Below, piece after piece: positions 1-64,000 of a stretch of DNA of 64,000 nt (position 1 is the stretch's first letter; each line of letters opens with the position of its first letter). Source of the stretch: an uncultured Prevotellaceae bacterium (lineage in GTDB: Bacteria; Bacteroidota; Bacteroidia; Bacteroidales; Bacteroidaceae); contig CACYYG010000007.1 in the NCBI GenBank assembly GCA_902778535.1, positions 1 through 64,000 on the forward strand, read 5' to 3'. Both the position numbers and the translations under genes were made by a program. The notes beneath the pieces were generated by a model, which was not told the DNA's origin, did no database searches, and saw nothing but the letters and a program-made list of their open reading frames with translations.

Positions 1-72
1 GACTTTCCTCGGATTGTCAATGCTTTTTACTGAGATTTCTTTAACGAGTACTCACCAATCTCATTGACACTG

Positions 73-103
73 CAAAGTTAGAGTGTTTTGACAAAAAAAA
101 CAA
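73..103 (-). promoter_or_regulatory. Outward-facing Bacteroidota promoter
   Basis: Read on the minus strand, this has a TTG element (complement of CAA at 101-103), a 20-bp spacer and TAACTTTG (complement of 73-80). That matches the Bacteroidota -33/-7 consensus. It would drive a gene lying to the left of the window, divergent from the GH127 gene. Confidence 0.5.
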
Positions 104-137
104 TTCATTACCATGAATAATTGAGGATAGATTTTTG

Positions 138-165
138 CAAGGGGGATTTTCCCCTTGTTTTTTTT
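138..165 (+). terminator. Rho-independent terminator-like hairpin
   Basis: Arms CAAGGGG (138-144) and CCCCTTG (151-157) enclose a 6-nt loop and are followed by eight T. It lies just ahead of the GH127 promoter, and the promoter's TTG element overlaps the end of the T tract. No upstream (+) gene is visible, so it may instead act as an attenuator or insulator. Confidence 0.45.
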
Positions 166-194
166 GCGTCTTCGCGAAAAAATTTCTACCTTTG
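164..194 (+). promoter_or_regulatory. Promoter of the GH127 gene
   Basis: TTG at 164-166, a 20-bp spacer and TACCTTTG at 187-194 match the Bacteroidota -33/-7 consensus. The ATG at 220 lies about 25 bp downstream, giving a short leader. Confidence 0.7.
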
Positions 195-219
195 CAGCCA
201 TGTATAAAACCTGTTAATA

Positions 220-3200
220 ATGAAAACGAAGCTATTCCTTTCGTGCCTTCTGGCATTATCTGCCTTGCTGGCCACAGCGCAGAGCGAGCTCTACCCCAAG
301 CACTTTGATTTAGAGCAGGTGACGCTGCTCGACGGTCCGATGAAAACGGCCATGGACAAAAACCTGCAGCACCTGTTGCAGTATGACGTAGACCGCCTGC
401 TCACGCCTTTTGTCCGTCAGGCAGGTCTGTCGAAAACCACCGACAAAGCGTCGCCCTACTACCAATGGGAGACGCGTCACCCCAACTTCAAGAACTGGGG
501 TGGCGATGCGGGTTTCGACCTCAGCGGACATGTGGGCGGACACTACCTGTCGGCTCTTGCCCTGGGTTGGGCTGCCTGTCACGATGAGGCCATGCGCACA
601 CAGTTGAAACAGCGCATGGACTATATGCTGCAGGTGATGAAAGACTGTCAGGACTCCTACGACCAGAACGCTGAGGGCCTCTACGGCTTCATCGGCGGGC
701 AGCCTATCAACGACTCGTGGAAGGCACTCTATCGTGGTGATCTCTCGAAGATACAGGGCAACTGGGGCTGGGTGCCCTTCTATGTGCAGCACAAAATTCT
801 GGCCGGACTACGCGATGCCTATCTCTATGGCAATAGCGAGCAGGCCAAGGAGATGTTCCGCAAACTGGCCGACTGGAGTGTCAACCTCATCGCGAAGGTC
901 AGCGACAGCGACTTCGAAGGCTTCCTCAACTGCGAGCACGGCGGCATGAACGAGTCGATGCTCGATGCCTATCAGCTCTTCGGCGACACAAAGTATCTCA
1001 ATGCCGCGAAGAAATTCACCCATAAAGCCATGCTCAACGGTATGCAGACGCTGAACAAGACTTTCCTCGACGGCAAGCACGCCAACACACAGGTGCCCAA
1101 ATTCATCGGCATGGAGCGTATTTTCGAGCAGAGCAGCACGCTGAACAACTATAAGAAGGCTGCCGAGAACTTCTGGCAGGACGTGGCCATGAACCGCACC
1201 GTCTGCATCGGCGGCAACTCGGTGGGCGAGCACTTCCTGTCGGTGGCCAACAGCAACCGATACATCGACCATCTGGACGGACCTGAAAGCTGTAACTCCA
1301 ACAACATGCTGAAGTTTTCGGAAATGCTGGCCGACCGCACGGGCGATGCGAAGTACGCTGACTTCTACGAGGGCACGATGTGGAATCACATCCTCTCCAC
1401 GCAAGACCCCACGACAGGCGGCTACGTCTATTTCACCACACTGCGCCCCCAAGGCTACCGCATCTACTCGCAGCCCAACCAGGGCATGTGGTGCTGCGTG
1501 GGCACCGGCATGGAAAACCACTCGAAGTATGGTCACTTCATCTATACCCATGACGGTTCCGCCACCCTCTTCGTCAACCTCTTCATCCCTTCCCGTCTTG
1601 AATCTGACGCCTTTGTCGTCACCCAAGAGACCACCTTCCCCAACAGCAGCATCACTGAGATCACCATCGGCAAAGAAGGTCATTATGCCGTTGCCATCCG
1701 TCACCCTGAGTGGTCGGGCAAGAGATACAGCATCGACATCAACGGCACTGTGCTCGACGGTCTCTCCGTGGAGACCGGCAAGGCCAGCTACGTCACCGAG
1801 ACCCGCGACTGGAAGAAGGGCGACAAGATTACCGTCAATCTCGACATGCAGCTGCGCTATGAGGAGTGCCCCAACTACACCGACTACATCGCTTTCAAGT
1901 ACGGCCCCATCCTGCTTGGCGCTGCCACTACTGCTCTTACCGATGGCGACGACAGCGGCCTGCCCTATGAGAAGCTGCAGAATGAATATGGCGGCGAGGG
2001 GCGCATGGACCACGCCCCTGGCAGCCGTGCCACATCGAAGAGCCTCGTCGACGCCCCGCTGCTCATTGGCAACCGTGCCGACGTACTCAGCCGCATCGAG
2101 CGCCTGCGCAGCATGGAGCTTAGCTTCGTCATCGACGCCAGCCGTCCTGACGTGAGCTCCTACAAGTGGAACACGCTGAAGCTTGTGCCCTTCTACAAGA
2201 TTCACCACCAGCGCTACATGTGCTACTGGTATCAGCAGACCGCCGAAAACTTCGCCAACAGCACGATGGCACAGACCGAGGCCGAGCGCGAGGCCCTGGA
2301 AGCACGCACCCTCGACTTTGTGGCTCCCGGCGAGCAGCAGAGTGAGGCAGGACACGATGTCAAGTACAGCAATGGCTCCACAACGGGCATGTACAACTCG
2401 GAGCGCTACCGCGACGCCCAGGCCAATGGCTATGTTCAGTACACATTGTATAATAATAGTGGGGTGGAGGAGAATCTCAGCGTGTTGTTCCGCTTCACGC
2501 TGGCCGACCACGGACGTAAGGCCACGCTCACCGTCGACGGCACGAAGATAGCCGACATCACTATCCCCAACAGCTTTAAGGGCAGCGACAGCAATGGCTT
2601 CTATAATGTGGAGTATGCCATTCCCGCTGACCTGGCCAAGGGAAAGACGAAGTTTGTGGTGCGCCTCACGGCCAGCAGCACGACACCCTGCCCAGGGGTG
2701 TACTATGTGCGACTGATGAAGGACTACAATCCTAGTGCCAACGCCTACCAGTTCCGCTGCACCGACTGGACTACTGGAGACCCTAACCGCGTGGCTGCCA
2801 ATAAGATAACCTATGACACAGAGAAGAATGTCATCCACGTCAACTCCGGCACGGGTGCCAACAACGTGGCACTGATGATGAATTACGAGAATCTGGAATA
2901 CGACATCGACAAGTCGCAGATTTTCCTCGTCATCCGTGGCTCCAACCTCAAGACTACCAGCGGCGCCAGCTATCTATGGTGGCTCAATGGCGTGAACAAA
3001 GGCTCGCAGGTCCCGCCATCCACATCGAAGACCATCACTGTCAGCGGCCAGCAGCAGCAGGTGGTGGCCTTCAATATGCAGACCAGCAATCTCTACGACA
3101 ACTTCTCAGGCGACCGTCCAAGCGTGTGCATGGGCCAGACCATCTTCGGACTCACCTCTACCACAGGCACCAGCGACATCTACGACATCAACTTCGTCAG

Positions 3201-3342
3201 TAGCGTCGACGACTACATCAACTTGGCCTCCTCCATTACTTTGCCTACACGGCAAATGCTGCCCGACGTAGAGTACGACCTTGGCGGACGGCCTTCCACT
3301 GGCAAGGGACTGCGTATCAGCAAGGGAAGGAAACACATCTGA
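220..3342 (+). CDS. GH127 beta-L-arabinofuranosidase, secreted
   Basis: Glycoside hydrolase of family GH127 (formerly DUF1680), which releases beta-linked L-arabinofuranose from plant glycans. Residues 1-20 form a signal peptide ending at TAQ. The catalytic (alpha/alpha)6 region covers about residues 28-560 and shows the family's zinc-thiolate residues: PESC (Glu356, Cys358) and WCCVGTG (Cys425, Cys426), with Cys425 in the position of the known cysteine nucleophile. GGNSVGEHF holds Glu337, the candidate acid/base. About 450 further residues form beta-rich accessory modules (one around 690-810 resembles DUF6805). The C-terminus carries the YDLGGRP...GLRISKGRK tail shared by other secreted proteins here. 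At 1040 aa it is much longer than a bare catalytic domain. It is followed after 33 bp by an SGNH hydrolase. The related family GH146 is an alternative assignment. Confidence 0.88.
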   Translation: MKTKLFLSCLLALSALLATAQSELYPKHFDLEQVTLLDGPMKTAMDKNLQHLLQYDVDRLLTPFVRQAGLSKTTDKASPYYQWETRHPNFKNWGGDAGFDLSGHVGGHYLSALALGWAACHDEAMRTQLKQRMDYMLQVMKDCQDSYDQNAEGLYGFIGGQPINDSWKALYRGDLSKIQGNWGWVPFYVQHKILAGLRDAYLYGNSEQAKEMFRKLADWSVNLIAKVSDSDFEGFLNCEHGGMNESMLDAYQLFGDTKYLNAAKKFTHKAMLNGMQTLNKTFLDGKHANTQVPKFIGMERIFEQSSTLNNYKKAAENFWQDVAMNRTVCIGGNSVGEHFLSVANSNRYIDHLDGPESCNSNNMLKFSEMLADRTGDAKYADFYEGTMWNHILSTQDPTTGGYVYFTTLRPQGYRIYSQPNQGMWCCVGTGMENHSKYGHFIYTHDGSATLFVNLFIPSRLESDAFVVTQETTFPNSSITEITIGKEGHYAVAIRHPEWSGKRYSIDINGTVLDGLSVETGKASYVTETRDWKKGDKITVNLDMQLRYEECPNYTDYIAFKYGPILLGAATTALTDGDDSGLPYEKLQNEYGGEGRMDHAPGSRATSKSLVDAPLLIGNRADVLSRIERLRSMELSFVIDASRPDVSSYKWNTLKLVPFYKIHHQRYMCYWYQQTAENFANSTMAQTEAEREALEARTLDFVAPGEQQSEAGHDVKYSNGSTTGMYNSERYRDAQANGYVQYTLYNNSGVEENLSVLFRFTLADHGRKATLTVDGTKIADITIPNSFKGSDSNGFYNVEYAIPADLAKGKTKFVVRLTASSTTPCPGVYYVRLMKDYNPSANAYQFRCTDWTTGDPNRVAANKITYDTEKNVIHVNSGTGANNVALMMNYENLEYDIDKSQIFLVIRGSNLKTTSGASYLWWLNGVNKGSQVPPSTSKTITVSGQQQQVVAFNMQTSNLYDNFSGDRPSVCMGQTIFGLTSTTGTSDIYDINFVSSVDDYINLASSITLPTRQMLPDVEYDLGGRPSTGKGLRISKGRKHI

Positions 3343-3375
3343 TCATAAAAACGTTTTTTCATCCATTAAACGAAG

Positions 3376-4179
3376 ATGCTAAAGAAATCATTATCAGTAG
3401 TCATCTGCCTGCTGTTGGTGCTGCCGGCACTGCCGCAAGAGCCCATCGTCCATCCTTGGAAGGGAAAGCGCGTGGCCTATTTGGGCGACAGCATCACCGA
3501 TCCGCGCAACAGTGGCTCGAAGAAGAAGTTCTGGGGATTCCTGCAAGACTGGCTGCAAATCATCCCTTACGTCTATGGCGTCAGCGGACGGCAGTGGAAC
3601 GACATTCCCCGTCAGACCGACCAGCTGAAGCGGGAGCACGGGCAGGAGGTGGACGCCATTATTGTCTTCATGGGCACCAACGACTATAACAACGGGGTGC
3701 CCGTCGGACAGTGGTGGGACGAGCGCGTCACCGAGGTGGAATACGGCCACGGTCAGCCGAAGACGATGGTGACGCGACGTCAGCGTACACCGTCGATGGA
3801 TGCTACGACGTTCAAAGGTCGCATCAACATTGCCATGGACTCGCTGAAGCGCACTTTCCCCACCAAGCAGATTGTGCTGCTGACGCCCATTCACCGCTCT
3901 GACTTCCATGCCAACGAGAAAAACTGGCAGTGCGACGAGTCGTACACCAATCAGTGTGGCGAGTATCTCGATGCTTACGTCGAGGCTGTCAAGGAGGCAG
4001 GCAACGTGTGGGCTGTGCCTGTCATCGACTGGAACGCCAGCAGCGGACTGTTCCCCCAGCTGAAGGAATATGAGCAGTATTTCAAGGGTGACACCGACCT
4101 GCTGCATCCTAATGATGCCGGGCATGAGCGTTTGGCCCGCACACTGATGTATCAGCTGATAACGATACCTTGTTTCTGA
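3376..4179 (+). CDS. Secreted SGNH/GDSL-family hydrolase
   Basis: Probable carbohydrate esterase of the SGNH hydrolase superfamily. A signal peptide (about residues 1-20, ending LPALPQ) precedes block I GDSIT with nucleophile Ser39, block III GTND at 100-103, and block V DLLHPND with Asp241 and His244, so the catalytic set looks complete at 267 aa. It follows the GH127 gene by 33 bp and stops 1 bp before glf, so it is probably cotranscribed with both. The substrate cannot be read from sequence; deacetylation of a plant or surface glycan is the natural guess. Confidence 0.8.
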   Translation: MLKKSLSVVICLLLVLPALPQEPIVHPWKGKRVAYLGDSITDPRNSGSKKKFWGFLQDWLQIIPYVYGVSGRQWNDIPRQTDQLKREHGQEVDAIIVFMGTNDYNNGVPVGQWWDERVTEVEYGHGQPKTMVTRRQRTPSMDATTFKGRINIAMDSLKRTFPTKQIVLLTPIHRSDFHANEKNWQCDESYTNQCGEYLDAYVEAVKEAGNVWAVPVIDWNASSGLFPQLKEYEQYFKGDTDLLHPNDAGHERLARTLMYQLITIPCF

Positions 4180-4180
4180 T

Positions 4181-5284
4181 ATGAAACCATACGACTATCT
4201 CATCGTGGGAGCCGGCTTCTTCGGTGCCACCTTTGCCTACTTGGCCACGCAGGCCGGGAGACAGTGTCTTGTCATAGACAAGCGAAGCCATATAGGCGGC
4301 AATGCCTATTGCAAGGATGTGGACGGTATACACGTCCACTTCTACGGAGCCCACATCTTCCATACACGCAACAAGCAGGTATGGGATCTCGTGAACTCAT
4401 TGGCCACCTTCAACCGCTACACCAACTCGCCCATCGCCAACTACAAAGGCCGTCTCTACAATTTACCCTTCAACATGAACACGTTCTACCAGCTGTGGGG
4501 TGTGCGCACGCCGCAGGAGGCGAAGGCGAAGATTGACGAGCAGCGGCAGGAGATGGCCGGACGCGAGCCGCAGAACCTGGAGGAACAGGCCATCTCGCTG
4601 GTTGGACGTGATATCTATGAGATTCTCATCAAGGGCTACACCGAGAAGCAGTGGGGACGCAAGTGCACTGAGCTGCCGGCGTTCATCATCCGTCGTCTGC
4701 CCGTACGCCTCACCTTCGACAACAATTATTTCAACGACCCCTATCAGGGAATTCCCATCGGCGGCTACAATGTTATCATCGACAAATTACTGGCTGGCTC
4801 AGAGGTGCAACTTGACACCGATTTCCTGCAAAATCGTGAGAAACTGAGCGAACTGGCCACGACGGTGGTCTACAGCGGCGCCATCGATGCTTACTTCGAC
4901 TACAGCCTCGGCCATTTGGACTGGCGCACACTGCGTTTTGAGCATGAGCGTCTGGATATTCCCGACTATCAAGGCAATGCTGTGATGAACTTCACCGATG
5001 CCGAGACACCCTATACACGCATCATCGAGCACAAGCACTTCGAGTTCGGCCAGCAGCCATTCACCGTCATCTCGCGTGAGTACAGCAGCGAGTGGACCGA
5101 AGGCGCCGAGCCTTTCTACACCGTCAACGACGAGCGCAACAATCTTTTAGCCGAGAAGTATCGCGAAATGGCTCAGCAGCAGCCCGACACAATCTTCGGA
5201 GGTCGTCTGGCCGAGTACAAATACTATGATATGGATCAGGCCATGAGTCGCGCCATCGAGTGCTGGGATACTATCAAACAATAA
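4181..5284 (+). CDS. glf: UDP-galactopyranose mutase
   Basis: Flavoenzyme that interconverts UDP-galactopyranose and UDP-galactofuranose, supplying Galf for surface polysaccharides. The N-terminus has the FAD-binding GAGFFG motif (residues 11-16), followed by family segments such as HIGGNAY, GAHIFHT and the YTEKQWG block. At 367 aa it has the usual length of bacterial Glf and no signal peptide, as expected for a cytoplasmic enzyme. It begins 1 bp after the SGNH gene and ends 9 bp before the fused nucleotidyltransferase gene, so it is part of one transcript. Its presence points to a Galf-containing glycan made by this locus. Confidence 0.93.
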   Translation: MKPYDYLIVGAGFFGATFAYLATQAGRQCLVIDKRSHIGGNAYCKDVDGIHVHFYGAHIFHTRNKQVWDLVNSLATFNRYTNSPIANYKGRLYNLPFNMNTFYQLWGVRTPQEAKAKIDEQRQEMAGREPQNLEEQAISLVGRDIYEILIKGYTEKQWGRKCTELPAFIIRRLPVRLTFDNNYFNDPYQGIPIGGYNVIIDKLLAGSEVQLDTDFLQNREKLSELATTVVYSGAIDAYFDYSLGHLDWRTLRFEHERLDIPDYQGNAVMNFTDAETPYTRIIEHKHFEFGQQPFTVISREYSSEWTEGAEPFYTVNDERNNLLAEKYREMAQQQPDTIFGGRLAEYKYYDMDQAMSRAIECWDTIKQ

Positions 5285-5293
5285 AAACAGAAC

Positions 5294-7126
5294 ATGCAAG
5301 CAATCATACTGGCGGCGGGAATGGGCCGCAGACTTGGAGAATACACCAAGGACAACACCAAATGCATGGTGCCTGTCAATGGCGTTCCACTCATCGACCG
5401 GCTGATGGAGCAGTTGGCTAAGCAGCCTTTGCGTCGCATCATCATCGTCGTGGGCTACAAGGGTAAGAAGTTGAGAGAATACATCGATACAAAATATTCC
5501 TCAAATCTTGAACCAGGGATAGAATTTGCTGAGAATCCCGTCTATGACAAAACAAACAATATCTATTCGCTGGCGCTGGTAAAGGACAAACTGCAAGAGG
5601 ATGATACGCTGCTCATCGAGAGCGACCTCATTTTCAGCGACCGTCTGATACCTATGATTGTCGACAATCCGCAGCCCAACCTTGCCCTCGTGGCCAAATA
5701 TGAGAGCTGGATGGACGGCACAATGGTAACCATCGACGACGAACAGAACATTGTCAACTTCATCTCGAAGGAGGCTTTCGACTATGCTTATGCCGACAGC
5801 TATTACAAAACGGTGAACATCTACAAGTTCAGCCGCGAGTTTCTGCAGACGAAGTATGTTCCATTCCTTGATGCCTATACCAAGGCCGTGGGCCTGAACG
5901 AGTATTACGAAAACGTCTTGCGTGTCATCTCACTGTTGAACAACCACGACATGAAAGCCCTGCCCATTGGCAGTGAGAAGTGGTATGAGATAGACGACAA
6001 GCAGGACCTTGACATCGCCGAGGCCATCTTTGCCGACGAGAAGGACGTGTTGCGGAAATACTACGGCCGCTATGGCGGCTTCTGGCGCTTCCCGCAGATG
6101 CTCGACTTCTGCTATTTGGTCAATCCTTACTTCCCCTCGCAACGGCTGAAAGACGAATTGCGTGCCAACTTCGACACGCTGCTTACGGAGTATCCTTCAG
6201 GCATGAAGGTCAATACGCTCATTGCCAGCAAGTGCTTCGGCGTGAGCGAACACCACATTGTGCCTGGCAACGGTGCCGCCGAACTAATCAAGATTCTGAT
6301 GGAAGAATCGCAGGGCAGGGTAGGGCTCATTCGTCCTACTTTCGAGGAATATCCCAACCGCTACGACAAAAGCCTTCAGGTGACTTTCGTGCCGCAGAAT
6401 GAGGACTATCGCTATACTGCCGATGACTTGATGACGTTCTTCGACAGCAAGGACATCGCCCAGCTGATGCTCATCAATCCCGACAATCCTTCGGGCAATT
6501 TCATTGTGAAGGACGATGTGCTGCGGCTCGCCCAGTGGTGTGAGGAGCGCAACATCCGCTTAGTGGTGGATGAGAGTTTCGTGGACTTCAGCGAAGGTTA
6601 TGCTACGAATTCCTTGCTCAATGATGAAACGCTGGAGGCTTATCCCCACATGGCTGTCATGAAGAGCATTTCGAAGAGCTTTGGTGTGCCGGGACTTAGG
6701 CTGGGTATTCTCGCCTCCGCTGACGAGGAACTGATTGCTCGTATCAAGAAAGAGGTGAGTATCTGGAATCTCAACTCCTTTGCCGAGTTCTTCATGCAGA
6801 TTTACAACAAGCACGAGAAAGACTACCAGCGGGCCTGTGCCAAGTTCGTGGCTGAACGTGCCGACTTTGAACAGCAGCTGAAGACCATTCCCTTCCTGCG
6901 TGTCATGCCTTCGCAGGCCAACTACTTCCTCTGTGAGGTATTGCCGCCATACAAGGCCAGTGAGATTGTGGTGCGTATGCTGAAACGACACAACATTCTT
7001 ACTCGCGACTGCAGCCTGAAGCCCGGCCTCAACCCGCAGCGGCAGTATATGCGCATTGCCGTGCGCAATCACGAGGACAATACACGATTGGTGGAAGCAC
7101 TAAAGGGGAATATACTACTTCATTGA
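5294..7126 (+). CDS. Fused sugar/alcohol nucleotidyltransferase and PLP-dependent aminotransferase-fold enzyme
   Basis: Two enzymes in one 610-residue chain. Residues 1-235 are a nucleotidyltransferase of the LicC/RmlA-like type with signature LAAGMGRRLGEYTKDNTK. Residues about 245-610 are a fold-type I PLP enzyme of the HisC/CobD group: NPDNPSG, DESFVDF, and SISKSFG with the PLP lysine Lys461. In related pairs, a phosphoserine or phosphothreonine decarboxylase (CobD-like, or Campylobacter Cj1436-like) makes a phospho-aminoalcohol and a cytidylyltransferase activates it to the CDP form. I infer a CDP-ethanolamine-like or CDP-aminopropanol-like product here. A true transaminase making a nucleotide-activated amino compound is the alternative. 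The CDP-alcohol phosphotransferase-type gene two ORFs downstream supports the CDP reading. Confidence 0.8.
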   Translation: MQAIILAAGMGRRLGEYTKDNTKCMVPVNGVPLIDRLMEQLAKQPLRRIIIVVGYKGKKLREYIDTKYSSNLEPGIEFAENPVYDKTNNIYSLALVKDKLQEDDTLLIESDLIFSDRLIPMIVDNPQPNLALVAKYESWMDGTMVTIDDEQNIVNFISKEAFDYAYADSYYKTVNIYKFSREFLQTKYVPFLDAYTKAVGLNEYYENVLRVISLLNNHDMKALPIGSEKWYEIDDKQDLDIAEAIFADEKDVLRKYYGRYGGFWRFPQMLDFCYLVNPYFPSQRLKDELRANFDTLLTEYPSGMKVNTLIASKCFGVSEHHIVPGNGAAELIKILMEESQGRVGLIRPTFEEYPNRYDKSLQVTFVPQNEDYRYTADDLMTFFDSKDIAQLMLINPDNPSGNFIVKDDVLRLAQWCEERNIRLVVDESFVDFSEGYATNSLLNDETLEAYPHMAVMKSISKSFGVPGLRLGILASADEELIARIKKEVSIWNLNSFAEFFMQIYNKHEKDYQRACAKFVAERADFEQQLKTIPFLRVMPSQANYFLCEVLPPYKASEIVVRMLKRHNILTRDCSLKPGLNPQRQYMRIAVRNHEDNTRLVEALKGNILLH

Positions 7127-7130
7127 AATA

Positions 7131-8096
7131 ATGGACAATCAAGTAAAGATCATCCAGCAAAATGACATTGTAGGATTGGACATCAGTCCTGCACTGTGTG
7201 TTGAATGGGCGAAGAATGCATTTCTGCTCAAGGACGAGGCACAAATGCCTGCCAAGTTGAGCGTACATCCACAGGGTGAAGACTTCATTACCACGATGCC
7301 CTGTCTGCTTCCGGCGCATGACGGCAAGAAATATTTTGGCGTCAAGGTGGTTGGCCGCATAGAGGGGCAAGTGCCCATTCTCAGCAGTATTATCAGTCTG
7401 TATGACGCAGCAACTGGCCGGTTGCTTGCCTTGGTCGATGGCAATTGGATAACGGCCATGCGCACTGGAGCTGTGGCAGCGCTGGCTGCAAGAACATTTC
7501 AGCGGTCAGGTGCCGACACCTATTCCATGATGGGCTTGGGTAATATTGCGCGTGCAGTAGCCCTTTGCCTGATAGCCATCAATAGCCATCGTCCCATCAA
7601 CATTCTCCTCCTGCGCTATAAAGACCAGGCAGAGCAATTCGTGGAGCGGTTCAAAGACTGTGAGAATGTCAGCTTTCAGATTATCGACGACAAGAAGGAG
7701 TTTGTCAGCCGTGCTGACGTGCTGATTTCCTGCGTAACACTGGCACAAGAGCTGCTGTTTCCTGACGACAGCCTATTCAGAAAAGGCATCACGGTCATTC
7801 CCGTACACATGAGGGGATTCCAGAATTGCGACCTTTTCTTCGACAAAGTGTTTGGCGACGACACGCGGAAGATTCAGGACTTCCGCTATTTCAGCCAGTT
7901 CCGCCAATACGACGAGATTCACCATGTGCTGCAGGGCAGGAACCCTGGGCGTGTCAGCGACGACGAGCGTATTCTCTGCTACAACTATGGCGTGGCACTC
8001 CACGATGTCTACTTTGCTGCTAAGATCTACGAACAGCTAAAAGACTCTTCCAATAGTTTCGTATTGTCAGTACCTGAAAAGAAGACGTGGCTATGA
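7131..8096 (+). CDS. Ornithine cyclodeaminase/mu-crystallin family protein
   Basis: NAD(P)-dependent enzyme of the OCD/mu-crystallin family, 321 aa, cytoplasmic. The family signature AMRTGAVAALAA lies near residues 109-120 and the Rossmann glycine motif GLGNIA at 135-140. The family covers ornithine and lysine cyclodeaminases, imine reductases, alanine dehydrogenases and SbnB (which acts after an O-phosphoserine-dependent step). In this operon, between a PLP enzyme and a phosphotransferase, it probably makes or reduces an amino-acid-derived building block for the glycan substituent; the exact reaction is not readable. It starts 4 bp after the fusion gene and its stop overlaps the next start (ATGA). 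Confidence 0.78.
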   Translation: MDNQVKIIQQNDIVGLDISPALCVEWAKNAFLLKDEAQMPAKLSVHPQGEDFITTMPCLLPAHDGKKYFGVKVVGRIEGQVPILSSIISLYDAATGRLLALVDGNWITAMRTGAVAALAARTFQRSGADTYSMMGLGNIARAVALCLIAINSHRPINILLLRYKDQAEQFVERFKDCENVSFQIIDDKKEFVSRADVLISCVTLAQELLFPDDSLFRKGITVIPVHMRGFQNCDLFFDKVFGDDTRKIQDFRYFSQFRQYDEIHHVLQGRNPGRVSDDERILCYNYGVALHDVYFAAKIYEQLKDSSNSFVLSVPEKKTWL

Positions 8097-9361
8097 ATAT
8101 CCTCGCTAAATCAGTCAACTATCTGTGGCTGCACCTGTGGCAGTATAAGGCTACGGAGCGGCAGCATCGGCGCTTAGTGAAACAGTTGCGAAAGGCACAT
8201 CGTCCGCTGAAGGTAGTGTTTATTGCCATCGATGTGGCCTACTGGCGCTACCAGCATGTCTATGAGTTGATGCTGAATGACAGCCGTTTCCAGCCCACCA
8301 TCGTGCTCTCGCCCTGCATAGGCCATGAGCACCAGGAACAGGAGATGGAGCGCCTGAGAGCTTATTTTGATGCACGCGGCATCAGTTATGTGGATTATGA
8401 TTTCAACGGCGAGCCTTATTACATCTTGGAAGAGATATACCCCGACATTGTTTTCTTCCCGCAGCCCTATGAGCATCTATTATGCAAGGAGCACGACTGC
8501 CTTCATTTCTACGACCGCCTCGTCTGCTACATGCCCTACGCTTTCTGGATGTCTACAGGCAAGCTGTCCTACAACCTGCATTTCCACAACCGTGCCTGGC
8601 GGCTCTACTATTCTACCCCGTTGCACTTAGAGGAGGCACAAAAGGTGGCCACTAATCATGGACGCAACGTGCGTGTCGTGGGCTATGCCAATGCCGACGA
8701 TTTCCTGTGTCCTCATCACGATGACCCCTGGCATTCATCCGGGAGCGTGGGCGTCACGCCCGCGAAGCGCCTCGTCTGGGCACCGCATTATTCTATCATT
8801 GCCGCGAACTCCGCCCTGCCGCCCCGTTCCAATTTCCTGTGGATGGCTGACCTGATGGTGACATTGGCGAAGGAATATGAGGGAAGGATTCAGATGGCTT
8901 TCAAGCCCCATCCCGCCCTGCTCACCCAGCTCTACCAGCACCCCGAATGGGGACAGGAGCGCACAGATGAATACTATGAGTTGTGGCGCACCATGCCCAA
9001 CACACAGCTGGAGGCGGGCGAGTTCGTCGACCTCTTTATGACCAGCGACGCGATGATTCACGACAGCGGCTCGTTTGCTGTGGAGTATCACTACTCCAGA
9101 AAGCCCGTTATGTTTGTGTCGAAGAACATGAAACCCATTCTCGACACCCAGAGCACTTTCGGACTGAAGGCATACGACCTGCACTACATTGGCAAGGACG
9201 AGGCCGGCATCCGTCGCTTCATCGATGAAGTGGTGCTGGGTGGCAACGACCCTTTGCTGCCTGAGCGCGAGCAGTTTTTCCGTGACTATCTGCTGCCGCC
9301 GGGAGGAAAGAGCGTGGCGCAGAACATACTTGATGATATTTTGGACAGTTTAGGAAGATGA
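8093..9361 (+). CDS. CDP-glycerol glycerophosphotransferase family (TagB/TagF-like) protein
   Basis: Glycosyltransferase-like enzyme that moves a phospho-alcohol from a CDP-alcohol to a glycan. The C-terminal half has the family pattern: FKPHP (around 270), DLFMTSDAMIHDSGSFAVEY with the conserved SD...DSGS block, and the following KPVMFV. The N-terminal half is the divergent acceptor-side domain, and no signal peptide is seen. I chose the ATG at 8093, which forms an ATGA overlap with the previous gene, rather than an in-frame GTG 6 bp upstream. Its stop likewise overlaps the next start. Together with the upstream nucleotidyltransferase fusion it is the main evidence for a phospho-alcohol decoration pathway. 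Confidence 0.8.
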   Translation: MNILAKSVNYLWLHLWQYKATERQHRRLVKQLRKAHRPLKVVFIAIDVAYWRYQHVYELMLNDSRFQPTIVLSPCIGHEHQEQEMERLRAYFDARGISYVDYDFNGEPYYILEEIYPDIVFFPQPYEHLLCKEHDCLHFYDRLVCYMPYAFWMSTGKLSYNLHFHNRAWRLYYSTPLHLEEAQKVATNHGRNVRVVGYANADDFLCPHHDDPWHSSGSVGVTPAKRLVWAPHYSIIAANSALPPRSNFLWMADLMVTLAKEYEGRIQMAFKPHPALLTQLYQHPEWGQERTDEYYELWRTMPNTQLEAGEFVDLFMTSDAMIHDSGSFAVEYHYSRKPVMFVSKNMKPILDTQSTFGLKAYDLHYIGKDEAGIRRFIDEVVLGGNDPLLPEREQFFRDYLLPPGGKSVAQNILDDILDSLGR

Positions 9362-10377
9362 CGATGCCAGAGCGCAAGACCCGCGACAGCAACATGGAGC
9401 TGCTACGTCTGGTGGCCATGCTCCTGGTGATGATGGTGCACGCCAGCTACAGGGCGTTGCCTCCGCCCACGCAGGAGGCCATTGCCAACGGCCCTGTGTC
9501 CATGTTCCTGCAGATAGCGGTGGAAAGCTTCTCTGTGGTGGGCGTCAATGTGTTTGTCATGCTCTCAGGCTGGTATGGCATCCGCCTGCGCTGGTCGCGT
9601 TTGTTGGAGTTGCTGTTCCAGGTGGCGTTCTTTGCCGTGCTGTGTATGAGTGCCTACTATGCCCTGACGGGGACTTTGCCTCCGAGTCCATACCTCAGTA
9701 TCCTGATGCTGCACGAAGGCGACTACTGGTTTGTGAAGACTTATCTGGCGCTCTATCTCCTCTCGCCTGTGCTCAATGCCTTTGTGCAGACCGCCACGCA
9801 GCGGCAGATGGCTGTCACCATCCTTTCGCTGTTCGCCTTTCAATGGGTCTACGGGTGGGTGTTCGAGGCTACCACGTGGCTGCGTGCCGGCTATAGCCTG
9901 CCGTCGTTTGTCTGCCTCTATCTCCTTGCACGCTATCTGAATGTCTACAGGCCTTCGTTCACCAAGTGGCGCCCGCGTACCGACTTGTGCGTCTATCTCG
10001 CCGTGTGCGCAATGGTGACTGTAGCCTACTTCGTGCTGAAGCGCCATTTCAATCTGGGCGGTGTGCTGTGGTTCTACAATTCTCCTACCACCGTCGTTGC
10101 CGCCATGTTCCTGCTCCTGTTTTTCAGCAAGCTGAAGTTCCAGAGCAAGATGGTGAACTGGCTGGGCATATCGGCGCTGGCTGTCTATCTTACGCACAGC
10201 AACACCCCGTTAGGACAGTATTATGACCTCTATATTCGTGAGTGGCACGACTCTCTGCCGCGTTTTCCTTTCATCCTGCATGCCGTACTCTTCATCCTGG
10301 CCGTGTTTTTCGGCTCCATATTGATTGACAAGGTGCGTGTGGCCTTGTGGAAAATGTTGACAAGAATAAAAGAATAA
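9358..10377 (+). CDS. Membrane acyltransferase, family 3 (O-acetyltransferase-like)
   Basis: Integral membrane O-acyltransferase (acyltransferase_3/OafA-WcjD type), 339 aa with about ten hydrophobic helices. The N-terminus RDSNMELLRLVAMLLVMMVH has the family's arginine and histidine placement, and FVMLSGWYGI is typical of the second helix. Such enzymes acetylate surface polysaccharides during or after export. It overlaps the stop of the phosphotransferase gene by 4 bp (ATGA) and is followed by the flippase gene, so it is most likely a decorating enzyme of this glycan locus. Confidence 0.8.
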   Translation: MTMPERKTRDSNMELLRLVAMLLVMMVHASYRALPPPTQEAIANGPVSMFLQIAVESFSVVGVNVFVMLSGWYGIRLRWSRLLELLFQVAFFAVLCMSAYYALTGTLPPSPYLSILMLHEGDYWFVKTYLALYLLSPVLNAFVQTATQRQMAVTILSLFAFQWVYGWVFEATTWLRAGYSLPSFVCLYLLARYLNVYRPSFTKWRPRTDLCVYLAVCAMVTVAYFVLKRHFNLGGVLWFYNSPTTVVAAMFLLLFFSKLKFQSKMVNWLGISALAVYLTHSNTPLGQYYDLYIREWHDSLPRFPFILHAVLFILAVFFGSILIDKVRVALWKMLTRIKE

Positions 10378-10404
10378 AAGAATAAAAAGTTGGAAAATCT
10401 GCAG

Positions 10405-11850
10405 ATGGAGACATTGAAGGAGAAGACGGCGAAAGGACTGCTTTGGGGCGGCATGAGCACAGGCTTGCAGCAGGTGCTGAGCCTGGTGTTCGGCATCATC
10501 CTTGCCCGCAAACTGTCACAGGCCGACTATGGTCTGGTGGGTATGCTGGCCATCTTCTCAGCCATCGCCGCCTGTATGCAGGAGGGAGGCTTTATAGCAG
10601 CACTCAACCGCAAGAAGAATGTGACGCAGCGCGACTACAACGCCGTGTTCTGGACCAGCATCCTTGTCAGCATTTTCTTCTATCTCCTGTTCTTCTTCAC
10701 TGCGCCGCTCATTGCCGACTTCTACGGCGAGCCGCGTCTCACGTCATTGGCCCGCTATTCGTTCCTCAGTTTCCTCTTCGTCAGTTTCAGCATCGCTCCG
10801 CGCGCGTACATTTTTAAGAATATGATGGTTCGGCAGAGCAGCATCATCGCCTTGGTGTCGATGGCGCTGTCGGGCGTGGTGGGCATCGTCATGGCCTATC
10901 AGGGCTTTGCCTATTGGGGTCTGGCCACACAGAATATTGTCTTTACACTCAGCGTTAGCGTACTCAACTATTGGTTCTCGGGTTGGCGTCCGTCTTTCCA
11001 TATCGACCTGCGACCTGTCAAGGAGATTATTGGCTTCAGCAGCCGCCTCATTGTGACAAACATCGTTACAGCAGCCAACACCAATTTTCTTTCCGTGCTA
11101 TTGGGCAAATTCTATACAGCTCCGGAGGTTGGCGACTTCACACAGGCCAGCAAGTGGAACACCATGGGCCACTCGCTCATTACGAACATGCTCTACAGCA
11201 TTGCCCAGCCCGTGCTGACAACGACCGACGACGACCGCCAGCGGCAGAAGCAGGTGTTCCGCAAGTTGTTGCGGTTCACCGCCTTCGTCTCGTTCCCGCT
11301 CATGCTCACGCTGGCGCTGGTCAGCGAAGAGTTCATTGTCATCCTCATCACTGAGAAATGGCTGGCCAGTGCCCATATCCTGCGCGTGCTCTGTCTGGCA
11401 GGCGCCGTCATGCCCGTCAGCTATCTCTTTTCCAACCTTCTCATCAGCCGCGGCCACTCATCTACCTACATGTGGTGCACCATCGCCCTCTGCGTGATGC
11501 AGCTACTGGGCGTCGGCCTCTGTGTGCCATACGGCATCGGGCGCATGGTGATGGTCTTTGCCGCTGTCAACATTCTGTGGGTGGCGGTGTGGTTCTATTT
11601 CTCACACCGTGAGATAAACCTGAAGCTGACTGAGGCACTCAGTGACGTAGCACCCTACGTGCTGCTTTCTGCCGGCATCGTGTGTGCCACTGGCATGTTG
11701 ACCGAAGGCATCACAAATCTCTATCTCAGCCTTGCCGTGAAAGTGCTGACGGTGGCCGTCGTCTATTGTGCTGCCCTCTGGCTGCTGCGCTCCACCATTT
11801 TCAGGGAGGCGATAGTCTTCATCACCCAAAAAGTAAAAAATAAAAAGTAA
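10405..11850 (+). CDS. Polysaccharide flippase, MOP superfamily (Wzx-like)
   Basis: Lipid-linked oligosaccharide exporter of the Wzx/WzxC type, 481 aa with about 12-14 transmembrane helices. The start GLLWGGMSTGLQQVLSLVFG followed by LARKLSQADYGLVGM is typical of this family. I take the ATG at 10405 instead of an in-frame TTG at 10390. The stop overlaps the next gene's ATG (TAATG). Its position at the end of the cassette fits export of the repeat unit made by the preceding genes. No Wzy polymerase or glycosyltransferases other than the TagF-like gene are seen in this segment, so the remaining genes must lie elsewhere. Confidence 0.85.
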   Translation: METLKEKTAKGLLWGGMSTGLQQVLSLVFGIILARKLSQADYGLVGMLAIFSAIAACMQEGGFIAALNRKKNVTQRDYNAVFWTSILVSIFFYLLFFFTAPLIADFYGEPRLTSLARYSFLSFLFVSFSIAPRAYIFKNMMVRQSSIIALVSMALSGVVGIVMAYQGFAYWGLATQNIVFTLSVSVLNYWFSGWRPSFHIDLRPVKEIIGFSSRLIVTNIVTAANTNFLSVLLGKFYTAPEVGDFTQASKWNTMGHSLITNMLYSIAQPVLTTTDDDRQRQKQVFRKLLRFTAFVSFPLMLTLALVSEEFIVILITEKWLASAHILRVLCLAGAVMPVSYLFSNLLISRGHSSTYMWCTIALCVMQLLGVGLCVPYGIGRMVMVFAAVNILWVAVWFYFSHREINLKLTEALSDVAPYVLLSAGIVCATGMLTEGITNLYLSLAVKVLTVAVVYCAALWLLRSTIFREAIVFITQKVKNKK

Positions 11851-12437
11851 TGGAAAAGTTTAAATTGATGGCGCTGCCGTACGCGCCGGAGGCTCTGGAG
11901 CCTGTTATCAGCCGCGAAACGATTGGCTTTCATCATGGAAAGCATTTGGCTGGCTATGTGAATAACCTGAACACCTTGTTGGAAGGAAACCCATTGGCAG
12001 AACTCTCTCTTGAAGAAATTGTGAAGCGGGCTGAGGGTGGCATCCTGAATAATGCTGGGCAGATTCTGAACCACAATCTTTATTTTGGACAATTCCGTGC
12101 GCCCAAGGCCGACAACCTGCCTATTGGCAGACTTGCTGAGGCCATTGCTCGTGACTTTGGCTCGTTTGAGGCTTTCAAGGAGGAATTTCAAAAGAAGGGT
12201 GCAACGCTTTTCGGCTCTGGTTGGGTATGGCTATCGGCCGATGCAGATGGCAAGCTCGTCATCACGCAGGAAACAAATGCAGCCAATCCTGTTCAGAAAG
12301 GTCTGAAGCCGTTGCTGACGTTTGATGTATGGGAACACGCCTATTATCTTGACTATCAGAATCGACGCCCCGACCATCTTGCGGCCTTGTGGCAGATTGT
12401 AGACTGGGAAGTCGTCGATAGCCGTTATGCCTTGTAG
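11850..12437 (+). CDS. sodB: Superoxide dismutase, Fe/Mn type
   Basis: Cytoplasmic Fe- or Mn/Fe-superoxide dismutase, 195 aa, normal family length. The metal ligands are all present: His28 in FHHGKH, His75 in LNHNLYF, and Asp159 and His163 in DVWEHAYY. The C-terminal Fe/Mn SOD signature DVWEHAYYLDYQNRRPDHL is intact. The start codon overlaps the flippase stop, so the gene can be translated from the glycan transcript. An internal promoter was not found. The metal choice cannot be decided by eye; obligate anaerobes of this group usually carry the Fe or cambialistic type. Confidence 0.93.
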   Translation: MEKFKLMALPYAPEALEPVISRETIGFHHGKHLAGYVNNLNTLLEGNPLAELSLEEIVKRAEGGILNNAGQILNHNLYFGQFRAPKADNLPIGRLAEAIARDFGSFEAFKEEFQKKGATLFGSGWVWLSADADGKLVITQETNAANPVQKGLKPLLTFDVWEHAYYLDYQNRRPDHLAALWQIVDWEVVDSRYAL

Positions 12438-12461
12438 ACGAACTGAGTGTTGGCCTGCTTC

Positions 12462-12542
12462 AAAAAAAGGTATATCTTTTTGAAAAAAAAGGATTGAGTT
12501 TTTTTCAAAAAGACCTGCCTTTTTAAAAAAAGGATATATCCG
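12462..12542. repeat. A/T-rich hairpin and direct-repeat element
   Basis: Arms CTTTTTGAAAAAAA (12476-12489) and TTTTTTTCAAAAAG (12499-12512) form a perfect 14-bp inverted repeat with a 9-nt loop. It is flanked by two near-copies of AAAAAAAGGTATATC. A 27-nt core (12481-12507) recurs at 29836-29862 with identical arms and a similar 9-nt loop. It may act as a bidirectional terminator after sodB; recurrence suggests a small dispersed repeat. Confidence 0.5.
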
Positions 12543-12599
12543 GAAATTGCCCACGCAAATGATACAGAAAATAACGGCCCGAGATTTATTGAAGTGAAT

Positions 12600-14015
12600 A
12601 TGAACAAAACCCTCATAGCCTTGGCGGCTGTCTGCTGCTCGTTGTTGACGGCGGGCGCACAAACATTCAGCGACGATTTTACCGGCCGCACGCTGCGGCT
12701 CGACTATGTGCTGGCAGGCAATAACCACGAGCAGCATATCTACTTCAGCGAGGCGATGCTGACATCGCCCTGGGCAGGACGCAGGGCACGGCTGGCCGAG
12801 GCTCCGTTGCGTGGCAACGGGCAGATTGCCCTGAGTGATCACGAGACGGGCCGGCTGCTCTATGTACATACTTTCTCGACGCTCTTTCAGGAATGGCAGG
12901 CTACTGAGGAGGCAACACGCCTGAATCGTGCTTTCCCAACCTGTTTCAATGTGCCCATGCCTAAGCGCAAGGTGGATGTCAGCGTGACGCTGACCGACGT
13001 TCACGCCAATGTTGTGGGACAGCTGCAGCACACCGTCGATCCCGCTGACATCCTGATACGCGAGATTTCTGAGCCGCAGGTGCCCTACCACTACGTGTGG
13101 AAGGGTTCTACGCTCCCTGCCGAAGCCGTGAAAAAGTCAGACGATTCGGGGCACCGCAACTTCGTGCCTACCGAGCGTCCGCTTGATGGCGAAGCCGACA
13201 TCACTGCCTGCATCGACTTGGCCATCGTGGCCGAGGGCTACACACGTCAGCAGATGGGCAAGTTCTATCAGGACTGTGAGCGTGCGGTCGAGGCTTTGTT
13301 TGCACATGAGCCGTTTACGTCGATGAAGCAGCGTTTCAATGTGGTGGCCGTTGCTGCCGAGTCTGTTGGCAGCGGGCCGTCGGTGCCCCATCTGGGCCGT
13401 TGGCGTCAGACGCCCGTCGGCACCCATTATGACACCTTCTACGTTCAGCGCTACTTAATGACCAGCCACATGACGCACCTCTATGACCTGCTGGCAGGCA
13501 TCCCCTTCGAGCATATCATCGTGATGGTGAACAGCGACACCTACGGCGGCGGCGGAATCTACAACCAGCTCACCGTTACTACCAGCGACCACCCGACGTT
13601 CCGCCAGGTGCTGGTGCATGAGTTTGGCCATGCTTACGGCGGACTGGGCGACGAGTATGCCTACGACGACAGCTATGAGACGATATATCCTGCCGATACC
13701 GAGCCGTGGGAGCCCAACTTGACCACACTCGTCGACTTCACCTCAAAGTGGGCCGACATGTTGCCCAAGGGAACAGCCATCCCTACACCGCCGGCCAAGA
13801 TTCCTGACTATAGGCAGATAAAGACGGAAGAAGAGCGTCGGCTCCTGAATGATGCCACGCAGCGAGTAGGCGTGTTCGAGGGTGCCGGCTATCAGTCGAA
13901 GGGCGTCTATCGTCCGGCGCAGGAGTGCCGAATGAAGATTAACGAGGTGGAAAAGTTCTGCCCTGTCTGTTCGCGTGCGTTGGTCAGCATCACAGATTTC
14001 TATACCAGCCGTTAG
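12600..14015 (+). CDS. Secreted zinc peptidase, M64 family
   Basis: Metallopeptidase of the M64 (IgA peptidase-type) family, 471 aa, exported by a signal peptide (about residues 1-21, ending AGAQ). An N-terminal beta-rich M64 prodomain precedes the catalytic domain. The zinc site is HEFGHAYGGLGDEY starting at His340 (His340, Glu341, His344, then Asp351-Glu352), matching HExxH plus the downstream acidic pair of the family. The ATG at 12600 is preferred over an in-frame GTG two codons earlier because the signal peptide then begins MNKT. Real substrates of gut M64 enzymes are mostly unknown, so IgA cleavage should not be assumed. Confidence 0.85.
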   Translation: MNKTLIALAAVCCSLLTAGAQTFSDDFTGRTLRLDYVLAGNNHEQHIYFSEAMLTSPWAGRRARLAEAPLRGNGQIALSDHETGRLLYVHTFSTLFQEWQATEEATRLNRAFPTCFNVPMPKRKVDVSVTLTDVHANVVGQLQHTVDPADILIREISEPQVPYHYVWKGSTLPAEAVKKSDDSGHRNFVPTERPLDGEADITACIDLAIVAEGYTRQQMGKFYQDCERAVEALFAHEPFTSMKQRFNVVAVAAESVGSGPSVPHLGRWRQTPVGTHYDTFYVQRYLMTSHMTHLYDLLAGIPFEHIIVMVNSDTYGGGGIYNQLTVTTSDHPTFRQVLVHEFGHAYGGLGDEYAYDDSYETIYPADTEPWEPNLTTLVDFTSKWADMLPKGTAIPTPPAKIPDYRQIKTEEERRLLNDATQRVGVFEGAGYQSKGVYRPAQECRMKINEVEKFCPVCSRALVSITDFYTSR

Positions 14016-14064
14016 GTTTCTTTCTTCGTTTCGCAATTGTGAAGAAACGTCGCAAAATAGTAGC

Positions 14065-15147
14065 ATGAAGGTAGTTATTGCCATCGATTCGTTCAAGGGA
14101 TGCCTGACCTCGGTTGAGGCTAATCAGGCAGCAGCTGAGGGTATTTGGAGCGTTTGCCCCGATGCTGAGACTGTGCAGGTGCCTGTCAGCGATGGGGGCG
14201 AGGGATTTCTCGATGCCTTCCATGCCGCCGTTGGTGGCGAACTGGTGAAGCTGGTAGTGAGCGACCCGCTGATGAGGCCAGTCACTGCGAGGTATCTGCT
14301 GTACGACAATGCAGCGGTGATAGAAATGGCTCAGGCCAGCGGACTGACACTGTTGGCACCCGAGGAGCGTAATCCGATGGTGACGACGAGCTATGGCACA
14401 GGGCAGCTGGTGGCCGATGCTGTCAGAAAGGGAGTCACGCACATCATCGTGGGCCTTGGTGGCAGCGCTACCAGCGATGCAGGTATGGGTATGCTCAGAG
14501 CGCTCATTGATGCTTTCGCTACAAGAGGCAATGGCCTTTGGGACGACATTGAGGCATTGAAGAATGTACGTTTTACGATAGCCTCCGATGTGAAGAACCC
14601 GCTTTGTGGAGAAAACGGAGCGGCAGCCGTCTTTGCGCCGCAAAAAGGAGCGACGCCCCATATGGTTGGGCTGTTAGACGCAAGGGCTCACAAGTTTGCG
14701 GAGCTTTCTGCCCGGCATTTCGGCTATGACCGTTCAGAGACGGCGGGTGCAGGTGCTGCCGGTGGGCTGGGCTATGCTTTCCTGCAATACCTCGATGCAG
14801 AATGTAAGCCGGGCGTTCAGCTGTTGCTCGACACCATCCGATTCAGGGAAATCGTCAGAGGTGCCGACCTGATTATCACTGGCGAAGGCGCTGCTGACCG
14901 TCAGACACTGATGGGCAAGTTGCCGATGGGCATTTTGCAGCAGTCGGGTGGGGTGCCTGTCTGCTTGATTGCCGGTAGAATTAGCGACCGCGCACAACTG
15001 CTCGAAGCCGGCTTCGCCCATGTTGATGAAGTAAGTCCGCGCGACATCGCCCTTGAAGAAGCCATGCGCAAAGAGGTGGCTCTGCGTCATGTCAGCGAAA
15101 CGGTAAGAAAACTGTGTAGAGTAATAACTTGGGAAGATAGCCTATGA
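14065..15147 (+). CDS. Glycerate kinase
   Basis: Type I (GarK/GlxK family) glycerate kinase, 360 aa, phosphorylating D-glycerate to 2- or 3-phosphoglycerate. The start MKVVIAIDSFKGCLTS is the family N-terminus, which fixes the ATG at 14065 although the frame is open further upstream. Other family blocks are GGEGFLDA, VGLGGSATSDAG (near residues 130-140), GAAGGLGYAFL and ITGEGAADRQT. It is 49 bp downstream of the M64 gene on the same strand. A large inverted repeat follows the stop codon. Function in glycerate salvage is known for the family; the neighbours add no pathway context. Confidence 0.9.
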   Translation: MKVVIAIDSFKGCLTSVEANQAAAEGIWSVCPDAETVQVPVSDGGEGFLDAFHAAVGGELVKLVVSDPLMRPVTARYLLYDNAAVIEMAQASGLTLLAPEERNPMVTTSYGTGQLVADAVRKGVTHIIVGLGGSATSDAGMGMLRALIDAFATRGNGLWDDIEALKNVRFTIASDVKNPLCGENGAAAVFAPQKGATPHMVGLLDARAHKFAELSARHFGYDRSETAGAGAAGGLGYAFLQYLDAECKPGVQLLLDTIRFREIVRGADLIITGEGAADRQTLMGKLPMGILQQSGGVPVCLIAGRISDRAQLLEAGFAHVDEVSPRDIALEEAMRKEVALRHVSETVRKLCRVITWEDSL

Positions 15148-15162
15148 TGATAAAATTTCAGA

Positions 15163-15271
15163 CCCCACCCCTGCCCCTCCCCTTGAGGGGAGGGGAGTGC
15201 CTCACGGAGTTCCTTCCGCGGATGACGGCGCAGCCACTCCCCTCCCCTCAAGGGGAGGGGCAGGGGTGGGG
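15163..15271. repeat. Perfect 37-bp inverted repeat with nested palindromes
   Basis: The arms 15163-15199 and 15235-15271 are exact reverse complements, separated by a 35-bp loop. Each arm contains a nested near-palindrome, CCCCTCCCCT then TG then AGGGGAGGGG. It fills most of the gap between glycerate kinase and the alpha/beta hydrolase. It looks like a dispersed REP/MITE-like element. It lacks a T tract, so it is not a classical terminator. Confidence 0.75.
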
Positions 15272-15327
15272 TATGTAACTTCATCATGCCAGCTTATCAT
15301 TTAATGATTACTAAATAAGAAAGATTC

Positions 15328-16584
15328 ATGAAAGGTTTTTTGAAATCCATTGTTGTCATCAGCTTGATGATGTTTGCCCTAACCGTGCAGGCACAGGTGG
15401 CTCCAACCACAGAATTGGCCGGCTCATGGTCGGGCAAGCTGAAAGTCGGTGCCATGTCGCTGACGCTGGTGCTGAACCTGGAGCAAGCCGACGGCTATGT
15501 GAAGGCGTCGCTCGACAGTCCCGACCAGGGAGCCAAAGGCATTCCTGCATTCAAGGAATTCCTGAGCGACGACTCGGTGGCCGTGAAAGTGGAGACGCTC
15601 AACGCCAGCTATCGTGCTAAACTGAAAGACGGCAAGCTTGATGGAACTTTCTCCCAGAACGGCTTTACCATTCCTATCACAATGACAAGAGGCGTGCCCG
15701 AAGTAAGGCGTCCGCAGAATCCACAGCCTCCCTTCCCCTATGAAACAGAGGAAGTCACCTTCCGCAATGAGGCTGACGGAGCCACGCTGGCAGGCACACT
15801 GACATGGCCGGTGGACTATGACAAGAAAAAGAAATCGGCCGTTGTGCTCATGGTGACGGGAAGCGGGCAGCAAAACCGCAATGAGGAACTGATGAACCAT
15901 CAGCCTTTCCTCGTCATTGCCGACTATCTGGCCCGTCACGGCATTGCCACACTGCGCTATGACGACCGTGCTACGGCCAAGTCGGTTGGCGGCGACGTGG
16001 AGAACGCCACAACAGAGGACTTTATGCGTGATGCCGCAGCAGGAGTTGAATACCTGCGAAGCAGAAAGGCTTTTGGCAAGACAGGAGTTTTGGGGCACAG
16101 CGAGGGAGGCTCCATTGCTTTCATGCTGGGTGCGAGGAAAAAGACTGACTTCATTGTTTCCTTGGCCGGACCTGGCGTGAAAGGCGACACGTTGCTGGCC
16201 GCACAAAACAATATGATACTGGTTCTTTCAGGGCAACCTGCCACGATGACTGTCGAGACTTTACGTCGGCAGACGGCTGTCCAGAATATTCCCTGGGTGA
16301 AGTGGTTCATCGACTATGACCCGTCTGACGACATCAGCAAGACGCGCTGCCCAGTATTCGCCCTCAATGGCGACCTCGACTGCCAAGTTATCTCTATACA
16401 GAACCTGCCTGCCATCAGGCAACTGCTGCCGTCTTCGAAGCGGAATCTAATCAAGGAATATCCTTCGCTGAACCATCTCTTCCAGCACTGCACCACAGGC
16501 CTGCCCGACGAGTATGGCCAGATAGAGGAAACACTCTCGCCAGAAGTGCTCAGCGACATTGCAGAGTGGATAAACGGGTTGTAA
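15328..16584 (+). CDS. Exported alpha/beta hydrolase
   Basis: Periplasmic or surface serine hydrolase, 418 aa. A signal peptide (residues 1-22, ending VQAQ) is followed by a beta-rich N-terminal domain (25-130) of the kind placed before S9/S15-like hydrolases in Bacteroidota. The alpha/beta hydrolase domain follows. Catalytic residues are GHSEGG with Ser258, NGDLD with Asp349 or Asp351, and LNHLF with His383. Esterase or peptidase activity cannot be separated from sequence. It stands alone between two repeat elements, with no clear -33/-7 promoter found in the 56 bp between the inverted repeat and the ATG. Confidence 0.8.
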   Translation: MKGFLKSIVVISLMMFALTVQAQVAPTTELAGSWSGKLKVGAMSLTLVLNLEQADGYVKASLDSPDQGAKGIPAFKEFLSDDSVAVKVETLNASYRAKLKDGKLDGTFSQNGFTIPITMTRGVPEVRRPQNPQPPFPYETEEVTFRNEADGATLAGTLTWPVDYDKKKKSAVVLMVTGSGQQNRNEELMNHQPFLVIADYLARHGIATLRYDDRATAKSVGGDVENATTEDFMRDAAAGVEYLRSRKAFGKTGVLGHSEGGSIAFMLGARKKTDFIVSLAGPGVKGDTLLAAQNNMILVLSGQPATMTVETLRRQTAVQNIPWVKWFIDYDPSDDISKTRCPVFALNGDLDCQVISIQNLPAIRQLLPSSKRNLIKEYPSLNHLFQHCTTGLPDEYGQIEETLSPEVLSDIAEWINGL

Positions 16585-16886
16585 TTTCTTAAAAAGCTGA
16601 GCCACAGTCATACCGCAATGAATGATGAGGATATGGCGATATGGTTTTATTTTCGTACACGCCGTGTGTACTAAAAATACACACGGCGTGTACTTTTAGT
16701 ACACACGGTGTGTACGAAATGTGTACTTGACGTTCTTGAAACTGTACGTCTCTGGTGGAACAAATTCCCGTTTTGCGGTTTCATTGCCGATAATCCGTGT
16801 TTTTTTTGAAGAAATAATGAAATTCGTGTAGTTTTTTGAAGTTGTGCTGCGTCTAATGGGCAAAAAGATTCAAAAACAGAACAACA
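16585..16886. other. Gene-free interval upstream of the ECF sigma gene
   Basis: 302 bp without a supported gene. The left third holds the palindrome array described separately. The rest is A/T-rich; no TTG/TAnnTTTG promoter with good spacing was found ahead of the sigma factor gene, which would be consistent with autoregulated ECF-type promoters that do not match the housekeeping consensus. Confidence 0.5.
16655..16715. repeat. Triple 17-bp palindrome array A, 22-bp period
   Basis: Units are GTACACGCCGTGTGTAC (16655-16671), ATACACACGGCGTGTAC (16677-16693) and GTACACACGGTGTGTAC (16699-16715), separated by 5-bp spacers taaaa and tttta. Unit 2 is the reverse complement of unit 1 except for its first base. 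The 3' flank gaaatgtgtacttgac resembles the flank of the array at 40939. See also the array at 53569. Confidence 0.85.
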
Positions 16887-17369
16887 ATGACGACATTGGA
16901 AAGAAAGTTTGCGCAAACTGTAGCGGAACATAAGAGCACCATCTACACCGTGTGCTACATGTTCTCGCAAGATGCCGACGAGGTGAACGACCTGTTCCAG
17001 GAGGTGCTGATGAATCTGTGGAAAGGCTTCGATAGCTTCGAGCATCGCTCTGACATCAGGACGTGGATCTACCGCGTCGCCTTGAACACCTGTATCTCTA
17101 TCGACAGGAAGAAGAAGCGTCGCTCAGATGAAGTCCGGCTGACGATGGACATCAACCTTTTTGAAGACCGCGACGAGGACACGCGCCAGGTGGACATGCT
17201 CCACAAGCGCATCTCCAAGCTGCAGCCCTTCGACCGCGCGATTGTCCTGCTCTGGCTCGAGAACCTCAGCTATGAGGAAATCGGACAGATAGTCGGCATC
17301 ACCACTAAGAACGTCAGCGTACGTCTGTTCAGAATCCGTGAACAATTAAAACAAATGTCAAACGATTAA
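16887..17369 (+). CDS. ECF-type RNA polymerase sigma-70 factor
   Basis: Alternative sigma factor of 160 aa. Region 2 lies about residues 10-75 (ADEVNDLFQEVLMNLWKGF matches region 2.2, RTWIYRVALN region 2.4). Region 4 lies about 105-158, with the helix-turn-helix LSYEEIGQIVGITTKNVSVR. The gene is followed 13 bp later by a small membrane protein gene that may act as its anti-sigma partner. No SusCD or FecR-type neighbour is present, so the regulon is not indicated by context. Confidence 0.92.
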   Translation: MTTLERKFAQTVAEHKSTIYTVCYMFSQDADEVNDLFQEVLMNLWKGFDSFEHRSDIRTWIYRVALNTCISIDRKKKRRSDEVRLTMDINLFEDRDEDTRQVDMLHKRISKLQPFDRAIVLLWLENLSYEEIGQIVGITTKNVSVRLFRIREQLKQMSND

Positions 17370-17382
17370 ACTTTTACCCATT

Positions 17383-17964
17383 ATGGATACACAATTAGAA
17401 GAAATGCGCCAGCAGCTGACCACGCTCAAGCAGAAACTCAACGAGCAGGAAATCGTAAATGAGCGCCTCATGCGCCGCTCGATGCGGAACACGGTGAACA
17501 ACATCACCCGCCGCTACTATGTGCTCATGGCCCTTGCTATCCTCATGGTGCCCTATGGATACTGGGTCTTCGTCAAGATGTACAACTTCTCCATCGCTTT
17601 TTGGATTGCAACCAGCATCTTCATGCTCATCTGTGGAGGAGCCACTTTCTATAATAGCCGCAAGATTAGCGACCCAGGCCTGATGAGCCACAGCCTCGTG
17701 GAGGCGCGCAAGAAAGTGGCCAGTGCCAAGAAGTTTGACTCCGACTGGCTGCTCATCGGCATCCCCGCCGTCATTCTCTGGCTCGGCTGGTTTTGCTACG
17801 AATCCTATCAGAATGTCGGCGACGTGAATCCCAGCGTCTTCATGATTGGTGGTATCGTTGGAGGTGTCCTCGGAGGCATCATCGGCTTTACAATTCACTT
17901 CAAGACTCAGCGCCAGTATCAAGAGATTATCGACCAGATTGAGGATCTCACTAATGAGGCATGA
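17383..17964 (+). CDS. Membrane protein, possible partner of the sigma factor
   Basis: 193-aa protein with a cytoplasmic N-terminal coiled-coil-like stretch (residues 3-30, rich in Glu/Gln/Leu heptads). Four hydrophobic segments follow (about 45-65, 70-88, 123-140, 150-172), then a short charged tail. No enzyme motif is visible. Its position directly after the ECF sigma gene suggests an anti-sigma or signal-receiving role, but it lacks a recognisable zinc-binding anti-sigma motif. Homologues of this kind often follow small ECF sigma genes in Bacteroidota; that link is inference from gene order only. Confidence 0.75.
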   Translation: MDTQLEEMRQQLTTLKQKLNEQEIVNERLMRRSMRNTVNNITRRYYVLMALAILMVPYGYWVFVKMYNFSIAFWIATSIFMLICGGATFYNSRKISDPGLMSHSLVEARKKVASAKKFDSDWLLIGIPAVILWLGWFCYESYQNVGDVNPSVFMIGGIVGGVLGGIIGFTIHFKTQRQYQEIIDQIEDLTNEA

Positions 17965-17982
17965 GTGAGTGTCATAACAGTA

Positions 17983-18030
17983 AGTTCCCCGTGGAAATCT
18001 TGTTCAGATTTCCACGGGGAACTTGTTTTT
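17983..18030. terminator. Strong bidirectional terminator
   Basis: An 18-bp perfect stem, AGTTCCCCGTGGAAATCT (17983-18000) with its complement at 18006-18023, has a 5-nt loop and is followed by TGTTTTTG. It sits between the convergent sigma-factor operon and the hsp20 gene and can serve the (+) operon; the hsp20 side has a weaker T run. Confidence 0.85.
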
Positions 18031-18063
18031 GTCTCTTCATGTGTTATCTGGCCTTGCGAGCGA

Positions 18064-18489
18064 TTATCCGATTTCAATCTGGCGGCTCACCTTCACCTTC
18101 TCCTCTACCTCTTTCGGCAGTTCGACGGTCAGTACGCCGTGCTCTACACGAGCCTTGATGTCATCCTTCTTCACGTCGTCAGGCAGGATAAGCGTCTGCT
18201 CGAACTTCGAGTAAGAGAATTCGCGGCGCAGGTAGCGGGCGCTCTTGTCCTCGTCCTTGTGCTCTTCCTTCTTCTCCATCTTGATGAGCAGGTTGCCCTC
18301 GTCGTTGATGTTCACATTGAAGTCTTCCTTCTTCATTCCCGGTGCGGCCAGTTCTACAAAGTAAGCCTTGTCGGTCTCTTTCACGTTGATGGCCGGTGCT
18401 GTTGCACTTGCCTTCGGCATAAAGTCGGTGTTGAAAATGTCGTTGAACACTGCGGGAATCCAGCTGTTTGTTCTCATAATTGGCATCAT
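18064..18489 (-). CDS. Small heat-shock protein, Hsp20/alpha-crystallin family
   Basis: ATP-independent chaperone that holds unfolding proteins, 141 aa. The N-terminal arm WIPAVFNDIF precedes the alpha-crystallin domain (about residues 30-135), which has AAPGMKKEDF and the diagnostic GVLTVELPK near the end. The start is supported by AGGAGG about 8 bp upstream of the ATG at 18489; a second ATG follows directly. Bacteroidota rarely use such a strong Shine-Dalgarno sequence, so high translation under stress is plausible. No CIRCE element was recognised in the 255-bp upstream gap. Confidence 0.92.
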   Translation of the reverse strand: MMPIMRTNSWIPAVFNDIFNTDFMPKASATAPAINVKETDKAYFVELAAPGMKKEDFNVNINDEGNLLIKMEKKEEHKDEDKSARYLRREFSYSKFEQTLILPDDVKKDDIKARVEHGVLTVELPKEVEEKVKVSRQIEIG

Positions 18490-18685
18490 AGTTTTGTCCT
18501 CCTTGTTTTTGGGTTTTATTTGTTATACATGTTTGCTTTTCTGAGTCCGCTCTTTCAGTGGCGCTCACTTATAAAGATGCAACAAGGATGCCAGATTGTA
18601 AATCAGGACAAACTGTCAGAATACGCAGACAAATTGTCAGCTATGCAAATAAATCAAAATGCTTTTGTTTTTTTCCATAAAAAGA

Positions 18686-18716
18686 TTGGCCAGTTCATTT
18701 TTTTTGCTTATCTTTG
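18686..18716 (+). promoter_or_regulatory. Promoter for the 18745 operon
   Basis: TTG at 18686-18688, a 20-bp spacer and TATCTTTG at 18709-18716 match the Bacteroidota consensus. It directs transcription toward the small gene at 18745 and the operon behind it. Confidence 0.75.
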
Positions 18717-18744
18717 CGCTTGAACAATAAAAAAATGAAAGGAC

Positions 18745-19014
18745 ATGGCAAACAAAAGAACATTAAAACACGCTATCAATGCCATTTGCGAGGAGCTCTT
18801 CGCAGAGTGCATTGCTGCATCGCTCTACGGAGCAGAAACCAATAAGGAGAACGCAGAGGCATTGCTTTTCTGCATTCTGAAAACGCAGAGCGACTTCGTG
18901 GCCCGCGTTTCACACCCTGAGCCCGGCATTGAGCCGAAAGCCTACTTCAAGGACCTGCGCGAGAAATTCTCGGCACAGATCAGCGAGCTGGTGGATCAGG
19001 TGAACGCGCTATAA
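18745..19014 (+). CDS. Small conserved-looking protein of unknown function
   Basis: 89-aa, mostly alpha-helical, soluble protein with no signal peptide or known motif. It has two cysteines in the first half (CEELFAEC) and a C-terminal helix. It is the first gene after a good promoter and is followed 9 bp later by the acyltransferase gene. The codon use matches neighbouring genes, which supports it being real. No function is assigned. Confidence 0.75.
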   Translation: MANKRTLKHAINAICEELFAECIAASLYGAETNKENAEALLFCILKTQSDFVARVSHPEPGIEPKAYFKDLREKFSAQISELVDQVNAL

Positions 19015-19023
19015 TATATAAAT

Positions 19024-19578
19024 ATGTGGAAGAAATTCTGTAACTGGCTTTTATATAAACGCATGGGGTGGACCGTCGACGTGACGGAGGACTGCCCCGA
19101 GAAATGTATTATCTGTCTGGCGCCCCACACCAGCAACTGGGATTTTATGATGGGGGTGCTTTACAACGGCGCAACAGGCATGAAGAGCAATTTCCTGATG
19201 AAGAAGGAATGGTTCTTCTGGCCGTTGGGCATGTTGTTTCGTCGCATGGGCGGAATTCCCGTCTACAGGCAGAAGCATACGTCGATGACCGACACACTGG
19301 CGCAGACGGCAAAGGAGACCGGGCGCTTCCGCGTCTGTATAACGCCCGAGGGCACTCGCAAGCGTGTGGAGGAATGGAAGAAAGGCTTTTATTTCATTGC
19401 ACAGAAGGCCGGGATTCCCATCCTGCTCTACGGTCTGGACTATGAGCGCAAGCTCATCCAGTGTACGAAGACCATCATCCCGTCGGGCGACATCGAGGCC
19501 GACATGCGCAAGATTAAACTATATTTCAAGGACTATAAGGGCAAGAAGCCCGAGAACTTCACCATAGGAAATGTTTAA
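19024..19578 (+). CDS. PlsC-like 1-acyl-glycerol-3-phosphate acyltransferase family protein
   Basis: Phospholipid/glycerolipid acyltransferase family member, 184 aa. The catalytic HX4D motif is HTSNWD (35-40), and the substrate-binding block is PEGTR (108-112). It is shorter than E. coli PlsC (245 aa) and lacks its long N-terminal extension, as in a compact Bacteroidota subgroup. It would act at the inner membrane on lysophosphatidate or another acyl acceptor such as an ornithine-lipid precursor; the acceptor is not readable. Its last 8 bp overlap the next gene. Confidence 0.85.
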   Translation: MWKKFCNWLLYKRMGWTVDVTEDCPEKCIICLAPHTSNWDFMMGVLYNGATGMKSNFLMKKEWFFWPLGMLFRRMGGIPVYRQKHTSMTDTLAQTAKETGRFRVCITPEGTRKRVEEWKKGFYFIAQKAGIPILLYGLDYERKLIQCTKTIIPSGDIEADMRKIKLYFKDYKGKKPENFTIGNV

Positions 19579-22177
19579 AAGACTAGTATTTCTAGTAACT
19601 CTAGTATTCCTGATATCTTTACTTCCCCTGAACATTCTGGCGCAGACCAGCTGGGGACGCACCGACCACAAGGGCGAGCCGTGGGTAAAGAACGCGTCGC
19701 TGCCCTATAATATTAGCCGCGGACTGCAAGGCCGTCATCTTGCATTGTGGGCTAGTCATGGCATCTATTATGATCAGGGCAAGGGCAAATGGCGCTGGCA
19801 GCGTCCCGCCTTGTTCACTACCTGTGAGGATCTCTTTACCCAGACCATCGTTGTACCCTATCTCATGCCCATGCTGGAGGATGCCGGCGCCATTATCTAT
19901 TCTCCTCGCGAGCGCGACTGGCAGAAGAATGAAGTCATTGTCGACAACGATCCTACGAACAGCATCATGGCTTTCCGCTATGAAGAAAGCTATTACCGCA
20001 ATGCCTGGCAGCCCGCACCGCAGCCCGGCTTCTCGATGCACAGCGGCGTCTACCGCGACGGTGAGAACCCCTTTACGGCAGGCACGGCACGCATGGCAGA
20101 GGTGACGCGCACTAAGAGTAAGGCGAGCGAGGTGAATTATCAGCCAAATTTGCCTGAGGCAGGGCGCTATGCCGTCTACGTGAGCTATCAGACCGTTCCC
20201 GGCAGCATCGACGACGCCCGCTACACTGTTTGGCACAAGGGCGTGCCTACCGAGTTTCACGTCAACCAGCAGATGGGCGGCTCCACATGGGTCTACCTTG
20301 GCACCTTCGACTTCGACGCTGGCATGACGACAGACAATCGTGTCGTCGTCAGCAATCTTAGCAGTCATCGCTCAGGCATAGTCACTACTGATGCGGTGCG
20401 CTTCGGCGGCGGCATGGGCAACATCAGCCGAGGCGGACGCACAAGCGGCATGCCGCGATGCCTCGAGGGTGCCAGATACTTTGCCCAGTGGGCCGGTATG
20501 CCCTATAGCGTCTATAGCTTCAGGGGCGGACTCAACGACTATGCCGACGACATCAATGTGCGCTCATATACGCAGAACCTGCTGTGCGGCGGCTCGGCCT
20601 TCGCGCCAGATTCTGTTGGCAGGAAAGTGCCCATCGAGTTGTCCTTGGCCATCCACAGCGATGCTGGCTATACGCAGGACGGCACGGGCGTCTATGGCAC
20701 GCTCTCCATCTGCACCACAGGCAACGGTCCGGCGACTTTGGCAACGGGCATGAGCCGCGATGCATCGAAGGAACTGGCCACGGCCCTGCTGAACAACACC
20801 ACACAGGATTTGCAATACCGTTTCGGCGAGTGGAAGCTGCGCAAACTCTACGACCGCAACTACTCCGAGACACGTCTGCCCATCGTGCCCAGCAGCATCC
20901 TCGAGACGCTGTCGCATCAGAACTTCGGCGATATGCGCTATGGTCTTGATCCCAATTTCCGCTACTGGATGGCACGCTCCATCTACAAGACGGTGCTGCG
21001 ATTCGTCACGAAGCATCACGGCGAGAAATATGCTGTGACGCCGCTCAAACCCGACCATTTCCATTGCGAGTTCGCAAACAAGAACGGTAGCGAGGTGCGC
21101 CTCAGCTGGCAGGGACTCATCGACTCACAGGAGAAGAGCTCTGAGCCTACTGGATATATCCTATATATCGCGCAGGGTGAAAGTGGGTTCGATAATGGCA
21201 CGTTGCTGCGCGGCACGTCGTGCAACGTAAAGCTGCAGCCCAACATCCTCTACAGTTTCCAAGTGCGTGCCGTCAACGACGGTGGCCGCAGTTTTCCCAC
21301 AGAAGTGCTCTCGGCATATTACAACCCGCAGGCAAGTCACCGCGCCATGATTGTGAACGGCTTTAATCGGCTCTCCTCGCCAGCCATCAGCCGTATGGGA
21401 CAGGGCTTCGACATAGACGAAGACCCTGGCGTGAGCTACGGACGCACGGCTGGCTTCATCGGACGCCAGCGCGTCTTCGACGTGTCACGCATTGGGCTTG
21501 AGGACTCCACGGGGCTGGGCTTCTCCACCAGCGAGCTGGCCGGGCAGTTTGTGGCAGGCAACGATTTTAACTATGTACGCACCCACGCCGAAGCCATCGC
21601 CGCTACCGGACGTTTCAGCATTGTCAGTGCATCAACGCAGGCTGTTGAGGGCGGCTATGTGTCTCTGTCTTCCTACAATCTCGTAGACCTCGTCCTTGGC
21701 CTGGAGCGCAATGACGGCCACAGCCTCGTGCCCTACAAATCGTTCAGGCCCGCTCTGCAGAATGTGATGCGTCAGTATGTGGCGGGACACGGCAATTTGC
21801 TGGTCAGCGGAGCCTACATCGGCACTGACATGCAGCAGCCGCAGGAGCGGCAGTTCCTCAGCGATGTGCTGAAGGTGAGTTCACCATGCGACTATCACGA
21901 TGCCAGCGGTCTGGTTACTGGGCTCGGCACCAGTTTCAGTTTCCATCATCAGCTGAACGAACAGCACTATGCCGCCACACATACCGACGTGCTGATGCCT
22001 ACTGACGGAGCTGCCTTTCCTGCGATGGTCTACGCCAACAACACCAGCGCCGCCGTGGCCTACGGAGGTCAGGACTACCGCGCATTTACGATGGGATTCC
22101 CATTCGAATGTATCACCGATGCAGCTATGCGCCGCGCCATCATGCAGGGCATCCTTTCCTATCTGATACCAAACTAA
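19571..22177 (+). CDS. Exported golvesin-domain/amidase-like protein
   Basis: 868-aa exported protein (hydrophobic signal about residues 5-24). A region about 130-280 (GRYAVYVSYQ...GSTWVYLGTF) matches the golvesin/Xly carbohydrate-binding-like domain often labelled xanthan lyase in Prevotella genomes. IELSLAIHSDAG (about 355-366) resembles the core of N-acetylmuramoyl-L-alanine amidases (Amidase_3 type), and a fibronectin-III-like segment follows (about 495-590). The C-terminal 280 residues are unassigned. I favour a peptidoglycan- or glycan-acting envelope enzyme; xanthan lyase activity is not supported by any lyase motif. It overlaps the acyltransferase gene by 8 bp. Confidence 0.72.
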   Translation: MFKRLVFLVTLVFLISLLPLNILAQTSWGRTDHKGEPWVKNASLPYNISRGLQGRHLALWASHGIYYDQGKGKWRWQRPALFTTCEDLFTQTIVVPYLMPMLEDAGAIIYSPRERDWQKNEVIVDNDPTNSIMAFRYEESYYRNAWQPAPQPGFSMHSGVYRDGENPFTAGTARMAEVTRTKSKASEVNYQPNLPEAGRYAVYVSYQTVPGSIDDARYTVWHKGVPTEFHVNQQMGGSTWVYLGTFDFDAGMTTDNRVVVSNLSSHRSGIVTTDAVRFGGGMGNISRGGRTSGMPRCLEGARYFAQWAGMPYSVYSFRGGLNDYADDINVRSYTQNLLCGGSAFAPDSVGRKVPIELSLAIHSDAGYTQDGTGVYGTLSICTTGNGPATLATGMSRDASKELATALLNNTTQDLQYRFGEWKLRKLYDRNYSETRLPIVPSSILETLSHQNFGDMRYGLDPNFRYWMARSIYKTVLRFVTKHHGEKYAVTPLKPDHFHCEFANKNGSEVRLSWQGLIDSQEKSSEPTGYILYIAQGESGFDNGTLLRGTSCNVKLQPNILYSFQVRAVNDGGRSFPTEVLSAYYNPQASHRAMIVNGFNRLSSPAISRMGQGFDIDEDPGVSYGRTAGFIGRQRVFDVSRIGLEDSTGLGFSTSELAGQFVAGNDFNYVRTHAEAIAATGRFSIVSASTQAVEGGYVSLSSYNLVDLVLGLERNDGHSLVPYKSFRPALQNVMRQYVAGHGNLLVSGAYIGTDMQQPQERQFLSDVLKVSSPCDYHDASGLVTGLGTSFSFHHQLNEQHYAATHTDVLMPTDGAAFPAMVYANNTSAAVAYGGQDYRAFTMGFPFECITDAAMRRAIMQGILSYLIPN

Positions 22178-22189
22178 AACATCTATACT

Positions 22190-22537
22190 ATGTCCAAAAT
22201 TCAAGCTAATTCTACAGGAACACGAAGCATTGAGGTCAGTGAAGAGCACTTGCAGACGCTGGAGAAATACCAATTGATGCGTGACTTGCAGGAGTCGCAC
22301 GGCTATGTGGATGAAGAGACGCTGAACAAGCTGAAGCTGAACATCCGCTCCCTCTTGGAATCAGAAGCAGGACGCGACAAAGCGCTGCTCGACCTCTGCC
22401 TCGATGTCATCTACAACCCCAACATGAAGGCTTTCGGCCTGCAGCAGCTCTTCAGGCTCTATGTGGAATGGAAGAACCGTAGCAACGACAGCCTCGATTT
22501 GCCCACGGATGCCTTCCAGGGAACACCGTTTAACTAA
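22190..22537 (+). CDS. Hypothetical soluble protein
   Basis: 115-aa protein predicted to be alpha-helical with no signal peptide or transmembrane segment. I recognise no domain. It lies 12 bp after the golvesin-domain gene and 8 bp before the radical SAM gene, so it is cotranscribed. Codon use is like that of its neighbours. Possible roles are not indicated by the sequence. Confidence 0.75.
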   Translation: MSKIQANSTGTRSIEVSEEHLQTLEKYQLMRDLQESHGYVDEETLNKLKLNIRSLLESEAGRDKALLDLCLDVIYNPNMKAFGLQQLFRLYVEWKNRSNDSLDLPTDAFQGTPFN

Positions 22538-22545
22538 GAACAGGC

Positions 22546-24453
22546 TTGGGGCTCTTAACTGATTTTCTTCCTACCACGAAGAAGGAACTGGAATTGCGTG
22601 GATGGGACTATGTCGACGTGATTCTGTTTTCGGCCGATGCCTACGTCGACCATCCTTCTTTCGGCGCCGCTGTCATAGGACGTACCTTAGAGGCGGCAGG
22701 CTATCGTGTGGCCATCGTGCCACAGCCTGACTGGCATGGCGACTATCGCGACTTTAAGAAGCTGGGCCGTCCGCGTCTGTTCTTTGGTATCTCGCCCGGA
22801 TGTATGGACTCGATGGTGAACAAGTACACCGCAGCACGCCGTCTGCGCTCCGAGGACGCTTATTCGCCTGATGGTCGTCACGACCTGCGGCCTGAATATC
22901 CCACTATCGTTTATTCCAAGATTCTGCGCGAACTCTATCCCGATGTGCCTATTGTGCTTGGCGGCATCGAGGCATCGTTACGCCGCCTCACTCACTATGA
23001 CTATTGGCAAGACCGTCTGCGCCCCTGCATCCTCGTCGATTCAGGAGCCGACATGATTACCTACGGCATGGGCGAGAAAGCCACCATAGAACTGGCTCAC
23101 CGGTTGTCCGACGGTTTCCCCATCAGTAGCATCACCGATATTCCGCAGACCGTCTTCGTCAAACCCGCCGACCAGATTCCGGGCGGCATCAGCGAGGACG
23201 ACATCGTCTTACATTCGCATGAGGAATGTCTTCGCGACAAGCGTGCGCAGGCCGAGAACTTCCGTCACATAGAGGAGCAGTCGAATATGATGCATGCCAA
23301 GCGACTCATTCAGATGGTTGCCTTCAACAGCTCAGCAACCTCCTCTGGTTGGGGGAGGCAGGAGAGTGCCGTCATCGTCAACCCACCTTATCCTCCAATG
23401 ACCACCGAGGAACTGGATGCCAGCTTCGACCTGCCTTACACGCGCCTGCCGCACCCGAAGTATAAGGACAAGGTCATTCCGGCCTACGAGATGATTAAGT
23501 TCAGCGTGAACATCCATCGCGGCTGCTTTGGTGGCTGTGCCTTCTGCACCATTTCTGCCCATCAGGGCAAGTTCATCGCCTGCCGCTCGAAGGACAGCAT
23601 TATAAAAGAGGTGAAGCAGGTCATGCAGTTGCCTGACTTCAAGGGCTATCTCAGCGACTTGGGCGGACCGTCGGCCAACATGTACGGGATGCACGGCAAG
23701 AACAGGAAGGCCTGCGAGGCGTGCAAGCGTCCCAGCTGTATCCATCCGCAGATTTGTCCCAACCTCGACACGAATCACCAGAAGTTGCTCGACATCTACC
23801 ACGCCGTCGATGCCTTGCCCGGCATCAAGAAGAGTTTCATTGGCAGCGGCGTGCGCTATGACCTTCTGTTGCATCAAAGCAAGGACGAAGCGGCCAATCT
23901 TTCTGCCAAGGAATATACCCGAGAGCTCATCACCCGTCATGTCAGCGGACGCTTGAAGGTGGCGCCCGAACACACCAGCGACCGCGTCCTCAACCTTATG
24001 CGCAAGCCTTCCTTCCGTCTCTTTGAACAGTTCAAGCGTATCTTCGACCGTATCAACCGTGAAGAAGGCCTGCGTCAGCAGCTCATTCCCTATTTCATCA
24101 GCTCGCACCCCGGCTGTCATGAGGAGGATATGGCCCAGTTGGCCGCCATCACACGCCGCATGGGCTACCAGTTAGAGCAGGTGCAGGACTTCACGCCGAC
24201 GCCTATGACCGTGGCCACCGAGATGTTCTACACTGGCTACGATCCATACACCCTTGAACCTGTCTTCACGGCACACACTCCTGAGGAGAAGCAGGCCCAG
24301 CGCCAGTATTTCTTCTGGTACAAAGACAATGCAAAGCCTCAAAAGCCTCAGAGGTCTCAGAAGCCCCATTCGTCACATGAAAATAATAGAGCAGACCGTC
24401 GTCCCGAAGAATCCCGCAAAGAGAAGCGAGGACGGAATCGTCGTCACCCCTGA
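22546..24453 (+). CDS. ygiQ: YgiQ-family radical SAM protein
   Basis: Radical SAM iron-sulfur protein of the YgiQ family, 635 aa, of unknown reaction. The TTG at 22546 is taken as the start because the family N-terminus LPTTKKELELRGWDYVDVIL follows directly and no upstream ATG is in frame. An N-terminal cobalamin-binding-like region (about 20-180) precedes the radical SAM core, with cluster motif CFGGCAFC (Cys327, Cys331, Cys334). The C-terminal DUF3362-type region has YFISSHPGC and ends in a basic, low-complexity tail (KPQKPQRSQKPH). The next gene starts inside its last 77 bp. Confidence 0.9.
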   Translation: MGLLTDFLPTTKKELELRGWDYVDVILFSADAYVDHPSFGAAVIGRTLEAAGYRVAIVPQPDWHGDYRDFKKLGRPRLFFGISPGCMDSMVNKYTAARRLRSEDAYSPDGRHDLRPEYPTIVYSKILRELYPDVPIVLGGIEASLRRLTHYDYWQDRLRPCILVDSGADMITYGMGEKATIELAHRLSDGFPISSITDIPQTVFVKPADQIPGGISEDDIVLHSHEECLRDKRAQAENFRHIEEQSNMMHAKRLIQMVAFNSSATSSGWGRQESAVIVNPPYPPMTTEELDASFDLPYTRLPHPKYKDKVIPAYEMIKFSVNIHRGCFGGCAFCTISAHQGKFIACRSKDSIIKEVKQVMQLPDFKGYLSDLGGPSANMYGMHGKNRKACEACKRPSCIHPQICPNLDTNHQKLLDIYHAVDALPGIKKSFIGSGVRYDLLLHQSKDEAANLSAKEYTRELITRHVSGRLKVAPEHTSDRVLNLMRKPSFRLFEQFKRIFDRINREEGLRQQLIPYFISSHPGCHEEDMAQLAAITRRMGYQLEQVQDFTPTPMTVATEMFYTGYDPYTLEPVFTAHTPEEKQAQRQYFFWYKDNAKPQKPQRSQKPHSSHENNRADRRPEESRKEKRGRNRRHP

Positions 24454-25228
24454 TTTCATTGCTGTCATTGACGGCTCCACGTCGAAAAGCCTGCGCCGCT
24501 GTCATAAGGACTTCTCATTGAGGAAGCATAGCAATGGTGAGTTGGCCATGCTCACCGTTTCCGCCTTCATCAAGAAGATGCCGAAGGACATCAGCTGCCA
24601 TCAGTTCTGCAAAGGAGCCACAGAGGCCATTCGTCGCCGCTACGTAAAGTCACTGCTTCCTCATCTGGCAGAGCATCCCGAAGACCGTCTCACCGCCTCT
24701 GTCGTCGTCTTCAGCCGACTGCGCCGTGAAATCTGGATGATAGGCGATTGCCAATGTCTGGTGGGCGACCAGTTTTTCGACAATCCCAAACCCTACGAAG
24801 CAGAACTTGCTCAGCATCGTGCCGACATCATCGTAGCCAGTTCCGAATATCAGCAGTGGCTTGTCCATCCGTCTGATTCCGTGTCCGTCTGTTGCCAAAA
24901 AATATCCGATGCTGCCCGCGAGGCCATTATCCCCCGCATGCTCGAGACCATGCAGCACCAGAACAACGGCTACAGCGTGGTCGACGGTTTCCCGGTCGAC
25001 AAGCGTCATATTCGCCTCATCCCTCTCGACTTCCAGTCCTGGCACATCGTCCTCGCCTCCGACGGCTACCCTTTTCTCTGCCCTACGCTTGCCGAGAGCG
25101 AGGCCCGGTTGACAGAACAGCGCGAGAAAGACCCGCTCAACATCGGCCCTGCCTTCATGGCCACCAAAGCCTTCATTCCCGGCAACAACAGCTTCGACGA
25201 CCGTGCCTACATCAGTTTTTCCGTGTAA
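24377..25228 (+). CDS. PP2C-like (PPM phosphatase-fold) protein
   Basis: 283-aa cytoplasmic protein with the layout of PPM/PP2C serine/threonine phosphatases. DFIAVIDGSTSKS stands where the first metal-binding Asp-Gly lies, LTASVVVFS and IWMIGDCQCLV resemble the VGDSRAY segment, and WHIVLASDGYP resembles the LASDG segment. The usual second Asp near the C-terminus (GxDN) is replaced by NNSFDDRAYI. The ATG at 24377 starts this homology; the frame is open upstream only because it overlaps the 3' end of ygiQ by 77 bp. Whether it is an active phosphatase is uncertain. Confidence 0.65.
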   Translation: MKIIEQTVVPKNPAKRSEDGIVVTPDFIAVIDGSTSKSLRRCHKDFSLRKHSNGELAMLTVSAFIKKMPKDISCHQFCKGATEAIRRRYVKSLLPHLAEHPEDRLTASVVVFSRLRREIWMIGDCQCLVGDQFFDNPKPYEAELAQHRADIIVASSEYQQWLVHPSDSVSVCCQKISDAAREAIIPRMLETMQHQNNGYSVVDGFPVDKRHIRLIPLDFQSWHIVLASDGYPFLCPTLAESEARLTEQREKDPLNIGPAFMATKAFIPGNNSFDDRAYISFSV

Positions 25229-25243
25229 TAAATGTCTAAAAAT

Positions 25244-25274
25244 TTGGCAGTTTCAAGGAAAATACCTACCTTTG
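25244..25274 (+). promoter_or_regulatory. Promoter of tRNA-Arg
   Basis: TTG at 25244-25246, a 20-bp spacer and TACCTTTG at 25267-25274 match the Bacteroidota consensus, about 45 bp before the mature tRNA 5' end. Confidence 0.8.
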
Positions 25275-25319
25275 CACCCGCTTTTTGCAGCGCCTTATAT
25301 TATAAGCGCCCAAAATGCT

Positions 25320-25393
25320 GGTTCCGTAGCTCAGCTGGATAGAGCAACAGCCTTCTAAGCTGTGGGTCTCGGGTTCGAATCCCGACGGAATCA
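25320..25393 (+). tRNA. tRNA-Arg (anticodon UCU)
   Basis: 74-nt cloverleaf. The acceptor stem GGTTCCG pairs with CGGAATC, the D-arm is GCTCAGCTGGATAGAGC, the anticodon stem ACAGC/GCTGT encloses loop CTTCTAA with anticodon TCT, and the T-arm is TCGGGTTCGAATCCCGA. The discriminator is A; the CCA end is not fully encoded. It reads AGA/AGG codons, which are uncommon in neighbouring genes but present in the RelA/SpoT-like gene 1 kb downstream. Confidence 0.97.
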
Positions 25394-25394
25394 C

Positions 25395-25424
25395 AAGTCT
25401 CAGATTGTTCTGGGACTTTTTTGT
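25395..25424 (+). terminator. Terminator of tRNA-Arg
   Basis: A 9-bp stem, AAGTCTCAG (25395-25403) with CTGGGACTT (25410-25418) and one G-U pair, has a 6-nt loop and is followed by a run of T. It sits directly after the tRNA. Confidence 0.75.
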
Positions 25425-25479
25425 GCCATTAACTCTTGATGCATAAAGCCCGAATCGCGAATGTAGAAGAGACCATTGG

Positions 25480-26115
25480 TCAATCCTTCCGCAAGCTGAA
25501 CATGAACTGTTGGTCTGCGTAGCGGCACTCAACGATGCCAAAACGGACAAGACGGGCCAGGAGCGTGATGACTTTCTTCCTTGGAATACGTGAAAGGCGG
25601 ACAATCTGATTGATCGTCAGCTGGTTAGCGTGCATGGTGTCGAGCAGATGGCGGACGGTGTCGGTATAGGTCATCATGGTGCCGCGTACGTTCTGCGTGT
25701 CGCGCCAAATGGCAAGGTGTACGGGCGAGGCCACGATGTTTTCGTCGGCAATGCGGATATAGGCTCGAGGCTTGTCATCGTCGCTAAGGGCGCAGACGGG
25801 TCGGCGGTCGGAAGGTGACACCGTGGCCACGACAATTGTACGGCCGTCGACGTGGTATGTGTCGAACTTGATGCTGGCCTCTGGACGGCAGTAGCGGTAG
25901 GCGGCCTGATGCATCATGTAGATTTCTTCCTCGGAGCGCACGCCCGACATGTGGCCGTCGTCGCGTACGCCAATCAACAGCCTTCCGCCGTCGGTGTTGG
26001 CAAAGGCCGACACGGAGCGTGCCAGCTTCCGGGCATCTGACACACGATACTTAAAGTCCTGCTGCTGGTGTTCACCTTCGCTGATGAGACGCAGAAGATA
26101 TTGCTTGTCGTCCAT
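25480..26115 (-). CDS. AlbA_2 (Schlafen-like) domain protein with C-terminal winged helix
   Basis: 211-aa protein with an AlbA_2/Schlafen-type putative nucleic-acid-binding domain at residues 12-125. Its motif QDFKYRVSDARKLARSVSAF is followed by ANTDGGRLLIGVRDDG. A C-terminal helix-turn-helix-like region (about 145-205, LTINQIVRLSRIPRKKVITLL) is probably a winged helix. Proteins of this class are usually annotated as ATP-binding or transcriptional regulators; real roles vary and some act in phage or RNA-related stress. It is convergent with the tRNA and divergent from the RelA/SpoT-like gene. Confidence 0.8.
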   Translation of the reverse strand: MDDKQYLLRLISEGEHQQQDFKYRVSDARKLARSVSAFANTDGGRLLIGVRDDGHMSGVRSEEEIYMMHQAAYRYCRPEASIKFDTYHVDGRTIVVATVSPSDRRPVCALSDDDKPRAYIRIADENIVASPVHLAIWRDTQNVRGTMMTYTDTVRHLLDTMHANQLTINQIVRLSRIPRKKVITLLARLVRFGIVECRYADQQFMFSLRKD

Positions 26116-26125
26116 AATCAGCCGC

Positions 26126-26155
26126 CAAAGTTACGAAAAAGGTAAGAAAAAACAA
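26126..26155 (-). promoter_or_regulatory. Promoter of the AlbA_2 gene
   Basis: On the minus strand, TTG (complement of 26153-26155), a 19-bp spacer and TAACTTTG (complement of 26126-26133) give a Bacteroidota-type promoter about 10 bp from the ATG. Its TTG element overlaps the left arm of an A/T hairpin. Confidence 0.55.
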
Positions 26156-26189
26156 AGAAAAACCAGAATAGAAATGGTTTTTCTTTGTT
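26151..26189. other. 15-bp perfect A/T hairpin
   Basis: Arms 26151-26165 (AACAAAGAAAAACCA) and 26175-26189 are perfect reverse complements with a 9-nt loop and T-rich ends in both directions. It lies between divergent genes, where a terminator is not expected. Confidence 0.6.
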
Positions 26190-26204
26190 TTGAAACTTAC
26201 AGAG

Positions 26205-26235
26205 CAGGCCCGCTGTGAAGCGAGCCTGTCTTTTT
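26205..26235 (+). terminator. Orphan terminator-like hairpin
   Basis: A stem CAGGCCCGCT (26205-26214) with AGCGAGCCTG (26219-26228), one mismatch and a GTGA loop, is followed by TCTTTTT. No (+) gene lies directly upstream, since the tRNA already has its own terminator. It could end a short unannotated RNA or act as a leader element. Confidence 0.5.
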
Positions 26236-26315
26236 CAAACCGTACAAAACAGTTCAAACAGATAGTTAATCTTTTGCAACTATTTGAAAATATTATTATG
26301 GAATGTGTTAAAAAT

Positions 26316-26346
26316 TTGCACGGTATTGTTTATTTCCCTATCTTTG
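26316..26346 (+). promoter_or_regulatory. Promoter of the RelA/SpoT-like gene
   Basis: TTG at 26316-26318, a 20-bp spacer and TATCTTTG at 26339-26346. The promoter lies inside the upstream open extension of the reading frame, which shows that translation starts at the ATG at 26388 and not further upstream. Confidence 0.75.
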
Positions 26347-26387
26347 CAAGACAAACCTACAACAAAATACTTGTCAACAAGGTAAAT

Positions 26388-27422
26388 ATGCTGTATTCAA
26401 GACATCAACTTGACAAGGCCGGTCAGGCGCTTATAGGCACCGATCCATTTCTTCGCAACAAGGCTCTGCCAACTATCCAGACTTGGCGAGAGACGCATTT
26501 CTATGTCCTTCAGGAACTGAACAAGCAGCTGCTTGCCTTGTTTGAGCAAAAGCAGGTTTTCTATGAGTTTTCATCCATGCGCATAAAACGCATGACCTCC
26601 ATCGAGGCCAAGCTTCGCAACAACAAAGGCACACAGTTGGGAGGATTGCAGGACATTGGTGGAATACGCTTTGTGCTCGGCACCATTGAACAATTAGACA
26701 TAGTTGTATCAATACTCAACGACTTCAAACCTGCAAGTTTCTCCTTGGTTAGATACTACAACTACGTCGAGACGCCAAAGGAAAGCGGATACAGAAGCGT
26801 GCACTATGTATATAAGTACAGCAGTGATGACCAGAAGTACAACGGAATATCCATCGAGCTGCAAGTAAGGACAAAAATGCAGCACGCATGGGCTATGGCC
26901 GTTGAGACGGCAAGCCTCATCTCGCAGACTACGCTCAAGGCTGACATCAAGGACAATAGCGAATGGAGAGGATTCTTCAAGCTCGTCAGCGCATTGTTTG
27001 CAAAAGACGAAAACAAACCTGTCTACGAAACTTTCTCAACGTATACACAGGTACAATATTGTAAGGAATACTTTCAATATGAGCAGAACAAACTCGTTGA
27101 TCAGCTAAAAGCGCTTCAGGTCACTGTCAACAGAGACTATGATAAGGACACGGCAGGATACTGCGTATTAACTATTGACTTTATAAGCAAGATTGTACAT
27201 ATCCAGACATTCAGCCCGCAGCAGGAAAAAGACGCCACGGAACTGTTCAGCCAGATAGAGTGTACTATAAACAGGGACGAAGCAGCATTGCTTGTTGCCA
27301 TTGAAAACATGATGGAACTGAAGGAAGCATATCCAAGCTACTTCCTTGATACCAATCTGTTCTTCATCTTCCTTTCAAACTTTGAAAGCAGATGCAGGCT
27401 CCAGTTGGGCAAGTCTGTATAG
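26388..27422 (+). CDS. Stand-alone RelA/SpoT-domain (alarmone synthetase-like) protein
   Basis: 344-aa protein with a (p)ppGpp-synthetase-type catalytic domain and no hydrolase, TGS or ACT domain. The core motifs are intact: RIKRMTSIEAK (Arg65 to Lys75), LQDIGGIR (Asp89, Arg94), GYRSVH (134-139) and ELQVRT with catalytic Glu157. This is the layout of small alarmone synthetases, but about 100-130 residues longer than RelP/RelQ; the C-terminal third is unassigned and helical. It could be a housekeeping SAS, a toxSAS or tRNA-modifying toxin, or a defence effector. It is visibly richer in A/T and in AGA, AAA and ATA codons than its neighbours, which suggests transfer. No obvious antitoxin gene adjoins it. 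Confidence 0.85.
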   Translation: MLYSRHQLDKAGQALIGTDPFLRNKALPTIQTWRETHFYVLQELNKQLLALFEQKQVFYEFSSMRIKRMTSIEAKLRNNKGTQLGGLQDIGGIRFVLGTIEQLDIVVSILNDFKPASFSLVRYYNYVETPKESGYRSVHYVYKYSSDDQKYNGISIELQVRTKMQHAWAMAVETASLISQTTLKADIKDNSEWRGFFKLVSALFAKDENKPVYETFSTYTQVQYCKEYFQYEQNKLVDQLKALQVTVNRDYDKDTAGYCVLTIDFISKIVHIQTFSPQQEKDATELFSQIECTINRDEAALLVAIENMMELKEAYPSYFLDTNLFFIFLSNFESRCRLQLGKSV

Positions 27423-27431
27423 TCCGTCTGT

Positions 27432-27470
27432 AAAGAAGCCTCGGCACAATGTGTCGAGGCTTCTTTATGC
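27432..27470. terminator. Bidirectional terminator
   Basis: A 16-bp stem, AAAGAAGCCTCGGCAC (27432-27447) with GTGTCGAGGCTTCTTT (27451-27466) and one wobble pair, has a 3-nt loop and A/T-rich flanks on both sides. It separates the convergent RelA/SpoT-like gene and cysK. Confidence 0.85.
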
Positions 27471-27519
27471 AACGATTATCTTTGAGACTTCGGGTATAAG
27501 CGTCGCCTCCTACGCTTTC

Positions 27520-28467
27520 TTAAAGCGGGTAGTCTTCGAAGGCGTAGAGCACGGTGGAGAGGTAGCGCTCGCCGGTGTCGGGCAGCAGGACGACGATTTT
27601 CTTTCCTTTGTTCTCAGGGCGCTTGGCCACCTGGATGGCTGCATAGAGTGCTGCACCTGCGCTGATGCCCACCAGCAGGCCTTCCTGCCGGGCCACCTCG
27701 CGACCTGTGCGGATGGCATCGTCGTTCTCTACGTCAAACACCTCGTCGATGACGTCGGCATCGTAGGTCTTGGGCACAAAGCCGGCACCGATGCCCTGAA
27801 TCTTGTGCGGGCCGCTCTGGCCGCCGTTCAAAACAGGCGAAGACTTCGGCTCCACGGCGATGATCTTCACGTTGGGGTTCTGCTCCTTCAGATACTTGCC
27901 CGTGCCGCTAATGGTGCCGCCAGTACCTACGCCGCCTACGAAGATGTCGACCTGTCCGTCGGTGTCGCGCCAAATCTCGGGGCCTGTGGTGGCATAGTGT
28001 TTGGCGGGATTGGCGCCGTTCTCAAACTGCTGCAGGATGATGCTGCCGGGAATGGAGTCACGCAACTCCTCGGCGGCGCGGATGGCACCTGGCATGCCGT
28101 CTTTGCCTGACGTGAGGCGCACCTCGGCCCCGTAGGCCTTGACGAGATTACGGCGCTCCACGCTCATGGTTTCGGGCATGGTAAGGATAAGATGGTAGCC
28201 CTTGACGGCCGATACCAGTGCCAGTCCTACGCCTGTGTTGCCGCTGGTGGGCTCGATGATGGTGGCACCGGGCTTCAGGATGCCCTTCTGTTCGGCGTCC
28301 TCAATCATCGCCAGTGCGATGCGGTCCTTCACGCTGCCGCCGGGATTGAAAAACTCTACCTTGGCAATTACCGGGGTCTCCAGACCCTTTGCCTGTGAAT
28401 ACTTGTTGAGCTCCAGAAGTGGGGTGTTGCCGACGAGCTCGGTCAGCTGCTTTGCAATCTTTGCCAT
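27520..28467 (-). CDS. cysK: Cysteine synthase A
   Basis: O-acetylserine sulfhydrylase, a PLP enzyme that makes L-cysteine from O-acetyl-L-serine and sulfide, 315 aa, cytoplasmic. The PLP lysine is Lys47 in [15 protein letters not shown] (about 74-79) binds the substrate carboxylate, and [10 protein letters not shown] (about 178-187) binds the PLP phosphate. The C-terminus ends FEDYPL, not the E. coli-type C-terminal peptide. It is monocistronic, with its own promoter and a terminator shared with the convergent gene. No serine acetyltransferase gene is nearby. Confidence 0.95.
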
Positions 28468-28520
28468 AATCTTATCCTTTTAAAAAAATAATAGATTCTT
28501 CTACGTTTTGTTTGACGATG

Positions 28521-28551
28521 CAAAGGTACGGCGGTTTCCTCACTCCCACAA
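28521..28551 (-). promoter_or_regulatory. Promoter of cysK
   Basis: On the minus strand, TTG (complement of 28549-28551), a 20-bp spacer and TACCTTTG (complement of 28521-28528) lie about 55 bp upstream of the cysK ATG. Confidence 0.8.
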
Positions 28552-28631
28552 TCGCCTTTTTATGTCATTTTGCATACCAAACGTTTGGTAGACGGATATG
28601 ATTTGAGTCATGTTTCGCGACGATACGTTAC

Positions 28632-29480
28632 TTACCAGTCGTCGTCCCAGTCGGTATCGTCGCTGTCCCAGCTGTCATCGTCGTCGTCCCAGTCATAGTC
28701 GCTGTCGCTGTCGCTACTGGTGTCGCTGCTGTAGTAATCTTCATACCAGCCTGTCTCCTCAAAGGGCTTCCCGCTGAATGAGCTGGTGGTATACTGTTCG
28801 GCATTGTCTTCGGTTATCCATTCGTCGAGCGACGTTGTAGGAGCCCATTGGCTTGTCAGCGCATCGTATATATACCACGCTGTCCCTAAGTGGTAGTAGT
28901 AGTTGTCATTATAATGATAGTAGCCGTTGGGAGTGCCACTTGCAAAAAGAGAGACAAAAAATGCTATGATCGCCCCGACGATGCCTACTAAGAAGCAGCC
29001 TTTCCGCTTCTCTTGGGCTGGCTGTTGTTTCATGCCGTTATACTTTCGCCTTTTGTATGACTGGCTGCTGTTTGCCGGGCTGATGTGCGATGAAGCGGTG
29101 GGATTCTTCCCCTTGCGAAGAAGGATTTCTTCCTTCAGGCGGTTTAGCAGCTCGCTGACGGCAAAAACCTCGTCGCGTCCCTGATAGCGGACGGCACGTT
29201 CGCCGTTGGCCTTGTTCTTGTAGACGACAAAGTCGCCGTTTTCATCCTTGTAGATGCCGAATGCCTTCGGCTCGTGGATGTTCTTGCCAATGAAGAAGCG
29301 TGTCACATCCTCGGGTGGCAAATGACGGTCTATGTACCACTGTCGCAATTCTTCGATTGTCAGCGGCTGCTTTGACGATTGCTTCGACGGTTTCCTTGAC
29401 GGCTGCTCAGTCGGAAGTTCAGATGGCTGTTCAGTCGGCAGATTAGGCTGTTGAGGAATAATTTCGTTGTTATTATCCAT
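28632..29480 (-). CDS. Membrane protein with Pro/Gln-rich N-terminus and Asp-rich tail
   Basis: 282-aa protein of unknown function. Residues 8-40 are low-complexity repeats (QPNLPTEQPSELPTEQPSR and KPSKQSSKQP). A globular region (about 40-125) follows, then a basic stretch and one transmembrane helix (about 160-182). The segment rich in Tyr and Asn (about 185-215) precedes a C-terminal tail of almost only Asp, Ser and Trp (about 255-282, such as DWDDDDDSWDSDD). The acidic tail may bind cations or a basic partner. There is no signal peptide, so the tail is probably outside if the helix is a stop-transfer type. The function is unknown. Confidence 0.7.
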   Translation of the reverse strand: MDNNNEIIPQQPNLPTEQPSELPTEQPSRKPSKQSSKQPLTIEELRQWYIDRHLPPEDVTRFFIGKNIHEPKAFGIYKDENGDFVVYKNKANGERAVRYQGRDEVFAVSELLNRLKEEILLRKGKNPTASSHISPANSSQSYKRRKYNGMKQQPAQEKRKGCFLVGIVGAIIAFFVSLFASGTPNGYYHYNDNYYYHLGTAWYIYDALTSQWAPTTSLDEWITEDNAEQYTTSSFSGKPFEETGWYEDYYSSDTSSDSDSDYDWDDDDDSWDSDDTDWDDDW

Positions 29481-30222
29481 ATAATAAGGAGAAATATTAG
29501 TTAGTTAGATGCAAAATTACTCCTTTTTTTTGATACTTCAGCATTTTCTCACAGTTTTTTCAGGTTTCTACGGTAGGGTGTCCAGTATGCAGCCCCAATT
29601 GGATAACCAAATACAGAAGTCAATATGTAAAGAAAAATGATTCCGAATTCTTTACAAATGAAATTTCCGAAATAGAAGCGGAAAGGCCGATTTTTGCAGC
29701 CTGCCGGTCGTGGAAGAAGCACTTGGATGGTTCGAAAATTGCACATATTGATGGTCTTTGTGCAGCTTTTCGGCCTTCAGAGGGGTCTTTTTTTGCTTTA
29801 GAACGGCTTACTTTTGCTAAAAAAGAGGCTCCGCGTGAAAAAAAGGCATTGACTTTTTTTCATGGGGATATACCTTTTTGAAAACGAGGATGCTCTCGGT
29901 AAACAGGAATATGGCCTAAGCGTCTGCCAGTCAGCGAGATAGCCAACCCCTCTCATTTTGGCATTTTTTTCAGCAAATTGTCCTGTCGTGAATTCTGAGC
30001 CATTCTCAGCATAGTTAAACCCTGTTTTTTCACCCATTTTGTAAAAATTTTTTACTCCCGGTCTGTCCTTTAAGGCAGTCTCTCCCTTGCCTTATTGAGG
30101 GATGGGCCAGTGCTGGCAGGTATTCCTTTCCTTGCGACCTCCTAAATCGTCCCAAATTGTTTTTTAAAGGTTGCTCATACATATTTCTTCGCTAAAAATG
30201 AGTGGTTTTCGAAAAAAAAAAG
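29481..30222. other. 742-bp gene-free, A/T-richer region with repeat-like structure
   Basis: No convincing gene. Two short minus-strand frames (29549-29746 and 29798-30037) lack gene-like codon use. A possible -7 element TAATTTTG (complement of 29512-29519) may serve the minus-strand gene ending at 28632, but no TTG partner is in place. The interval contains the 27-nt hairpin at 29836-29862 shared with 12481-12507 and several poly-T/poly-A stretches. It may be a decayed repeat or hold a structured RNA. Confidence 0.5.
29836..29862. repeat. 27-nt A/T hairpin, second copy
   Basis: Arms TGAAAAAAA (29836-29844) and TTTTTTTCA (29854-29862) enclose loop GGCATTGAC. The copy at 12481-12507 has identical arms and loop AGGATTGAG (6 of 9 loop bases shared). 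GGATATACCTTTTTGAAA follows, similar to sequence beside the first copy. Confidence 0.55.
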
Positions 30223-30230
30223 TACCTTTG
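30223..30230 (+). promoter_or_regulatory. -7 element for the 30247 operon
   Basis: TACCTTTG at 30223-30230 matches the Bacteroidota -7 box. A clear TTG at the expected distance is missing (TGG instead). The transcript start would fall only a few bases before the ATG at 30247, so an ATG at 30259 or 30262 is an alternative start. Confidence 0.5.
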
Positions 30231-30246
30231 CATATCAAAACTATAA

Positions 30247-31710
30247 ATGCTACAGAAAATGATGAAACGAGTGATGATGATAATGGCCGTGGCGGCGCTG
30301 ACGATGACTGCCGAGGCCAAGGTGCGCCTGCCGCACATGATAGGCCACAATATGGTGATTCAGCAGCAGACGGAGGTGAGGCTCTGGGGATGGGACAAGC
30401 CGAAGCAGAAGGTGACGGTGACAACCTCGTGGAGCACAGAGCAGGCCACGGCCACTGCCGACAAGGATGGCCGCTGGCTGGTGAAGGTGAAGACGCCGAA
30501 AGCCAGTTTTGAGCCGCAGACAATTACCTTCGACGACGGCGAGGCGACAACCGTCAGCAACGTGCTCGTGGGCGAGGTGTGGGTGTGCGCAGGCCAGTCG
30601 AACATGGAGATGCCCGTCAAGGGCTTCGGCAACTGTCCTGTGGAAGACCACAACGAGGTGATTCTCGATGCCGTGAACCACCCGGGCGTGCGCTCGCTGA
30701 AAATTCCCAGTACGATGCGCATGGAGCCGCAGGACGACGCACAATGCCAGTGGCAGGTGTGCTCGCCGCAGACCGTAGGCGAGTTTTCGGCAACAGGCTA
30801 TTTCTTCGCCCGACTGCTCAGCCAGTCGCTCAACATTCCAGTAGGCATCATCGAGGCCAACAAGGGCGGCTCGCGCGTGGAGAGCTGGCTGACAAAGGAA
30901 AACCTGCAGAAACATACCTCTGAGCCGACGGACACGATGGGCATTGTGAACTTCAAGCCTGAATACGACTACCAGCGGGCGCTGCTGTGGGGTAACGGCA
31001 CGTTCAACCCGATACTGAACTACACGGTGAAGGGCATCCTCTTCTATCAGGGCTGCTCCAACGTGGGCGACCCCGGCAATCAGTATTCCGAGCGCCTCAA
31101 ACTGCTGGTGGAGCAGTGGCGCGGGCAGTTCGGCCTGGGCGAGATTCCCTTCTACTTCGTCGAGATAGCACCCTATCATTACGACAACGTGAACGGCGAC
31201 TGGGGCGCCCGACTGCGCGAGCAGCAGTATCGTGCACAGCAAATCATCCCCAACAGCTCACTGGTGAGCACCAACGACCTTGTCTATCCCTACGAGACCA
31301 CGCAGATTCACCCTGCACAGAAGCGGCAGGTGGGCGAGCGACTGGCTTATACGGCCCTGAACCGCGACTACGGCTTTGAGCAGGTGTGGTATAAGAGTTC
31401 GTCGTATAAGGATATGACCGTCAAGGACGGCAAGGTCTACATCCACCTGCAGGACGAGTATGGCGCCATGAGCCGCTTCGAGAGCATCGAGGGCTTTGAG
31501 GTGGCGGGCGACGACCGCGTGTTCCATCCTGCCCATGCCCAGCACTTCTGGCAGCCGGGCGGCGGCTATTGGGACGAGGCCATCGTGGTGAGCTCGCCTG
31601 ATGTAGAGAAGCCTGTGGCCGTGCGCTACTGCTTCAAGAACTTCCAGATAGGCAATGTGAAGAACGGTGCTGGCCTGCCGCTCTTCCCCTTCCGCACAGA
31701 CAACTGGTAA
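30247..31710 (+). CDS. Sialate O-acetylesterase-like enzyme, secreted
   Basis: SGNH-fold acetylesterase of the sialate O-acetylesterase (SASA) family, 487 aa. The signal peptide spans about residues 1-24 (ends TAEA). A beta-sandwich N-terminal part (25-110) leads to the block I motif AGQSNMEMP with nucleophile Ser118. The catalytic His is in TTQIHPAQK (His355), and ANKGGSRVESW is typical of the family. In plant-feeding Prevotella, such enzymes also deacetylate xylan or pectin, so the sialic-acid name is not proof of substrate. It is followed by a 21-bp tandem repeat and the acyl-CoA synthetase gene. Confidence 0.85.
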   Translation: MLQKMMKRVMMIMAVAALTMTAEAKVRLPHMIGHNMVIQQQTEVRLWGWDKPKQKVTVTTSWSTEQATATADKDGRWLVKVKTPKASFEPQTITFDDGEATTVSNVLVGEVWVCAGQSNMEMPVKGFGNCPVEDHNEVILDAVNHPGVRSLKIPSTMRMEPQDDAQCQWQVCSPQTVGEFSATGYFFARLLSQSLNIPVGIIEANKGGSRVESWLTKENLQKHTSEPTDTMGIVNFKPEYDYQRALLWGNGTFNPILNYTVKGILFYQGCSNVGDPGNQYSERLKLLVEQWRGQFGLGEIPFYFVEIAPYHYDNVNGDWGARLREQQYRAQQIIPNSSLVSTNDLVYPYETTQIHPAQKRQVGERLAYTALNRDYGFEQVWYKSSSYKDMTVKDGKVYIHLQDEYGAMSRFESIEGFEVAGDDRVFHPAHAQHFWQPGGGYWDEAIVVSSPDVEKPVAVRYCFKNFQIGNVKNGAGLPLFPFRTDNW

Positions 31711-31788
31711 CCAATAAACAATAACCGTTAACCAATAAACAATAACCGTTAACCAATAAACAATAACCGTTAACCAATAACCGTTAAC
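31711..31788 (+). repeat. 21-bp tandem repeat, 3.7 copies, in a leader
   Basis: Three identical 21-bp units (31711-31731, 31732-31752, 31753-31773) are followed by the shortened form CCAATAACCGTTAAC (31774-31788), immediately before the ATG at 31791. The same 15-mer stands directly before the ATG of the next gene (33862-33876). Units contain stop codons in frames I checked, and the array is non-coding. Confidence 0.9.
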
Positions 31789-31790
31789 CT

Positions 31791-33848
31791 ATGATTAACC
31801 GACAACTACTCGAACCTGAGAGCATCGTCGTCATTGGCGGCTCTAATAATGTGCATAAGCCGGGCGGCGCCGTGGTGCGCAACCTGATGAGCGGCGGCTA
31901 CAGCGGCGTGCTGCGCGTGGTGAATCCCAAGGAAGACGAGGTGCAGGGCATCAAGGCCTTCCACGATGCCCGCGAGCTGCCGCCCACTGATTTGGCCATC
32001 CTCGTGGTGGCTGCCCGATTCTGTCCCGACTACGTAGAGCTGCTGGCAAAAGAGAAGAATGTTCGCGCGTTCATTATTATATCTGCCGGCTTCAGCGAGG
32101 AAACACCCGAGGGTGCCCAGCTGGAGCAGCGCATCCTCGACACGTGCGAGCAGTATGGCTGTGCACTCATTGGTCCCAACTGCATCGGCCTGCTCACGCG
32201 CTGGCATCACTCCGTGTTCACCAAACCCATTCCGCAGCTCAATCCGCATGGGGTCGACTTCATCAGCGGGTCGGGCGCTACGGCCGTCTTCATCCTGGAG
32301 AGTGCCGTCACGAAGGGCTTGCAGTTCAACAGCGTGTGGAGCGTGGGCAACGGCAAGCAGATAGGCATTGAGAGCGTGCTGGAATATATGGACGAGCACT
32401 TCGACGCAGAATCTGACTCAATGGTGAAGCTGCTATATATCGAGAACATCGCCGACCCCGACAAGCTGCTCTTCCACGCCACCAGCCTCATCCGCAAGGG
32501 CTGTCGCATCGCTGCCATCAAGGCCGGCTCGTCGGCAGCAGGCAGTCGTGCCGCCAGCAGTCATACGGGGGCCATCGCTTCATCCGACAGCGCCGTCGAG
32601 GCACTCTTCCGCAAGGCTGGCATCGTGCGTTGCTACGGCAGGGAAGAGCTGACGACGGTTGGCTGTATCTTCACGCTGCCACGTTTCACAGGTAAGAACT
32701 TCGCCATCGTCACCCACGCCGGAGGTCCTGGCGTGATGCTGACCGACGCGCTGTCGAAGGGTGGCATGTCGGTGCCGCCGTTCCCGCAGGATATGGCCGA
32801 GGAGCTGAAGTCGAAGCTCCTGCCCGGCAGCAGCGTGGCCAACCCCATCGACATCTTGGCAACGGGCGGGGCAGAGCATCTGGGCATCGCCATCGACTAC
32901 TGCGAGAAGGCCGAGGACATCGATGCCATCATGGTCATCTTCGGCACACCCGGCTTGGTGAAGATTTTCGAGGTGTACGACGTGCTCGACAAGAAGATTC
33001 GCGAGTGCAGCAAGCCCATCTTCCCCGTCCTGCCCAGCGTGAGCACGGCAGGCCCCGAGGTGCAGGAGTTCCTGAAGCGCGGCCATGTGAACTTCAGCGA
33101 TGAGGTGACGCTGGGCACCGCCCTCACGCAGATTATGAAGACGCCCGCACCTGCCGAACAGAATGTGGTAATCAACGGGGTGGACGTGCCTCAAATACGC
33201 CGTATTATCGACGGCATCAGCGAGAATGGCTACATCGCTCCAGATCTTGTGCACGAGCTGTTGAAAAGCGCAGGCATCCCAACTGTTCCTGAGTTCGTCA
33301 GCGACAAGAAGGAGGAAGTGCTGGCCTTTGCCGAAAAGACGGGCTTCCCCGTGGTGGCGAAGGTGGTCGGCCCTGTACATAAGAGCGATGTGGGCGGCGT
33401 GGCGCTGAACATCCGCTCGAAGGAGGTGCTTAGTGCTGAGTTCGACCGCATGATGCAGATTCCCGACGCAACGGCCGTGATGGTGCAGAAGATGATTCGC
33501 GGAACCGAGCTGTTCATTGGCGCAAAGTATGAGCCGAGGTTCGGACATGTCGTGCTATGCGGTCTTGGCGGCATCTTCGTCGAGGTGCTGAAGGACGTAT
33601 CGTCAGGTCTTGCACCATTGAGTTACGAGGAGGCCTATTCGATGATCCGCTCGCTGCGCGGCTACAAGATTCTGAAGGGCACGCGCGGACAGAAGGGCAT
33701 CAACGAGCGCAAGTATGCCGAGATCATCGTGCGCCTCTCGACCCTGCTGCGGTTTGCAACCGAAATCAAGGAGATGGACATCAATCCGCTGCTGGCCGAC
33801 GAACAGGACGTCATCGCCGTCGATGCCCGCATACTCGTGGAGAAATAA
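31791..33848 (+). CDS. ADP-forming acetate/acyl-CoA ligase, fused alpha and beta subunits
   Basis: Acyl-CoA synthetase (ADP-forming) that couples acyl-CoA breakdown to ATP formation, 685 aa, cytoplasmic. Domain order: CoA-binding (about 1-130), two succinyl-CoA-ligase-like domains (about 140-450) and a C-terminal ATP-grasp domain (about 465-685). The phosphohistidine is expected in SSHTGAIASSDS at His258. ATP-grasp residues are seen in FPVVAKVVGPVHKSDVGGV. It would support substrate-level phosphorylation from acetyl-CoA or branched acyl-CoA in an anaerobe. The substrate is not readable. It is followed by a nucleoside kinase gene 28 bp downstream. Confidence 0.9.
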   Translation: MINRQLLEPESIVVIGGSNNVHKPGGAVVRNLMSGGYSGVLRVVNPKEDEVQGIKAFHDARELPPTDLAILVVAARFCPDYVELLAKEKNVRAFIIISAGFSEETPEGAQLEQRILDTCEQYGCALIGPNCIGLLTRWHHSVFTKPIPQLNPHGVDFISGSGATAVFILESAVTKGLQFNSVWSVGNGKQIGIESVLEYMDEHFDAESDSMVKLLYIENIADPDKLLFHATSLIRKGCRIAAIKAGSSAAGSRAASSHTGAIASSDSAVEALFRKAGIVRCYGREELTTVGCIFTLPRFTGKNFAIVTHAGGPGVMLTDALSKGGMSVPPFPQDMAEELKSKLLPGSSVANPIDILATGGAEHLGIAIDYCEKAEDIDAIMVIFGTPGLVKIFEVYDVLDKKIRECSKPIFPVLPSVSTAGPEVQEFLKRGHVNFSDEVTLGTALTQIMKTPAPAEQNVVINGVDVPQIRRIIDGISENGYIAPDLVHELLKSAGIPTVPEFVSDKKEEVLAFAEKTGFPVVAKVVGPVHKSDVGGVALNIRSKEVLSAEFDRMMQIPDATAVMVQKMIRGTELFIGAKYEPRFGHVVLCGLGGIFVEVLKDVSSGLAPLSYEEAYSMIRSLRGYKILKGTRGQKGINERKYAEIIVRLSTLLRFATEIKEMDINPLLADEQDVIAVDARILVEK

Positions 33849-33876
33849 CCAATAACAAAAACCAATAACCGTTAAC

Positions 33877-35544
33877 ATGCTACAGATTCGCTGCAAGAAC
33901 AACAACGTGACGAAGAGTTTCCCGGAAGGAAGCTCGCTGTTCGACGTCTATCAGGAATTTGCCGACGACATCCATCTGCCTTATCCTGTCGTCTCGGCCA
34001 AAGTGAACAACGTGTCGCAGGGACTGAAGTTCAGGCTCTTCCAGAATCGTGACGTGGAGTTTCTCGACGCACGTGCAGGGTCAGGACACCGTGTCTACGT
34101 GCGCTCGCTCAGCTTCGTGCTCTACAAGGCCACGCAGGACATTTTTCCCGGGTCGAAACTCTTCATCGAGCACTCGCTAAGTCGTGGATACTATTGTAAT
34201 TTCAAGAAGAAGACAGGCGACGCGCTTAACGACGAGGATGTGGAGCGGATCAAGGTGCGTATGCAGGAGATTATTGATCTCGACATGCCCTTCCGACGCA
34301 ACGAGGCCACCACCGAGGAGGCTGTGCGTGTCTTTGCTGAGCGGGGCTTTTCCGACAAGGTGAAGCTGCTGGAGACGAGCGGACAGATTTACAGCGACTA
34401 CTATATGCTGGGCGACACCGCTGACTATTATTACGGGCCGCTGGTGCCATCGGCTGGCTATCTGAAGGTGTGGGATCTGCAGCGCTATCAGGATGGCATG
34501 CTGCTGCGAGTGCCCGACTGGAACGACCCGTCGCGTGTGGCGGAGTATGTCGACATGCCCAAGACCTTTGAGATGTTTGCTGAGAAGACGCGCTGGGACA
34601 TCATCATGCGCCTTTCCAATGCCGGCGACGTGAACAAGGCCATCCTGCGCGGCTATGCCTCAGAGCTCATACAGGTCAGCGAGGCGCTGCAGGAGAAGAA
34701 AATCGTACAGATAGCCGAGGAGATTGCGCAGAAAATGCCAAAATTAGTCCTCATCACCGGGCCGTCATCATCGGGAAAGACAACGTTCTGCAAGCGTCTC
34801 AGCATTCAGCTGCTTGCCTGTGGACTGAGGCCGATGGCCTTCTCCACCGACGACTATTTCGTCAACCGTGTCGACACGCCGAAGCTGCCCAACGGCGACT
34901 ATGATTTCGACAACATCGAGGCCGTCGACTACAAGCTTTTGGAAGAGCATCTCACACGCCTGATGCAGGGCGAGACGGTGGAGGTGCCTGAATACAACTT
35001 CACCACGGGCAAGCGCGAATACAACGGAAAGAAGCTGAAGCTGCAGCGCGACTCAGTGCTTATTATGGAAGGCATCCATGCCTTGAACCCGCTGCTGACG
35101 AAAAACATTCCCAACGAGGCGAAGTTTAAGATATACATCTCGGCGTTGACCAGCATCTCGTTGGACGACCACAACTGGATTCCCGTGCGTGACAACCGCC
35201 TGCTGCGCCGCATCATCCGCGACTACAACAAGGGCGCCTTTACGGCACGCGAAACCATTGCGCAGTGGAAGAACGTGTGTGAGGCTGAGGACAAGTGGAT
35301 TTTCCCCTTCCAGGAAACCGCCGACGTGATGTTCAACTCGGCACTGAACATCGAGTTTGCCGTGTTGCGTCCTCATGCCGAAATTATCCTCTCGGCCATT
35401 CCCAAGAACTGTCCTGAGTACAGCGAGGCACACCGTCTGCTGAAGTTCCTCCACTTCTTCCTGCCCGTCAGCGACAAGGAGATTCCACCCACCAGCATCA
35501 TGCGCGAGTTCGTGGGCGGCTCCAGCTTCAAGTATGAAAGATAA
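33877..35544 (+). CDS. TGS-domain uridine kinase-like nucleoside kinase
   Basis: Cytoplasmic protein of 555 aa. It combines a TGS-like N-terminus (about 1-60), a threonyl-tRNA-synthetase-like second-additional-domain region (about 65-220) and a P-loop kinase of the uridine kinase family (about 285-490). The Walker A motif is GPSSSGKTT (295-303), and FSTDDYF and YDFDNIEAVD fit the kinase core. This three-part layout is common in Bacteroidota and Clostridia, where it is annotated as nucleoside kinase; the true substrate is not settled. The CCAATAACCGTTAAC leader motif precedes its ATG. The C-terminus ends just before a lipoprotein gene. Confidence 0.85.
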   Translation: MLQIRCKNNNVTKSFPEGSSLFDVYQEFADDIHLPYPVVSAKVNNVSQGLKFRLFQNRDVEFLDARAGSGHRVYVRSLSFVLYKATQDIFPGSKLFIEHSLSRGYYCNFKKKTGDALNDEDVERIKVRMQEIIDLDMPFRRNEATTEEAVRVFAERGFSDKVKLLETSGQIYSDYYMLGDTADYYYGPLVPSAGYLKVWDLQRYQDGMLLRVPDWNDPSRVAEYVDMPKTFEMFAEKTRWDIIMRLSNAGDVNKAILRGYASELIQVSEALQEKKIVQIAEEIAQKMPKLVLITGPSSSGKTTFCKRLSIQLLACGLRPMAFSTDDYFVNRVDTPKLPNGDYDFDNIEAVDYKLLEEHLTRLMQGETVEVPEYNFTTGKREYNGKKLKLQRDSVLIMEGIHALNPLLTKNIPNEAKFKIYISALTSISLDDHNWIPVRDNRLLRRIIRDYNKGAFTARETIAQWKNVCEAEDKWIFPFQETADVMFNSALNIEFAVLRPHAEIILSAIPKNCPEYSEAHRLLKFLHFFLPVSDKEIPPTSIMREFVGGSSFKYER

Positions 35545-35563
35545 TTTTTTAAAACAAAACACA

Positions 35564-36340
35564 ATGAAAAGAATGAAACATGCAATGGCCATAATAGCGC
35601 CAGTGTTGGCTTTCGCGCTATTCCTTCTTACCGGCTGTGCGAAAAACAAATTGCAGCGAGCCATAGATGAACTCAATGCCAAGTGTCCCCAGCGTGTCAC
35701 TACATTTGTACGGATCATGGAATCATCCTATGACGGCGAGAAAGTGATTGCGCGTTTTGAGCTGGATGACAGGTTGATGAAGATGGATGCACTGAAGGAG
35801 AACAAGGAGATGATGAAGAAAATCTTGCTCGCCTCATACAGCAATCCCCAAGGTGATGTGAAGGATTTTTTCGACATTGTCCTTTCTACAAATACCACTG
35901 TAGAGTATGTGTATGAAGGCTTGCTCAGCGGTGAAAGATTCTCGCTGACCATCACTCCCGAAGAGTTGAGACAAGCCTATGACGGCAACGCAACCTCGCC
36001 AGATGAATTGCTCGACTTCATGCTGCAGATAGTCAATGTGCAAACACCTATGGTCATAGCTGACGGCTTCGTTATGACTACTATGCGCAAGGAGGGAGAT
36101 TGTGTGTATTACATCTATGAAATCAGCGAACCCATCTACGCCAGCATTGCTGCTAATATCGACAATGTGAAAGCCGACACGCGCATGAATCTGGAGAATA
36201 TATCCGAAATTGAGAAAGCCGACCTCCGCAAGATTCCTGCAGCTGACAAAGATCTGGGTTATCGCTACACCTGTCCTGAGACGGGCGATTCGATAGAGTT
36301 TCGCTTCACTAAGAGCCAGTTGGCCGATATCCTGCGATAA
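35564..36340 (+). CDS. Lipoprotein of unknown function
   Basis: 258-aa predicted lipoprotein. The ATG at 35564 gives MKRMKHAMAI and a hydrophobic stretch ending in lipobox LLTGC with Cys25; an upstream in-frame ATG at 35534 overlaps the previous gene's stop and is less likely. The mature part is alpha/beta with no recognised domain, including paired acidic-basic helices (KENKEMMKKILL). It is convergent with the regulator at 36345 with only 4 bp between stops. No function is assigned. Confidence 0.75.
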   Translation: MKRMKHAMAIIAPVLAFALFLLTGCAKNKLQRAIDELNAKCPQRVTTFVRIMESSYDGEKVIARFELDDRLMKMDALKENKEMMKKILLASYSNPQGDVKDFFDIVLSTNTTVEYVYEGLLSGERFSLTITPEELRQAYDGNATSPDELLDFMLQIVNVQTPMVIADGFVMTTMRKEGDCVYYIYEISEPIYASIAANIDNVKADTRMNLENISEIEKADLRKIPAADKDLGYRYTCPETGDSIEFRFTKSQLADILR

Positions 36341-36344
36341 GCTG

Positions 36345-37304
36345 TTATAGTTTAACGGAGGAGATATCTACAAGGTTGTTGACAATGGCGTAGATAGTGA
36401 GGCCTGCAGGACTGTGAATCTGCAACTTGCGGGCAATGTTGCGGCGATGGGTGATAACCGTGTTTACCGATATGCAAAGGTGGTCGGCTATTTCCTTGTT
36501 CGACATGCCTTGCACTAAAGAGACGATGACGTCCTTCTCACGGTCACTCAGCGCCTCATCGCCGTTCATGCCGTTTTTGAACACCATGTCTGAAATGTTG
36601 CGTGTCACGTCGCTTTGTTTGGCCAATAGTTCCAGACGCCGGATGGCAGGCACGAAGATGCAGTCTTCGACCATCGCGTGCTGGCGCAGCCACACCTCGT
36701 TCTCATAGATGTCGTGGAGAGTGGCGGTGAGCTGGTTGTTGTGCATTCCATCCTGAGGCAGATACTTGATAATGAGCATCTTCAGCTCACGTAGCTTTTT
36801 GTCGGTAGCCCCGTGGTGCTTTGAAAACGTATCCACATTGTAGTCGTTGATGACTTGTCCGTTTATCAGCGACTGTACATACGGGAACAATGTTTTCTGC
36901 TCATATTTCATGTGGCGGCGAATCTCGTGGGCATATTCGTCGTAAAAGCGAATGATGAGTCTTGCCAATGAGTCATGTTCGTCGAGCGATTCCTGTAGCT
37001 CCCGACGAATATAGGGCAGCTGAAAATCCAGGAAATAGGCATGGCTGGCCTCAAGATAGTGGAGCAACGTAGGAACGGACAGTTGGTCGTCGCCCTCAAA
37101 ATCGCCATAGCCGTTAATAGTGTAGTTGACGACTGCTAAGAAAGTGTAGGTGTCTACTTCATTGTCCTCACACGTTTCCCTTACCGTCTTATCGCCGAAT
37201 CCGAGGCTGATGCCAAAGCTTCCCAACGACTGCAACAAGTCGTAATTATCGCGAATCAGCGAAATCATTTTGTCGTCGGCCTCATACATCTTCTGATTCT
37301 TCAT
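36345..37304 (-). CDS. Hemerythrin-domain LuxR-type transcription regulator
   Basis: 319-aa fusion regulator. Residues 1-60 resemble the ScdA N-terminal segment (GISLGFGDKTV), residues 75-235 are a hemerythrin HHE-type four-helix domain with candidate iron ligands in HYLEASH, HEIRRHMKYE, KHHGATDKK and RQHAMVED. Residues about 252-315 are a LuxR/GerE helix-turn-helix (LSDREKDVIVSLVQGMSNKE). By analogy with RIC/YtfE-type diiron proteins, I infer direct sensing of NO, oxygen or iron/redox state through a diiron site. The usual double-cysteine of ScdA is not seen. It has its own promoter and is next to menD on the same strand. Confidence 0.85.
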   Translation of the reverse strand: MKNQKMYEADDKMISLIRDNYDLLQSLGSFGISLGFGDKTVRETCEDNEVDTYTFLAVVNYTINGYGDFEGDDQLSVPTLLHYLEASHAYFLDFQLPYIRRELQESLDEHDSLARLIIRFYDEYAHEIRRHMKYEQKTLFPYVQSLINGQVINDYNVDTFSKHHGATDKKLRELKMLIIKYLPQDGMHNNQLTATLHDIYENEVWLRQHAMVEDCIFVPAIRRLELLAKQSDVTRNISDMVFKNGMNGDEALSDREKDVIVSLVQGMSNKEIADHLCISVNTVITHRRNIARKLQIHSPAGLTIYAIVNNLVDISSVKL

Positions 37305-37331
37305 CTTCTACCTATTTTTGATTATCGGGTG

Positions 37332-37362
37332 CAAAGGTAGGTATTATTTCCGACTTGTGCAA
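37332..37362 (-). promoter_or_regulatory. Promoter of the hemerythrin-LuxR gene
   Basis: On the minus strand, TTG (complement of 37360-37362), a 20-bp spacer and TACCTTTG (complement of 37332-37339) lie about 28 bp from the ATG. Confidence 0.8.
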
Positions 37363-37384
37363 TAATTATTTTTTGGTATTTTTC

Positions 37385-39001
37385 CTACAAGAGCACTTCC
37401 AGCAAACGGGGTTCTTTGACTTCGGCATCAGCAAGCCAGAGGATTTCTTTTTGCAGCTGCTCCATGTTGGTGGCCGCTTGGCGATTGACGCCACATTGCC
37501 TGCAGATGCCCTCAGCGGTGGTGTGGTGTGCTCCGGCCACAAGAGCGGGATGGGCAGCACTCTGGCTGAGTCCTGGCAGATGGTCGAAGATGGCACCGTG
37601 GCCGTTGTTCAGCAGCAGGATGCGCAGGTTCAGGCTTGGCAGGAGCGTGTTCCACAGCGCATTCTGGTCGTAGAAGAAACTGAGGTCGCCGATGACGCAG
37701 AAAACAAGAGACGGGAGAACGGCAGCAGCAAATCCTGCGGCAGTGCTGAGAGAACCTTCAATGCCGTTGGTGCCGCGATTGCACCACACAGAATGGCCCT
37801 TTGCGTAGCGGTTGGCCAGGCGTATGGCGGTGCTGTTGGCGTAGTGGACGTTTAGGGGAACGAGAAGTGACGCAATTTGTCGTTCTAACAGGCGCACGGC
37901 TCCCTCCTCACTAAAGGTCAGCGGCGCATTGTCTAACTGCTGTCGTGCATCACTCAGCAGATGGAGCCATTGGCGGCGATAGTGAGCAGCGAGAGGTGAG
38001 AGGTGAGCGGCGATAGACGAGTATTTCGAGTTGAGCGCCTGCAGGACAGCCTCTGCATCGCCCACGACGATGCCGCGCAGGTTTTGGAATGTGTCTTCTG
38101 CCTCGCCCGTCAGGCTGATGCGCCATGTGCGGGCGTCTCTGGCCTCACGCAAAAAGTGTTTCAGCCGTTTGCTCACGATGGCGTCGCCCACGTAGAGGAT
38201 GAAGTCGGGCGTGAGGTGGGAGAGGGGAGGCGTGAGCACTTCTTCGAAGGGACTGACGCTGGTAAAAGGCGCCAGTGCTTCGTGTAGTACGATAATGTGG
38301 CTGAAGAGGTGGTCGATGCCCTCGTAGTGGAAACGGCGAGAGCTGAGCTGGCCGAAGACGATGAGCGGCCGCTCAGCGCTGAGCAGGTCGTCGAGAAGCT
38401 GCTGCGGCAGACAGCTGTAGTCGGTGGCAGGCGCATAGCGGCGGATGACACGTTCCTCGGGCAGCTTTTCAGTGGTGAACTCAAAGAGCGGCTCGCTGAT
38501 GGGCACGTTGATGTGCACGCAGGGATGAGTGTCGTCGGTGGCCTCGATGAGTGCTTCGTTCACCAAGCGGTTGCAGTGCCAGTTTAGAGGAGAGAGCTCG
38601 GGCAGGGAAACCGTCTTCTTCACCCAAGGCTCCAGCGCCCCAGGTTGCTGGAGTGTCTGTCCGTCGAGCTGGTCGATCCACTCAGTCGGCCGGTCGGCAG
38701 AAATGACAATGAGTGACTGGTGCTGATAGTGGGCCTCAGCAACGGCGGGTGCCAGATTGAGCAGTGCCGTGCCGCTGGTTACGCAAACCACTACGGGCTC
38801 GTCGGTGGCCTGTGCGATGCCGAGGGCGAAGAAGCCTGCTGAGCGCTCGTCGGTGACGGGATAGCACGTGATGTCGGGGCACTCGTTGAGGTTGTGCACG
38901 ATGGGCACGTTCCTACTGCCCGGGCACACCACAGCATGTTTTATGCCGTGGGCCACCAGCAGGCTGGTAAGGATGTTTACCGAGGTTTTATTGCTGTACA
39001 T
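37385..39001 (-). CDS. menD: SEPHCHC synthase (menaquinone biosynthesis)
   Basis: ThDP-dependent 2-succinyl-5-enolpyruvyl-6-hydroxy-3-cyclohexene-1-carboxylate synthase, second step of classical menaquinone synthesis, 538 aa. The N-terminal block CPGSRNVPIV and cofactor-activating Glu52 in VTDERSAG are typical, as is the GDLSFFYDQNALW segment of the ThDP domain (about residues 445-457). Two in-frame segments encoded by TCACCTC-like repeats occur: HLSPLAAH (near residue 338) and LTPPLSHLTP (near residue 260). It is separated from the other men genes by an M6 protease and a GH109-like gene. Confidence 0.93.
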   Translation of the reverse strand: MYSNKTSVNILTSLLVAHGIKHAVVCPGSRNVPIVHNLNECPDITCYPVTDERSAGFFALGIAQATDEPVVVCVTSGTALLNLAPAVAEAHYQHQSLIVISADRPTEWIDQLDGQTLQQPGALEPWVKKTVSLPELSPLNWHCNRLVNEALIEATDDTHPCVHINVPISEPLFEFTTEKLPEERVIRRYAPATDYSCLPQQLLDDLLSAERPLIVFGQLSSRRFHYEGIDHLFSHIIVLHEALAPFTSVSPFEEVLTPPLSHLTPDFILYVGDAIVSKRLKHFLREARDARTWRISLTGEAEDTFQNLRGIVVGDAEAVLQALNSKYSSIAAHLSPLAAHYRRQWLHLLSDARQQLDNAPLTFSEEGAVRLLERQIASLLVPLNVHYANSTAIRLANRYAKGHSVWCNRGTNGIEGSLSTAAGFAAAVLPSLVFCVIGDLSFFYDQNALWNTLLPSLNLRILLLNNGHGAIFDHLPGLSQSAAHPALVAGAHHTTAEGICRQCGVNRQAATNMEQLQKEILWLADAEVKEPRLLEVLL

Positions 39002-39043
39002 GCCGTTCTTAGTAATCGTTAAATAATAAACTGGTAATTTTCG

Positions 39044-39148
39044 GGGGTACGAAGGTACGGAGGTACGGAGGTGCGAGGTTTGACCTTACGCTGAAAGCAG
39101 TCGTGCAAGCTATTCTCGTACCTCCGTACCCCCGTACCTCCGTACCTC
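39044..39148. repeat. 34-bp inverted repeat built of 9-bp units
   Basis: Arms 39044-39077 and 39115-39148 match at 30 of 34 positions as an inverted repeat. Each arm is itself a series of GGTACGGAG-like 9-bp units. The 37-bp loop has no T tract. It lies between the M6 protease stop and the menD start on the minus strand. Confidence 0.75.
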
Positions 39149-39171
39149 AGAATCGTCCGATAGCATTTCAC

Positions 39172-40698
39172 TTACTTCACTACAACCTTGCGGCCTTCGT
39201 TGATGTAGATGCCTCGAGCCGACGGCTTGTCACTAAGCCTGCGTCCGTCGGGCAAGTACCAGGCTGAAGGTTGGGAGTTGTGGAGTGAGCGTTGAATGTC
39301 GGCAATCGAAGTCGTTTCATCTGCCATGAATACGAATGATGCCAGTCCGTTAGCGTCTACATACATTTGTGTCACGGGTTTCGACATCAGCATTTCGCCA
39401 TCAACATTCGTATTGTTCAATGTGGCAGCCGGTTCAGAGGTGTTGGTCAGCTCGTCGTTTGCCACCGACCCGTTTACAATGTACGGATAAGCCCAGCCGC
39501 TACTTGCACTCACCCGGGTTTTGTTGTTGGCAGGGATGATGCAATAACGCTTTTTGAAGCTGTTGTTAGTACATTCTTCTATACTTGTCCAGATGTCCTT
39601 GTCGAAATCAACGTGGAAGACGACGATGCCACTGCCGGGCAGCTGTTCGTCCCATCCTCGCTTCTGGCGATTCTCAATGATGTAGTATTCGTTCTCTGCT
39701 CCGTCATTACGTATGAGATAGGCCTGTGGCTCGTCAGTCAGGGCAGGCATATTGGTGATGCTGGCGGTGCTGGTGAGCTCAGTGGGCGTCAGCCATCCCA
39801 TGAGCATACGCTCATGGGCAGAATAGCTGCAGGGGCGGAAACCCTCCCCGCTGTAGTTTCCGCAGTCCATAATATCCCAGGCGCCCACCACTTGCGTTCC
39901 ACTACCATAATAAAAGTCGGGAAATCCGAAGCAATGGCTGTACTCGTGGCAGAGGGTGCCAAACGTTGACTGAACATCCGTTAAATTCACATGTTCCTGC
40001 ACACAGCAATAGCAGTCGACGTAATACGCTTTGTCGCCACTGGTGACAGTGCGGTAGCTGCGGTAGTCATTTGGGTCTTCCGATTCCAAATTCAGATGTT
40101 GGCTGAGCCACCACTGGTGAGGCCAGATGGTGTTATTGCCTCCGCCAGCGTTCATTCCCTTGCCGGCATAGATGATGAGCAGCTGGTCGACAAACGCGTC
40201 GCCGTCCCAATCGTAGAGACTCCAGTCAATGTTCTGTGTCTGCAATGCGTCTACAATATCATCGACCATGTACTGGGAATACTCATCGTGGCTGCTTGTA
40301 CTGCGATACTTACGCAGCCCGTCAGGCAATTCCACAAACACGAGGTCAAACGTCAGGTTAAACTGCCCATAGCTCTGTGCCAGGAAATAGTCGTGAACCG
40401 ATCCGGCATACTTGCCCTCGGCGTAGTTTTCGGCATTGAAAACCTTGTTCCAAGTCTGCAGCGTGGCATCATGGTCTTCTAAGAAGTCCTGGTCCTGAAA
40501 CGAGGCCATCACCACCAGCTGCCGGCGGTTGCCGATATACGGGTTCTCGCCGCCTGACAACAATGGGCTGCGATGGATGGAAAACTGAGGATTGGGCGTC
40601 CCGACTCTGCATCCGCGCTGGCGGTTAATGCTGGCGGCAGACGAAACAAGTGTTGCAAATAACAACAGCAACGATGTAGATAGTATTTTTCTAATCAT
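39172..40698 (-). CDS. Secreted M6-family metalloprotease
   Basis: Zinc protease of the M6 (immune inhibitor A) family, 508 aa. The ATG at 40698 is chosen because it begins a good signal peptide (MIRKILSTSLLLLFATLVSS) and a -7 box lies in the upstream extension. The zinc site is HEYSHCFGFPD (His251, Glu252, His255, Asp261), followed by WDIMDCGNYSG, the M6 Met-turn region. The C-terminal tail WYLPDGRRL...GIYINEGRKVVVK matches tails of other secreted proteins here. Likely substrates are extracellular proteins. It interrupts the menaquinone gene run. Confidence 0.87.
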   Translation of the reverse strand: MIRKILSTSLLLLFATLVSSAASINRQRGCRVGTPNPQFSIHRSPLLSGGENPYIGNRRQLVVMASFQDQDFLEDHDATLQTWNKVFNAENYAEGKYAGSVHDYFLAQSYGQFNLTFDLVFVELPDGLRKYRSTSSHDEYSQYMVDDIVDALQTQNIDWSLYDWDGDAFVDQLLIIYAGKGMNAGGGNNTIWPHQWWLSQHLNLESEDPNDYRSYRTVTSGDKAYYVDCYCCVQEHVNLTDVQSTFGTLCHEYSHCFGFPDFYYGSGTQVVGAWDIMDCGNYSGEGFRPCSYSAHERMLMGWLTPTELTSTASITNMPALTDEPQAYLIRNDGAENEYYIIENRQKRGWDEQLPGSGIVVFHVDFDKDIWTSIEECTNNSFKKRYCIIPANNKTRVSASSGWAYPYIVNGSVANDELTNTSEPAATLNNTNVDGEMLMSKPVTQMYVDANGLASFVFMADETTSIADIQRSLHNSQPSAWYLPDGRRLSDKPSARGIYINEGRKVVVK

Positions 40699-40734
40699 AA
40701 GATAGTGAGGATAGTTATGTTTTCTTTGTTGGTG

Positions 40735-40742
40735 CAAAGGTA
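40735..40742 (-). promoter_or_regulatory. -7 element for the M6 protease gene
   Basis: TACCTTTG on the minus strand (complement of 40735-40742) lies about 37 bp upstream of the ATG at 40698. A TTG at the standard distance is not present, so the assignment is tentative. Confidence 0.5.
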
Positions 40743-40938
40743 GTGAATTTTAATGAAGCAAGAGCAGAAATAAATACTTTTCTGTTCTTTTATTTCTCGT
40801 CTCGCCCAAAAACGTGTTTTCGATACGAAATAGTGAATGTGTATTCCAACAGCAAAATGATTATCCGTAATGATGCAAACCAACGGACGATTGAATAAAA
40901 AAAGACCGTCGGTTTTACAAACGTCAACTACACGTTTC

Positions 40939-40999
40939 GTACACACCGTGTGTACTTTTAATACACACCGTGTGTATTTTTAGTACACACGGTGTGTAC
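40939..40999. repeat. Triple 17-bp palindrome array B, 22-bp period
   Basis: Units are GTACACACCGTGTGTAC (40939-40955), ATACACACCGTGTGTAT (40961-40977) and GTACACACGGTGTGTAC (40983-40999), with both spacers tttta. Units 1 and 3 are exact reverse complements, and the array is bracketed by cgtttc and gaaacg. The 3' flank gaaacgcatacttgac resembles that of array A. It lies 28 bp beyond the stop of the GH109-like gene. Confidence 0.9.
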
Positions 41000-41027
41000 G
41001 AAACGCATACTTGACCTTTTTTGAGAG

Positions 41028-42080
41028 TCAGCAGACGTTGGCGTAAAAGTCGGGGAAGTTCACGGGAGCAAAGCCGTGCGCTATGCTTTCGCGCGAAAGC
41101 GGTATGGCAGCACACCAGGTGGCCATGTCATAGATGCTGATGGAGAGCGGTGAGCCGTTGCGCAGGCTGTCGATAAGATGTCGGTTCATGGCTTGTGTCA
41201 TGGCATCGTGCGAGGCGCGGCCGGTGTCGTGGAGCTCGATGCGGCCTCGGGTGCCTATGAAGGTCAGTTGCCGTTCATAGGGCTGCTCGGTAAGCACATC
41301 ATGTTTTAGCAGGATGGTACGCCCGCGTGCGGTGCGAATGAGGGTAGTGGTGTGGTCGCCGTTCTTGAAGTCGGTAGCAGCCTCACCCATGCGATCTTCG
41401 TAAGTCTGCGGGCCGGTGATGGCAGCGGAGTCCATGCTTACGAGTGTCAGCAGGCGGTCGTCAACGCCGATGCCAAGTGCCTGGCAGATGGGCCCCAGCT
41501 CGTGGGTGGGGTAGAGGTCGCCACGGTGCTGCCGATTGATGTCTAAGCGCCAGGACGACCAGCGGTTGCCGAGATGGTGGTAGTAGCAGCCTTCGGCGTG
41601 CACTACCTCGCCGATGTCGCCACGACGAATCTTCTTGACGGCCTCAACGACCTGATGTTCGAAGCAGGCGTTCTCGAGCATGAAGCACTGTCGGCCCGTT
41701 TGCCTGGCAGTGGCGATGAGCTGGCGGATGTCGTCCATCGTCATTGCGGCCGGAACCTCAACGGCAGCATTTTTGCCGTTGCGCATCGCCTCAAGCGCAA
41801 TGGGCGTGTGGGAGGCCCAGTCGCTGCAAATGTACACGAGATCCACATCCTCCTTCCGACATGCCGTCTTATACGCCTCCTTACCCGATAGGCACAGCAC
41901 CTCTGCGCTGTCTGCCGCGGCCGTCACTATGGCCTTCGCCTCTTGGATGTTGGCTTCGGAGAGATCACACAGTACCGTCACCTCGACGCCTTCCAAAGGC
42001 AGCATCAGGCGCAAAGCCTTGCGTCCCCGGTCGCCTAAACCGATGAATGCTATGCGGATTGTATGAAGAAATGCTGTCAT
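41028..42080 (-). CDS. Gfo/Idh/MocA-type oxidoreductase, GH109-like
   Basis: NAD-dependent oxidoreductase-fold protein, 350 aa. The Rossmann N-terminus is FIGLGDRGR. The following segments VEVPAAMTMDDI, MLENACFEH, YPTHELGPICQALGI and LVSMDS match GH109 alpha-N-acetylgalactosaminidases, which use NAD in a redox hydrolysis mechanism. It is shorter than typical GH109 enzymes (about 440 aa) and has no signal peptide, so it may be a cytoplasmic relative with another substrate. It starts 18 bp after menF on the same strand and probably shares its transcript, although nothing links it to menaquinone. Confidence 0.8.
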   Translation of the reverse strand: MTAFLHTIRIAFIGLGDRGRKALRLMLPLEGVEVTVLCDLSEANIQEAKAIVTAAADSAEVLCLSGKEAYKTACRKEDVDLVYICSDWASHTPIALEAMRNGKNAAVEVPAAMTMDDIRQLIATARQTGRQCFMLENACFEHQVVEAVKKIRRGDIGEVVHAEGCYYHHLGNRWSSWRLDINRQHRGDLYPTHELGPICQALGIGVDDRLLTLVSMDSAAITGPQTYEDRMGEAATDFKNGDHTTTLIRTARGRTILLKHDVLTEQPYERQLTFIGTRGRIELHDTGRASHDAMTQAMNRHLIDSLRNGSPLSISIYDMATWCAAIPLSRESIAHGFAPVNFPDFYANVC

Positions 42081-42098
42081 GCAATAGATGATTCCACG

Positions 42099-43142
42099 TT
42101 ATGGCTTGATAAGACGGCGCATGGTTTCCATCTTTGCCTCGGTTTCCTGCCATTCCTGTTGCTCGTTGCTCTCGCGCAGCAGGCCGCCGCCGGCATAGAG
42201 GTGGCAGGCGCTATCGGTGATGTGCATACAGCGCAGCGATACGTAGAGGTGGGTGGAGCATTGAAGATGGAAGGGACCCATAAAGCCGCTGTAGTAGTGG
42301 CGTGGAGCATTTTCATGGCTGATGATGAAACGCTGGGCCTCAGCCTTGGGCAGACCGCAGACGGCTGGGGTGGGGTGGAGCGCTTCAAGGAGCTCGCCTA
42401 CGCGTGTACAATATTTATTATTGAGGGTAAAGGTGAAGTCGCTGCGCAGGTGCACAAGGTGTGCGGCACGCACGGTGCGCGGCCCTTCTTCGTGGACATC
42501 GTCTGAGAACCGGCGCAGCACGTCGGCAAGATAGGAGGCTACGTAGCGCTGTTCCTGAATGTTCTTAGCCGACCAGCGCAGTCGCTGCCCCTCGTCGTCG
42601 GCTCTGTCGCTGCGCAAGCGCATGGTGCCCGCCAGGGCAATAGTGCGCCAGCGGTTGTCGGGAAGGTGTTCTAACAGAATTTCGGGCGAGGCTGTGAGCC
42701 ACATGCCGCTCTGCGGTGTGCTGACCAGAGCTACGAACATGCGGGGATAGAGGCGGCAGGCTGTCTGAAAAAGCATCATCGGCGTGGCCTTGCCGTCGTA
42801 GCCGACGGTGGCGCAACGTGCCAGCACCAGCTTTTGAAACTGTCGGTCAAGGAGGGCTTTGTGGAAAGTGGCGAAATCGGAAGAATAGGAGCTGCGCGAG
42901 AGGGGGAGTGAGGGGTGAGTGGAAACAGGCGTGCTCTGCGGCTGAGGTATTCTTTCATCTTTCACCTCTTGCTTCTCACCTCTGATCAGAACCACCGGCT
43001 CCTCTTCCGATGCCATGAAGGGAGCAAGCAGAAAACCCTGCTCGTCGCCAAGTTCGGCGAGCGACGGCACGACAACGGCTTCGCCCTCAATCATCGCATA
43101 GCTGTCGGCATGGGGCAGGCGGAAGATGGCGAAGCTGTTCAT
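42099..43142 (-). CDS. menF: Isochorismate synthase
   Basis: Chorismate-to-isochorismate isomerase, first committed step to menaquinone, 347 aa. The chorismate-binding half has KLVLARC, HPTPAVCGLP, YYSGFMGP and LYAGGGLL, the standard family blocks. The ATG at 43142 gives a 4-bp overlap with the thioesterase gene; the frame is open far upstream but only as antisense/alternate sequence of that gene. The N-terminal third contains a low-complexity linker with STHPSLPLSRSS and GEKQEVKDE coded by TCACCTC-type microrepeats. An entC-like siderophore role is unlikely, as no such genes are near and menD is 3 kb away. Confidence 0.9.
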   Translation of the reverse strand: MNSFAIFRLPHADSYAMIEGEAVVVPSLAELGDEQGFLLAPFMASEEEPVVLIRGEKQEVKDERIPQPQSTPVSTHPSLPLSRSSYSSDFATFHKALLDRQFQKLVLARCATVGYDGKATPMMLFQTACRLYPRMFVALVSTPQSGMWLTASPEILLEHLPDNRWRTIALAGTMRLRSDRADDEGQRLRWSAKNIQEQRYVASYLADVLRRFSDDVHEEGPRTVRAAHLVHLRSDFTFTLNNKYCTRVGELLEALHPTPAVCGLPKAEAQRFIISHENAPRHYYSGFMGPFHLQCSTHLYVSLRCMHITDSACHLYAGGGLLRESNEQQEWQETEAKMETMRRLIKP

Positions 43143-43549
43143 TTGTGACGGATGATGTAGTTGGTGACGCGCACGCTGGAAATCAGCTCTTCGGCTGTGT
43201 TGCGGATGTCTACCTGCCACACGTGCAGCGTGGAGCCCTGACTGAGCAGACGGGCGTAGGCCGTGACAGTATCGCCCTCGCAGACGGCTTTCACGTGGCT
43301 GCCGCTCACCTCGATGCCCACACAGGCACAGCCGGGACAAAGTGCTGAAGAGCCAACGCCCGCCACGTTCTCAGCCAACGCCAGCGAGGCGCCGCCGCTG
43401 AGAAAGCCAAAGGGCTGGCGGTTGCGCTCGTCAACCTTCATACGTGCCATACAAGTATCGTCATCAGGCGTGGAGATGAACTCCATACCGAGGGCGGTAC
43501 TGAGATTGGGCTTCTCGTTGATGAGCTGATTGATTGCTTCGACATTCAT
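43139..43549 (-). CDS. menI: PaaI-family hotdog thioesterase (MenI-like)
   Basis: 136-aa acyl-CoA thioesterase of the PaaI/YdiI group. Family residues include RNRQPFGFLSGGASLALAE, in which Gly and the catalytic acidic residue (Glu) lie on the central helix, and GSTLHVWQVDI. Because it overlaps menF by 4 bp and starts the operon, I infer that it hydrolyses 1,4-dihydroxy-2-naphthoyl-CoA in menaquinone synthesis. The gene symbol rests on this context. A general aromatic-CoA thioesterase is the alternative. Confidence 0.8.
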   Translation of the reverse strand: MNVEAINQLINEKPNLSTALGMEFISTPDDDTCMARMKVDERNRQPFGFLSGGASLALAENVAGVGSSALCPGCACVGIEVSGSHVKAVCEGDTVTAYARLLSQGSTLHVWQVDIRNTAEELISSVRVTNYIIRHK

Positions 43550-43596
43550 TGTCTGTAGGCAACTCTATAAAAACCTGTTAGTTCTTTATCAATTCG

Positions 43597-43626
43597 CAAA
43601 AGTAACATTATTTTTCATCTCGTCAA
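43597..43626 (-). promoter_or_regulatory. Promoter of the thioesterase-menF operon
   Basis: On the minus strand, TTG (complement of 43624-43626), a 19-bp spacer and TACTTTTG (complement of 43597-43604) lie about 48 bp from the ATG at 43549. Confidence 0.7.
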
Positions 43627-43644
43627 AAGATTTTTCGTTTTTTT

Positions 43645-43675
43645 TTGCAGATGTCTGCATTATTTCTTAATTTTG
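43645..43675 (+). promoter_or_regulatory. Promoter of the lipoprotein operon
   Basis: TTG at 43645-43647, a 20-bp spacer and TAATTTTG at 43668-43675, divergent from the menF operon promoter. The frame of the first lipoprotein is open into this promoter, so its start is the ATG at 43733. Confidence 0.75.
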
Positions 43676-43732
43676 CCAGCGAATAAACTTTTTAACAAAA
43701 CCATATTTTCAAAAACCAAAAAACACAAGCGT

Positions 43733-44113
43733 ATGAAAAAGTTAATGATTGCACTCATGGCCGTCGTTGCCATGACGTTGATGTCGAGTTGTGGAAACTC
43801 AAATCTTAGCGATGATCCGAAGGATATGGTAGGTCAGTTGACCGAGAACCTGAAGGCTGGCGACGGCAACAAATTCATCACCATGCTGGGCGATGTGAAG
43901 ACGAAGGCTATCAGCTTCCTCAAGGACAACCCCGCCAAGGCCAAGGAGTATCTGCAGGCCGCACAGAAGTTCCTGGTTGACAACAAGGACAAGGTGGCTG
44001 AGCTCATCGGCAAGATTTCCGACAGCGAGCTTGCAAAGAAGGCTCAAGGCCTCGTGAGCGACATAAGCACTCAGGACGTAGGAAAACTGCTTGAGAAGAT
44101 TCCTGGTCTCTGA
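43733..44113 (+). CDS. Small lipoprotein, first of a paralogous pair
   Basis: 126-aa predicted lipoprotein. The ATG at 43733 gives a signal sequence ending in MSSC, the lipobox cysteine at about residue 19. The mature part is helical with a MVGQLTENLKAGDGNKF segment that matches MVDVLDSLLKKGDGARF in the next gene, and similar order of later helices (SDSELAKKAQGLVSDI). No known function. It lies at the head of a three-gene (+) operon with a pectate-binding-like protein. Confidence 0.8.
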   Translation: MKKLMIALMAVVAMTLMSSCGNSNLSDDPKDMVGQLTENLKAGDGNKFITMLGDVKTKAISFLKDNPAKAKEYLQAAQKFLVDNKDKVAELIGKISDSELAKKAQGLVSDISTQDVGKLLEKIPGL

Positions 44114-44129
44114 TTTAATGGCAGATTAA

Positions 44130-44564
44130 ATGAAGAAACTGTTTTTGGCACTTGTGGCCGCTTCTACGCTTTACCTTACGGCCTGCTCGTCATGCTTGGG
44201 GCACACACCCACGCCTGGCGAGGCAGCGCCGCAGGCAGAGGCTCCCGACGACACAAAGTCGATGGTGGACGTTCTTGACTCGCTGCTCAAAAAGGGAGAT
44301 GGCGCACGGTTTTACGGCATCCTGGCTAATGTGCCAGAGAAGATGATGGAGGAAACTGACACCGCCAAGGTGCTTCAGTATGTGACGGATTTGCGTGAGT
44401 TCCTTACAGGGCACCAAGAGGAGATCGCTTCCCTTATCCAAAACACTTCCGACCCCGTGGCTAAAGAGGAGCTGCCTGGTCTAGTGTCATTTTTCAGCGA
44501 CATCGACATGCTCCAGTCCGTATTCGGCTTTGGCCAGCATGATGACGGAAACACAAAAAACTAA
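44130..44564 (+). CDS. Small lipoprotein, second of a paralogous pair
   Basis: 144-aa predicted lipoprotein with lipobox LTAC (cysteine near residue 19; two more Cys shortly after in SSCLGH). The mature domain is a divergent paralogue of the preceding gene: DDTKSMVDVLDSLLKKGDG versus DDPKDMVGQLTENLKAGDG. A Pro/Ala/Glu-rich linker separates the lipid anchor from the domain. It ends 6 bp before the start of the next gene. Function unknown. Confidence 0.8.
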   Translation: MKKLFLALVAASTLYLTACSSCLGHTPTPGEAAPQAEAPDDTKSMVDVLDSLLKKGDGARFYGILANVPEKMMEETDTAKVLQYVTDLREFLTGHQEEIASLIQNTSDPVAKEELPGLVSFFSDIDMLQSVFGFGQHDDGNTKN

Positions 44565-44570
44565 GATTTG

Positions 44571-45560
44571 ATGAAGAGAAAACTACTCACCATGCTGGCC
44601 ATCGTCGTCAGCACCTGTAGCATCAGTGCCATCGACGCCAACACCGTGGAAGTAAAATTCAACGGCAATACGGCCACCGTCACCATTGCCAGCAACATCA
44701 GTGCCTACGTTAAGGTGGCGAGCGGCACATCGTCGCACGTCAAGCTGGTGCAGGCTGAGAACTTTGCCGGTATTGACGCCAATGTTGATAACGAGGACGG
44801 AGAAATCATATATGTTCTCTCCGGCACTTCTAATGATGGCGAGTTCTATCTCGAGGGCGCTTTCAAGTGTAGTGTGGAGCTTAACGGGCTGACGCTGACC
44901 AACCCTTCGGGGCCTGCCATCAACCTGCAGAATGGTAAGCGCTGCTCTGTCACTGCGAAGAAAGGCACCACCAGCACCCTTGTTGACGGCGCTAACGCAG
45001 ACTTTAATGGTGCCTATCACTGCAAGGGCCATACCAAGTTCAAGGGAAAGGGCACGCTCAACGTGACGGGCAACTCGAAGCACGCCGTCTACAGCAAGGA
45101 ATACATTGAGATAAAAAACCTCACGCTGAATATCACCAGCTCTGTGAAGGACGCCATCCACTGCAAGGAGTATTTCCTGATGGAGAGCGGCACGGTGAAC
45201 ATTAACAGTGCTGGCGAAGACGGTGTCCAGGTGGAGCTGGCCAACGACCCCGAAACCGGAATCATCGCTGACCATGAGGACGAGAACACCGGCAATTTCT
45301 ACATGGAGGGTGGCACACTGACCATCAGCAGCTATACCGGCAAGGCTGTGAAGGCTGATGGTGAGCTCAAGATTACCGGTGGCAAGCGCAGTTTCAGCGA
45401 TAACGACATGCAGGCCTATGCCGGCATTGCCGACCAGTGGGCTGACGCCGATGCTGTCTCATATTACGACCTGAATGGCCTACGCATCAGCCAGCCGAAG
45501 CTGCGTGGCATCTACATTGAGCGCCGTGGCAGCAAGTCTTTCAAGCGGATCATGCGTTAA
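44571..45560 (+). CDS. Cthe_2159-like beta-helix carbohydrate-binding protein
   Basis: 329-aa secreted protein related to the carbohydrate-binding-domain family typified by Cthe_2159, a polygalacturonate-binding parallel beta-helix. Repeating rungs of the type GKGTLNVTGNSKHAV, NLTLNITSSVKDAIHCK and SGTVNINSAGEDGVQV lie about residues 140-260. A signal peptide (about 1-21) is present. I use the ATG at 44571, one codon after a TTG. The C-terminal tail YYDLNGLRI...RGIYIERRGSK is the shared type. Binding of pectate fits the pectin genes 8 kb downstream, but that link is inference. Confidence 0.78.
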   Translation: MKRKLLTMLAIVVSTCSISAIDANTVEVKFNGNTATVTIASNISAYVKVASGTSSHVKLVQAENFAGIDANVDNEDGEIIYVLSGTSNDGEFYLEGAFKCSVELNGLTLTNPSGPAINLQNGKRCSVTAKKGTTSTLVDGANADFNGAYHCKGHTKFKGKGTLNVTGNSKHAVYSKEYIEIKNLTLNITSSVKDAIHCKEYFLMESGTVNINSAGEDGVQVELANDPETGIIADHEDENTGNFYMEGGTLTISSYTGKAVKADGELKITGGKRSFSDNDMQAYAGIADQWADADAVSYYDLNGLRISQPKLRGIYIERRGSKSFKRIMR

Positions 45561-45568
45561 GCCTTGTT

Positions 45569-48214
45569 TTATTTTAGAACGACTTTGCCATTGATAATAT
45601 TCAGTCCGTGACGAGGCTGTTGCAAACGAATGCCTTTCATCGTATAAACGGTGGAAGGCATTTTTTGTACCTCCGGCTCGCTGATGGCCGTGACGCCGTT
45701 GTAGACAGTGTTCACCTCGTCCTCATTCAGGGCATAGTTGTAGATGCGCACATCCTGCATCTGACCACTGAATCCGGGGTCACTGTTGAAGAAGCTACGA
45801 CCGATGTAGTTGATGACGGGCTTCACGTCGGCCGGACTGATGCTGATGGCGTCAGTGCTGGCTTTTACCTCTCCGTCAACGTAGATGCATGACTTGCCTT
45901 GCTTCATGGTGATGGCCACATGTTTCCACTGGCCAGTAGGCAATTTCGGGGCGTCGAGGTGTTCCTCGGTGCCGCCGTTCTTGATGGCCAGCCGCATGAT
46001 GGAGCCGTTGCTGGGCGTGAGGAAGAGGTAATGGTCGGTGTCGTAGCCGAAGTCAAACAGACGCTGCCAGGCTGTCGATGACGAGCACTTTACCCACATG
46101 GCAACGGTCAGCTCGTCGCTGGCAGGCGTGTTGACAGGCAGTTGCAGCCATTGATTTCCGCCGAAGCTAAGCGCCTTCGTGTCGTCTGTATGGCCTGCTA
46201 CAAAGTTGGTTTTGATGGCGCTGACGGCATGGCGACAGTTTTTCGTGGCGTCGTTGATGGTGCCGTCCATCGTCCAAAGACCCACCATTGTCCTGTCTGT
46301 CAGCACGGTGGCGCTGACGGTTTCCGATGCCGCACTCTGATTCTGGGCTGTGTCGACGGCTTTCACTTTGTATTGGTAAGTGCGGCCAGGCAGCACGCTG
46401 TTGTCTACATAGAAAGGCTCGCCCGTTACTTCCGAAGGAGGCGAGATGCGGCGTGCAATAGTGTTCCACTCGTCACTGCCTTCTTCGCTCCTCAGTACCA
46501 TATAGCCGTCGAGGTCTTCCTCCGAACCATTGGTCCAGGTGAGGAGTACCGATGCCGACTGAGCTTCTGCCGCTAATCCTGTGGGCTGCTCAGGAGCAGT
46601 CGTCTCGTAGGGCACGTCAACAGGCATCAAGCGCCATTGAAGCAGTCGATGCATTGACTCGTTCTCAGGCAGGATACGTTGATTGACGTTCACGTTGTTG
46701 GTGTTGCTGCTCGACGATGCAGCCAAGTATAGTGCACTCTCGCGGTTGCGCACATAGTAATAGCCCTCACCGGCATATTGCAGGTACCACTGCTCGTTGC
46801 TGCTTGGTGTGTCATTTCTGGAGTAGGCCATGACGTTAGCGGCGTTTTCAGTAGAGAAATCTCGTACGTTCATCCTTGTCTTAGGATTGTCGACAGATGT
46901 GAACTCGAAGAAGCTGAAGTCGCCGCCGATGCGTGGGCTGACAGGTGCAAAGTTCCACTGTTGTCTGGCTGTACCCGTGTATTTCTGCATCACGATATTT
47001 TCGCCATTAACAGCGGCGACGTTGCCCGTCGCTCTGTTCACCAGCTTGTAAACGCCATTGGTGAGGGGCACGGAAGGTACGTCATTGCCGAAGGTGATGT
47101 CGATGACACATTCGGCGTTGGTCTGGCCGGTTTGGTAGTCTGTGCCGCCGGGGATAGTCATACGGTACTGACGTGTGGGACCATTGCCGTTGAAGTAGAC
47201 GTCGCGGTCTACAGATACAAACTGATAGCTGGTGGTCTTGGCCTGGCGCTCGCTGGAGCCTACGAATGCTTTCACGCGGCCGTCGTCGTGGCGGTAGACG
47301 CTGGCCGACGTCCAGTTGTTGCGGTGCTCGCCGTATGCAAGACGCTCGCCGTGGCGGCTGATGTCGCAGAACTCACCGCGTGCGCGGCTGTCGAAACCCC
47401 ACCAGATGCCTACGGTCATGCCATATTCCAGACCCGTCATGGCTTCGGTCACGTTGTGCATCTCGTCGTTGTAGCCCACCTTGCCGTCTGCAGCCAGCTG
47501 CTTATAGAACTTGACGTAGTTGTCAAAAGAGCCGGCCAGCTGGTGAGTGTTTCCCCAGTCATAATACTGCTTGCCGCTGGTGTACCACGTTAGTGCCTTG
47601 TCATCGTTCAGCGTGTTGCCGCCAACCATCGCCACTTCAGCACAGCGTGGATAGTTTTCTTTTAGGAGTTTCGCCACCTGCCATTGCTTCTGCACGGTGG
47701 CACCCTCTTCTTGTGTCCAGTAGTCTGGCTCGTTGAATGGCGACACGCCCACGATGGGATGACTGGTGTACTGCTGCATCCAGTGCACGTGGCTGTTGAT
47801 CATCGCAGCCCAGTGCTCTATGTTGCAGTTTTTGTTCACCACGAAATAGTCGCAGGTGCCAGCCTCTTGGTCGGCGGTAAAGACGATAGGCAGTTCCTTG
47901 TCAACAATATTGAAGATGTTGGAGCGCTCTTTCAACTTGGTGATGACATTGGCTGCCAAAGCCGAATCGTTGACGAGCGGGTAAGTGAAACGATAGGCCG
48001 AGCGCCCTATGCCGATGTTCTCCTTGCCCATGTGGTTGATGCCTTTGCGCAGATTCTGCTCGCTGATCCATGCCTGATCAAGGCCCCACGTAGGATTGAA
48101 GCGGTGGCCCGTCTGGCTGAGGTCGAAGGCTATGGTGACATCAGCCTTCTCTACTACCTGTGCATTGGACGCCAGGCAGGTAGCGAAGAAAAAAAAGATG
48201 AGTGTACGTTTCAT
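45569..48214 (-). CDS. Secreted clan GH-A-like glycosidase with RICIN, FN3 and LamG modules
   Basis: 881-aa modular secreted protein. The signal peptide is residues 1-18. The N-terminal catalytic-like region (about 20-380) has SPFNEPDYW with Asn161-Glu162, the asparagine-acid/base pair of clan GH-A, and YNDEMHN with Glu251 as candidate nucleophile; GH30/GH5-like, but family not settled. Next come a ricin-type beta-trefoil (about 385-530), a fibronectin-III domain (about 540-640) and a LamG/concanavalin-like domain (about 650-830). The shared tail VYTMKGIRL...GLNIINGKVVLK ends the protein. It is the second gene of a minus-strand pair, 10 bp after the GH128-like gene. Confidence 0.75.
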   Translation of the reverse strand: MKRTLIFFFFATCLASNAQVVEKADVTIAFDLSQTGHRFNPTWGLDQAWISEQNLRKGINHMGKENIGIGRSAYRFTYPLVNDSALAANVITKLKERSNIFNIVDKELPIVFTADQEAGTCDYFVVNKNCNIEHWAAMINSHVHWMQQYTSHPIVGVSPFNEPDYWTQEEGATVQKQWQVAKLLKENYPRCAEVAMVGGNTLNDDKALTWYTSGKQYYDWGNTHQLAGSFDNYVKFYKQLAADGKVGYNDEMHNVTEAMTGLEYGMTVGIWWGFDSRARGEFCDISRHGERLAYGEHRNNWTSASVYRHDDGRVKAFVGSSERQAKTTSYQFVSVDRDVYFNGNGPTRQYRMTIPGGTDYQTGQTNAECVIDITFGNDVPSVPLTNGVYKLVNRATGNVAAVNGENIVMQKYTGTARQQWNFAPVSPRIGGDFSFFEFTSVDNPKTRMNVRDFSTENAANVMAYSRNDTPSSNEQWYLQYAGEGYYYVRNRESALYLAASSSSNTNNVNVNQRILPENESMHRLLQWRLMPVDVPYETTAPEQPTGLAAEAQSASVLLTWTNGSEEDLDGYMVLRSEEGSDEWNTIARRISPPSEVTGEPFYVDNSVLPGRTYQYKVKAVDTAQNQSAASETVSATVLTDRTMVGLWTMDGTINDATKNCRHAVSAIKTNFVAGHTDDTKALSFGGNQWLQLPVNTPASDELTVAMWVKCSSSTAWQRLFDFGYDTDHYLFLTPSNGSIMRLAIKNGGTEEHLDAPKLPTGQWKHVAITMKQGKSCIYVDGEVKASTDAISISPADVKPVINYIGRSFFNSDPGFSGQMQDVRIYNYALNEDEVNTVYNGVTAISEPEVQKMPSTVYTMKGIRLQQPRHGLNIINGKVVLK

Positions 48215-48224
48215 AGTCTAGTAG

Positions 48225-51200
48225 TTATTTCACGATGAGCTTCTTGGCCTGTCCGTTCTCCACTTTGATATACAAACCTTGCGGCAGCTGGTTGGCATCT
48301 GGTTGTTTTCTGCCATCCATGCCATAAACGCCATCAGCCTTGATACGCTCTGCTCTGGGGGTACTGATGCCCGACAGGTCGTCGATGGCATGATACTTCA
48401 GCACAAAACCTGTAGCGCACCACCAGCCCTCGCGGTTGTCCTTGCTTCCGCTGGCATTGCCGAAGGAATGCCACCAACCAGTATGAGCACCTTCCTTCGA
48501 ACTCTTGAAACCCAGCGTCACCGAACCGTTGGCAGGCACGTAGACAGGCGTTGTTGTCAGCGTCTCCCACTTTTCGTTGTCGCTCACAGGAAGGTCGAAC
48601 CAGTCATGCGACATCGTAGGCGTCACTGCTTCCATATCGCCACACTTCAGGTAGCCGTGCTGGTCGCTGATGCAGAAGTGTTCTGTGGTGGCCTTACATT
48701 CCAGCTCATAATAGCCCTCAGGCAGGCCCGTTACCGTCTGACGGATTTCCATCGTGGCAGTCTTTGAAGTAGTGCTCCACCAGGAGTTCCAGCATGTCTT
48801 GCCAAATTTTGTGGTGGCTTTCTGGTCGCCACCGGTATAGGTACCTACCTTCGTTTCCCAGCCATCGCTCTTTTCCGATGCAAACGAGCCGTACTTAGGC
48901 TGTTTCGGCGAGCGGACAAAATCCAGATAAGTGTCCAGCATCAACTGCAGCTCGCTGACAGCAGCCTTGGCCTCTGCTCTTGTCTGCGCATTTTGTGCCT
49001 GCGCTAGCAATTCCTTCATTTGATTGTAGCCCTGACAGGGCTTATTTTCGATGGCAGCCAATGTAGTAGCAATGCGACTGATTTCGTCGGCAAGAGCCGT
49101 CGACTGCTCTTCGTAGGCCGTTTCTGCCTGCTCTATCAGTTGCGCTGCCTGGTTGCCATGCGCCACGGCCTCATCGCGTGAAGCGAAGAGCGGACGCAGT
49201 TCCACAGCGTCTATCTGTGCCTTGGCTGCCAGCGTATAGAATGCCAGGATGCCCTTGCTGTAAGTGTCGCTGTTGAAGACGAACTTCTCCAGGTTCCATG
49301 CCGTTCCATTCGTAGCCTTTGCCACTTCCTTGGTCAGCGAGCTGCCGTCGGCACTGAGTGCCATTTTCACGTAGTTGCCACTGTTGATAGTCGCTATGCG
49401 GAAGATATAGTTCTGATTGGGCGTGAGTTCCACCACCTTCTTGACAGACGTGATGGCATTCATTCCGCCAGAAAGATGGGCCTGCAGGTAGGCATTGTTA
49501 TGATAGCCGCCAGCGCCCACCACCTGGAACTGGGGTTCAGTCAGCGGTTTCCCCTGTCCGTTGGTCCAGTCGGTGAAGCCAAGGTCAAAGTCGCCGTTGA
49601 GCAGCAGGTTGCCGCCAGCGTAGAACGTCTGGCCGTCCACATCAACCACATCGCCCGCGTTCAGTTCATCCGATGTGTAATACTCCTTGCCGTTGAGGTC
49701 GATGAGGTGCACGCGATACTTGATATTCTCATCAGCTTGATTCACATCGTATGTATAGTTCGAGGCCGTCTCTTTCTGCTGAATGGTGTCGAGCACCACC
49801 CATCGTCCTGTCTCGTCCTTCATCTGCACCTCCATCAGTTGGTTGTACTCACCGTTTGAGTCGTACCATGCGAGCCGTGTCTTTCCGTTTGTCTGCACCG
49901 TAACCTTGAACTTCGAGGGACCGTACTGACGCGGTGTCGTGGGCACGAAGTCATACTTGCCGTTGTAGCCCATCGGAGCAATCATCGAGGCATAGTATTC
50001 GCCGGCAGGTGTCAATTTGTTATTATAGACCTTCGAGATGGCAGCCTCGTTGTTCCAATAGTAATAGCGTTCCACGTAGTCATAGTTGTTCAGCTTAGAG
50101 CAGATGTTTTGCAGGGCCGACTTCACCTGAGCTTGTGTGACGCCGCTGGCAAAGGCACCGTTCTTGTTCCATGAGGCGCCCCAGCACCACTCCGAAATCC
50201 AGATAGGACGCTTGTACTTGTCACTCCAGTTGTGCAGGTTGTTGAACTTGCTTTCCGGCCAATAGCAGTGCAGGTCGATGATGTCGCAGCGCCAGCCGCG
50301 AGCGTCAATAGAGTCGAGGAACTGAGCCAGAAATCCTGTAGCATTGTCATAGTCGCTGCCGTCCCATGATGCAGGCGAGCACAGACGCAAGCCCGTGCGC
50401 ATCATGTTCTCCCAGTTGTTCAGGATGGTCGTCAGGTCCTGTGGACGATCGTCGGCTGAGTTGAGCGGCTCGTTGTTGTTCTTACAGTGAGGCGACTGCG
50501 AAGTGCCGCCTATGGTGCTCGACGAGGGCCAGTCCTCGTAGATATGGTTGGGCACCCACTCATAGTCGGGCAGGAGCGAGTTGTTGCCCTGTCCCCAGTC
50601 ATAGCTGCTCTGCACGTTGAGGGCATTGAGTACAGTCCTGTCCGTGCAATTGGCCAGTTGCTTCTTGCCTGCATCATACCATTTGAATATACGATAGGAC
50701 GAGATTTTCTGGTCAAGCACCGGGGGCAGTTCGCTGATTTCCAAATCGTTGTTGGCAGCAATGAAACAGCGGCTGTAGCCACGTCCGCCGCTCTGTGTCG
50801 AGAAAGTCACCATATAGCCTCTCTTCAGCTTGAACGAGCGAATCTGATTGTTCAGTAGGTTCGCGGTCAGGGTGTTCATATAGCCTCCCGAGTTGCCCAT
50901 TCCGTAGTTGTTGCACGACTCTCCCGTAAAATCTCTTTCCGTGAAGGTAGTCAGTGGCTTCAGCGTGTTGGCGTATGGCATGATGATGCAGCCGTTGCGA
51001 TAAATCTTCACCTGGCAGTTGGTGTTATTCTTGGCTTGTGTGCCATTGATCTGCACATATTTCAGCCATTTGCTGACGGCCACCGAAGGCTTCACGCTCT
51101 GCAGGATGACGACGGCATGTTCCGTATTAATAATGTTGACGAGTCCTTCGTCGCTGAAGGGCGTATCACTGGTGACGATATAGTCGACGTCGTTCTGTAA

Positions 51201-51314
51201 TTCTACCGTCGTTGTCACTTGTTCCACGGTCTGTCTGGCGTTGGCAGCCCAGAGCTGTGACGTTAGCAGCAACATTACGCCCGTGACCAAGAACTTCATT
51301 AGCATATTTTTCAT
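48225..51314 (-). CDS. Secreted GH128-like (glycosyl hydrolase catalytic core) protein
   Basis: 1029-aa secreted protein. A signal peptide (about 1-24) and a beta-rich N-terminal region (25-200) precede a TIM-barrel catalytic core (about 225-430) of the Glyco_hydro_cc/GH128 type: NNEPLN with Glu282 as acid/base and IWISEWCWG with Glu375 as nucleophile. GH128 enzymes act on beta-1,3-glucans. Two later beta-sandwich CBM-like domains (about 560-700 and 805-985) are linked by a helical coiled-coil-like segment (about 712-800). The shared tail VYGMDGRKQ...GLYIKVENG closes the chain. It is transcribed from its own promoter together with the next gene. Confidence 0.72.
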   Translation of the reverse strand: MKNMLMKFLVTGVMLLLTSQLWAANARQTVEQVTTTVELQNDVDYIVTSDTPFSDEGLVNIINTEHAVVILQSVKPSVAVSKWLKYVQINGTQAKNNTNCQVKIYRNGCIIMPYANTLKPLTTFTERDFTGESCNNYGMGNSGGYMNTLTANLLNNQIRSFKLKRGYMVTFSTQSGGRGYSRCFIAANNDLEISELPPVLDQKISSYRIFKWYDAGKKQLANCTDRTVLNALNVQSSYDWGQGNNSLLPDYEWVPNHIYEDWPSSSTIGGTSQSPHCKNNNEPLNSADDRPQDLTTILNNWENMMRTGLRLCSPASWDGSDYDNATGFLAQFLDSIDARGWRCDIIDLHCYWPESKFNNLHNWSDKYKRPIWISEWCWGASWNKNGAFASGVTQAQVKSALQNICSKLNNYDYVERYYYWNNEAAISKVYNNKLTPAGEYYASMIAPMGYNGKYDFVPTTPRQYGPSKFKVTVQTNGKTRLAWYDSNGEYNQLMEVQMKDETGRWVVLDTIQQKETASNYTYDVNQADENIKYRVHLIDLNGKEYYTSDELNAGDVVDVDGQTFYAGGNLLLNGDFDLGFTDWTNGQGKPLTEPQFQVVGAGGYHNNAYLQAHLSGGMNAITSVKKVVELTPNQNYIFRIATINSGNYVKMALSADGSSLTKEVAKATNGTAWNLEKFVFNSDTYSKGILAFYTLAAKAQIDAVELRPLFASRDEAVAHGNQAAQLIEQAETAYEEQSTALADEISRIATTLAAIENKPCQGYNQMKELLAQAQNAQTRAEAKAAVSELQLMLDTYLDFVRSPKQPKYGSFASEKSDGWETKVGTYTGGDQKATTKFGKTCWNSWWSTTSKTATMEIRQTVTGLPEGYYELECKATTEHFCISDQHGYLKCGDMEAVTPTMSHDWFDLPVSDNEKWETLTTTPVYVPANGSVTLGFKSSKEGAHTGWWHSFGNASGSKDNREGWWCATGFVLKYHAIDDLSGISTPRAERIKADGVYGMDGRKQPDANQLPQGLYIKVENGQAKKLIVK

Positions 51315-51356
51315 GTTGAGTGATGTTTAGATGTTCGTTTTTAGCTGTTCAGCGTG

Positions 51357-51364
51357 CAAATATA
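51357..51364 (-). promoter_or_regulatory. -7 element of the GH128-like operon
   Basis: TATATTTG on the minus strand (complement of 51357-51364) lies about 43 bp upstream of the ATG at 51314. A TAATTTTG box for the divergent (+) gene lies at 51441-51448; neither has a TTG at the ideal distance. Confidence 0.5.
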
Positions 51365-51474
51365 CGAAAAGAATGTGAAAGGAAGAAAGAAAAACTTGTT
51401 TTTTTTGAGAGGATTGTTTCGTGTATGTTAATATTTTGTGTAATTTTGCACCTGTTAAGAATGTAATGACTGCC

Positions 51475-52872
51475 ATGAAAAAGACCTTTACCTTGTTATT
51501 GGCGTTGCTGACATTGCCCCTATGGTCGCAAACGGCGCGCCAGTTCACCGTTAACATTACGCCCGACGGGCTGGCCAAGATGGAAGCTTACTTACCGCAG
51601 CAGCCTACGGGCCGTGCCATTGTAGACTGTCCTGGCGGCGGCTATTCGCACTTAGCCACGCAGCACGAAGGCCACGACTGGGCACCTTGGTTCAACGAGC
51701 GCGGAATCGCCTTCTTCGTCCTTACTTATAGGATGCCCAATGGCAATCGCACCATTCCCCTCGGCGATGCACAGCAGGCCATCCGCATCGTGCGTGACTC
51801 GGCGCAGGTGTGGGGCATCAATCCGTTGGACGTAGGCATCATGGGCTTCTCGGCCGGAGGCCATTTGGCCAGCAGTGTCTCCACGCATAGCGAGTTCGAC
51901 TGCCGTCCCGATTTCAGCATCCTTTTCTATCCCGTCGTATCAATGGACCAGCGCGTTACGCATAAAGGTTCTTGCGTGAACTTCCTTGGCGAGGAAGGAG
52001 CGAAGGACGATAAACTGGTGAAATGGTGGTCGAACCAGAACGCCGTCGTCAGCCATCTCACGCCACCTGCCATCATTCTCACTGCCAACGACGACGGCGT
52101 GGTGCCGCCCGTCACCAACGGCGTGGCCTACTACAGCGAGATGCGCAAGAAGGGAAACCACTGCTCGCTCTATGTCTATCCCTCCGGCGGTCACGGCTTC
52201 GGCTTCCGCAGCTCATGGCCTTACCACGACCAGATGCTGGCCGACCTGAACGGCTGGCTGCAGTCGCTGCCCCAGCATCCCGTCGATGCCGTGCGTGTGG
52301 CCTGCATCGGCAACAGCATCACCCACGGTTCGGGCATTGACATGCAGGAGCAGAAAGGCTATCCCGCCCAGTTGCAGCGCCTGCTGGGCAATGGCTGCGT
52401 GGTGAAGAACTACGGCGTGGGTGCACGCTGCATGATGAGCACCAGCGACCACCCCTACATGCAAGAGCAGGCCTGGCGCGATGCCAAGGCGTTTCTTCCG
52501 AATATCGTGGTCATCAAGCTCGGCACCAACGATTCGAAGGACTATCAGTGGAATCAGCAGCAGTATGAGCACGACTATCAGGCCATGCTCGACACACTGA
52601 AGGCGCTGCCCTCGAAGCCGGCCATCTATCTTTGCACACCCATTCGTGCCTTCCGCGACAAGTGGGGCATTACCGACAGCGTCATCGTCAACGGCGTCAT
52701 CCCTTCCATCGAGAAGATTGCCAAGAAGAACCGTCTGACGGTTATCGACCTGCACAGCGCCGTCACCGACGAGAAGGAAATGACCTCCGACATGATTCAC
52801 CCCAACGACAGGGGCGCCAGCCGTATGGCGCAAGTCATTGCTGACGCACTGAAACCCCGTACTCAACAATAG
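51475..52872 (+). CDS. Double esterase: alpha/beta hydrolase fused to SGNH hydrolase
   Basis: 465-aa secreted protein with two complete esterase domains. Signal peptide 1-19 (ends LWSQ). Residues 25-265 are an alpha/beta hydrolase of the BD-FAE/acetyl-esterase type with GFSAGGH (Ser126), Asp206 or Asp207, and GGHGFGF (His240). Residues 272-465 are an SGNH hydrolase: GNSITHG (Ser281), GTND (350-353) and DMIHPND (Asp439, His442). The start MKKTFTLLLALL at 51475 is preferred; an ATG at 51466 is in frame, and a -7 box lies further upstream. It probably removes acyl groups (acetyl, possibly feruloyl) from plant polysaccharides, two positions at once. Confidence 0.85.
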   Translation: MKKTFTLLLALLTLPLWSQTARQFTVNITPDGLAKMEAYLPQQPTGRAIVDCPGGGYSHLATQHEGHDWAPWFNERGIAFFVLTYRMPNGNRTIPLGDAQQAIRIVRDSAQVWGINPLDVGIMGFSAGGHLASSVSTHSEFDCRPDFSILFYPVVSMDQRVTHKGSCVNFLGEEGAKDDKLVKWWSNQNAVVSHLTPPAIILTANDDGVVPPVTNGVAYYSEMRKKGNHCSLYVYPSGGHGFGFRSSWPYHDQMLADLNGWLQSLPQHPVDAVRVACIGNSITHGSGIDMQEQKGYPAQLQRLLGNGCVVKNYGVGARCMMSTSDHPYMQEQAWRDAKAFLPNIVVIKLGTNDSKDYQWNQQQYEHDYQAMLDTLKALPSKPAIYLCTPIRAFRDKWGITDSVIVNGVIPSIEKIAKKNRLTVIDLHSAVTDEKEMTSDMIHPNDRGASRMAQVIADALKPRTQQ

Positions 52873-52876
52873 TGTT

Positions 52877-53548
52877 ATGAAGATAAAAGTTTGCGGCATG
52901 CGCGACGGCAAGAACATCCGCGAAGTGGAGGCTCTTGGCGTTGACTATATTGGCATGATTTTCTGGAGCGGCTCGCCGCGCAATGTTACGATGGTGCCCA
53001 CACACGCAGGCATCATTCCCGACAGGGCCAGTCTCTCACCTCTCACCTCTCACCACTCACCACTAAGAGTTGGCGTCTTCGTCGACGAGATGCCGCAAAG
53101 CATTATTACGCGCGTGGTGAATTATCAGCTCGATGTCGTGCAAATGCATGGTCACGAATCGCCAACTGTCATCCGCAACCTGCGCGCTACCCTCGACCCA
53201 GACTTCCGTCCGGGCATCCAGTTCTGGAAAGCTGTCAGCATTGCAAGCACCGACGATCTGAACGCCTGCGAGCAGTATTTCAACTGCGTCGATGCCTTCG
53301 TCTTCGACACTCGCTGTGACAGCGTGGGCGGCAGTGGGCGGCAGTTCGACTGGCAGCTGCTGGAAGCCTATCACGGCCCTGTGCCCTTCCTGCTGAGCGG
53401 CGGCATTGGCCCCGACGATGCTGCCCGAGTAAAGGCTTTCCATCACCCTCAGTGCATTGGCATCGACCTCAACTCCCGTTTTGAGACTGCACCCGCTGTG
53501 AAAGACGTTGACCTGCTGCGCAGTTTTTTGCAGCAGGTTGGCGCATAA
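52877..53548 (+). CDS. trpF: Phosphoribosylanthranilate isomerase
   Basis: Tryptophan-biosynthesis enzyme (Amadori isomerase), 223 aa, cytoplasmic. Family motifs KVCGMRD, VGVFVDE, VQMHGHE, FDTRC and LLSGGIGPDDA are intact, including the catalytic Cys6 and the Asp in FDTR. Residues about 51-63 (ASLSPLTSHHSPL) are an extra low-complexity insertion coded by TCACCTC repeats, located in a surface loop between beta-alpha elements. It starts 4 bp after the esterase gene and stands apart from other trp genes, so it is either a moved gene or an added copy. Confidence 0.9.
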   Translation: MKIKVCGMRDGKNIREVEALGVDYIGMIFWSGSPRNVTMVPTHAGIIPDRASLSPLTSHHSPLRVGVFVDEMPQSIITRVVNYQLDVVQMHGHESPTVIRNLRATLDPDFRPGIQFWKAVSIASTDDLNACEQYFNCVDAFVFDTRCDSVGGSGRQFDWQLLEAYHGPVPFLLSGGIGPDDAARVKAFHHPQCIGIDLNSRFETAPAVKDVDLLRSFLQQVGA

Positions 53549-53568
53549 AGCGGGATTGTGCTAAAACA

Positions 53569-53629
53569 GTAACCACGTGGGTTACTGTCTGTAACCACCG
53601 TGGTTACTGTCAGTAACCCACGTGGTTAC
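53569..53629. repeat. Triple 17-bp palindrome array C, 22-bp period
   Basis: Units are GTAACCACGTGGGTTAC (53569-53585), GTAACCACCGTGGTTAC (53591-53607) and GTAACCCACGTGGTTAC (53613-53629), with spacers tgtct and tgtca. Units 1 and 3 are exact reverse complements, and unit 2 is a palindrome. The array is bracketed by aaaaca and tgtttt. The geometry equals arrays A and B, but the sequence differs (GTAACC in place of GTACAC). Confidence 0.9.
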
Positions 53630-53699
53630 TGTTTTGTTACAATGGCCTACTGACGTAAACGTTTTCGCGAAGTGCCGTTTTTTTTGTCCCTTATATTTT

Positions 53700-53729
53700 T
53701 TGCCGTTAGGATAGTTTTTCGTATCTTTG
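53700..53729 (+). promoter_or_regulatory. Promoter of the pectinase operon
   Basis: TTG at 53700-53702, a 19-bp spacer and TATCTTTG at 53722-53729, about 30 bp before the ATG at 53759. It should drive the GH28-GH105 fusion and perhaps the PL1 and CE8 genes behind it. Confidence 0.75.
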
Positions 53730-53758
53730 CAACCTATTAACTAATCGCAAACAACTTA

Positions 53759-56700
53759 ATGAAAAGATTCCTTCCTTTGCTATTGTTAGCTTTGTTGGTG
53801 CCCTTTGCGGGCGAGGCCAACGAGTGGGATGCTGCAGTCTATCAGCAGATAGAGCAGAGCATCCAGTCACCGCAAATCAGCGGCAAGGACTATGTCATCA
53901 CCAAGTATGGCGCGAAGCCCGATGCTTCGGCCGCCGATAATCAGAAGGCTATTCAGAAAGCCATCGACAAGTGTTCGAAGAAAGGTGGCGGACGCGTTGT
54001 CGTTCCTGCCGGATGCTTCCTGACGGGTGCCATCCACCTGAAGAGTCATGTCAACCTGCACATCGAGGAGGGCGCCAAGCTGCTCTTCGCCTTCGAGCCG
54101 GAGCTGTATCCCATAGTGGAAACCGCGTGGGAAGGCCTCGACTGCTTCAACCTCTCGCCCTGCATCTACGCTAAGGGACAGACCGATATAGCCATCACCG
54201 GCAAGGGCATCATCGACGGCGGCGGCAGCAACGACACGTGGTGGCCATGGTGCGGAGCTGCTCACTACGGCTGGAAGGAAGGCGGCATCTCGCAGAAGAA
54301 AGAGGCACGTCCGCGTCTTCTGCAAAGCGGAGAAGACGGTGTGCCCATGCGCGATGAGCTGGGACAGCCCAATAAGAAGCGCTCCTTCGGGCTGCAGGAC
54401 GGTCTTCGCCCGCAATTGGTTAACTTCCTGGGGTGCCAGCGCGTGCTCATCGAGGACGTCACGCTGCTCGACTCGCCCTTCTGGGTCATCCATCCTCTGC
54501 GCTCGACCGATGTGACCGTGCGTCGCGTACATATAAATAATGCTGGCCCCAACGGCGACGGCTGCGACCCCGAGGCCTGCGACCGAGTGCTCATCGAGGA
54601 CTGCTTCTTCAATACCGGCGACGACTGCATTGCCATCAAGAGCGGGCGCAATCGCGATGGTCGCGAGCACGCCATGCCCTCGCAGAATATCATCATCCGT
54701 AATTGTGAGATGAAGAACGGTCACGGCGGCGTGGTCATCGGCTCGGAAATCAGTGGCGGTGCAAAGAATATCTTTGCCCACGACTGCATTATGGATTCGC
54801 CCAACCTCGACCGAGTGCTGAGAATCAAGACAAACTCGTGTCGTGGAGGCATTATCGAGAACATTTATGTGAAGGACATCAAGGTGGGACAGTGTGGCGA
54901 GAGCGTGCTGAAGATCAATCTCGACTATGAACACAATGAGATTTGTTGTCGCGGCAACTTCCCCACAGTGCGCAATGTGCTGATGGAGAACGTCACCTGC
55001 GAGAAGTCGAAGTACGGTGTGCAGATCATTGGTCTCGACGACGACACCTTTGTCTACGACATCGACGTGCGCAACTGCCGCTTCAATGGCGTGCAGCAAG
55101 GCAACTTCCAGAGCGGAAAGGTGCGCGACGTGCGCTTCGACAAGCTCTATGTCAACGGCAGCCTCGTTCTCAATGAAAAGCCCTATAAACACTATTCCGA
55201 GTGGATGACCTACTCAGAGATGAAGCGAGTGCCTGAGAGCTATATGCTCGACTTCTCGACAAAACCGAAGTGGAGCTATGTCATGGGCATCGAGCTGGAG
55301 GGTATGCTCGACACCTATCTGCGCTATGGCGGCGAGGACATCCGCAAATACTGCCAGCTCTATACTGACACGATGATCAACGCGAAAGGCGATATTCGCG
55401 GCTACAACATCCTCGACTACAACCTCGACAACATCCGCACCGGCCACTTCGTCACACGCATGTACCAGCAGTGGCCTGAGGAGAAGAATCTGCTGGCCAT
55501 GAAGACCATGATGAAGCAGCTGCAGGACCAGCCGCGCACCAAGGCCGACAAGGTGTTCTGGCACAAGGCCATCTATGCCTACCAGGTGTGGCTCGACGGC
55601 ATCTTCATGGGCTTGCCTTACCGTTGCCTCACCGCCCCCATTACTGAAGTGACGAAAGGAAAATCGAAAATAGAAAAAAAGAGAATTGAAAATATCTATG
55701 ACGATGCCGTCAACCAGCTCCTCTCTACTTACGAGCGCACCCTCGACCCGAAGACTGGCCTCAACCGCCATGCCTACGACGAGACACGCAACGCCTTCTG
55801 GAGCGACAGCATCACCGGACTCAGCCAGCACTGCTGGGGTAGGGCACAGGGCTGGTATACGATGGCGCTCATCGAGGTGCTCGACGCGCTGCCCGAGGAC
55901 TATGCACGACGCTCTGAGGTCATCGACCTGCTGAAGAAAGACCTCGATGCTGTCATCAAGTGGCAGGATAAGAAGAGCGGTGTGTGGTATCAGGTGATGG
56001 ACTCGCCGGGACGCGAGGGCAACTATCTGGAGTCTACCTGCTCAGCCATGTTCACCTACGTCCTGCTGAAGGCTTATCGCAAAGGCTATGTCGGTACGAA
56101 GTACCGCGATGCAGGCATCAAGGCCTATCGCGGCATCATCAGCAACTTCATCCGTGTGAACGACGACAAGACTATTTCGCTGACCAATTGCTGCAGCGTG
56201 GCCGGTCTTGGTCCTGCTGCTACCGATGAGGTCGTTGCTGCCATGAAGCAGGTGAACCCGAAGGGCAGCGTGAAGGAGAACCGCAGGCGCGACGGAGGCT
56301 ATGCATATTACCTCTCTGAGCCAATTCGCGACAATGACGCCAAGGGCCTTGGCCCGTTCATCTGGGCTTCGCTGGAGATGGAGATGATGGGCTTTGACAC
56401 CGACAACGTCATGCTGCCTATCGACCGCAGGGCTGTCGTCAGCCGCAACAATCCCGTCATCACCGAGGCCGACCCGCTGGCATCGCTCACCGTGGGAAAC
56501 GGCCATTTCGCCACGACGGTCGACGTCACCGGCCTGCAGTCGTTCCCTTTTGAATACAGGGGTGGTGTTCCCCTGACAGCCATGTCTGACTGGGCGTGGC
56601 ATAAGTTCGAAAACACCGACGGCCTCACGCCTGCCGACAGCGAAAAAAGCTTCGACTTGGGCCACGGCCACCCTGAAGTTTACGCCGTGGAGTATAAGGC

Positions 56701-58561
56701 TTCAAAAGGCGATGATGCCCGTAACGTTGCTGCTACCGAATATTTCCGCGTAAACCCTCATCGTCTGAATATGGGCGTTATCGGGCTTTCTCTTCCTGTT
56801 CAGCTCTCAGCGTTGACCGATATCCGCCAGGAACTGAAACTCTATGATGGCGTTATCGAATCATCGTTTAAGGCCGATGGTCAGCCCGTTGATGTCATCA
56901 CCGCCGCTATGCAGGAAAAGGACGCTGTCATTTATCGCATCAAGTCGCCGCTACTGAATGATGGGCGTGCCAGCGTCAGCATCCGCTTTCCTTATCCTAC
57001 CGGCAAGCATGCCGATGACGCTGCCGACTGGACGAAGCCTGAGCGTCACACGTCCCGTATCATCTCCAGCAACGCCGGCAATGCCCTTATTGAGCATGTT
57101 ATCGACTCCACTAAATATTACCTTGCCCTTAGCTGGCAAGGCGAAGCCAAACTGGAAGAGCAATCTCCCCATCATTTCACGCTTTCCACTAATGCCGATT
57201 TACTCGAGTTTGAGGCAGAATACAGCCAGCAGCCAAAAACAAATGTCCAGCAGCTCGTCTTTAGCCAAGAACTGAAGGCTGTCATCAAGGCCTGGAACCG
57301 CTGGTGGAACGAAGGCGCTATCGTAGACTTCAGTCAGTGTACCGACCCGCGTGCAAAGGAGCTGGAGCGTCGCGTCGTCCTCTCGCAATATCTGACGCAG
57401 GTGAACTGCGCCAACGCTTTGCCACCACAGGAGACCGGCCTGACGTATAATTCGTGGTTCGGGCGTCCGCATCTGGAGATGACGTGGTGGCACATGGTTG
57501 ACTTCGCTCTGTGGGGCCGTCCGCAGACAGTTGCTACCGTCATGGACTGGTACAATGACGTTGCATACCCTGTTGCCCGGCAGATTGCCCAGCGACAGGG
57601 CTTCAAGGGAGTGCGCTGGATGAAGATGACCGACCCATGGGCTGGTGAGGCGCCGTCGAACACCGGCTCGTTCCTCATTTGGCAGCAGCCACATTATTTA
57701 TATATGGCAGAGGAGCTCTATAGAGCCAATCCCAGTGACGCTTCTTTGAAGAAGTACGCTGAGCAGGTTGAGGAAACAGCGACGTTCATGGCCGACTTCT
57801 TAAGCTTCGATAATAAGACAAAGCGCTATTTCCTTCAAGGCGAGACTGCCATGCAGGAGTCGATGTCAAAGGATTTTAGCTACAATCACCCATTCGAACT
57901 GGCTTATTGGCAGTATGGTTTGAAGGTTGCTAACGCCTGGCGTGAGCGTCAGGGCAAGTCGCGTAATGCCGAGTGGGATAAAATCATCAATAATATGTCG
58001 CCTCTTCCCATGAATAAGAACGGCATCTACACTGCTGGCCTGCCAAAGGGAAAGACCGACAACCTGAAGAGCTTCGACCCCTTTGATGCCGTCGCTGCCG
58101 GTGCCGCTCCCGTCGTGTCTACCGAAACCTTCGAGGAGAAATGCCGCAACGACCACCCTGCCGTCCTCGGTGCTTTTGGTCTCCTGCCTCGTTGTTCCGT
58201 AAACAGCGACTCAGTCGCCGCAAGCAAAACCCTCGACTGGGTGATGCAGAACTGGAACTGGCCCACCACCTGGGGCTGGGACTATGGCATGACGGCGATG
58301 GCTGCAGCCCGTTTGAATCAGCCTGAAACTGCCCTCAAAGCCCTGCTCATCGATACACAGAAGAACACCTACCTGAAGAACGGGCACAATTTCCAGACCG
58401 CCGACCGCCTGCGTCTTTACCTGCCGGGCAACGGCGCCCTGCTCACCGCAGTGGCCATGATGTGTGCCGGTTGGGACGGTTGCTCTAATTCCTATAACCC
58501 AGGATTCCCGCAGGACGGCACATGGAACGTGCGCTGGGAAGGCCTGCAACGAATGCAATAA
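53759..58561 (+). CDS. GH28-GH105-unknown triple-domain pectin glycosidase
   Basis: 1600-aa secreted fusion (signal peptide 1-20). Residues about 40-480 are a GH28 polygalacturonase: NGDGCD (Asp267), NTGDDC (Asp288, Asp289), GHGG (His322) and RIKTN (355-359). Residues about 485-885 are a GH105 unsaturated uronyl hydrolase, with LDGIFMGLPY giving candidate Asp613, and GRAQGWYTMALIEVL typical of the fold. Residues about 895-1600 are a third domain, starting SLTVGNGHFATTVDVTGLQ and containing FGRPHLEMTWWHM; it suggests an (alpha/alpha)6 enzyme loosely like GH65/GH95, but I cannot assign it. The three parts would cut pectin, clear unsaturated ends and remove a third sugar in one protein. No C-terminal tail of the shared type is seen. 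Confidence 0.85.
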   Translation: MKRFLPLLLLALLVPFAGEANEWDAAVYQQIEQSIQSPQISGKDYVITKYGAKPDASAADNQKAIQKAIDKCSKKGGGRVVVPAGCFLTGAIHLKSHVNLHIEEGAKLLFAFEPELYPIVETAWEGLDCFNLSPCIYAKGQTDIAITGKGIIDGGGSNDTWWPWCGAAHYGWKEGGISQKKEARPRLLQSGEDGVPMRDELGQPNKKRSFGLQDGLRPQLVNFLGCQRVLIEDVTLLDSPFWVIHPLRSTDVTVRRVHINNAGPNGDGCDPEACDRVLIEDCFFNTGDDCIAIKSGRNRDGREHAMPSQNIIIRNCEMKNGHGGVVIGSEISGGAKNIFAHDCIMDSPNLDRVLRIKTNSCRGGIIENIYVKDIKVGQCGESVLKINLDYEHNEICCRGNFPTVRNVLMENVTCEKSKYGVQIIGLDDDTFVYDIDVRNCRFNGVQQGNFQSGKVRDVRFDKLYVNGSLVLNEKPYKHYSEWMTYSEMKRVPESYMLDFSTKPKWSYVMGIELEGMLDTYLRYGGEDIRKYCQLYTDTMINAKGDIRGYNILDYNLDNIRTGHFVTRMYQQWPEEKNLLAMKTMMKQLQDQPRTKADKVFWHKAIYAYQVWLDGIFMGLPYRCLTAPITEVTKGKSKIEKKRIENIYDDAVNQLLSTYERTLDPKTGLNRHAYDETRNAFWSDSITGLSQHCWGRAQGWYTMALIEVLDALPEDYARRSEVIDLLKKDLDAVIKWQDKKSGVWYQVMDSPGREGNYLESTCSAMFTYVLLKAYRKGYVGTKYRDAGIKAYRGIISNFIRVNDDKTISLTNCCSVAGLGPAATDEVVAAMKQVNPKGSVKENRRRDGGYAYYLSEPIRDNDAKGLGPFIWASLEMEMMGFDTDNVMLPIDRRAVVSRNNPVITEADPLASLTVGNGHFATTVDVTGLQSFPFEYRGGVPLTAMSDWAWHKFENTDGLTPADSEKSFDLGHGHPEVYAVEYKASKGDDARNVAATEYFRVNPHRLNMGVIGLSLPVQLSALTDIRQELKLYDGVIESSFKADGQPVDVITAAMQEKDAVIYRIKSPLLNDGRASVSIRFPYPTGKHADDAADWTKPERHTSRIISSNAGNALIEHVIDSTKYYLALSWQGEAKLEEQSPHHFTLSTNADLLEFEAEYSQQPKTNVQQLVFSQELKAVIKAWNRWWNEGAIVDFSQCTDPRAKELERRVVLSQYLTQVNCANALPPQETGLTYNSWFGRPHLEMTWWHMVDFALWGRPQTVATVMDWYNDVAYPVARQIAQRQGFKGVRWMKMTDPWAGEAPSNTGSFLIWQQPHYLYMAEELYRANPSDASLKKYAEQVEETATFMADFLSFDNKTKRYFLQGETAMQESMSKDFSYNHPFELAYWQYGLKVANAWRERQGKSRNAEWDKIINNMSPLPMNKNGIYTAGLPKGKTDNLKSFDPFDAVAAGAAPVVSTETFEEKCRNDHPAVLGAFGLLPRCSVNSDSVAASKTLDWVMQNWNWPTTWGWDYGMTAMAAARLNQPETALKALLIDTQKNTYLKNGHNFQTADRLRLYLPGNGALLTAVAMMCAGWDGCSNSYNPGFPQDGTWNVRWEGLQRMQ

Positions 58562-58591
58562 AACGAACTATTATCAAATAACCAATCCAAC

Positions 58592-60805
58592 ATGAAACAC
58601 ATTCTACTGAGTTTATTATTTATCATTTGTCATTTGACATTTAACAGTGCAGCCGCGCAGACAACGCCCGCTTTTCCCGGCGCTGAGGGCCACGGACGCT
58701 ACGTCACCGGCGGACGTGGCGGAAAGGTGGTGCACGTCACCAACCTCAACGACAGCGGCACTGGCTCCTTCCGCTCAGCCGTCAGCGGTTCGTCGAAGAA
58801 AATCGTCGTCTTCGACGTGGGCGGTGTCATTGCCTTGAAAAGCAATGTGAATATCGGTGCCAACACCACTATCATGGGGCAGACGGCACCTGCGCCCGGC
58901 ATCACTCTGCGCTACTATTCCGTCAATCCTAACGGTAACAACATTGTGATGCGTTTCATCCGTATTCGCCGTGGACAGGAGAAGGACGTCAACGATGGCG
59001 CCGATGCCAGCACGGCGCGTCACTATACAGGTATGATGCTCGACCACTGCTCGCTCTCGTGGAGCATCGACGAGGTGGCTTCGTTCTATGACAACAACAA
59101 CTTCACCATGCAGTGGTGCACCATTGGCGAGAGCCTTTGCAACGCAGGCCATGGCAAGGGAGCCCATGGCTATGGCGGCATCTGGGGCGGCAAGCTGGCC
59201 TCCTTCCACCACAACCTCATCCTGCATGTCGCCAACCGCTCGCCTCGCTTCAACGGTGCCCGCTATGACTGGACAGGCTACACCGGCAACCAGCTTTACA
59301 GCCAGTACAACTGGCAGAACGCTGTGCAGGCCGAGAACGTCGACTTCCGCAACTGTGTCGTCTACAACACCAACGGCTGCTATGGCGGCCCTGGCGGCGG
59401 CAAGGTCAATATGGTGGGCAACTACTACAAGAGCGGCCCCGGCGCCACCATCGACCGTCTGACCACCGTCACCGTAGGAGCCAGCGGCAACTCCGAGGGC
59501 TATCCCAAATACTGGGGCATGACCAGCCGTTATTTTGTCGACGGCAACATGATCGACAACAGAAATGCGGGTTGGGAGACCTTCCGCTTTGATGACGGCA
59601 CCATTGAGCGCAACGGCAAGCGATACTCTAAAGATCCCAATCACTACAATGGCGCCAATGAGGAATATCTCACTGTGAACGGCACCGACTACATCTGTAT
59701 GAAGCTCGACGAAGCCGGTCCTATGGGTGACGTTACCACGCATACTGCTGCCAAGGCCTATCAGCAGGTTCTCGCCTACGCCGGTGCCTCGCTCTGTCGC
59801 GACGACGTGGACCAGCGCTATGCCAGCGAGACGTTGAATGGCACCTGCACCTACAAAGGCTCTGTCACCAATCAGTGGGGACGCATTGACAAGGTGAGCG
59901 ATGTCAATGGCTACACCGAGACTAATTTCGGCACAGGCAGTCGTCCTGCCGATTTCGATACCGACAAGGACGGAATGCCCGACGCATGGGAGGCTGCCAA
60001 CGGCCTTGACCCTACGAAAAACGACGCCAATCTCTATACACTTGACAGCCAGCATCAGTATTACACTAACATCGAGGTTTATTGCAACTCATTGGTGCAG
60101 GACATTATGCTCAATGAGAACGGCGAGGCGCTGCAGGATCAGGCAGTCAACGACTATTTCCCCGCCTACCGCAACGAGGATGCTAGTCTCGTGGCTGCCG
60201 TCAACGAGCCTGAGCAACAGGGAGAGGAAGGCCAGGACATGAGCTTCACCCTTTCTGCCGAAACCAACACGGGCGAGAACACTACCAGCGTGTGGAACTT
60301 TATGAATGGTTACACCATCACCAATACCCGCAGCAAGAGTTACACTACGGGCAACAACAGCGGCATCAAGTATTCCGCCGGCGTGCAGTACACCATCAAT
60401 CTCCCTGAAAATGTCAGCGTCAACAAAGCCACCTTCACAGGCTACGACAACTACACCGACGCTGATGCCTACCTTGGCGAGGTGGCAGGCGTGACTTACG
60501 AAGCCACGCAGTATGTTTTCCCTAAATCAAAGGAGACGGTGACGCATACCATTGACGTGATACCTGCCGTCTCCGACAACCTCACCTTCACCCCGCAGGT
60601 GAAGCAGCTGGTGCTCAGCATAACCCTGTCGGGAAAGAAGGAAACCACAGCCATTGAAGAGAAGATGATTCCTGCGCATGAGCGTACATCATTATTCTAT
60701 AATATGCAGGGCCAGCGCGTCGGCGCCCATACCCGTGGCCTCGTAATCGAGACAACGGCAATGCCCGACGGCTCACGTCAAAGCCGCACCGTGCTTAGGC
60801 GTTAA
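58592..60805 (+). CDS. PL1-family pectate lyase
   Basis: 737-aa secreted lyase that cleaves polygalacturonate by beta-elimination. Signal peptide about 1-22. The parallel beta-helix spans about 25-380 with FPGAEGHGRYVTGGRGG, the typical PL1 N-terminus, and MLDHCSLSWSIDEV, the calcium/substrate strand. A calcium-binding DTDKDGMPDAWEAANGLDP segment (about 455-475) of the thrombospondin-3/dockerin-like type follows, then a beta-sandwich accessory region (about 550-690). The end FYNMQGQRV...RGLVIET is a variant of the shared tail. It lies 30 bp after the GH28-GH105 fusion and is probably cotranscribed. Confidence 0.88.
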   Translation: MKHILLSLLFIICHLTFNSAAAQTTPAFPGAEGHGRYVTGGRGGKVVHVTNLNDSGTGSFRSAVSGSSKKIVVFDVGGVIALKSNVNIGANTTIMGQTAPAPGITLRYYSVNPNGNNIVMRFIRIRRGQEKDVNDGADASTARHYTGMMLDHCSLSWSIDEVASFYDNNNFTMQWCTIGESLCNAGHGKGAHGYGGIWGGKLASFHHNLILHVANRSPRFNGARYDWTGYTGNQLYSQYNWQNAVQAENVDFRNCVVYNTNGCYGGPGGGKVNMVGNYYKSGPGATIDRLTTVTVGASGNSEGYPKYWGMTSRYFVDGNMIDNRNAGWETFRFDDGTIERNGKRYSKDPNHYNGANEEYLTVNGTDYICMKLDEAGPMGDVTTHTAAKAYQQVLAYAGASLCRDDVDQRYASETLNGTCTYKGSVTNQWGRIDKVSDVNGYTETNFGTGSRPADFDTDKDGMPDAWEAANGLDPTKNDANLYTLDSQHQYYTNIEVYCNSLVQDIMLNENGEALQDQAVNDYFPAYRNEDASLVAAVNEPEQQGEEGQDMSFTLSAETNTGENTTSVWNFMNGYTITNTRSKSYTTGNNSGIKYSAGVQYTINLPENVSVNKATFTGYDNYTDADAYLGEVAGVTYEATQYVFPKSKETVTHTIDVIPAVSDNLTFTPQVKQLVLSITLSGKKETTAIEEKMIPAHERTSLFYNMQGQRVGAHTRGLVIETTAMPDGSRQSRTVLRR

Positions 60806-60868
60806 GTCCGTAAGAAAGACCATTCATTTTATTAACATTAACTTACTTATTAACCAAAAACAAACAGT

Positions 60869-63800
60869 ATGAAGTACAAATTACTGCGATTCTCCCTGCT
60901 GGGCATCTTTGTGATGTTTGCGGGTGTCGTGTCTGCTACCGAGCTCCAGGACGTGACAGCCACCTGGAATTTTGCTGCCAACTGCGCTAATCTTGCTCCG
61001 AAGAGTGAAGGCGGCAGTTATACCGCAGCGAAGATGGCTTCGGATGTGAAAGACATTGAGATGAATATCATCTATAATGGCGGCAGCATCAAGAACAACG
61101 ACAACAGCTATCAGGTGACTACTGGCGTTGAGATGCAGATTCCTGTGAAGAACGCTGGCGACCTCATCACCGTGAAGGGCTATCCTGGCTACTCCAAGTA
61201 CACCATCGGCAATAGCGCTGAGGTGTTGACCAATGACAACACCTACACCGCCAAGCGCAGCGATGCCGAGGCTGGCTATGTGGCTGTTACCTCTAAGGAT
61301 GGCAACAACTACTATGTCTCTATCTCCGTTACGCAGTTTGCTCCGAAGGAAATGATTACGCTTGACAACGAGCCCGCTATGGCGACGTTCACGTTCACCG
61401 ATGGTACCGAGGGCCAGACGGCTACGTTCTCCAATGCTGCCTACTTCCTCAACAGCAAGGTGACGCACGGCGACGGTCTGTTCATCAAGGACAAGAACAG
61501 CGGCAGCGGTATCGAGATGACCCGCTTTGAACCCAACGATCAGAACAACTCAGCTGACGAGAGCAATGCCATCCGCTTCCTCATTCAGGCAAAGCCCGGC
61601 TTCGTGTTCACCCCGACCAAGGTGGCTCTGAAGGCTACACGCTTCGGCACCGACAACGGCCTGCTCGACATTGCCTGGCAGAATGTCGACGGCACCACAG
61701 TCACGCTGGCTACTGGTGTGAAGCCCAATCGCAATAACGGCGTCGGCGCTGCTATTAGCAGTGAGGAGGGACAAAAATACAGCGATCTGGCTTACAATGT
61801 GACCGGTGCTACTCCTGGCGAGGGCGCCTGTGGACTGCTCGTCAATCTCTATCACCTGCAAAGTGGCAAGCAGATTGGCTTTGCCGACATTGTTATTGAG
61901 GGTACGCTGAACGGCACCGAGAAGGAAGTGCCCATCTTGGCATCGTTCAAGGTCAATGGCAACGAGTATGCCGCGGAGGACGTCTTCGGCGAGGCATACG
62001 AGGCAACACTCGAGCTGCCGAAGGCAGAGCAGATGGTAAGTGCCAGCAACCCGCTGACCGACGTTACCGCTTCGAGCGGCGAGGTAGGCGAGATTACCTA
62101 TCAGCAGAAGGACGATGCCTGCATCGTCACCATCCCGATGACCGCTGGCGGCACACAGATGGACTATGTGCTGAACGTGGTATTCAAGCCTGACTTCACC
62201 CTGAGCTACCTCGATGTAGAGGGTAACGTGCTGACTACTCAGATTGTGGAGAAGGATGCTAAGATTGGCACGTTCGCCTATGAAATTGAGAATGTTCCCG
62301 CTACGAAGGACGGATACAAGGCACGTGGTTGGTTCAAGCAGGACTACCTCGGCGAGAAATTCACCATCGAGGATGTCATTACTTCAGATGTCAATCTCTA
62401 CGCTATAGAGACCGAGATGGAGGTGTCAAGTCTCAGCCGCAAGTATGTCTATGACCTCGCCAACCAGTTCTTCTACGACGACGACCACGAGGGCTTCAAC
62501 AGCATCGGTTCAGGCTACTGGCACGACAAGCAGCACGGCTGGGCCTTCAACAACGGCGACAAGATTGAACTGCTCGTAGGCCCGAAGGCCACCATCAACT
62601 TCTCGCTCTGCCAGTATTCTGCCGGTGGCGCCACCATCGTGGGCAGCAATGGCGCCAGTGTCGATGCCAAGGTCGACTCCGACGGCGGTGCCGGCTCGCT
62701 CGACTACGAGGGCGAGGCAGGCACGCTGACACTGACCATCAATAGCAGCGGTGCCGTCTACATCCACAGCATCACCGTGTTCAACACCAGCGAGACCAAC
62801 TATGAACGCAAGGGCAACTGGATCATTGTGAAGAAGGGCGACGCCTCCAGCCTGCTCGACGCCATAGAGATAGCCAAGGGCATAGAGAACGCCAAGATAT
62901 TCTTGCCCGACGGCACATACGACCTCGGCGAGACCGTGAAGACCGTCATCTCGGGTAAGAACGTGTCGCTTATCGGACAGAGTGCCGAGAAGACCATCAT
63001 CGTCAACCGTCCGCCTGTGGCCATGGAAGGTCTCGACAAGGCCGACCTGCTGAAGAACACGGGTGAAGGACTCTACATGCAGGACATCTCGCTGAAGAAT
63101 GACTTGTCGTATGGCGGTAATGACGGACGCGCTGCATCGCTGCACGACCAGGGCACGAAGACCATCGGCAAGAACGTCTACCTGCTGTCGCATCAGGATA
63201 CCTACTATTCACATAAACAGGGCGGCCTCTACTACTGGGAGGGTGGCGAGCTGCACGGAACGGTAGACTACCTCTGCGGCAACGGTAAGGTTTACTTCAA
63301 CGAGGTGAAACTGGTCAACGAGGTACGCGGCAGCGCTACCATCACGGCCAACTCCGAGCTCTACGTGTTCAACAACTGCACGGTGGAGAACAACGCCGGC
63401 ACTTACAACTTCGGACGTGCCTGGAGCGACAATCCCGTCTGCATCTACTTGAATACCACGCTGCTCGACGGCGGTGAGAAGCTTGCCGGCACCCGCTGGA
63501 ACCTTACGGGCATTAACAGCGACTACAGCATTGCTGGCGAGTATGGCACAAAGGATGCCAATGGCAACAACATCACACCGGCCTCGAACAATGTCACCTT
63601 CACCAAGCAGAACACCCAGATGAATACCATCCTCGATGCTTCGGCATTGCAGACTTATTCCATCGAGAACGTGCTTGGCGAATGGGCTGCTACAGCCCAG
63701 GCTGCTACCACACAGGTGCTTGCTCCCAGTGATGCCAAGCTTGAGAATGGAAAGGTAACATGGTCGCCCGCCTATAACAATGCCTCGGCCTACGCTCTGT

Positions 63801-64000
63801 TTAAGAACGGCGAGTTTGTCGGTCTGACCGAGGAATTCAGCTATGACGTACAGGTTGGTGCTAACGATGTCCTGACTATCCGTGCAGCTAACGCGCGTGG
63901 CGGTTTCGGCGAGCCTGCCGTTGTCACCGTCGTTACCGGCATTGACGAGTTGCCCGTTGTCAGCGCTCCTGCTGATGGCAGCATCTACAACATGCAGGGC
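60869..64000 (+). CDS. CE8 pectinesterase with long N-terminal modules (truncated by window end)
   Basis: Reading frame open from the ATG at 60869 to the window edge, 1044 codons without a stop. Signal peptide about 1-24. Residues 30-560 hold beta-sandwich modules. Residues about 650-870 are a pectin methylesterase beta-helix: SHQDTYY (Asp777), GTVDYLCGNG (Asp800) and FGRAW (Arg850), matching the two catalytic Asp and the Arg of CE8. A fibronectin-III-like domain begins near 950. The last residues visible (SIYNMQG) look like the start of the shared C-terminal tail, so only a short part is missing. It would demethylate pectin ahead of PL1 and GH28. Confidence 0.85.
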   Translation, partial: MKYKLLRFSLLGIFVMFAGVVSATELQDVTATWNFAANCANLAPKSEGGSYTAAKMASDVKDIEMNIIYNGGSIKNNDNSYQVTTGVEMQIPVKNAGDLITVKGYPGYSKYTIGNSAEVLTNDNTYTAKRSDAEAGYVAVTSKDGNNYYVSISVTQFAPKEMITLDNEPAMATFTFTDGTEGQTATFSNAAYFLNSKVTHGDGLFIKDKNSGSGIEMTRFEPNDQNNSADESNAIRFLIQAKPGFVFTPTKVALKATRFGTDNGLLDIAWQNVDGTTVTLATGVKPNRNNGVGAAISSEEGQKYSDLAYNVTGATPGEGACGLLVNLYHLQSGKQIGFADIVIEGTLNGTEKEVPILASFKVNGNEYAAEDVFGEAYEATLELPKAEQMVSASNPLTDVTASSGEVGEITYQQKDDACIVTIPMTAGGTQMDYVLNVVFKPDFTLSYLDVEGNVLTTQIVEKDAKIGTFAYEIENVPATKDGYKARGWFKQDYLGEKFTIEDVITSDVNLYAIETEMEVSSLSRKYVYDLANQFFYDDDHEGFNSIGSGYWHDKQHGWAFNNGDKIELLVGPKATINFSLCQYSAGGATIVGSNGASVDAKVDSDGGAGSLDYEGEAGTLTLTINSSGAVYIHSITVFNTSETNYERKGNWIIVKKGDASSLLDAIEIAKGIENAKIFLPDGTYDLGETVKTVISGKNVSLIGQSAEKTIIVNRPPVAMEGLDKADLLKNTGEGLYMQDISLKNDLSYGGNDGRAASLHDQGTKTIGKNVYLLSHQDTYYSHKQGGLYYWEGGELHGTVDYLCGNGKVYFNEVKLVNEVRGSATITANSELYVFNNCTVENNAGTYNFGRAWSDNPVCIYLNTTLLDGGEKLAGTRWNLTGINSDYSIAGEYGTKDANGNNITPASNNVTFTKQNTQMNTILDASALQTYSIENVLGEWAATAQAATTQVLAPSDAKLENGKVTWSPAYNNASAYALFKNGEFVGLTEEFSYDVQVGANDVLTIRAANARGGFGEPAVVTVVTGIDELPVVSAPADGSIYNMQG

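What the first reader, a model, noticed from the sequence alone, without database searches (positions are those of the whole stretch)
40939..40999. Three-unit palindrome array with exact 22-bp period and symmetric ends
Three 17-bp palindromes lie at exactly 22-bp spacing (two helical turns), with identical spacers, unit 3 the exact reverse complement of unit 1, and outer flanks cgtttc/gaaacg also inverted. Two other loci in this 64-kb window have the same 61-bp layout. The geometry fits a phased set of protein-binding sites or a folded RNA better than a simple terminator, because there is no T tract and the units are evenly phased.
Basis: seen in the sequence. Interest (0 to 1): 0.85.

Follow-up and report, generated by a model that had tools for sequence, protein, structure and literature searches.

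The report
Dispersed palindrome arrays, 22-bp lattice
The three evenly spaced palindromes are one of at least 40 copies of a repeat scattered through this bacterium's genome, and relatives carry arrays with the same 22-base spacing but quite different letters, which likely means that the spacing is a docking lattice for paired DNA-binding proteins still to be found.

Summary
In detail: 40939-40999 holds three 17-bp palindromes at exactly 22 bp, and two more arrays in the window share the layout (16655-16715, same family; 53569-53629, unrelated sequence). No array scored as high at 22/22 spacing in 200 window shuffles. It is not unique: 40 places hold family 1 and 41 hold family 2 among the candidates scored, and a third family exists. 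In 1.46 Mb from 80 relatives, 18 of 22 arrays have period exactly 22.0 with mostly unrelated units; one shuffle of each locus gave none. In Xylanibacter brevis two unrelated palindrome families share one 22-bp lattice. Array C is missing from the orthologous site of two close relatives. In family 1 half-sites are nearly invariant while gaps vary, mostly without compensatory pairing. I read these as mobile arrays of operator-like sites, likely bound as double-stranded DNA by an unidentified dimeric protein. Terminator and RNA readings fit worse. A divergent REP-type transposase fused to a DprA-like domain occurs in these genomes, but its adjacency to arrays is not enriched. New variant of dispersed palindromic repeats (REP/BIME/MITE-like).

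The parts
40939..40955 (.). Array A unit 1, 17-bp dyad (half-sites GTACAC / GTGTAC)
40956..40960 (.). Array A spacer 1 (TTTTA)
40961..40977 (.). Array A unit 2, 17-bp dyad (ATACAC / GTGTAT)
40978..40982 (.). Array A spacer 2 (TTTTA)
40983..40999 (.). Array A unit 3, exact reverse complement of unit 1
40919..40938 (+). Left family-1 flank (AAACGTCAACTACACGTTTC), similar in other copies; holds an extra degenerate half-site 11 bp before unit 1
41000..41019 (+). Right family-1 flank; starts with GAAACG, inverted match to CGTTTC
16655..16715 (-). Array B, second copy of family 1 in the window (spacers TAAAA and TTTTA)
53569..53629 (.). Array C, family 2 (GTAACC n5 GGTTAC), same 22-bp geometry, unrelated sequence
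53549..53655 (.). Approximate extent of the DNA at array C missing from orthologous sites of two close relatives; starts just after the stop codon of the upstream gene (ends not exact)

Best explanation
The feature is one copy of a dispersed repeat whose core is a lattice of 22-bp dyad sites, likely a mobile, operator-like array that would be bound as double-stranded DNA by a dimeric, sequence-specific protein. Shown here: mostly three units in this genome, three to twelve elsewhere; half-sites in alternating orientation, on average one per 11 bp; about 40 or more places for each of two families; several unrelated sequence families per genome on the same 22-bp step; absence of array C from the orthologous site of two close relatives; in family 1, near-invariant half-sites and variable gaps. 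Inferred: that two helical turns per dimer puts the bound dimers on one DNA face so that they can bind cooperatively; that each family has its own fast-changing protein; that copies spread by a transposition-like process; and that placement is mainly limited by selection against landing in promoters or in folded protein regions. The binding protein and the enzyme that spreads the arrays are not identified.
For: Copies: 40 places for family 1 (40 of 42 candidates scored), 41 for family 2 (40 of 77 candidates scored), a third family in a 400-kb sample. Period: 18 of 22 array rows at exactly 22.0 in relatives, 0 in one shuffle of each locus (the 18 include three orthologous repeats, in L138/L181 and L135/L160, and two overlapping rows in L140, so about 14 distinct arrays); Tandem Repeats Finder, which knows nothing of the geometry, puts 17 of 30 (relatives) and 13 of 18 (own) palindromic-unit repeats at 22; 210 of 219 steps at 22 in chained arrays. 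Phase shared by unrelated families: composite arrays in X. brevis. Half-site constraint: 18 mismatches in 720 half-site bases, 0 in the inner 600, against 82 of 500 gap bases, Fisher p 3e-18, in 20 of 21 family-1 copies (L018, out of register, dropped). Double-strand rather than hairpin: family-1 pair 2 is AT 55, AC 13, GT 7, GC 0; X. brevis A pair 5 is AT 20, TT 17, AA 17, TA 11. Mobility: empty orthologous sites. Placement: 0 of 56 own arrays inside called genes; medians 76 bp from stop codons and 222 bp from starts.
Against: No binding protein was found and no binding was measured. Some pairs do covary (family 1 pair 8: 55 paired, 46.5 expected; X. brevis A pair 8: 42 against 27.5). In the 10 coding arrays G.T exceeds A.C, 15 to 5. 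In 309 kb of other same-genus genomes three of four arrays were at 21, not 22, and the three palindromic repeats there were all at 21. The phase test over 97 arrays rests on X. brevis-type loci alone (L138, L181, L281). Copies were found by similarity, which could favour intact half-sites. Families change so fast between species that a vital binding function is unlikely. Ten of 104 array sites lie in coding sequence, where binding is an unlikely role.
Confidence: 0.5

Rival explanations
1. REP/BIME-like elements: palindromes recognised as single-stranded hairpins and spread by a Y1 (HUH) REP-associated transposase, here a divergent Y1-DprA fusion family.
For: Two Y1-DprA genes in X. brevis start about 330 and 565 bp from composite arrays and one in G062 about 400 bp from another 22-bp array. 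The own genome has three such genes and at least three array families. The catalytic HUH and Tyr-x-x-x-Asn-Pro residues are invariant in 21 aligned proteins and the Y1 fold is predicted.
Against: Outside the three loci that led to the family, 3 of 26 gene loci had any array nearby (only one of them at 22) against 23 of 334 background windows, p 0.42 (one of 30 loci, L415, a second piece of a gene already counted, was left out); 2 of 20 loci had one within 1 kb. Array-bearing genomes are not clearly richer in the gene: 10 of 14 against 21 of 36 same-genus genomes. Arm pairs are mostly not compensated. PF01797 (Y1_Tnp) has no match in the own genome.
Confidence: 0.2
2. Neutral minisatellites: replication slippage and hairpin template switching create tandem palindromes, and the 22-bp step is a mutational property.
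For: Periods 21 and 22 stand out among the longer tandem repeats of these genomes, not only palindromic ones (relatives: 21 and 32 arrays, against 4 at 20 and 3 at 23). A tolerant protein linker collects many unrelated repeats. Family-1 spacers flip as blocks: the inner triplet is AAA in 14 and TTT in 26 of 40, none intermediate.
Against: Half-sites are far more conserved than gaps in family 1. Unrelated families keep phase in one lattice in X. brevis. Copies lie at dozens of places, one of them absent from two relatives.
Confidence: 0.2
3. RNA-level element: bidirectional terminator, mRNA stabiliser or structured RNA.
For: Strong predicted fold of array A as single-stranded DNA (z -8.4); terminator-like matches over units 1 and 2; own arrays are mildly enriched between convergent genes, 14 of 53 against 16 of 126, p 0.03; G.T over A.C in coding arrays, 15 to 5.
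Against: Divergent placement equals background (17 of 53 against 38 of 126); no wobble bias at tandem sites; no Rfam match at the arrays at gathering scores.
Confidence: 0.07
4. MITE moved by a DDE transposase; the array is incidental cargo between terminal inverted repeats.
For: Several family-1 copies have left and right flanks that end, by eye, in inverted matches to GGCGGTATCATTGCGGATAA.
Against: Many of the 21 copies printed lack one or both ends; ungapped conservation fades about 70 bp from the array centre and few masked flanks match each other. The end motif at up to 2 mismatches gave 59 matches against 13 in the control, many of them possibly coding. No parent transposon was identified.
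Confidence: 0.15

Closest known systems
REP elements and BIMEs with REP-associated tyrosine transposases (PMC6006769 and PMC3733652, passages read; PMC2817692, start of abstract in listings only)
   Same: Many short palindromes in mostly intergenic places, joined in mosaic arrays, families differing between genomes; REPs inside coding regions are also reported (PMC3733652)
   Different: A 22-bp lattice shared by unrelated families, little covariation in the arms, and no enrichment of a Y1 gene beside the arrays; GTAG or CGTC tags were not tested
BrickBuilt MITE of Porphyromonas gingivalis (PMC4596501: outline, sections 5 and 8, and section 7 part 1 read)
   Same: Bacteroidales; tandem 23-nt repeats inside a dispersed intergenic element with leader, tail and short inverted ends; species-restricted
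   Different: 23-nt direct repeats in 1 to 22.8 copies; 12-bp IS5-like ends; one sequence family
Rickettsia palindromic elements (recalled; only a search listing seen)
   Same: Palindromic repeats that also land in coding genes (recalled)
   Different: Single longer hairpin, no 22-bp array, unrelated bacteria (recalled)
Triple 17-bp operators of lambda-type phage repressors (recalled)
   Same: Three dyad sites of about 17 bp a little over two helical turns apart, cooperative dimers (recalled)
   Different: One regulatory locus per phage, not a dispersed repeat

Membership tests
REP/RAYT system | Y1 transposase gene flanked by the cognate palindrome | tested here: inconclusive
   Three adjacent cases but no enrichment among the remaining 26 loci; none of the own three genes is directly flanked, one has family-2 arrays 2.6 kb and about 3 kb away on its two sides
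REP/RAYT system | Y1_Tnp (PF01797) match in the genome | tested here: not met
   0 matches in the own genome at E <= 0.001; only the divergent long family, 3 places
REP/RAYT system | Palindrome kept as a base-paired hairpin | tested here: inconclusive
   No compensation at family-1 pair 2 and X. brevis A pair 5; some at the outermost pair
REP (GTAG/CGTC type) | Conserved GTAG or CGTC tag beside the palindrome | not tested
   No call made for it
MITE | Terminal inverted repeats with target duplication | tested here: inconclusive
   TIR-like ends on some family-1 copies; the array C empty site is too diverged to call a duplication
MITE | Insertion at a site empty in relatives | tested here: met
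   Array C absent at the orthologous site of G060 and G061
BrickBuilt | 23-nt tandem direct repeat with GAGACC-type ends | tested here: not met
   Step is 22; the flanks show, by eye, no such ends
Intrinsic terminator | Placed downstream of genes, rare between divergent genes | tested here: not met
   17 of 53 own arrays between divergent genes
Known structured RNA | Match to an Rfam family | tested here: not met
   Only a tRNA in the window at gathering scores

The most novel reading that the evidence does not exclude
Rumen-type Prevotellaceae carry a genome-wide positional code: arrays of alternating half-sites, on average one per 11 bp and two helical turns per dimer, whose spacing is fixed across species while the letters change with each family, read by a rapidly diversifying family of dimeric DNA-binding proteins that assemble into short phased filaments at dozens of intergenic sites. 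Composite arrays, often with five units of one family beside or between units of another, suggest that two such proteins co-assemble on one lattice.
Probability: 0.3. Interest if true: 0.87.

Novelty: new variant of a known kind. Interest (0 to 1): 0.7.

Why it matters
Dispersed palindromes in bacteria are usually grouped by sequence. Here the constant is a distance, 22 bp, kept in unrelated sequences, in different species and even between two families in one array. That makes a physical reader of DNA geometry testable in culturable strains, and gives a sequence-free way to find the arrays. If a protein is found, it would be a new class of multi-site chromosome binder with changing specificity; if not, the arrays show that a mutational process can keep a two-turn period.

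Tried and rejected
Phage or IS origin: no Y1_Tnp in the own genome; exact family 1 and family 2 patterns gave 0 matches in viral contigs. Known RNA family: none at the arrays. Cognate gene by recurrence beside arrays: 42 own loci and 180 neighbour proteins of 104 array sites gave only small clusters of two to four, among them the Y1-DprA pair in X. brevis; the wider test of that pair was negative. A structure-based covariance model was too tied to its six training sequences: it missed the window arrays and served only to find more places in six genomes, none in G067. MAFFT put diverse arrays out of register, so counts use ungapped lattice coordinates. Family-2 pair counts mix unit and spacer dyads and were not used; the family-2 and X. 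brevis sets were selected by half-site patterns, so only positions left free by the pattern are used. Literature: among the papers listed by searches I saw no report of 22-bp-period palindrome arrays in Prevotella or Bacteroidetes; lists are cut at 10 to 25 papers and subscription papers are not held.

Failed scripts: (errors). In one search one relative's sequence was in the wrong orientation; one search repeats it correctly. The structure comparison is a second look at Foldseek matches only.

Full report
What is there. Positions 40939-40999 hold three 17-bp odd palindromes with centres 22 bp apart, identical TTTTA spacers, unit 3 the reverse complement of unit 1 and inverted flanks CGTTTC/GAAACG. 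The array lies 28 bp after the stop codon of a minus-strand oxidoreductase-like gene (41028-42080; the name is my reading of its sequence) and about 380 bp upstream of the next minus-strand gene. Two more arrays in the window share the layout: 16655-16715, same family, and 53569-53629, an unrelated sequence. A scan for three dyads found no array with a score of 20 or more at 22/22 spacing in 200 dinucleotide shuffles of the window (5 of 200 had one at some other period), against three real ones.

It is a dispersed repeat. In the own genome (3.9 Mb, 55 contigs) a search with array A scored 40 of 42 candidates and lists 40 distinct places; a search with array C scored 40 of 77 candidates and lists 41 places. 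A 400-kb sample of the genome gave 14 arrays, 11 at period 22.0, and showed a third family, GAAACACTTTGTTTC. A family-1 query matched 2 of 59 other genomes, over 22-24 bp only; a family-2 query matched 3 of 199 other genomes of the genus.

The geometry is shared, the letters mostly are not. In 80 loci of relatives (1.46 Mb, fetched through menD) I found 22 array rows with similar units; 18 had period exactly 22.0 over an allowed range of 16-34, and one shuffle of each locus gave none. The 18 include three orthologous repeats (L138/L181 twice, L135/L160) and two overlapping rows in L140, so about 14 distinct arrays; some unit sequences recur between genomes, such as GTCCGACGCCTTCGGAC in G062 and G063. 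Tandem Repeats Finder agrees without any knowledge of dyads: 17 of 30 palindromic-unit repeats in relatives and 13 of 18 in the own sample have period 22. Results against a universal rule: 272 kb from 20 genomes of other families of the order had two arrays, none at 22, and 309 kb from other same-genus genomes had four, three at 21 and one at 22.

Two families on one lattice. In Xylanibacter brevis ATCC 19188 (genome of locus L181) arrays reach 12 units. A block of TTCTAGACTCTAGAA-type units sits beside a block of CAATAGTGCCACTATTG-type units, often with a weaker second block on the far side, and the 22-bp phase runs through the joints; 7 of the 10 composite arrays printed have exactly five units of the first kind, the others four, six and eight. 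Over the chained arrays of the own sample and four other genomes, 210 of 219 steps are 22 (the chain rule favours 22 when extending, seeds may be 20-24, and the stretches of the four genomes were chosen around model hits). In a phase test around 97 arrays, 16 of 46 unrelated dyads with whole-base centres fall on the 22-bp lattice (32 more had half-base centres), but all 16 come from X. brevis-type loci.

It moves. The orthologous site of array C in two close relatives (G060, G061, the genomes of L105 and L110) has both flanks but lacks about 100 bp that contain the array, directly after the upstream stop codon. Array A lies in a 3-kb segment (39.0-42.1 kb) that is absent between menD and menF in L105 and L110. 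The exact ends and any target duplication could not be read.

Where it sits. Of 56 own arrays of families 1-3 none was inside a called gene, and 53 had a gene on both sides: 22 tandem, 14 convergent, 17 divergent. Against own gaps of 120 bp or more (72, 16 and 38 of 126) convergent sites are mildly enriched (p 0.03) and divergent ones are not depleted (p 0.86). Over 104 array sites of all sampled genomes the median distance is 76 bp to stop codons and 222 bp to start codons, and 10 sites are coding. A count with a slightly different filter gave 10 coding among 97 arrays; seven of these (two in nearly identical strains) lie in menF of relatives, in a linker of the protein that varies freely and in other species holds other repeats. 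Gene calls are from my own simple caller.

Double-stranded DNA, not RNA. At tandem sites, where the transcript strand is known, G.T and A.C mismatches are equal, 32 and 32; in the 10 coding arrays they are 15 and 5, which goes the other way. In 20 of 21 similarity-found copies of family 1 that stay in register, half-site bases differ from consensus in 18 of 720 cases, all at the outermost base, and in 0 of the inner 600; gap bases differ in 82 of 500 (p 3e-18). Where arm positions vary, they mostly do so without their partner: pair 2 of family 1 is AT 55, AC 13, GT 7, GC 0 and pair 5 of the X. brevis A unit is AT 20, TT 17, AA 17, TA 11. Outermost pairs do covary to a degree. This is the pattern expected when each half-site is read by a protein, rather than when a stem must pair. 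It is an inference; no binding was measured.

A sign of folding all the same. The five-base spacers of family 1 come mostly as TAAAA or TTTTA: in 40 spacers the inner triplet is AAA 14 times, TTT 26 times and never mixed. Such block flips are described for hairpin loops elsewhere (PMC3123225, passages) and suggest that the dyads sometimes extrude or serve as template switches. Between two nearly identical loci (L138, L181) one unit differs at three positions, its centre among them.

Verdict. A real, unusual and widespread feature: dispersed arrays whose spacing, more than sequence, is conserved. The best mechanism is a phased set of dyad sites for an unidentified dimeric DNA-binding protein, spread by an unidentified transposition-like process. 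I found no description of it in the searches listed under Tried and rejected.

Noticed in passing
L299:9051-10121, L296:11882-13165, L336:1315-2325; own genome G000:C17:48227, C10:2855, C5:77319: A family of Y1 (HUH) transposase-like proteins fused to a DprA-like domain, at 11 places (12 matches) in X. brevis and with a match in 30 of 60 genomes searched. Far below the cut-off of the known REP transposase model.
   Followed up: partly
menF linker, e.g. L137:9138-9202, L147:9079-9143, L164:9127-9191; window menF 42099-43142: The linker of isochorismate synthase is hypervariable and collects unrelated short repeats, including 22-bp palindrome arrays in an open frame, in different species.
   Followed up: partly
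window 53031-53064 and 37982-38018: A GGTGAGA-type 7-bp minisatellite; the first has dozens of weak matches in two close relatives; 7 is also the commonest tandem period of 5-50 in the relatives' loci.
   Followed up: no
window 31702-31799: Tandem 21-bp repeat (AACCGTTAACCAATAAACAAT) in a short gap between two plus-strand genes.
   Followed up: no
window 15136-15298: Inverted repeat with 67-nt arms rich in CCCCTCCCC between two plus-strand genes.
   Followed up: no
window 39040-39157; also L013 and L014 flanks: Inverted GGTACGGAGGTACG-type repeats; similar sequence also lies beside two family-1 arrays.
   Followed up: no
L138/L181:13500-13655: One unit of an array differs at three bases, centre included, between otherwise almost identical loci, hinting at unit conversion or flipping.
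   Followed up: no
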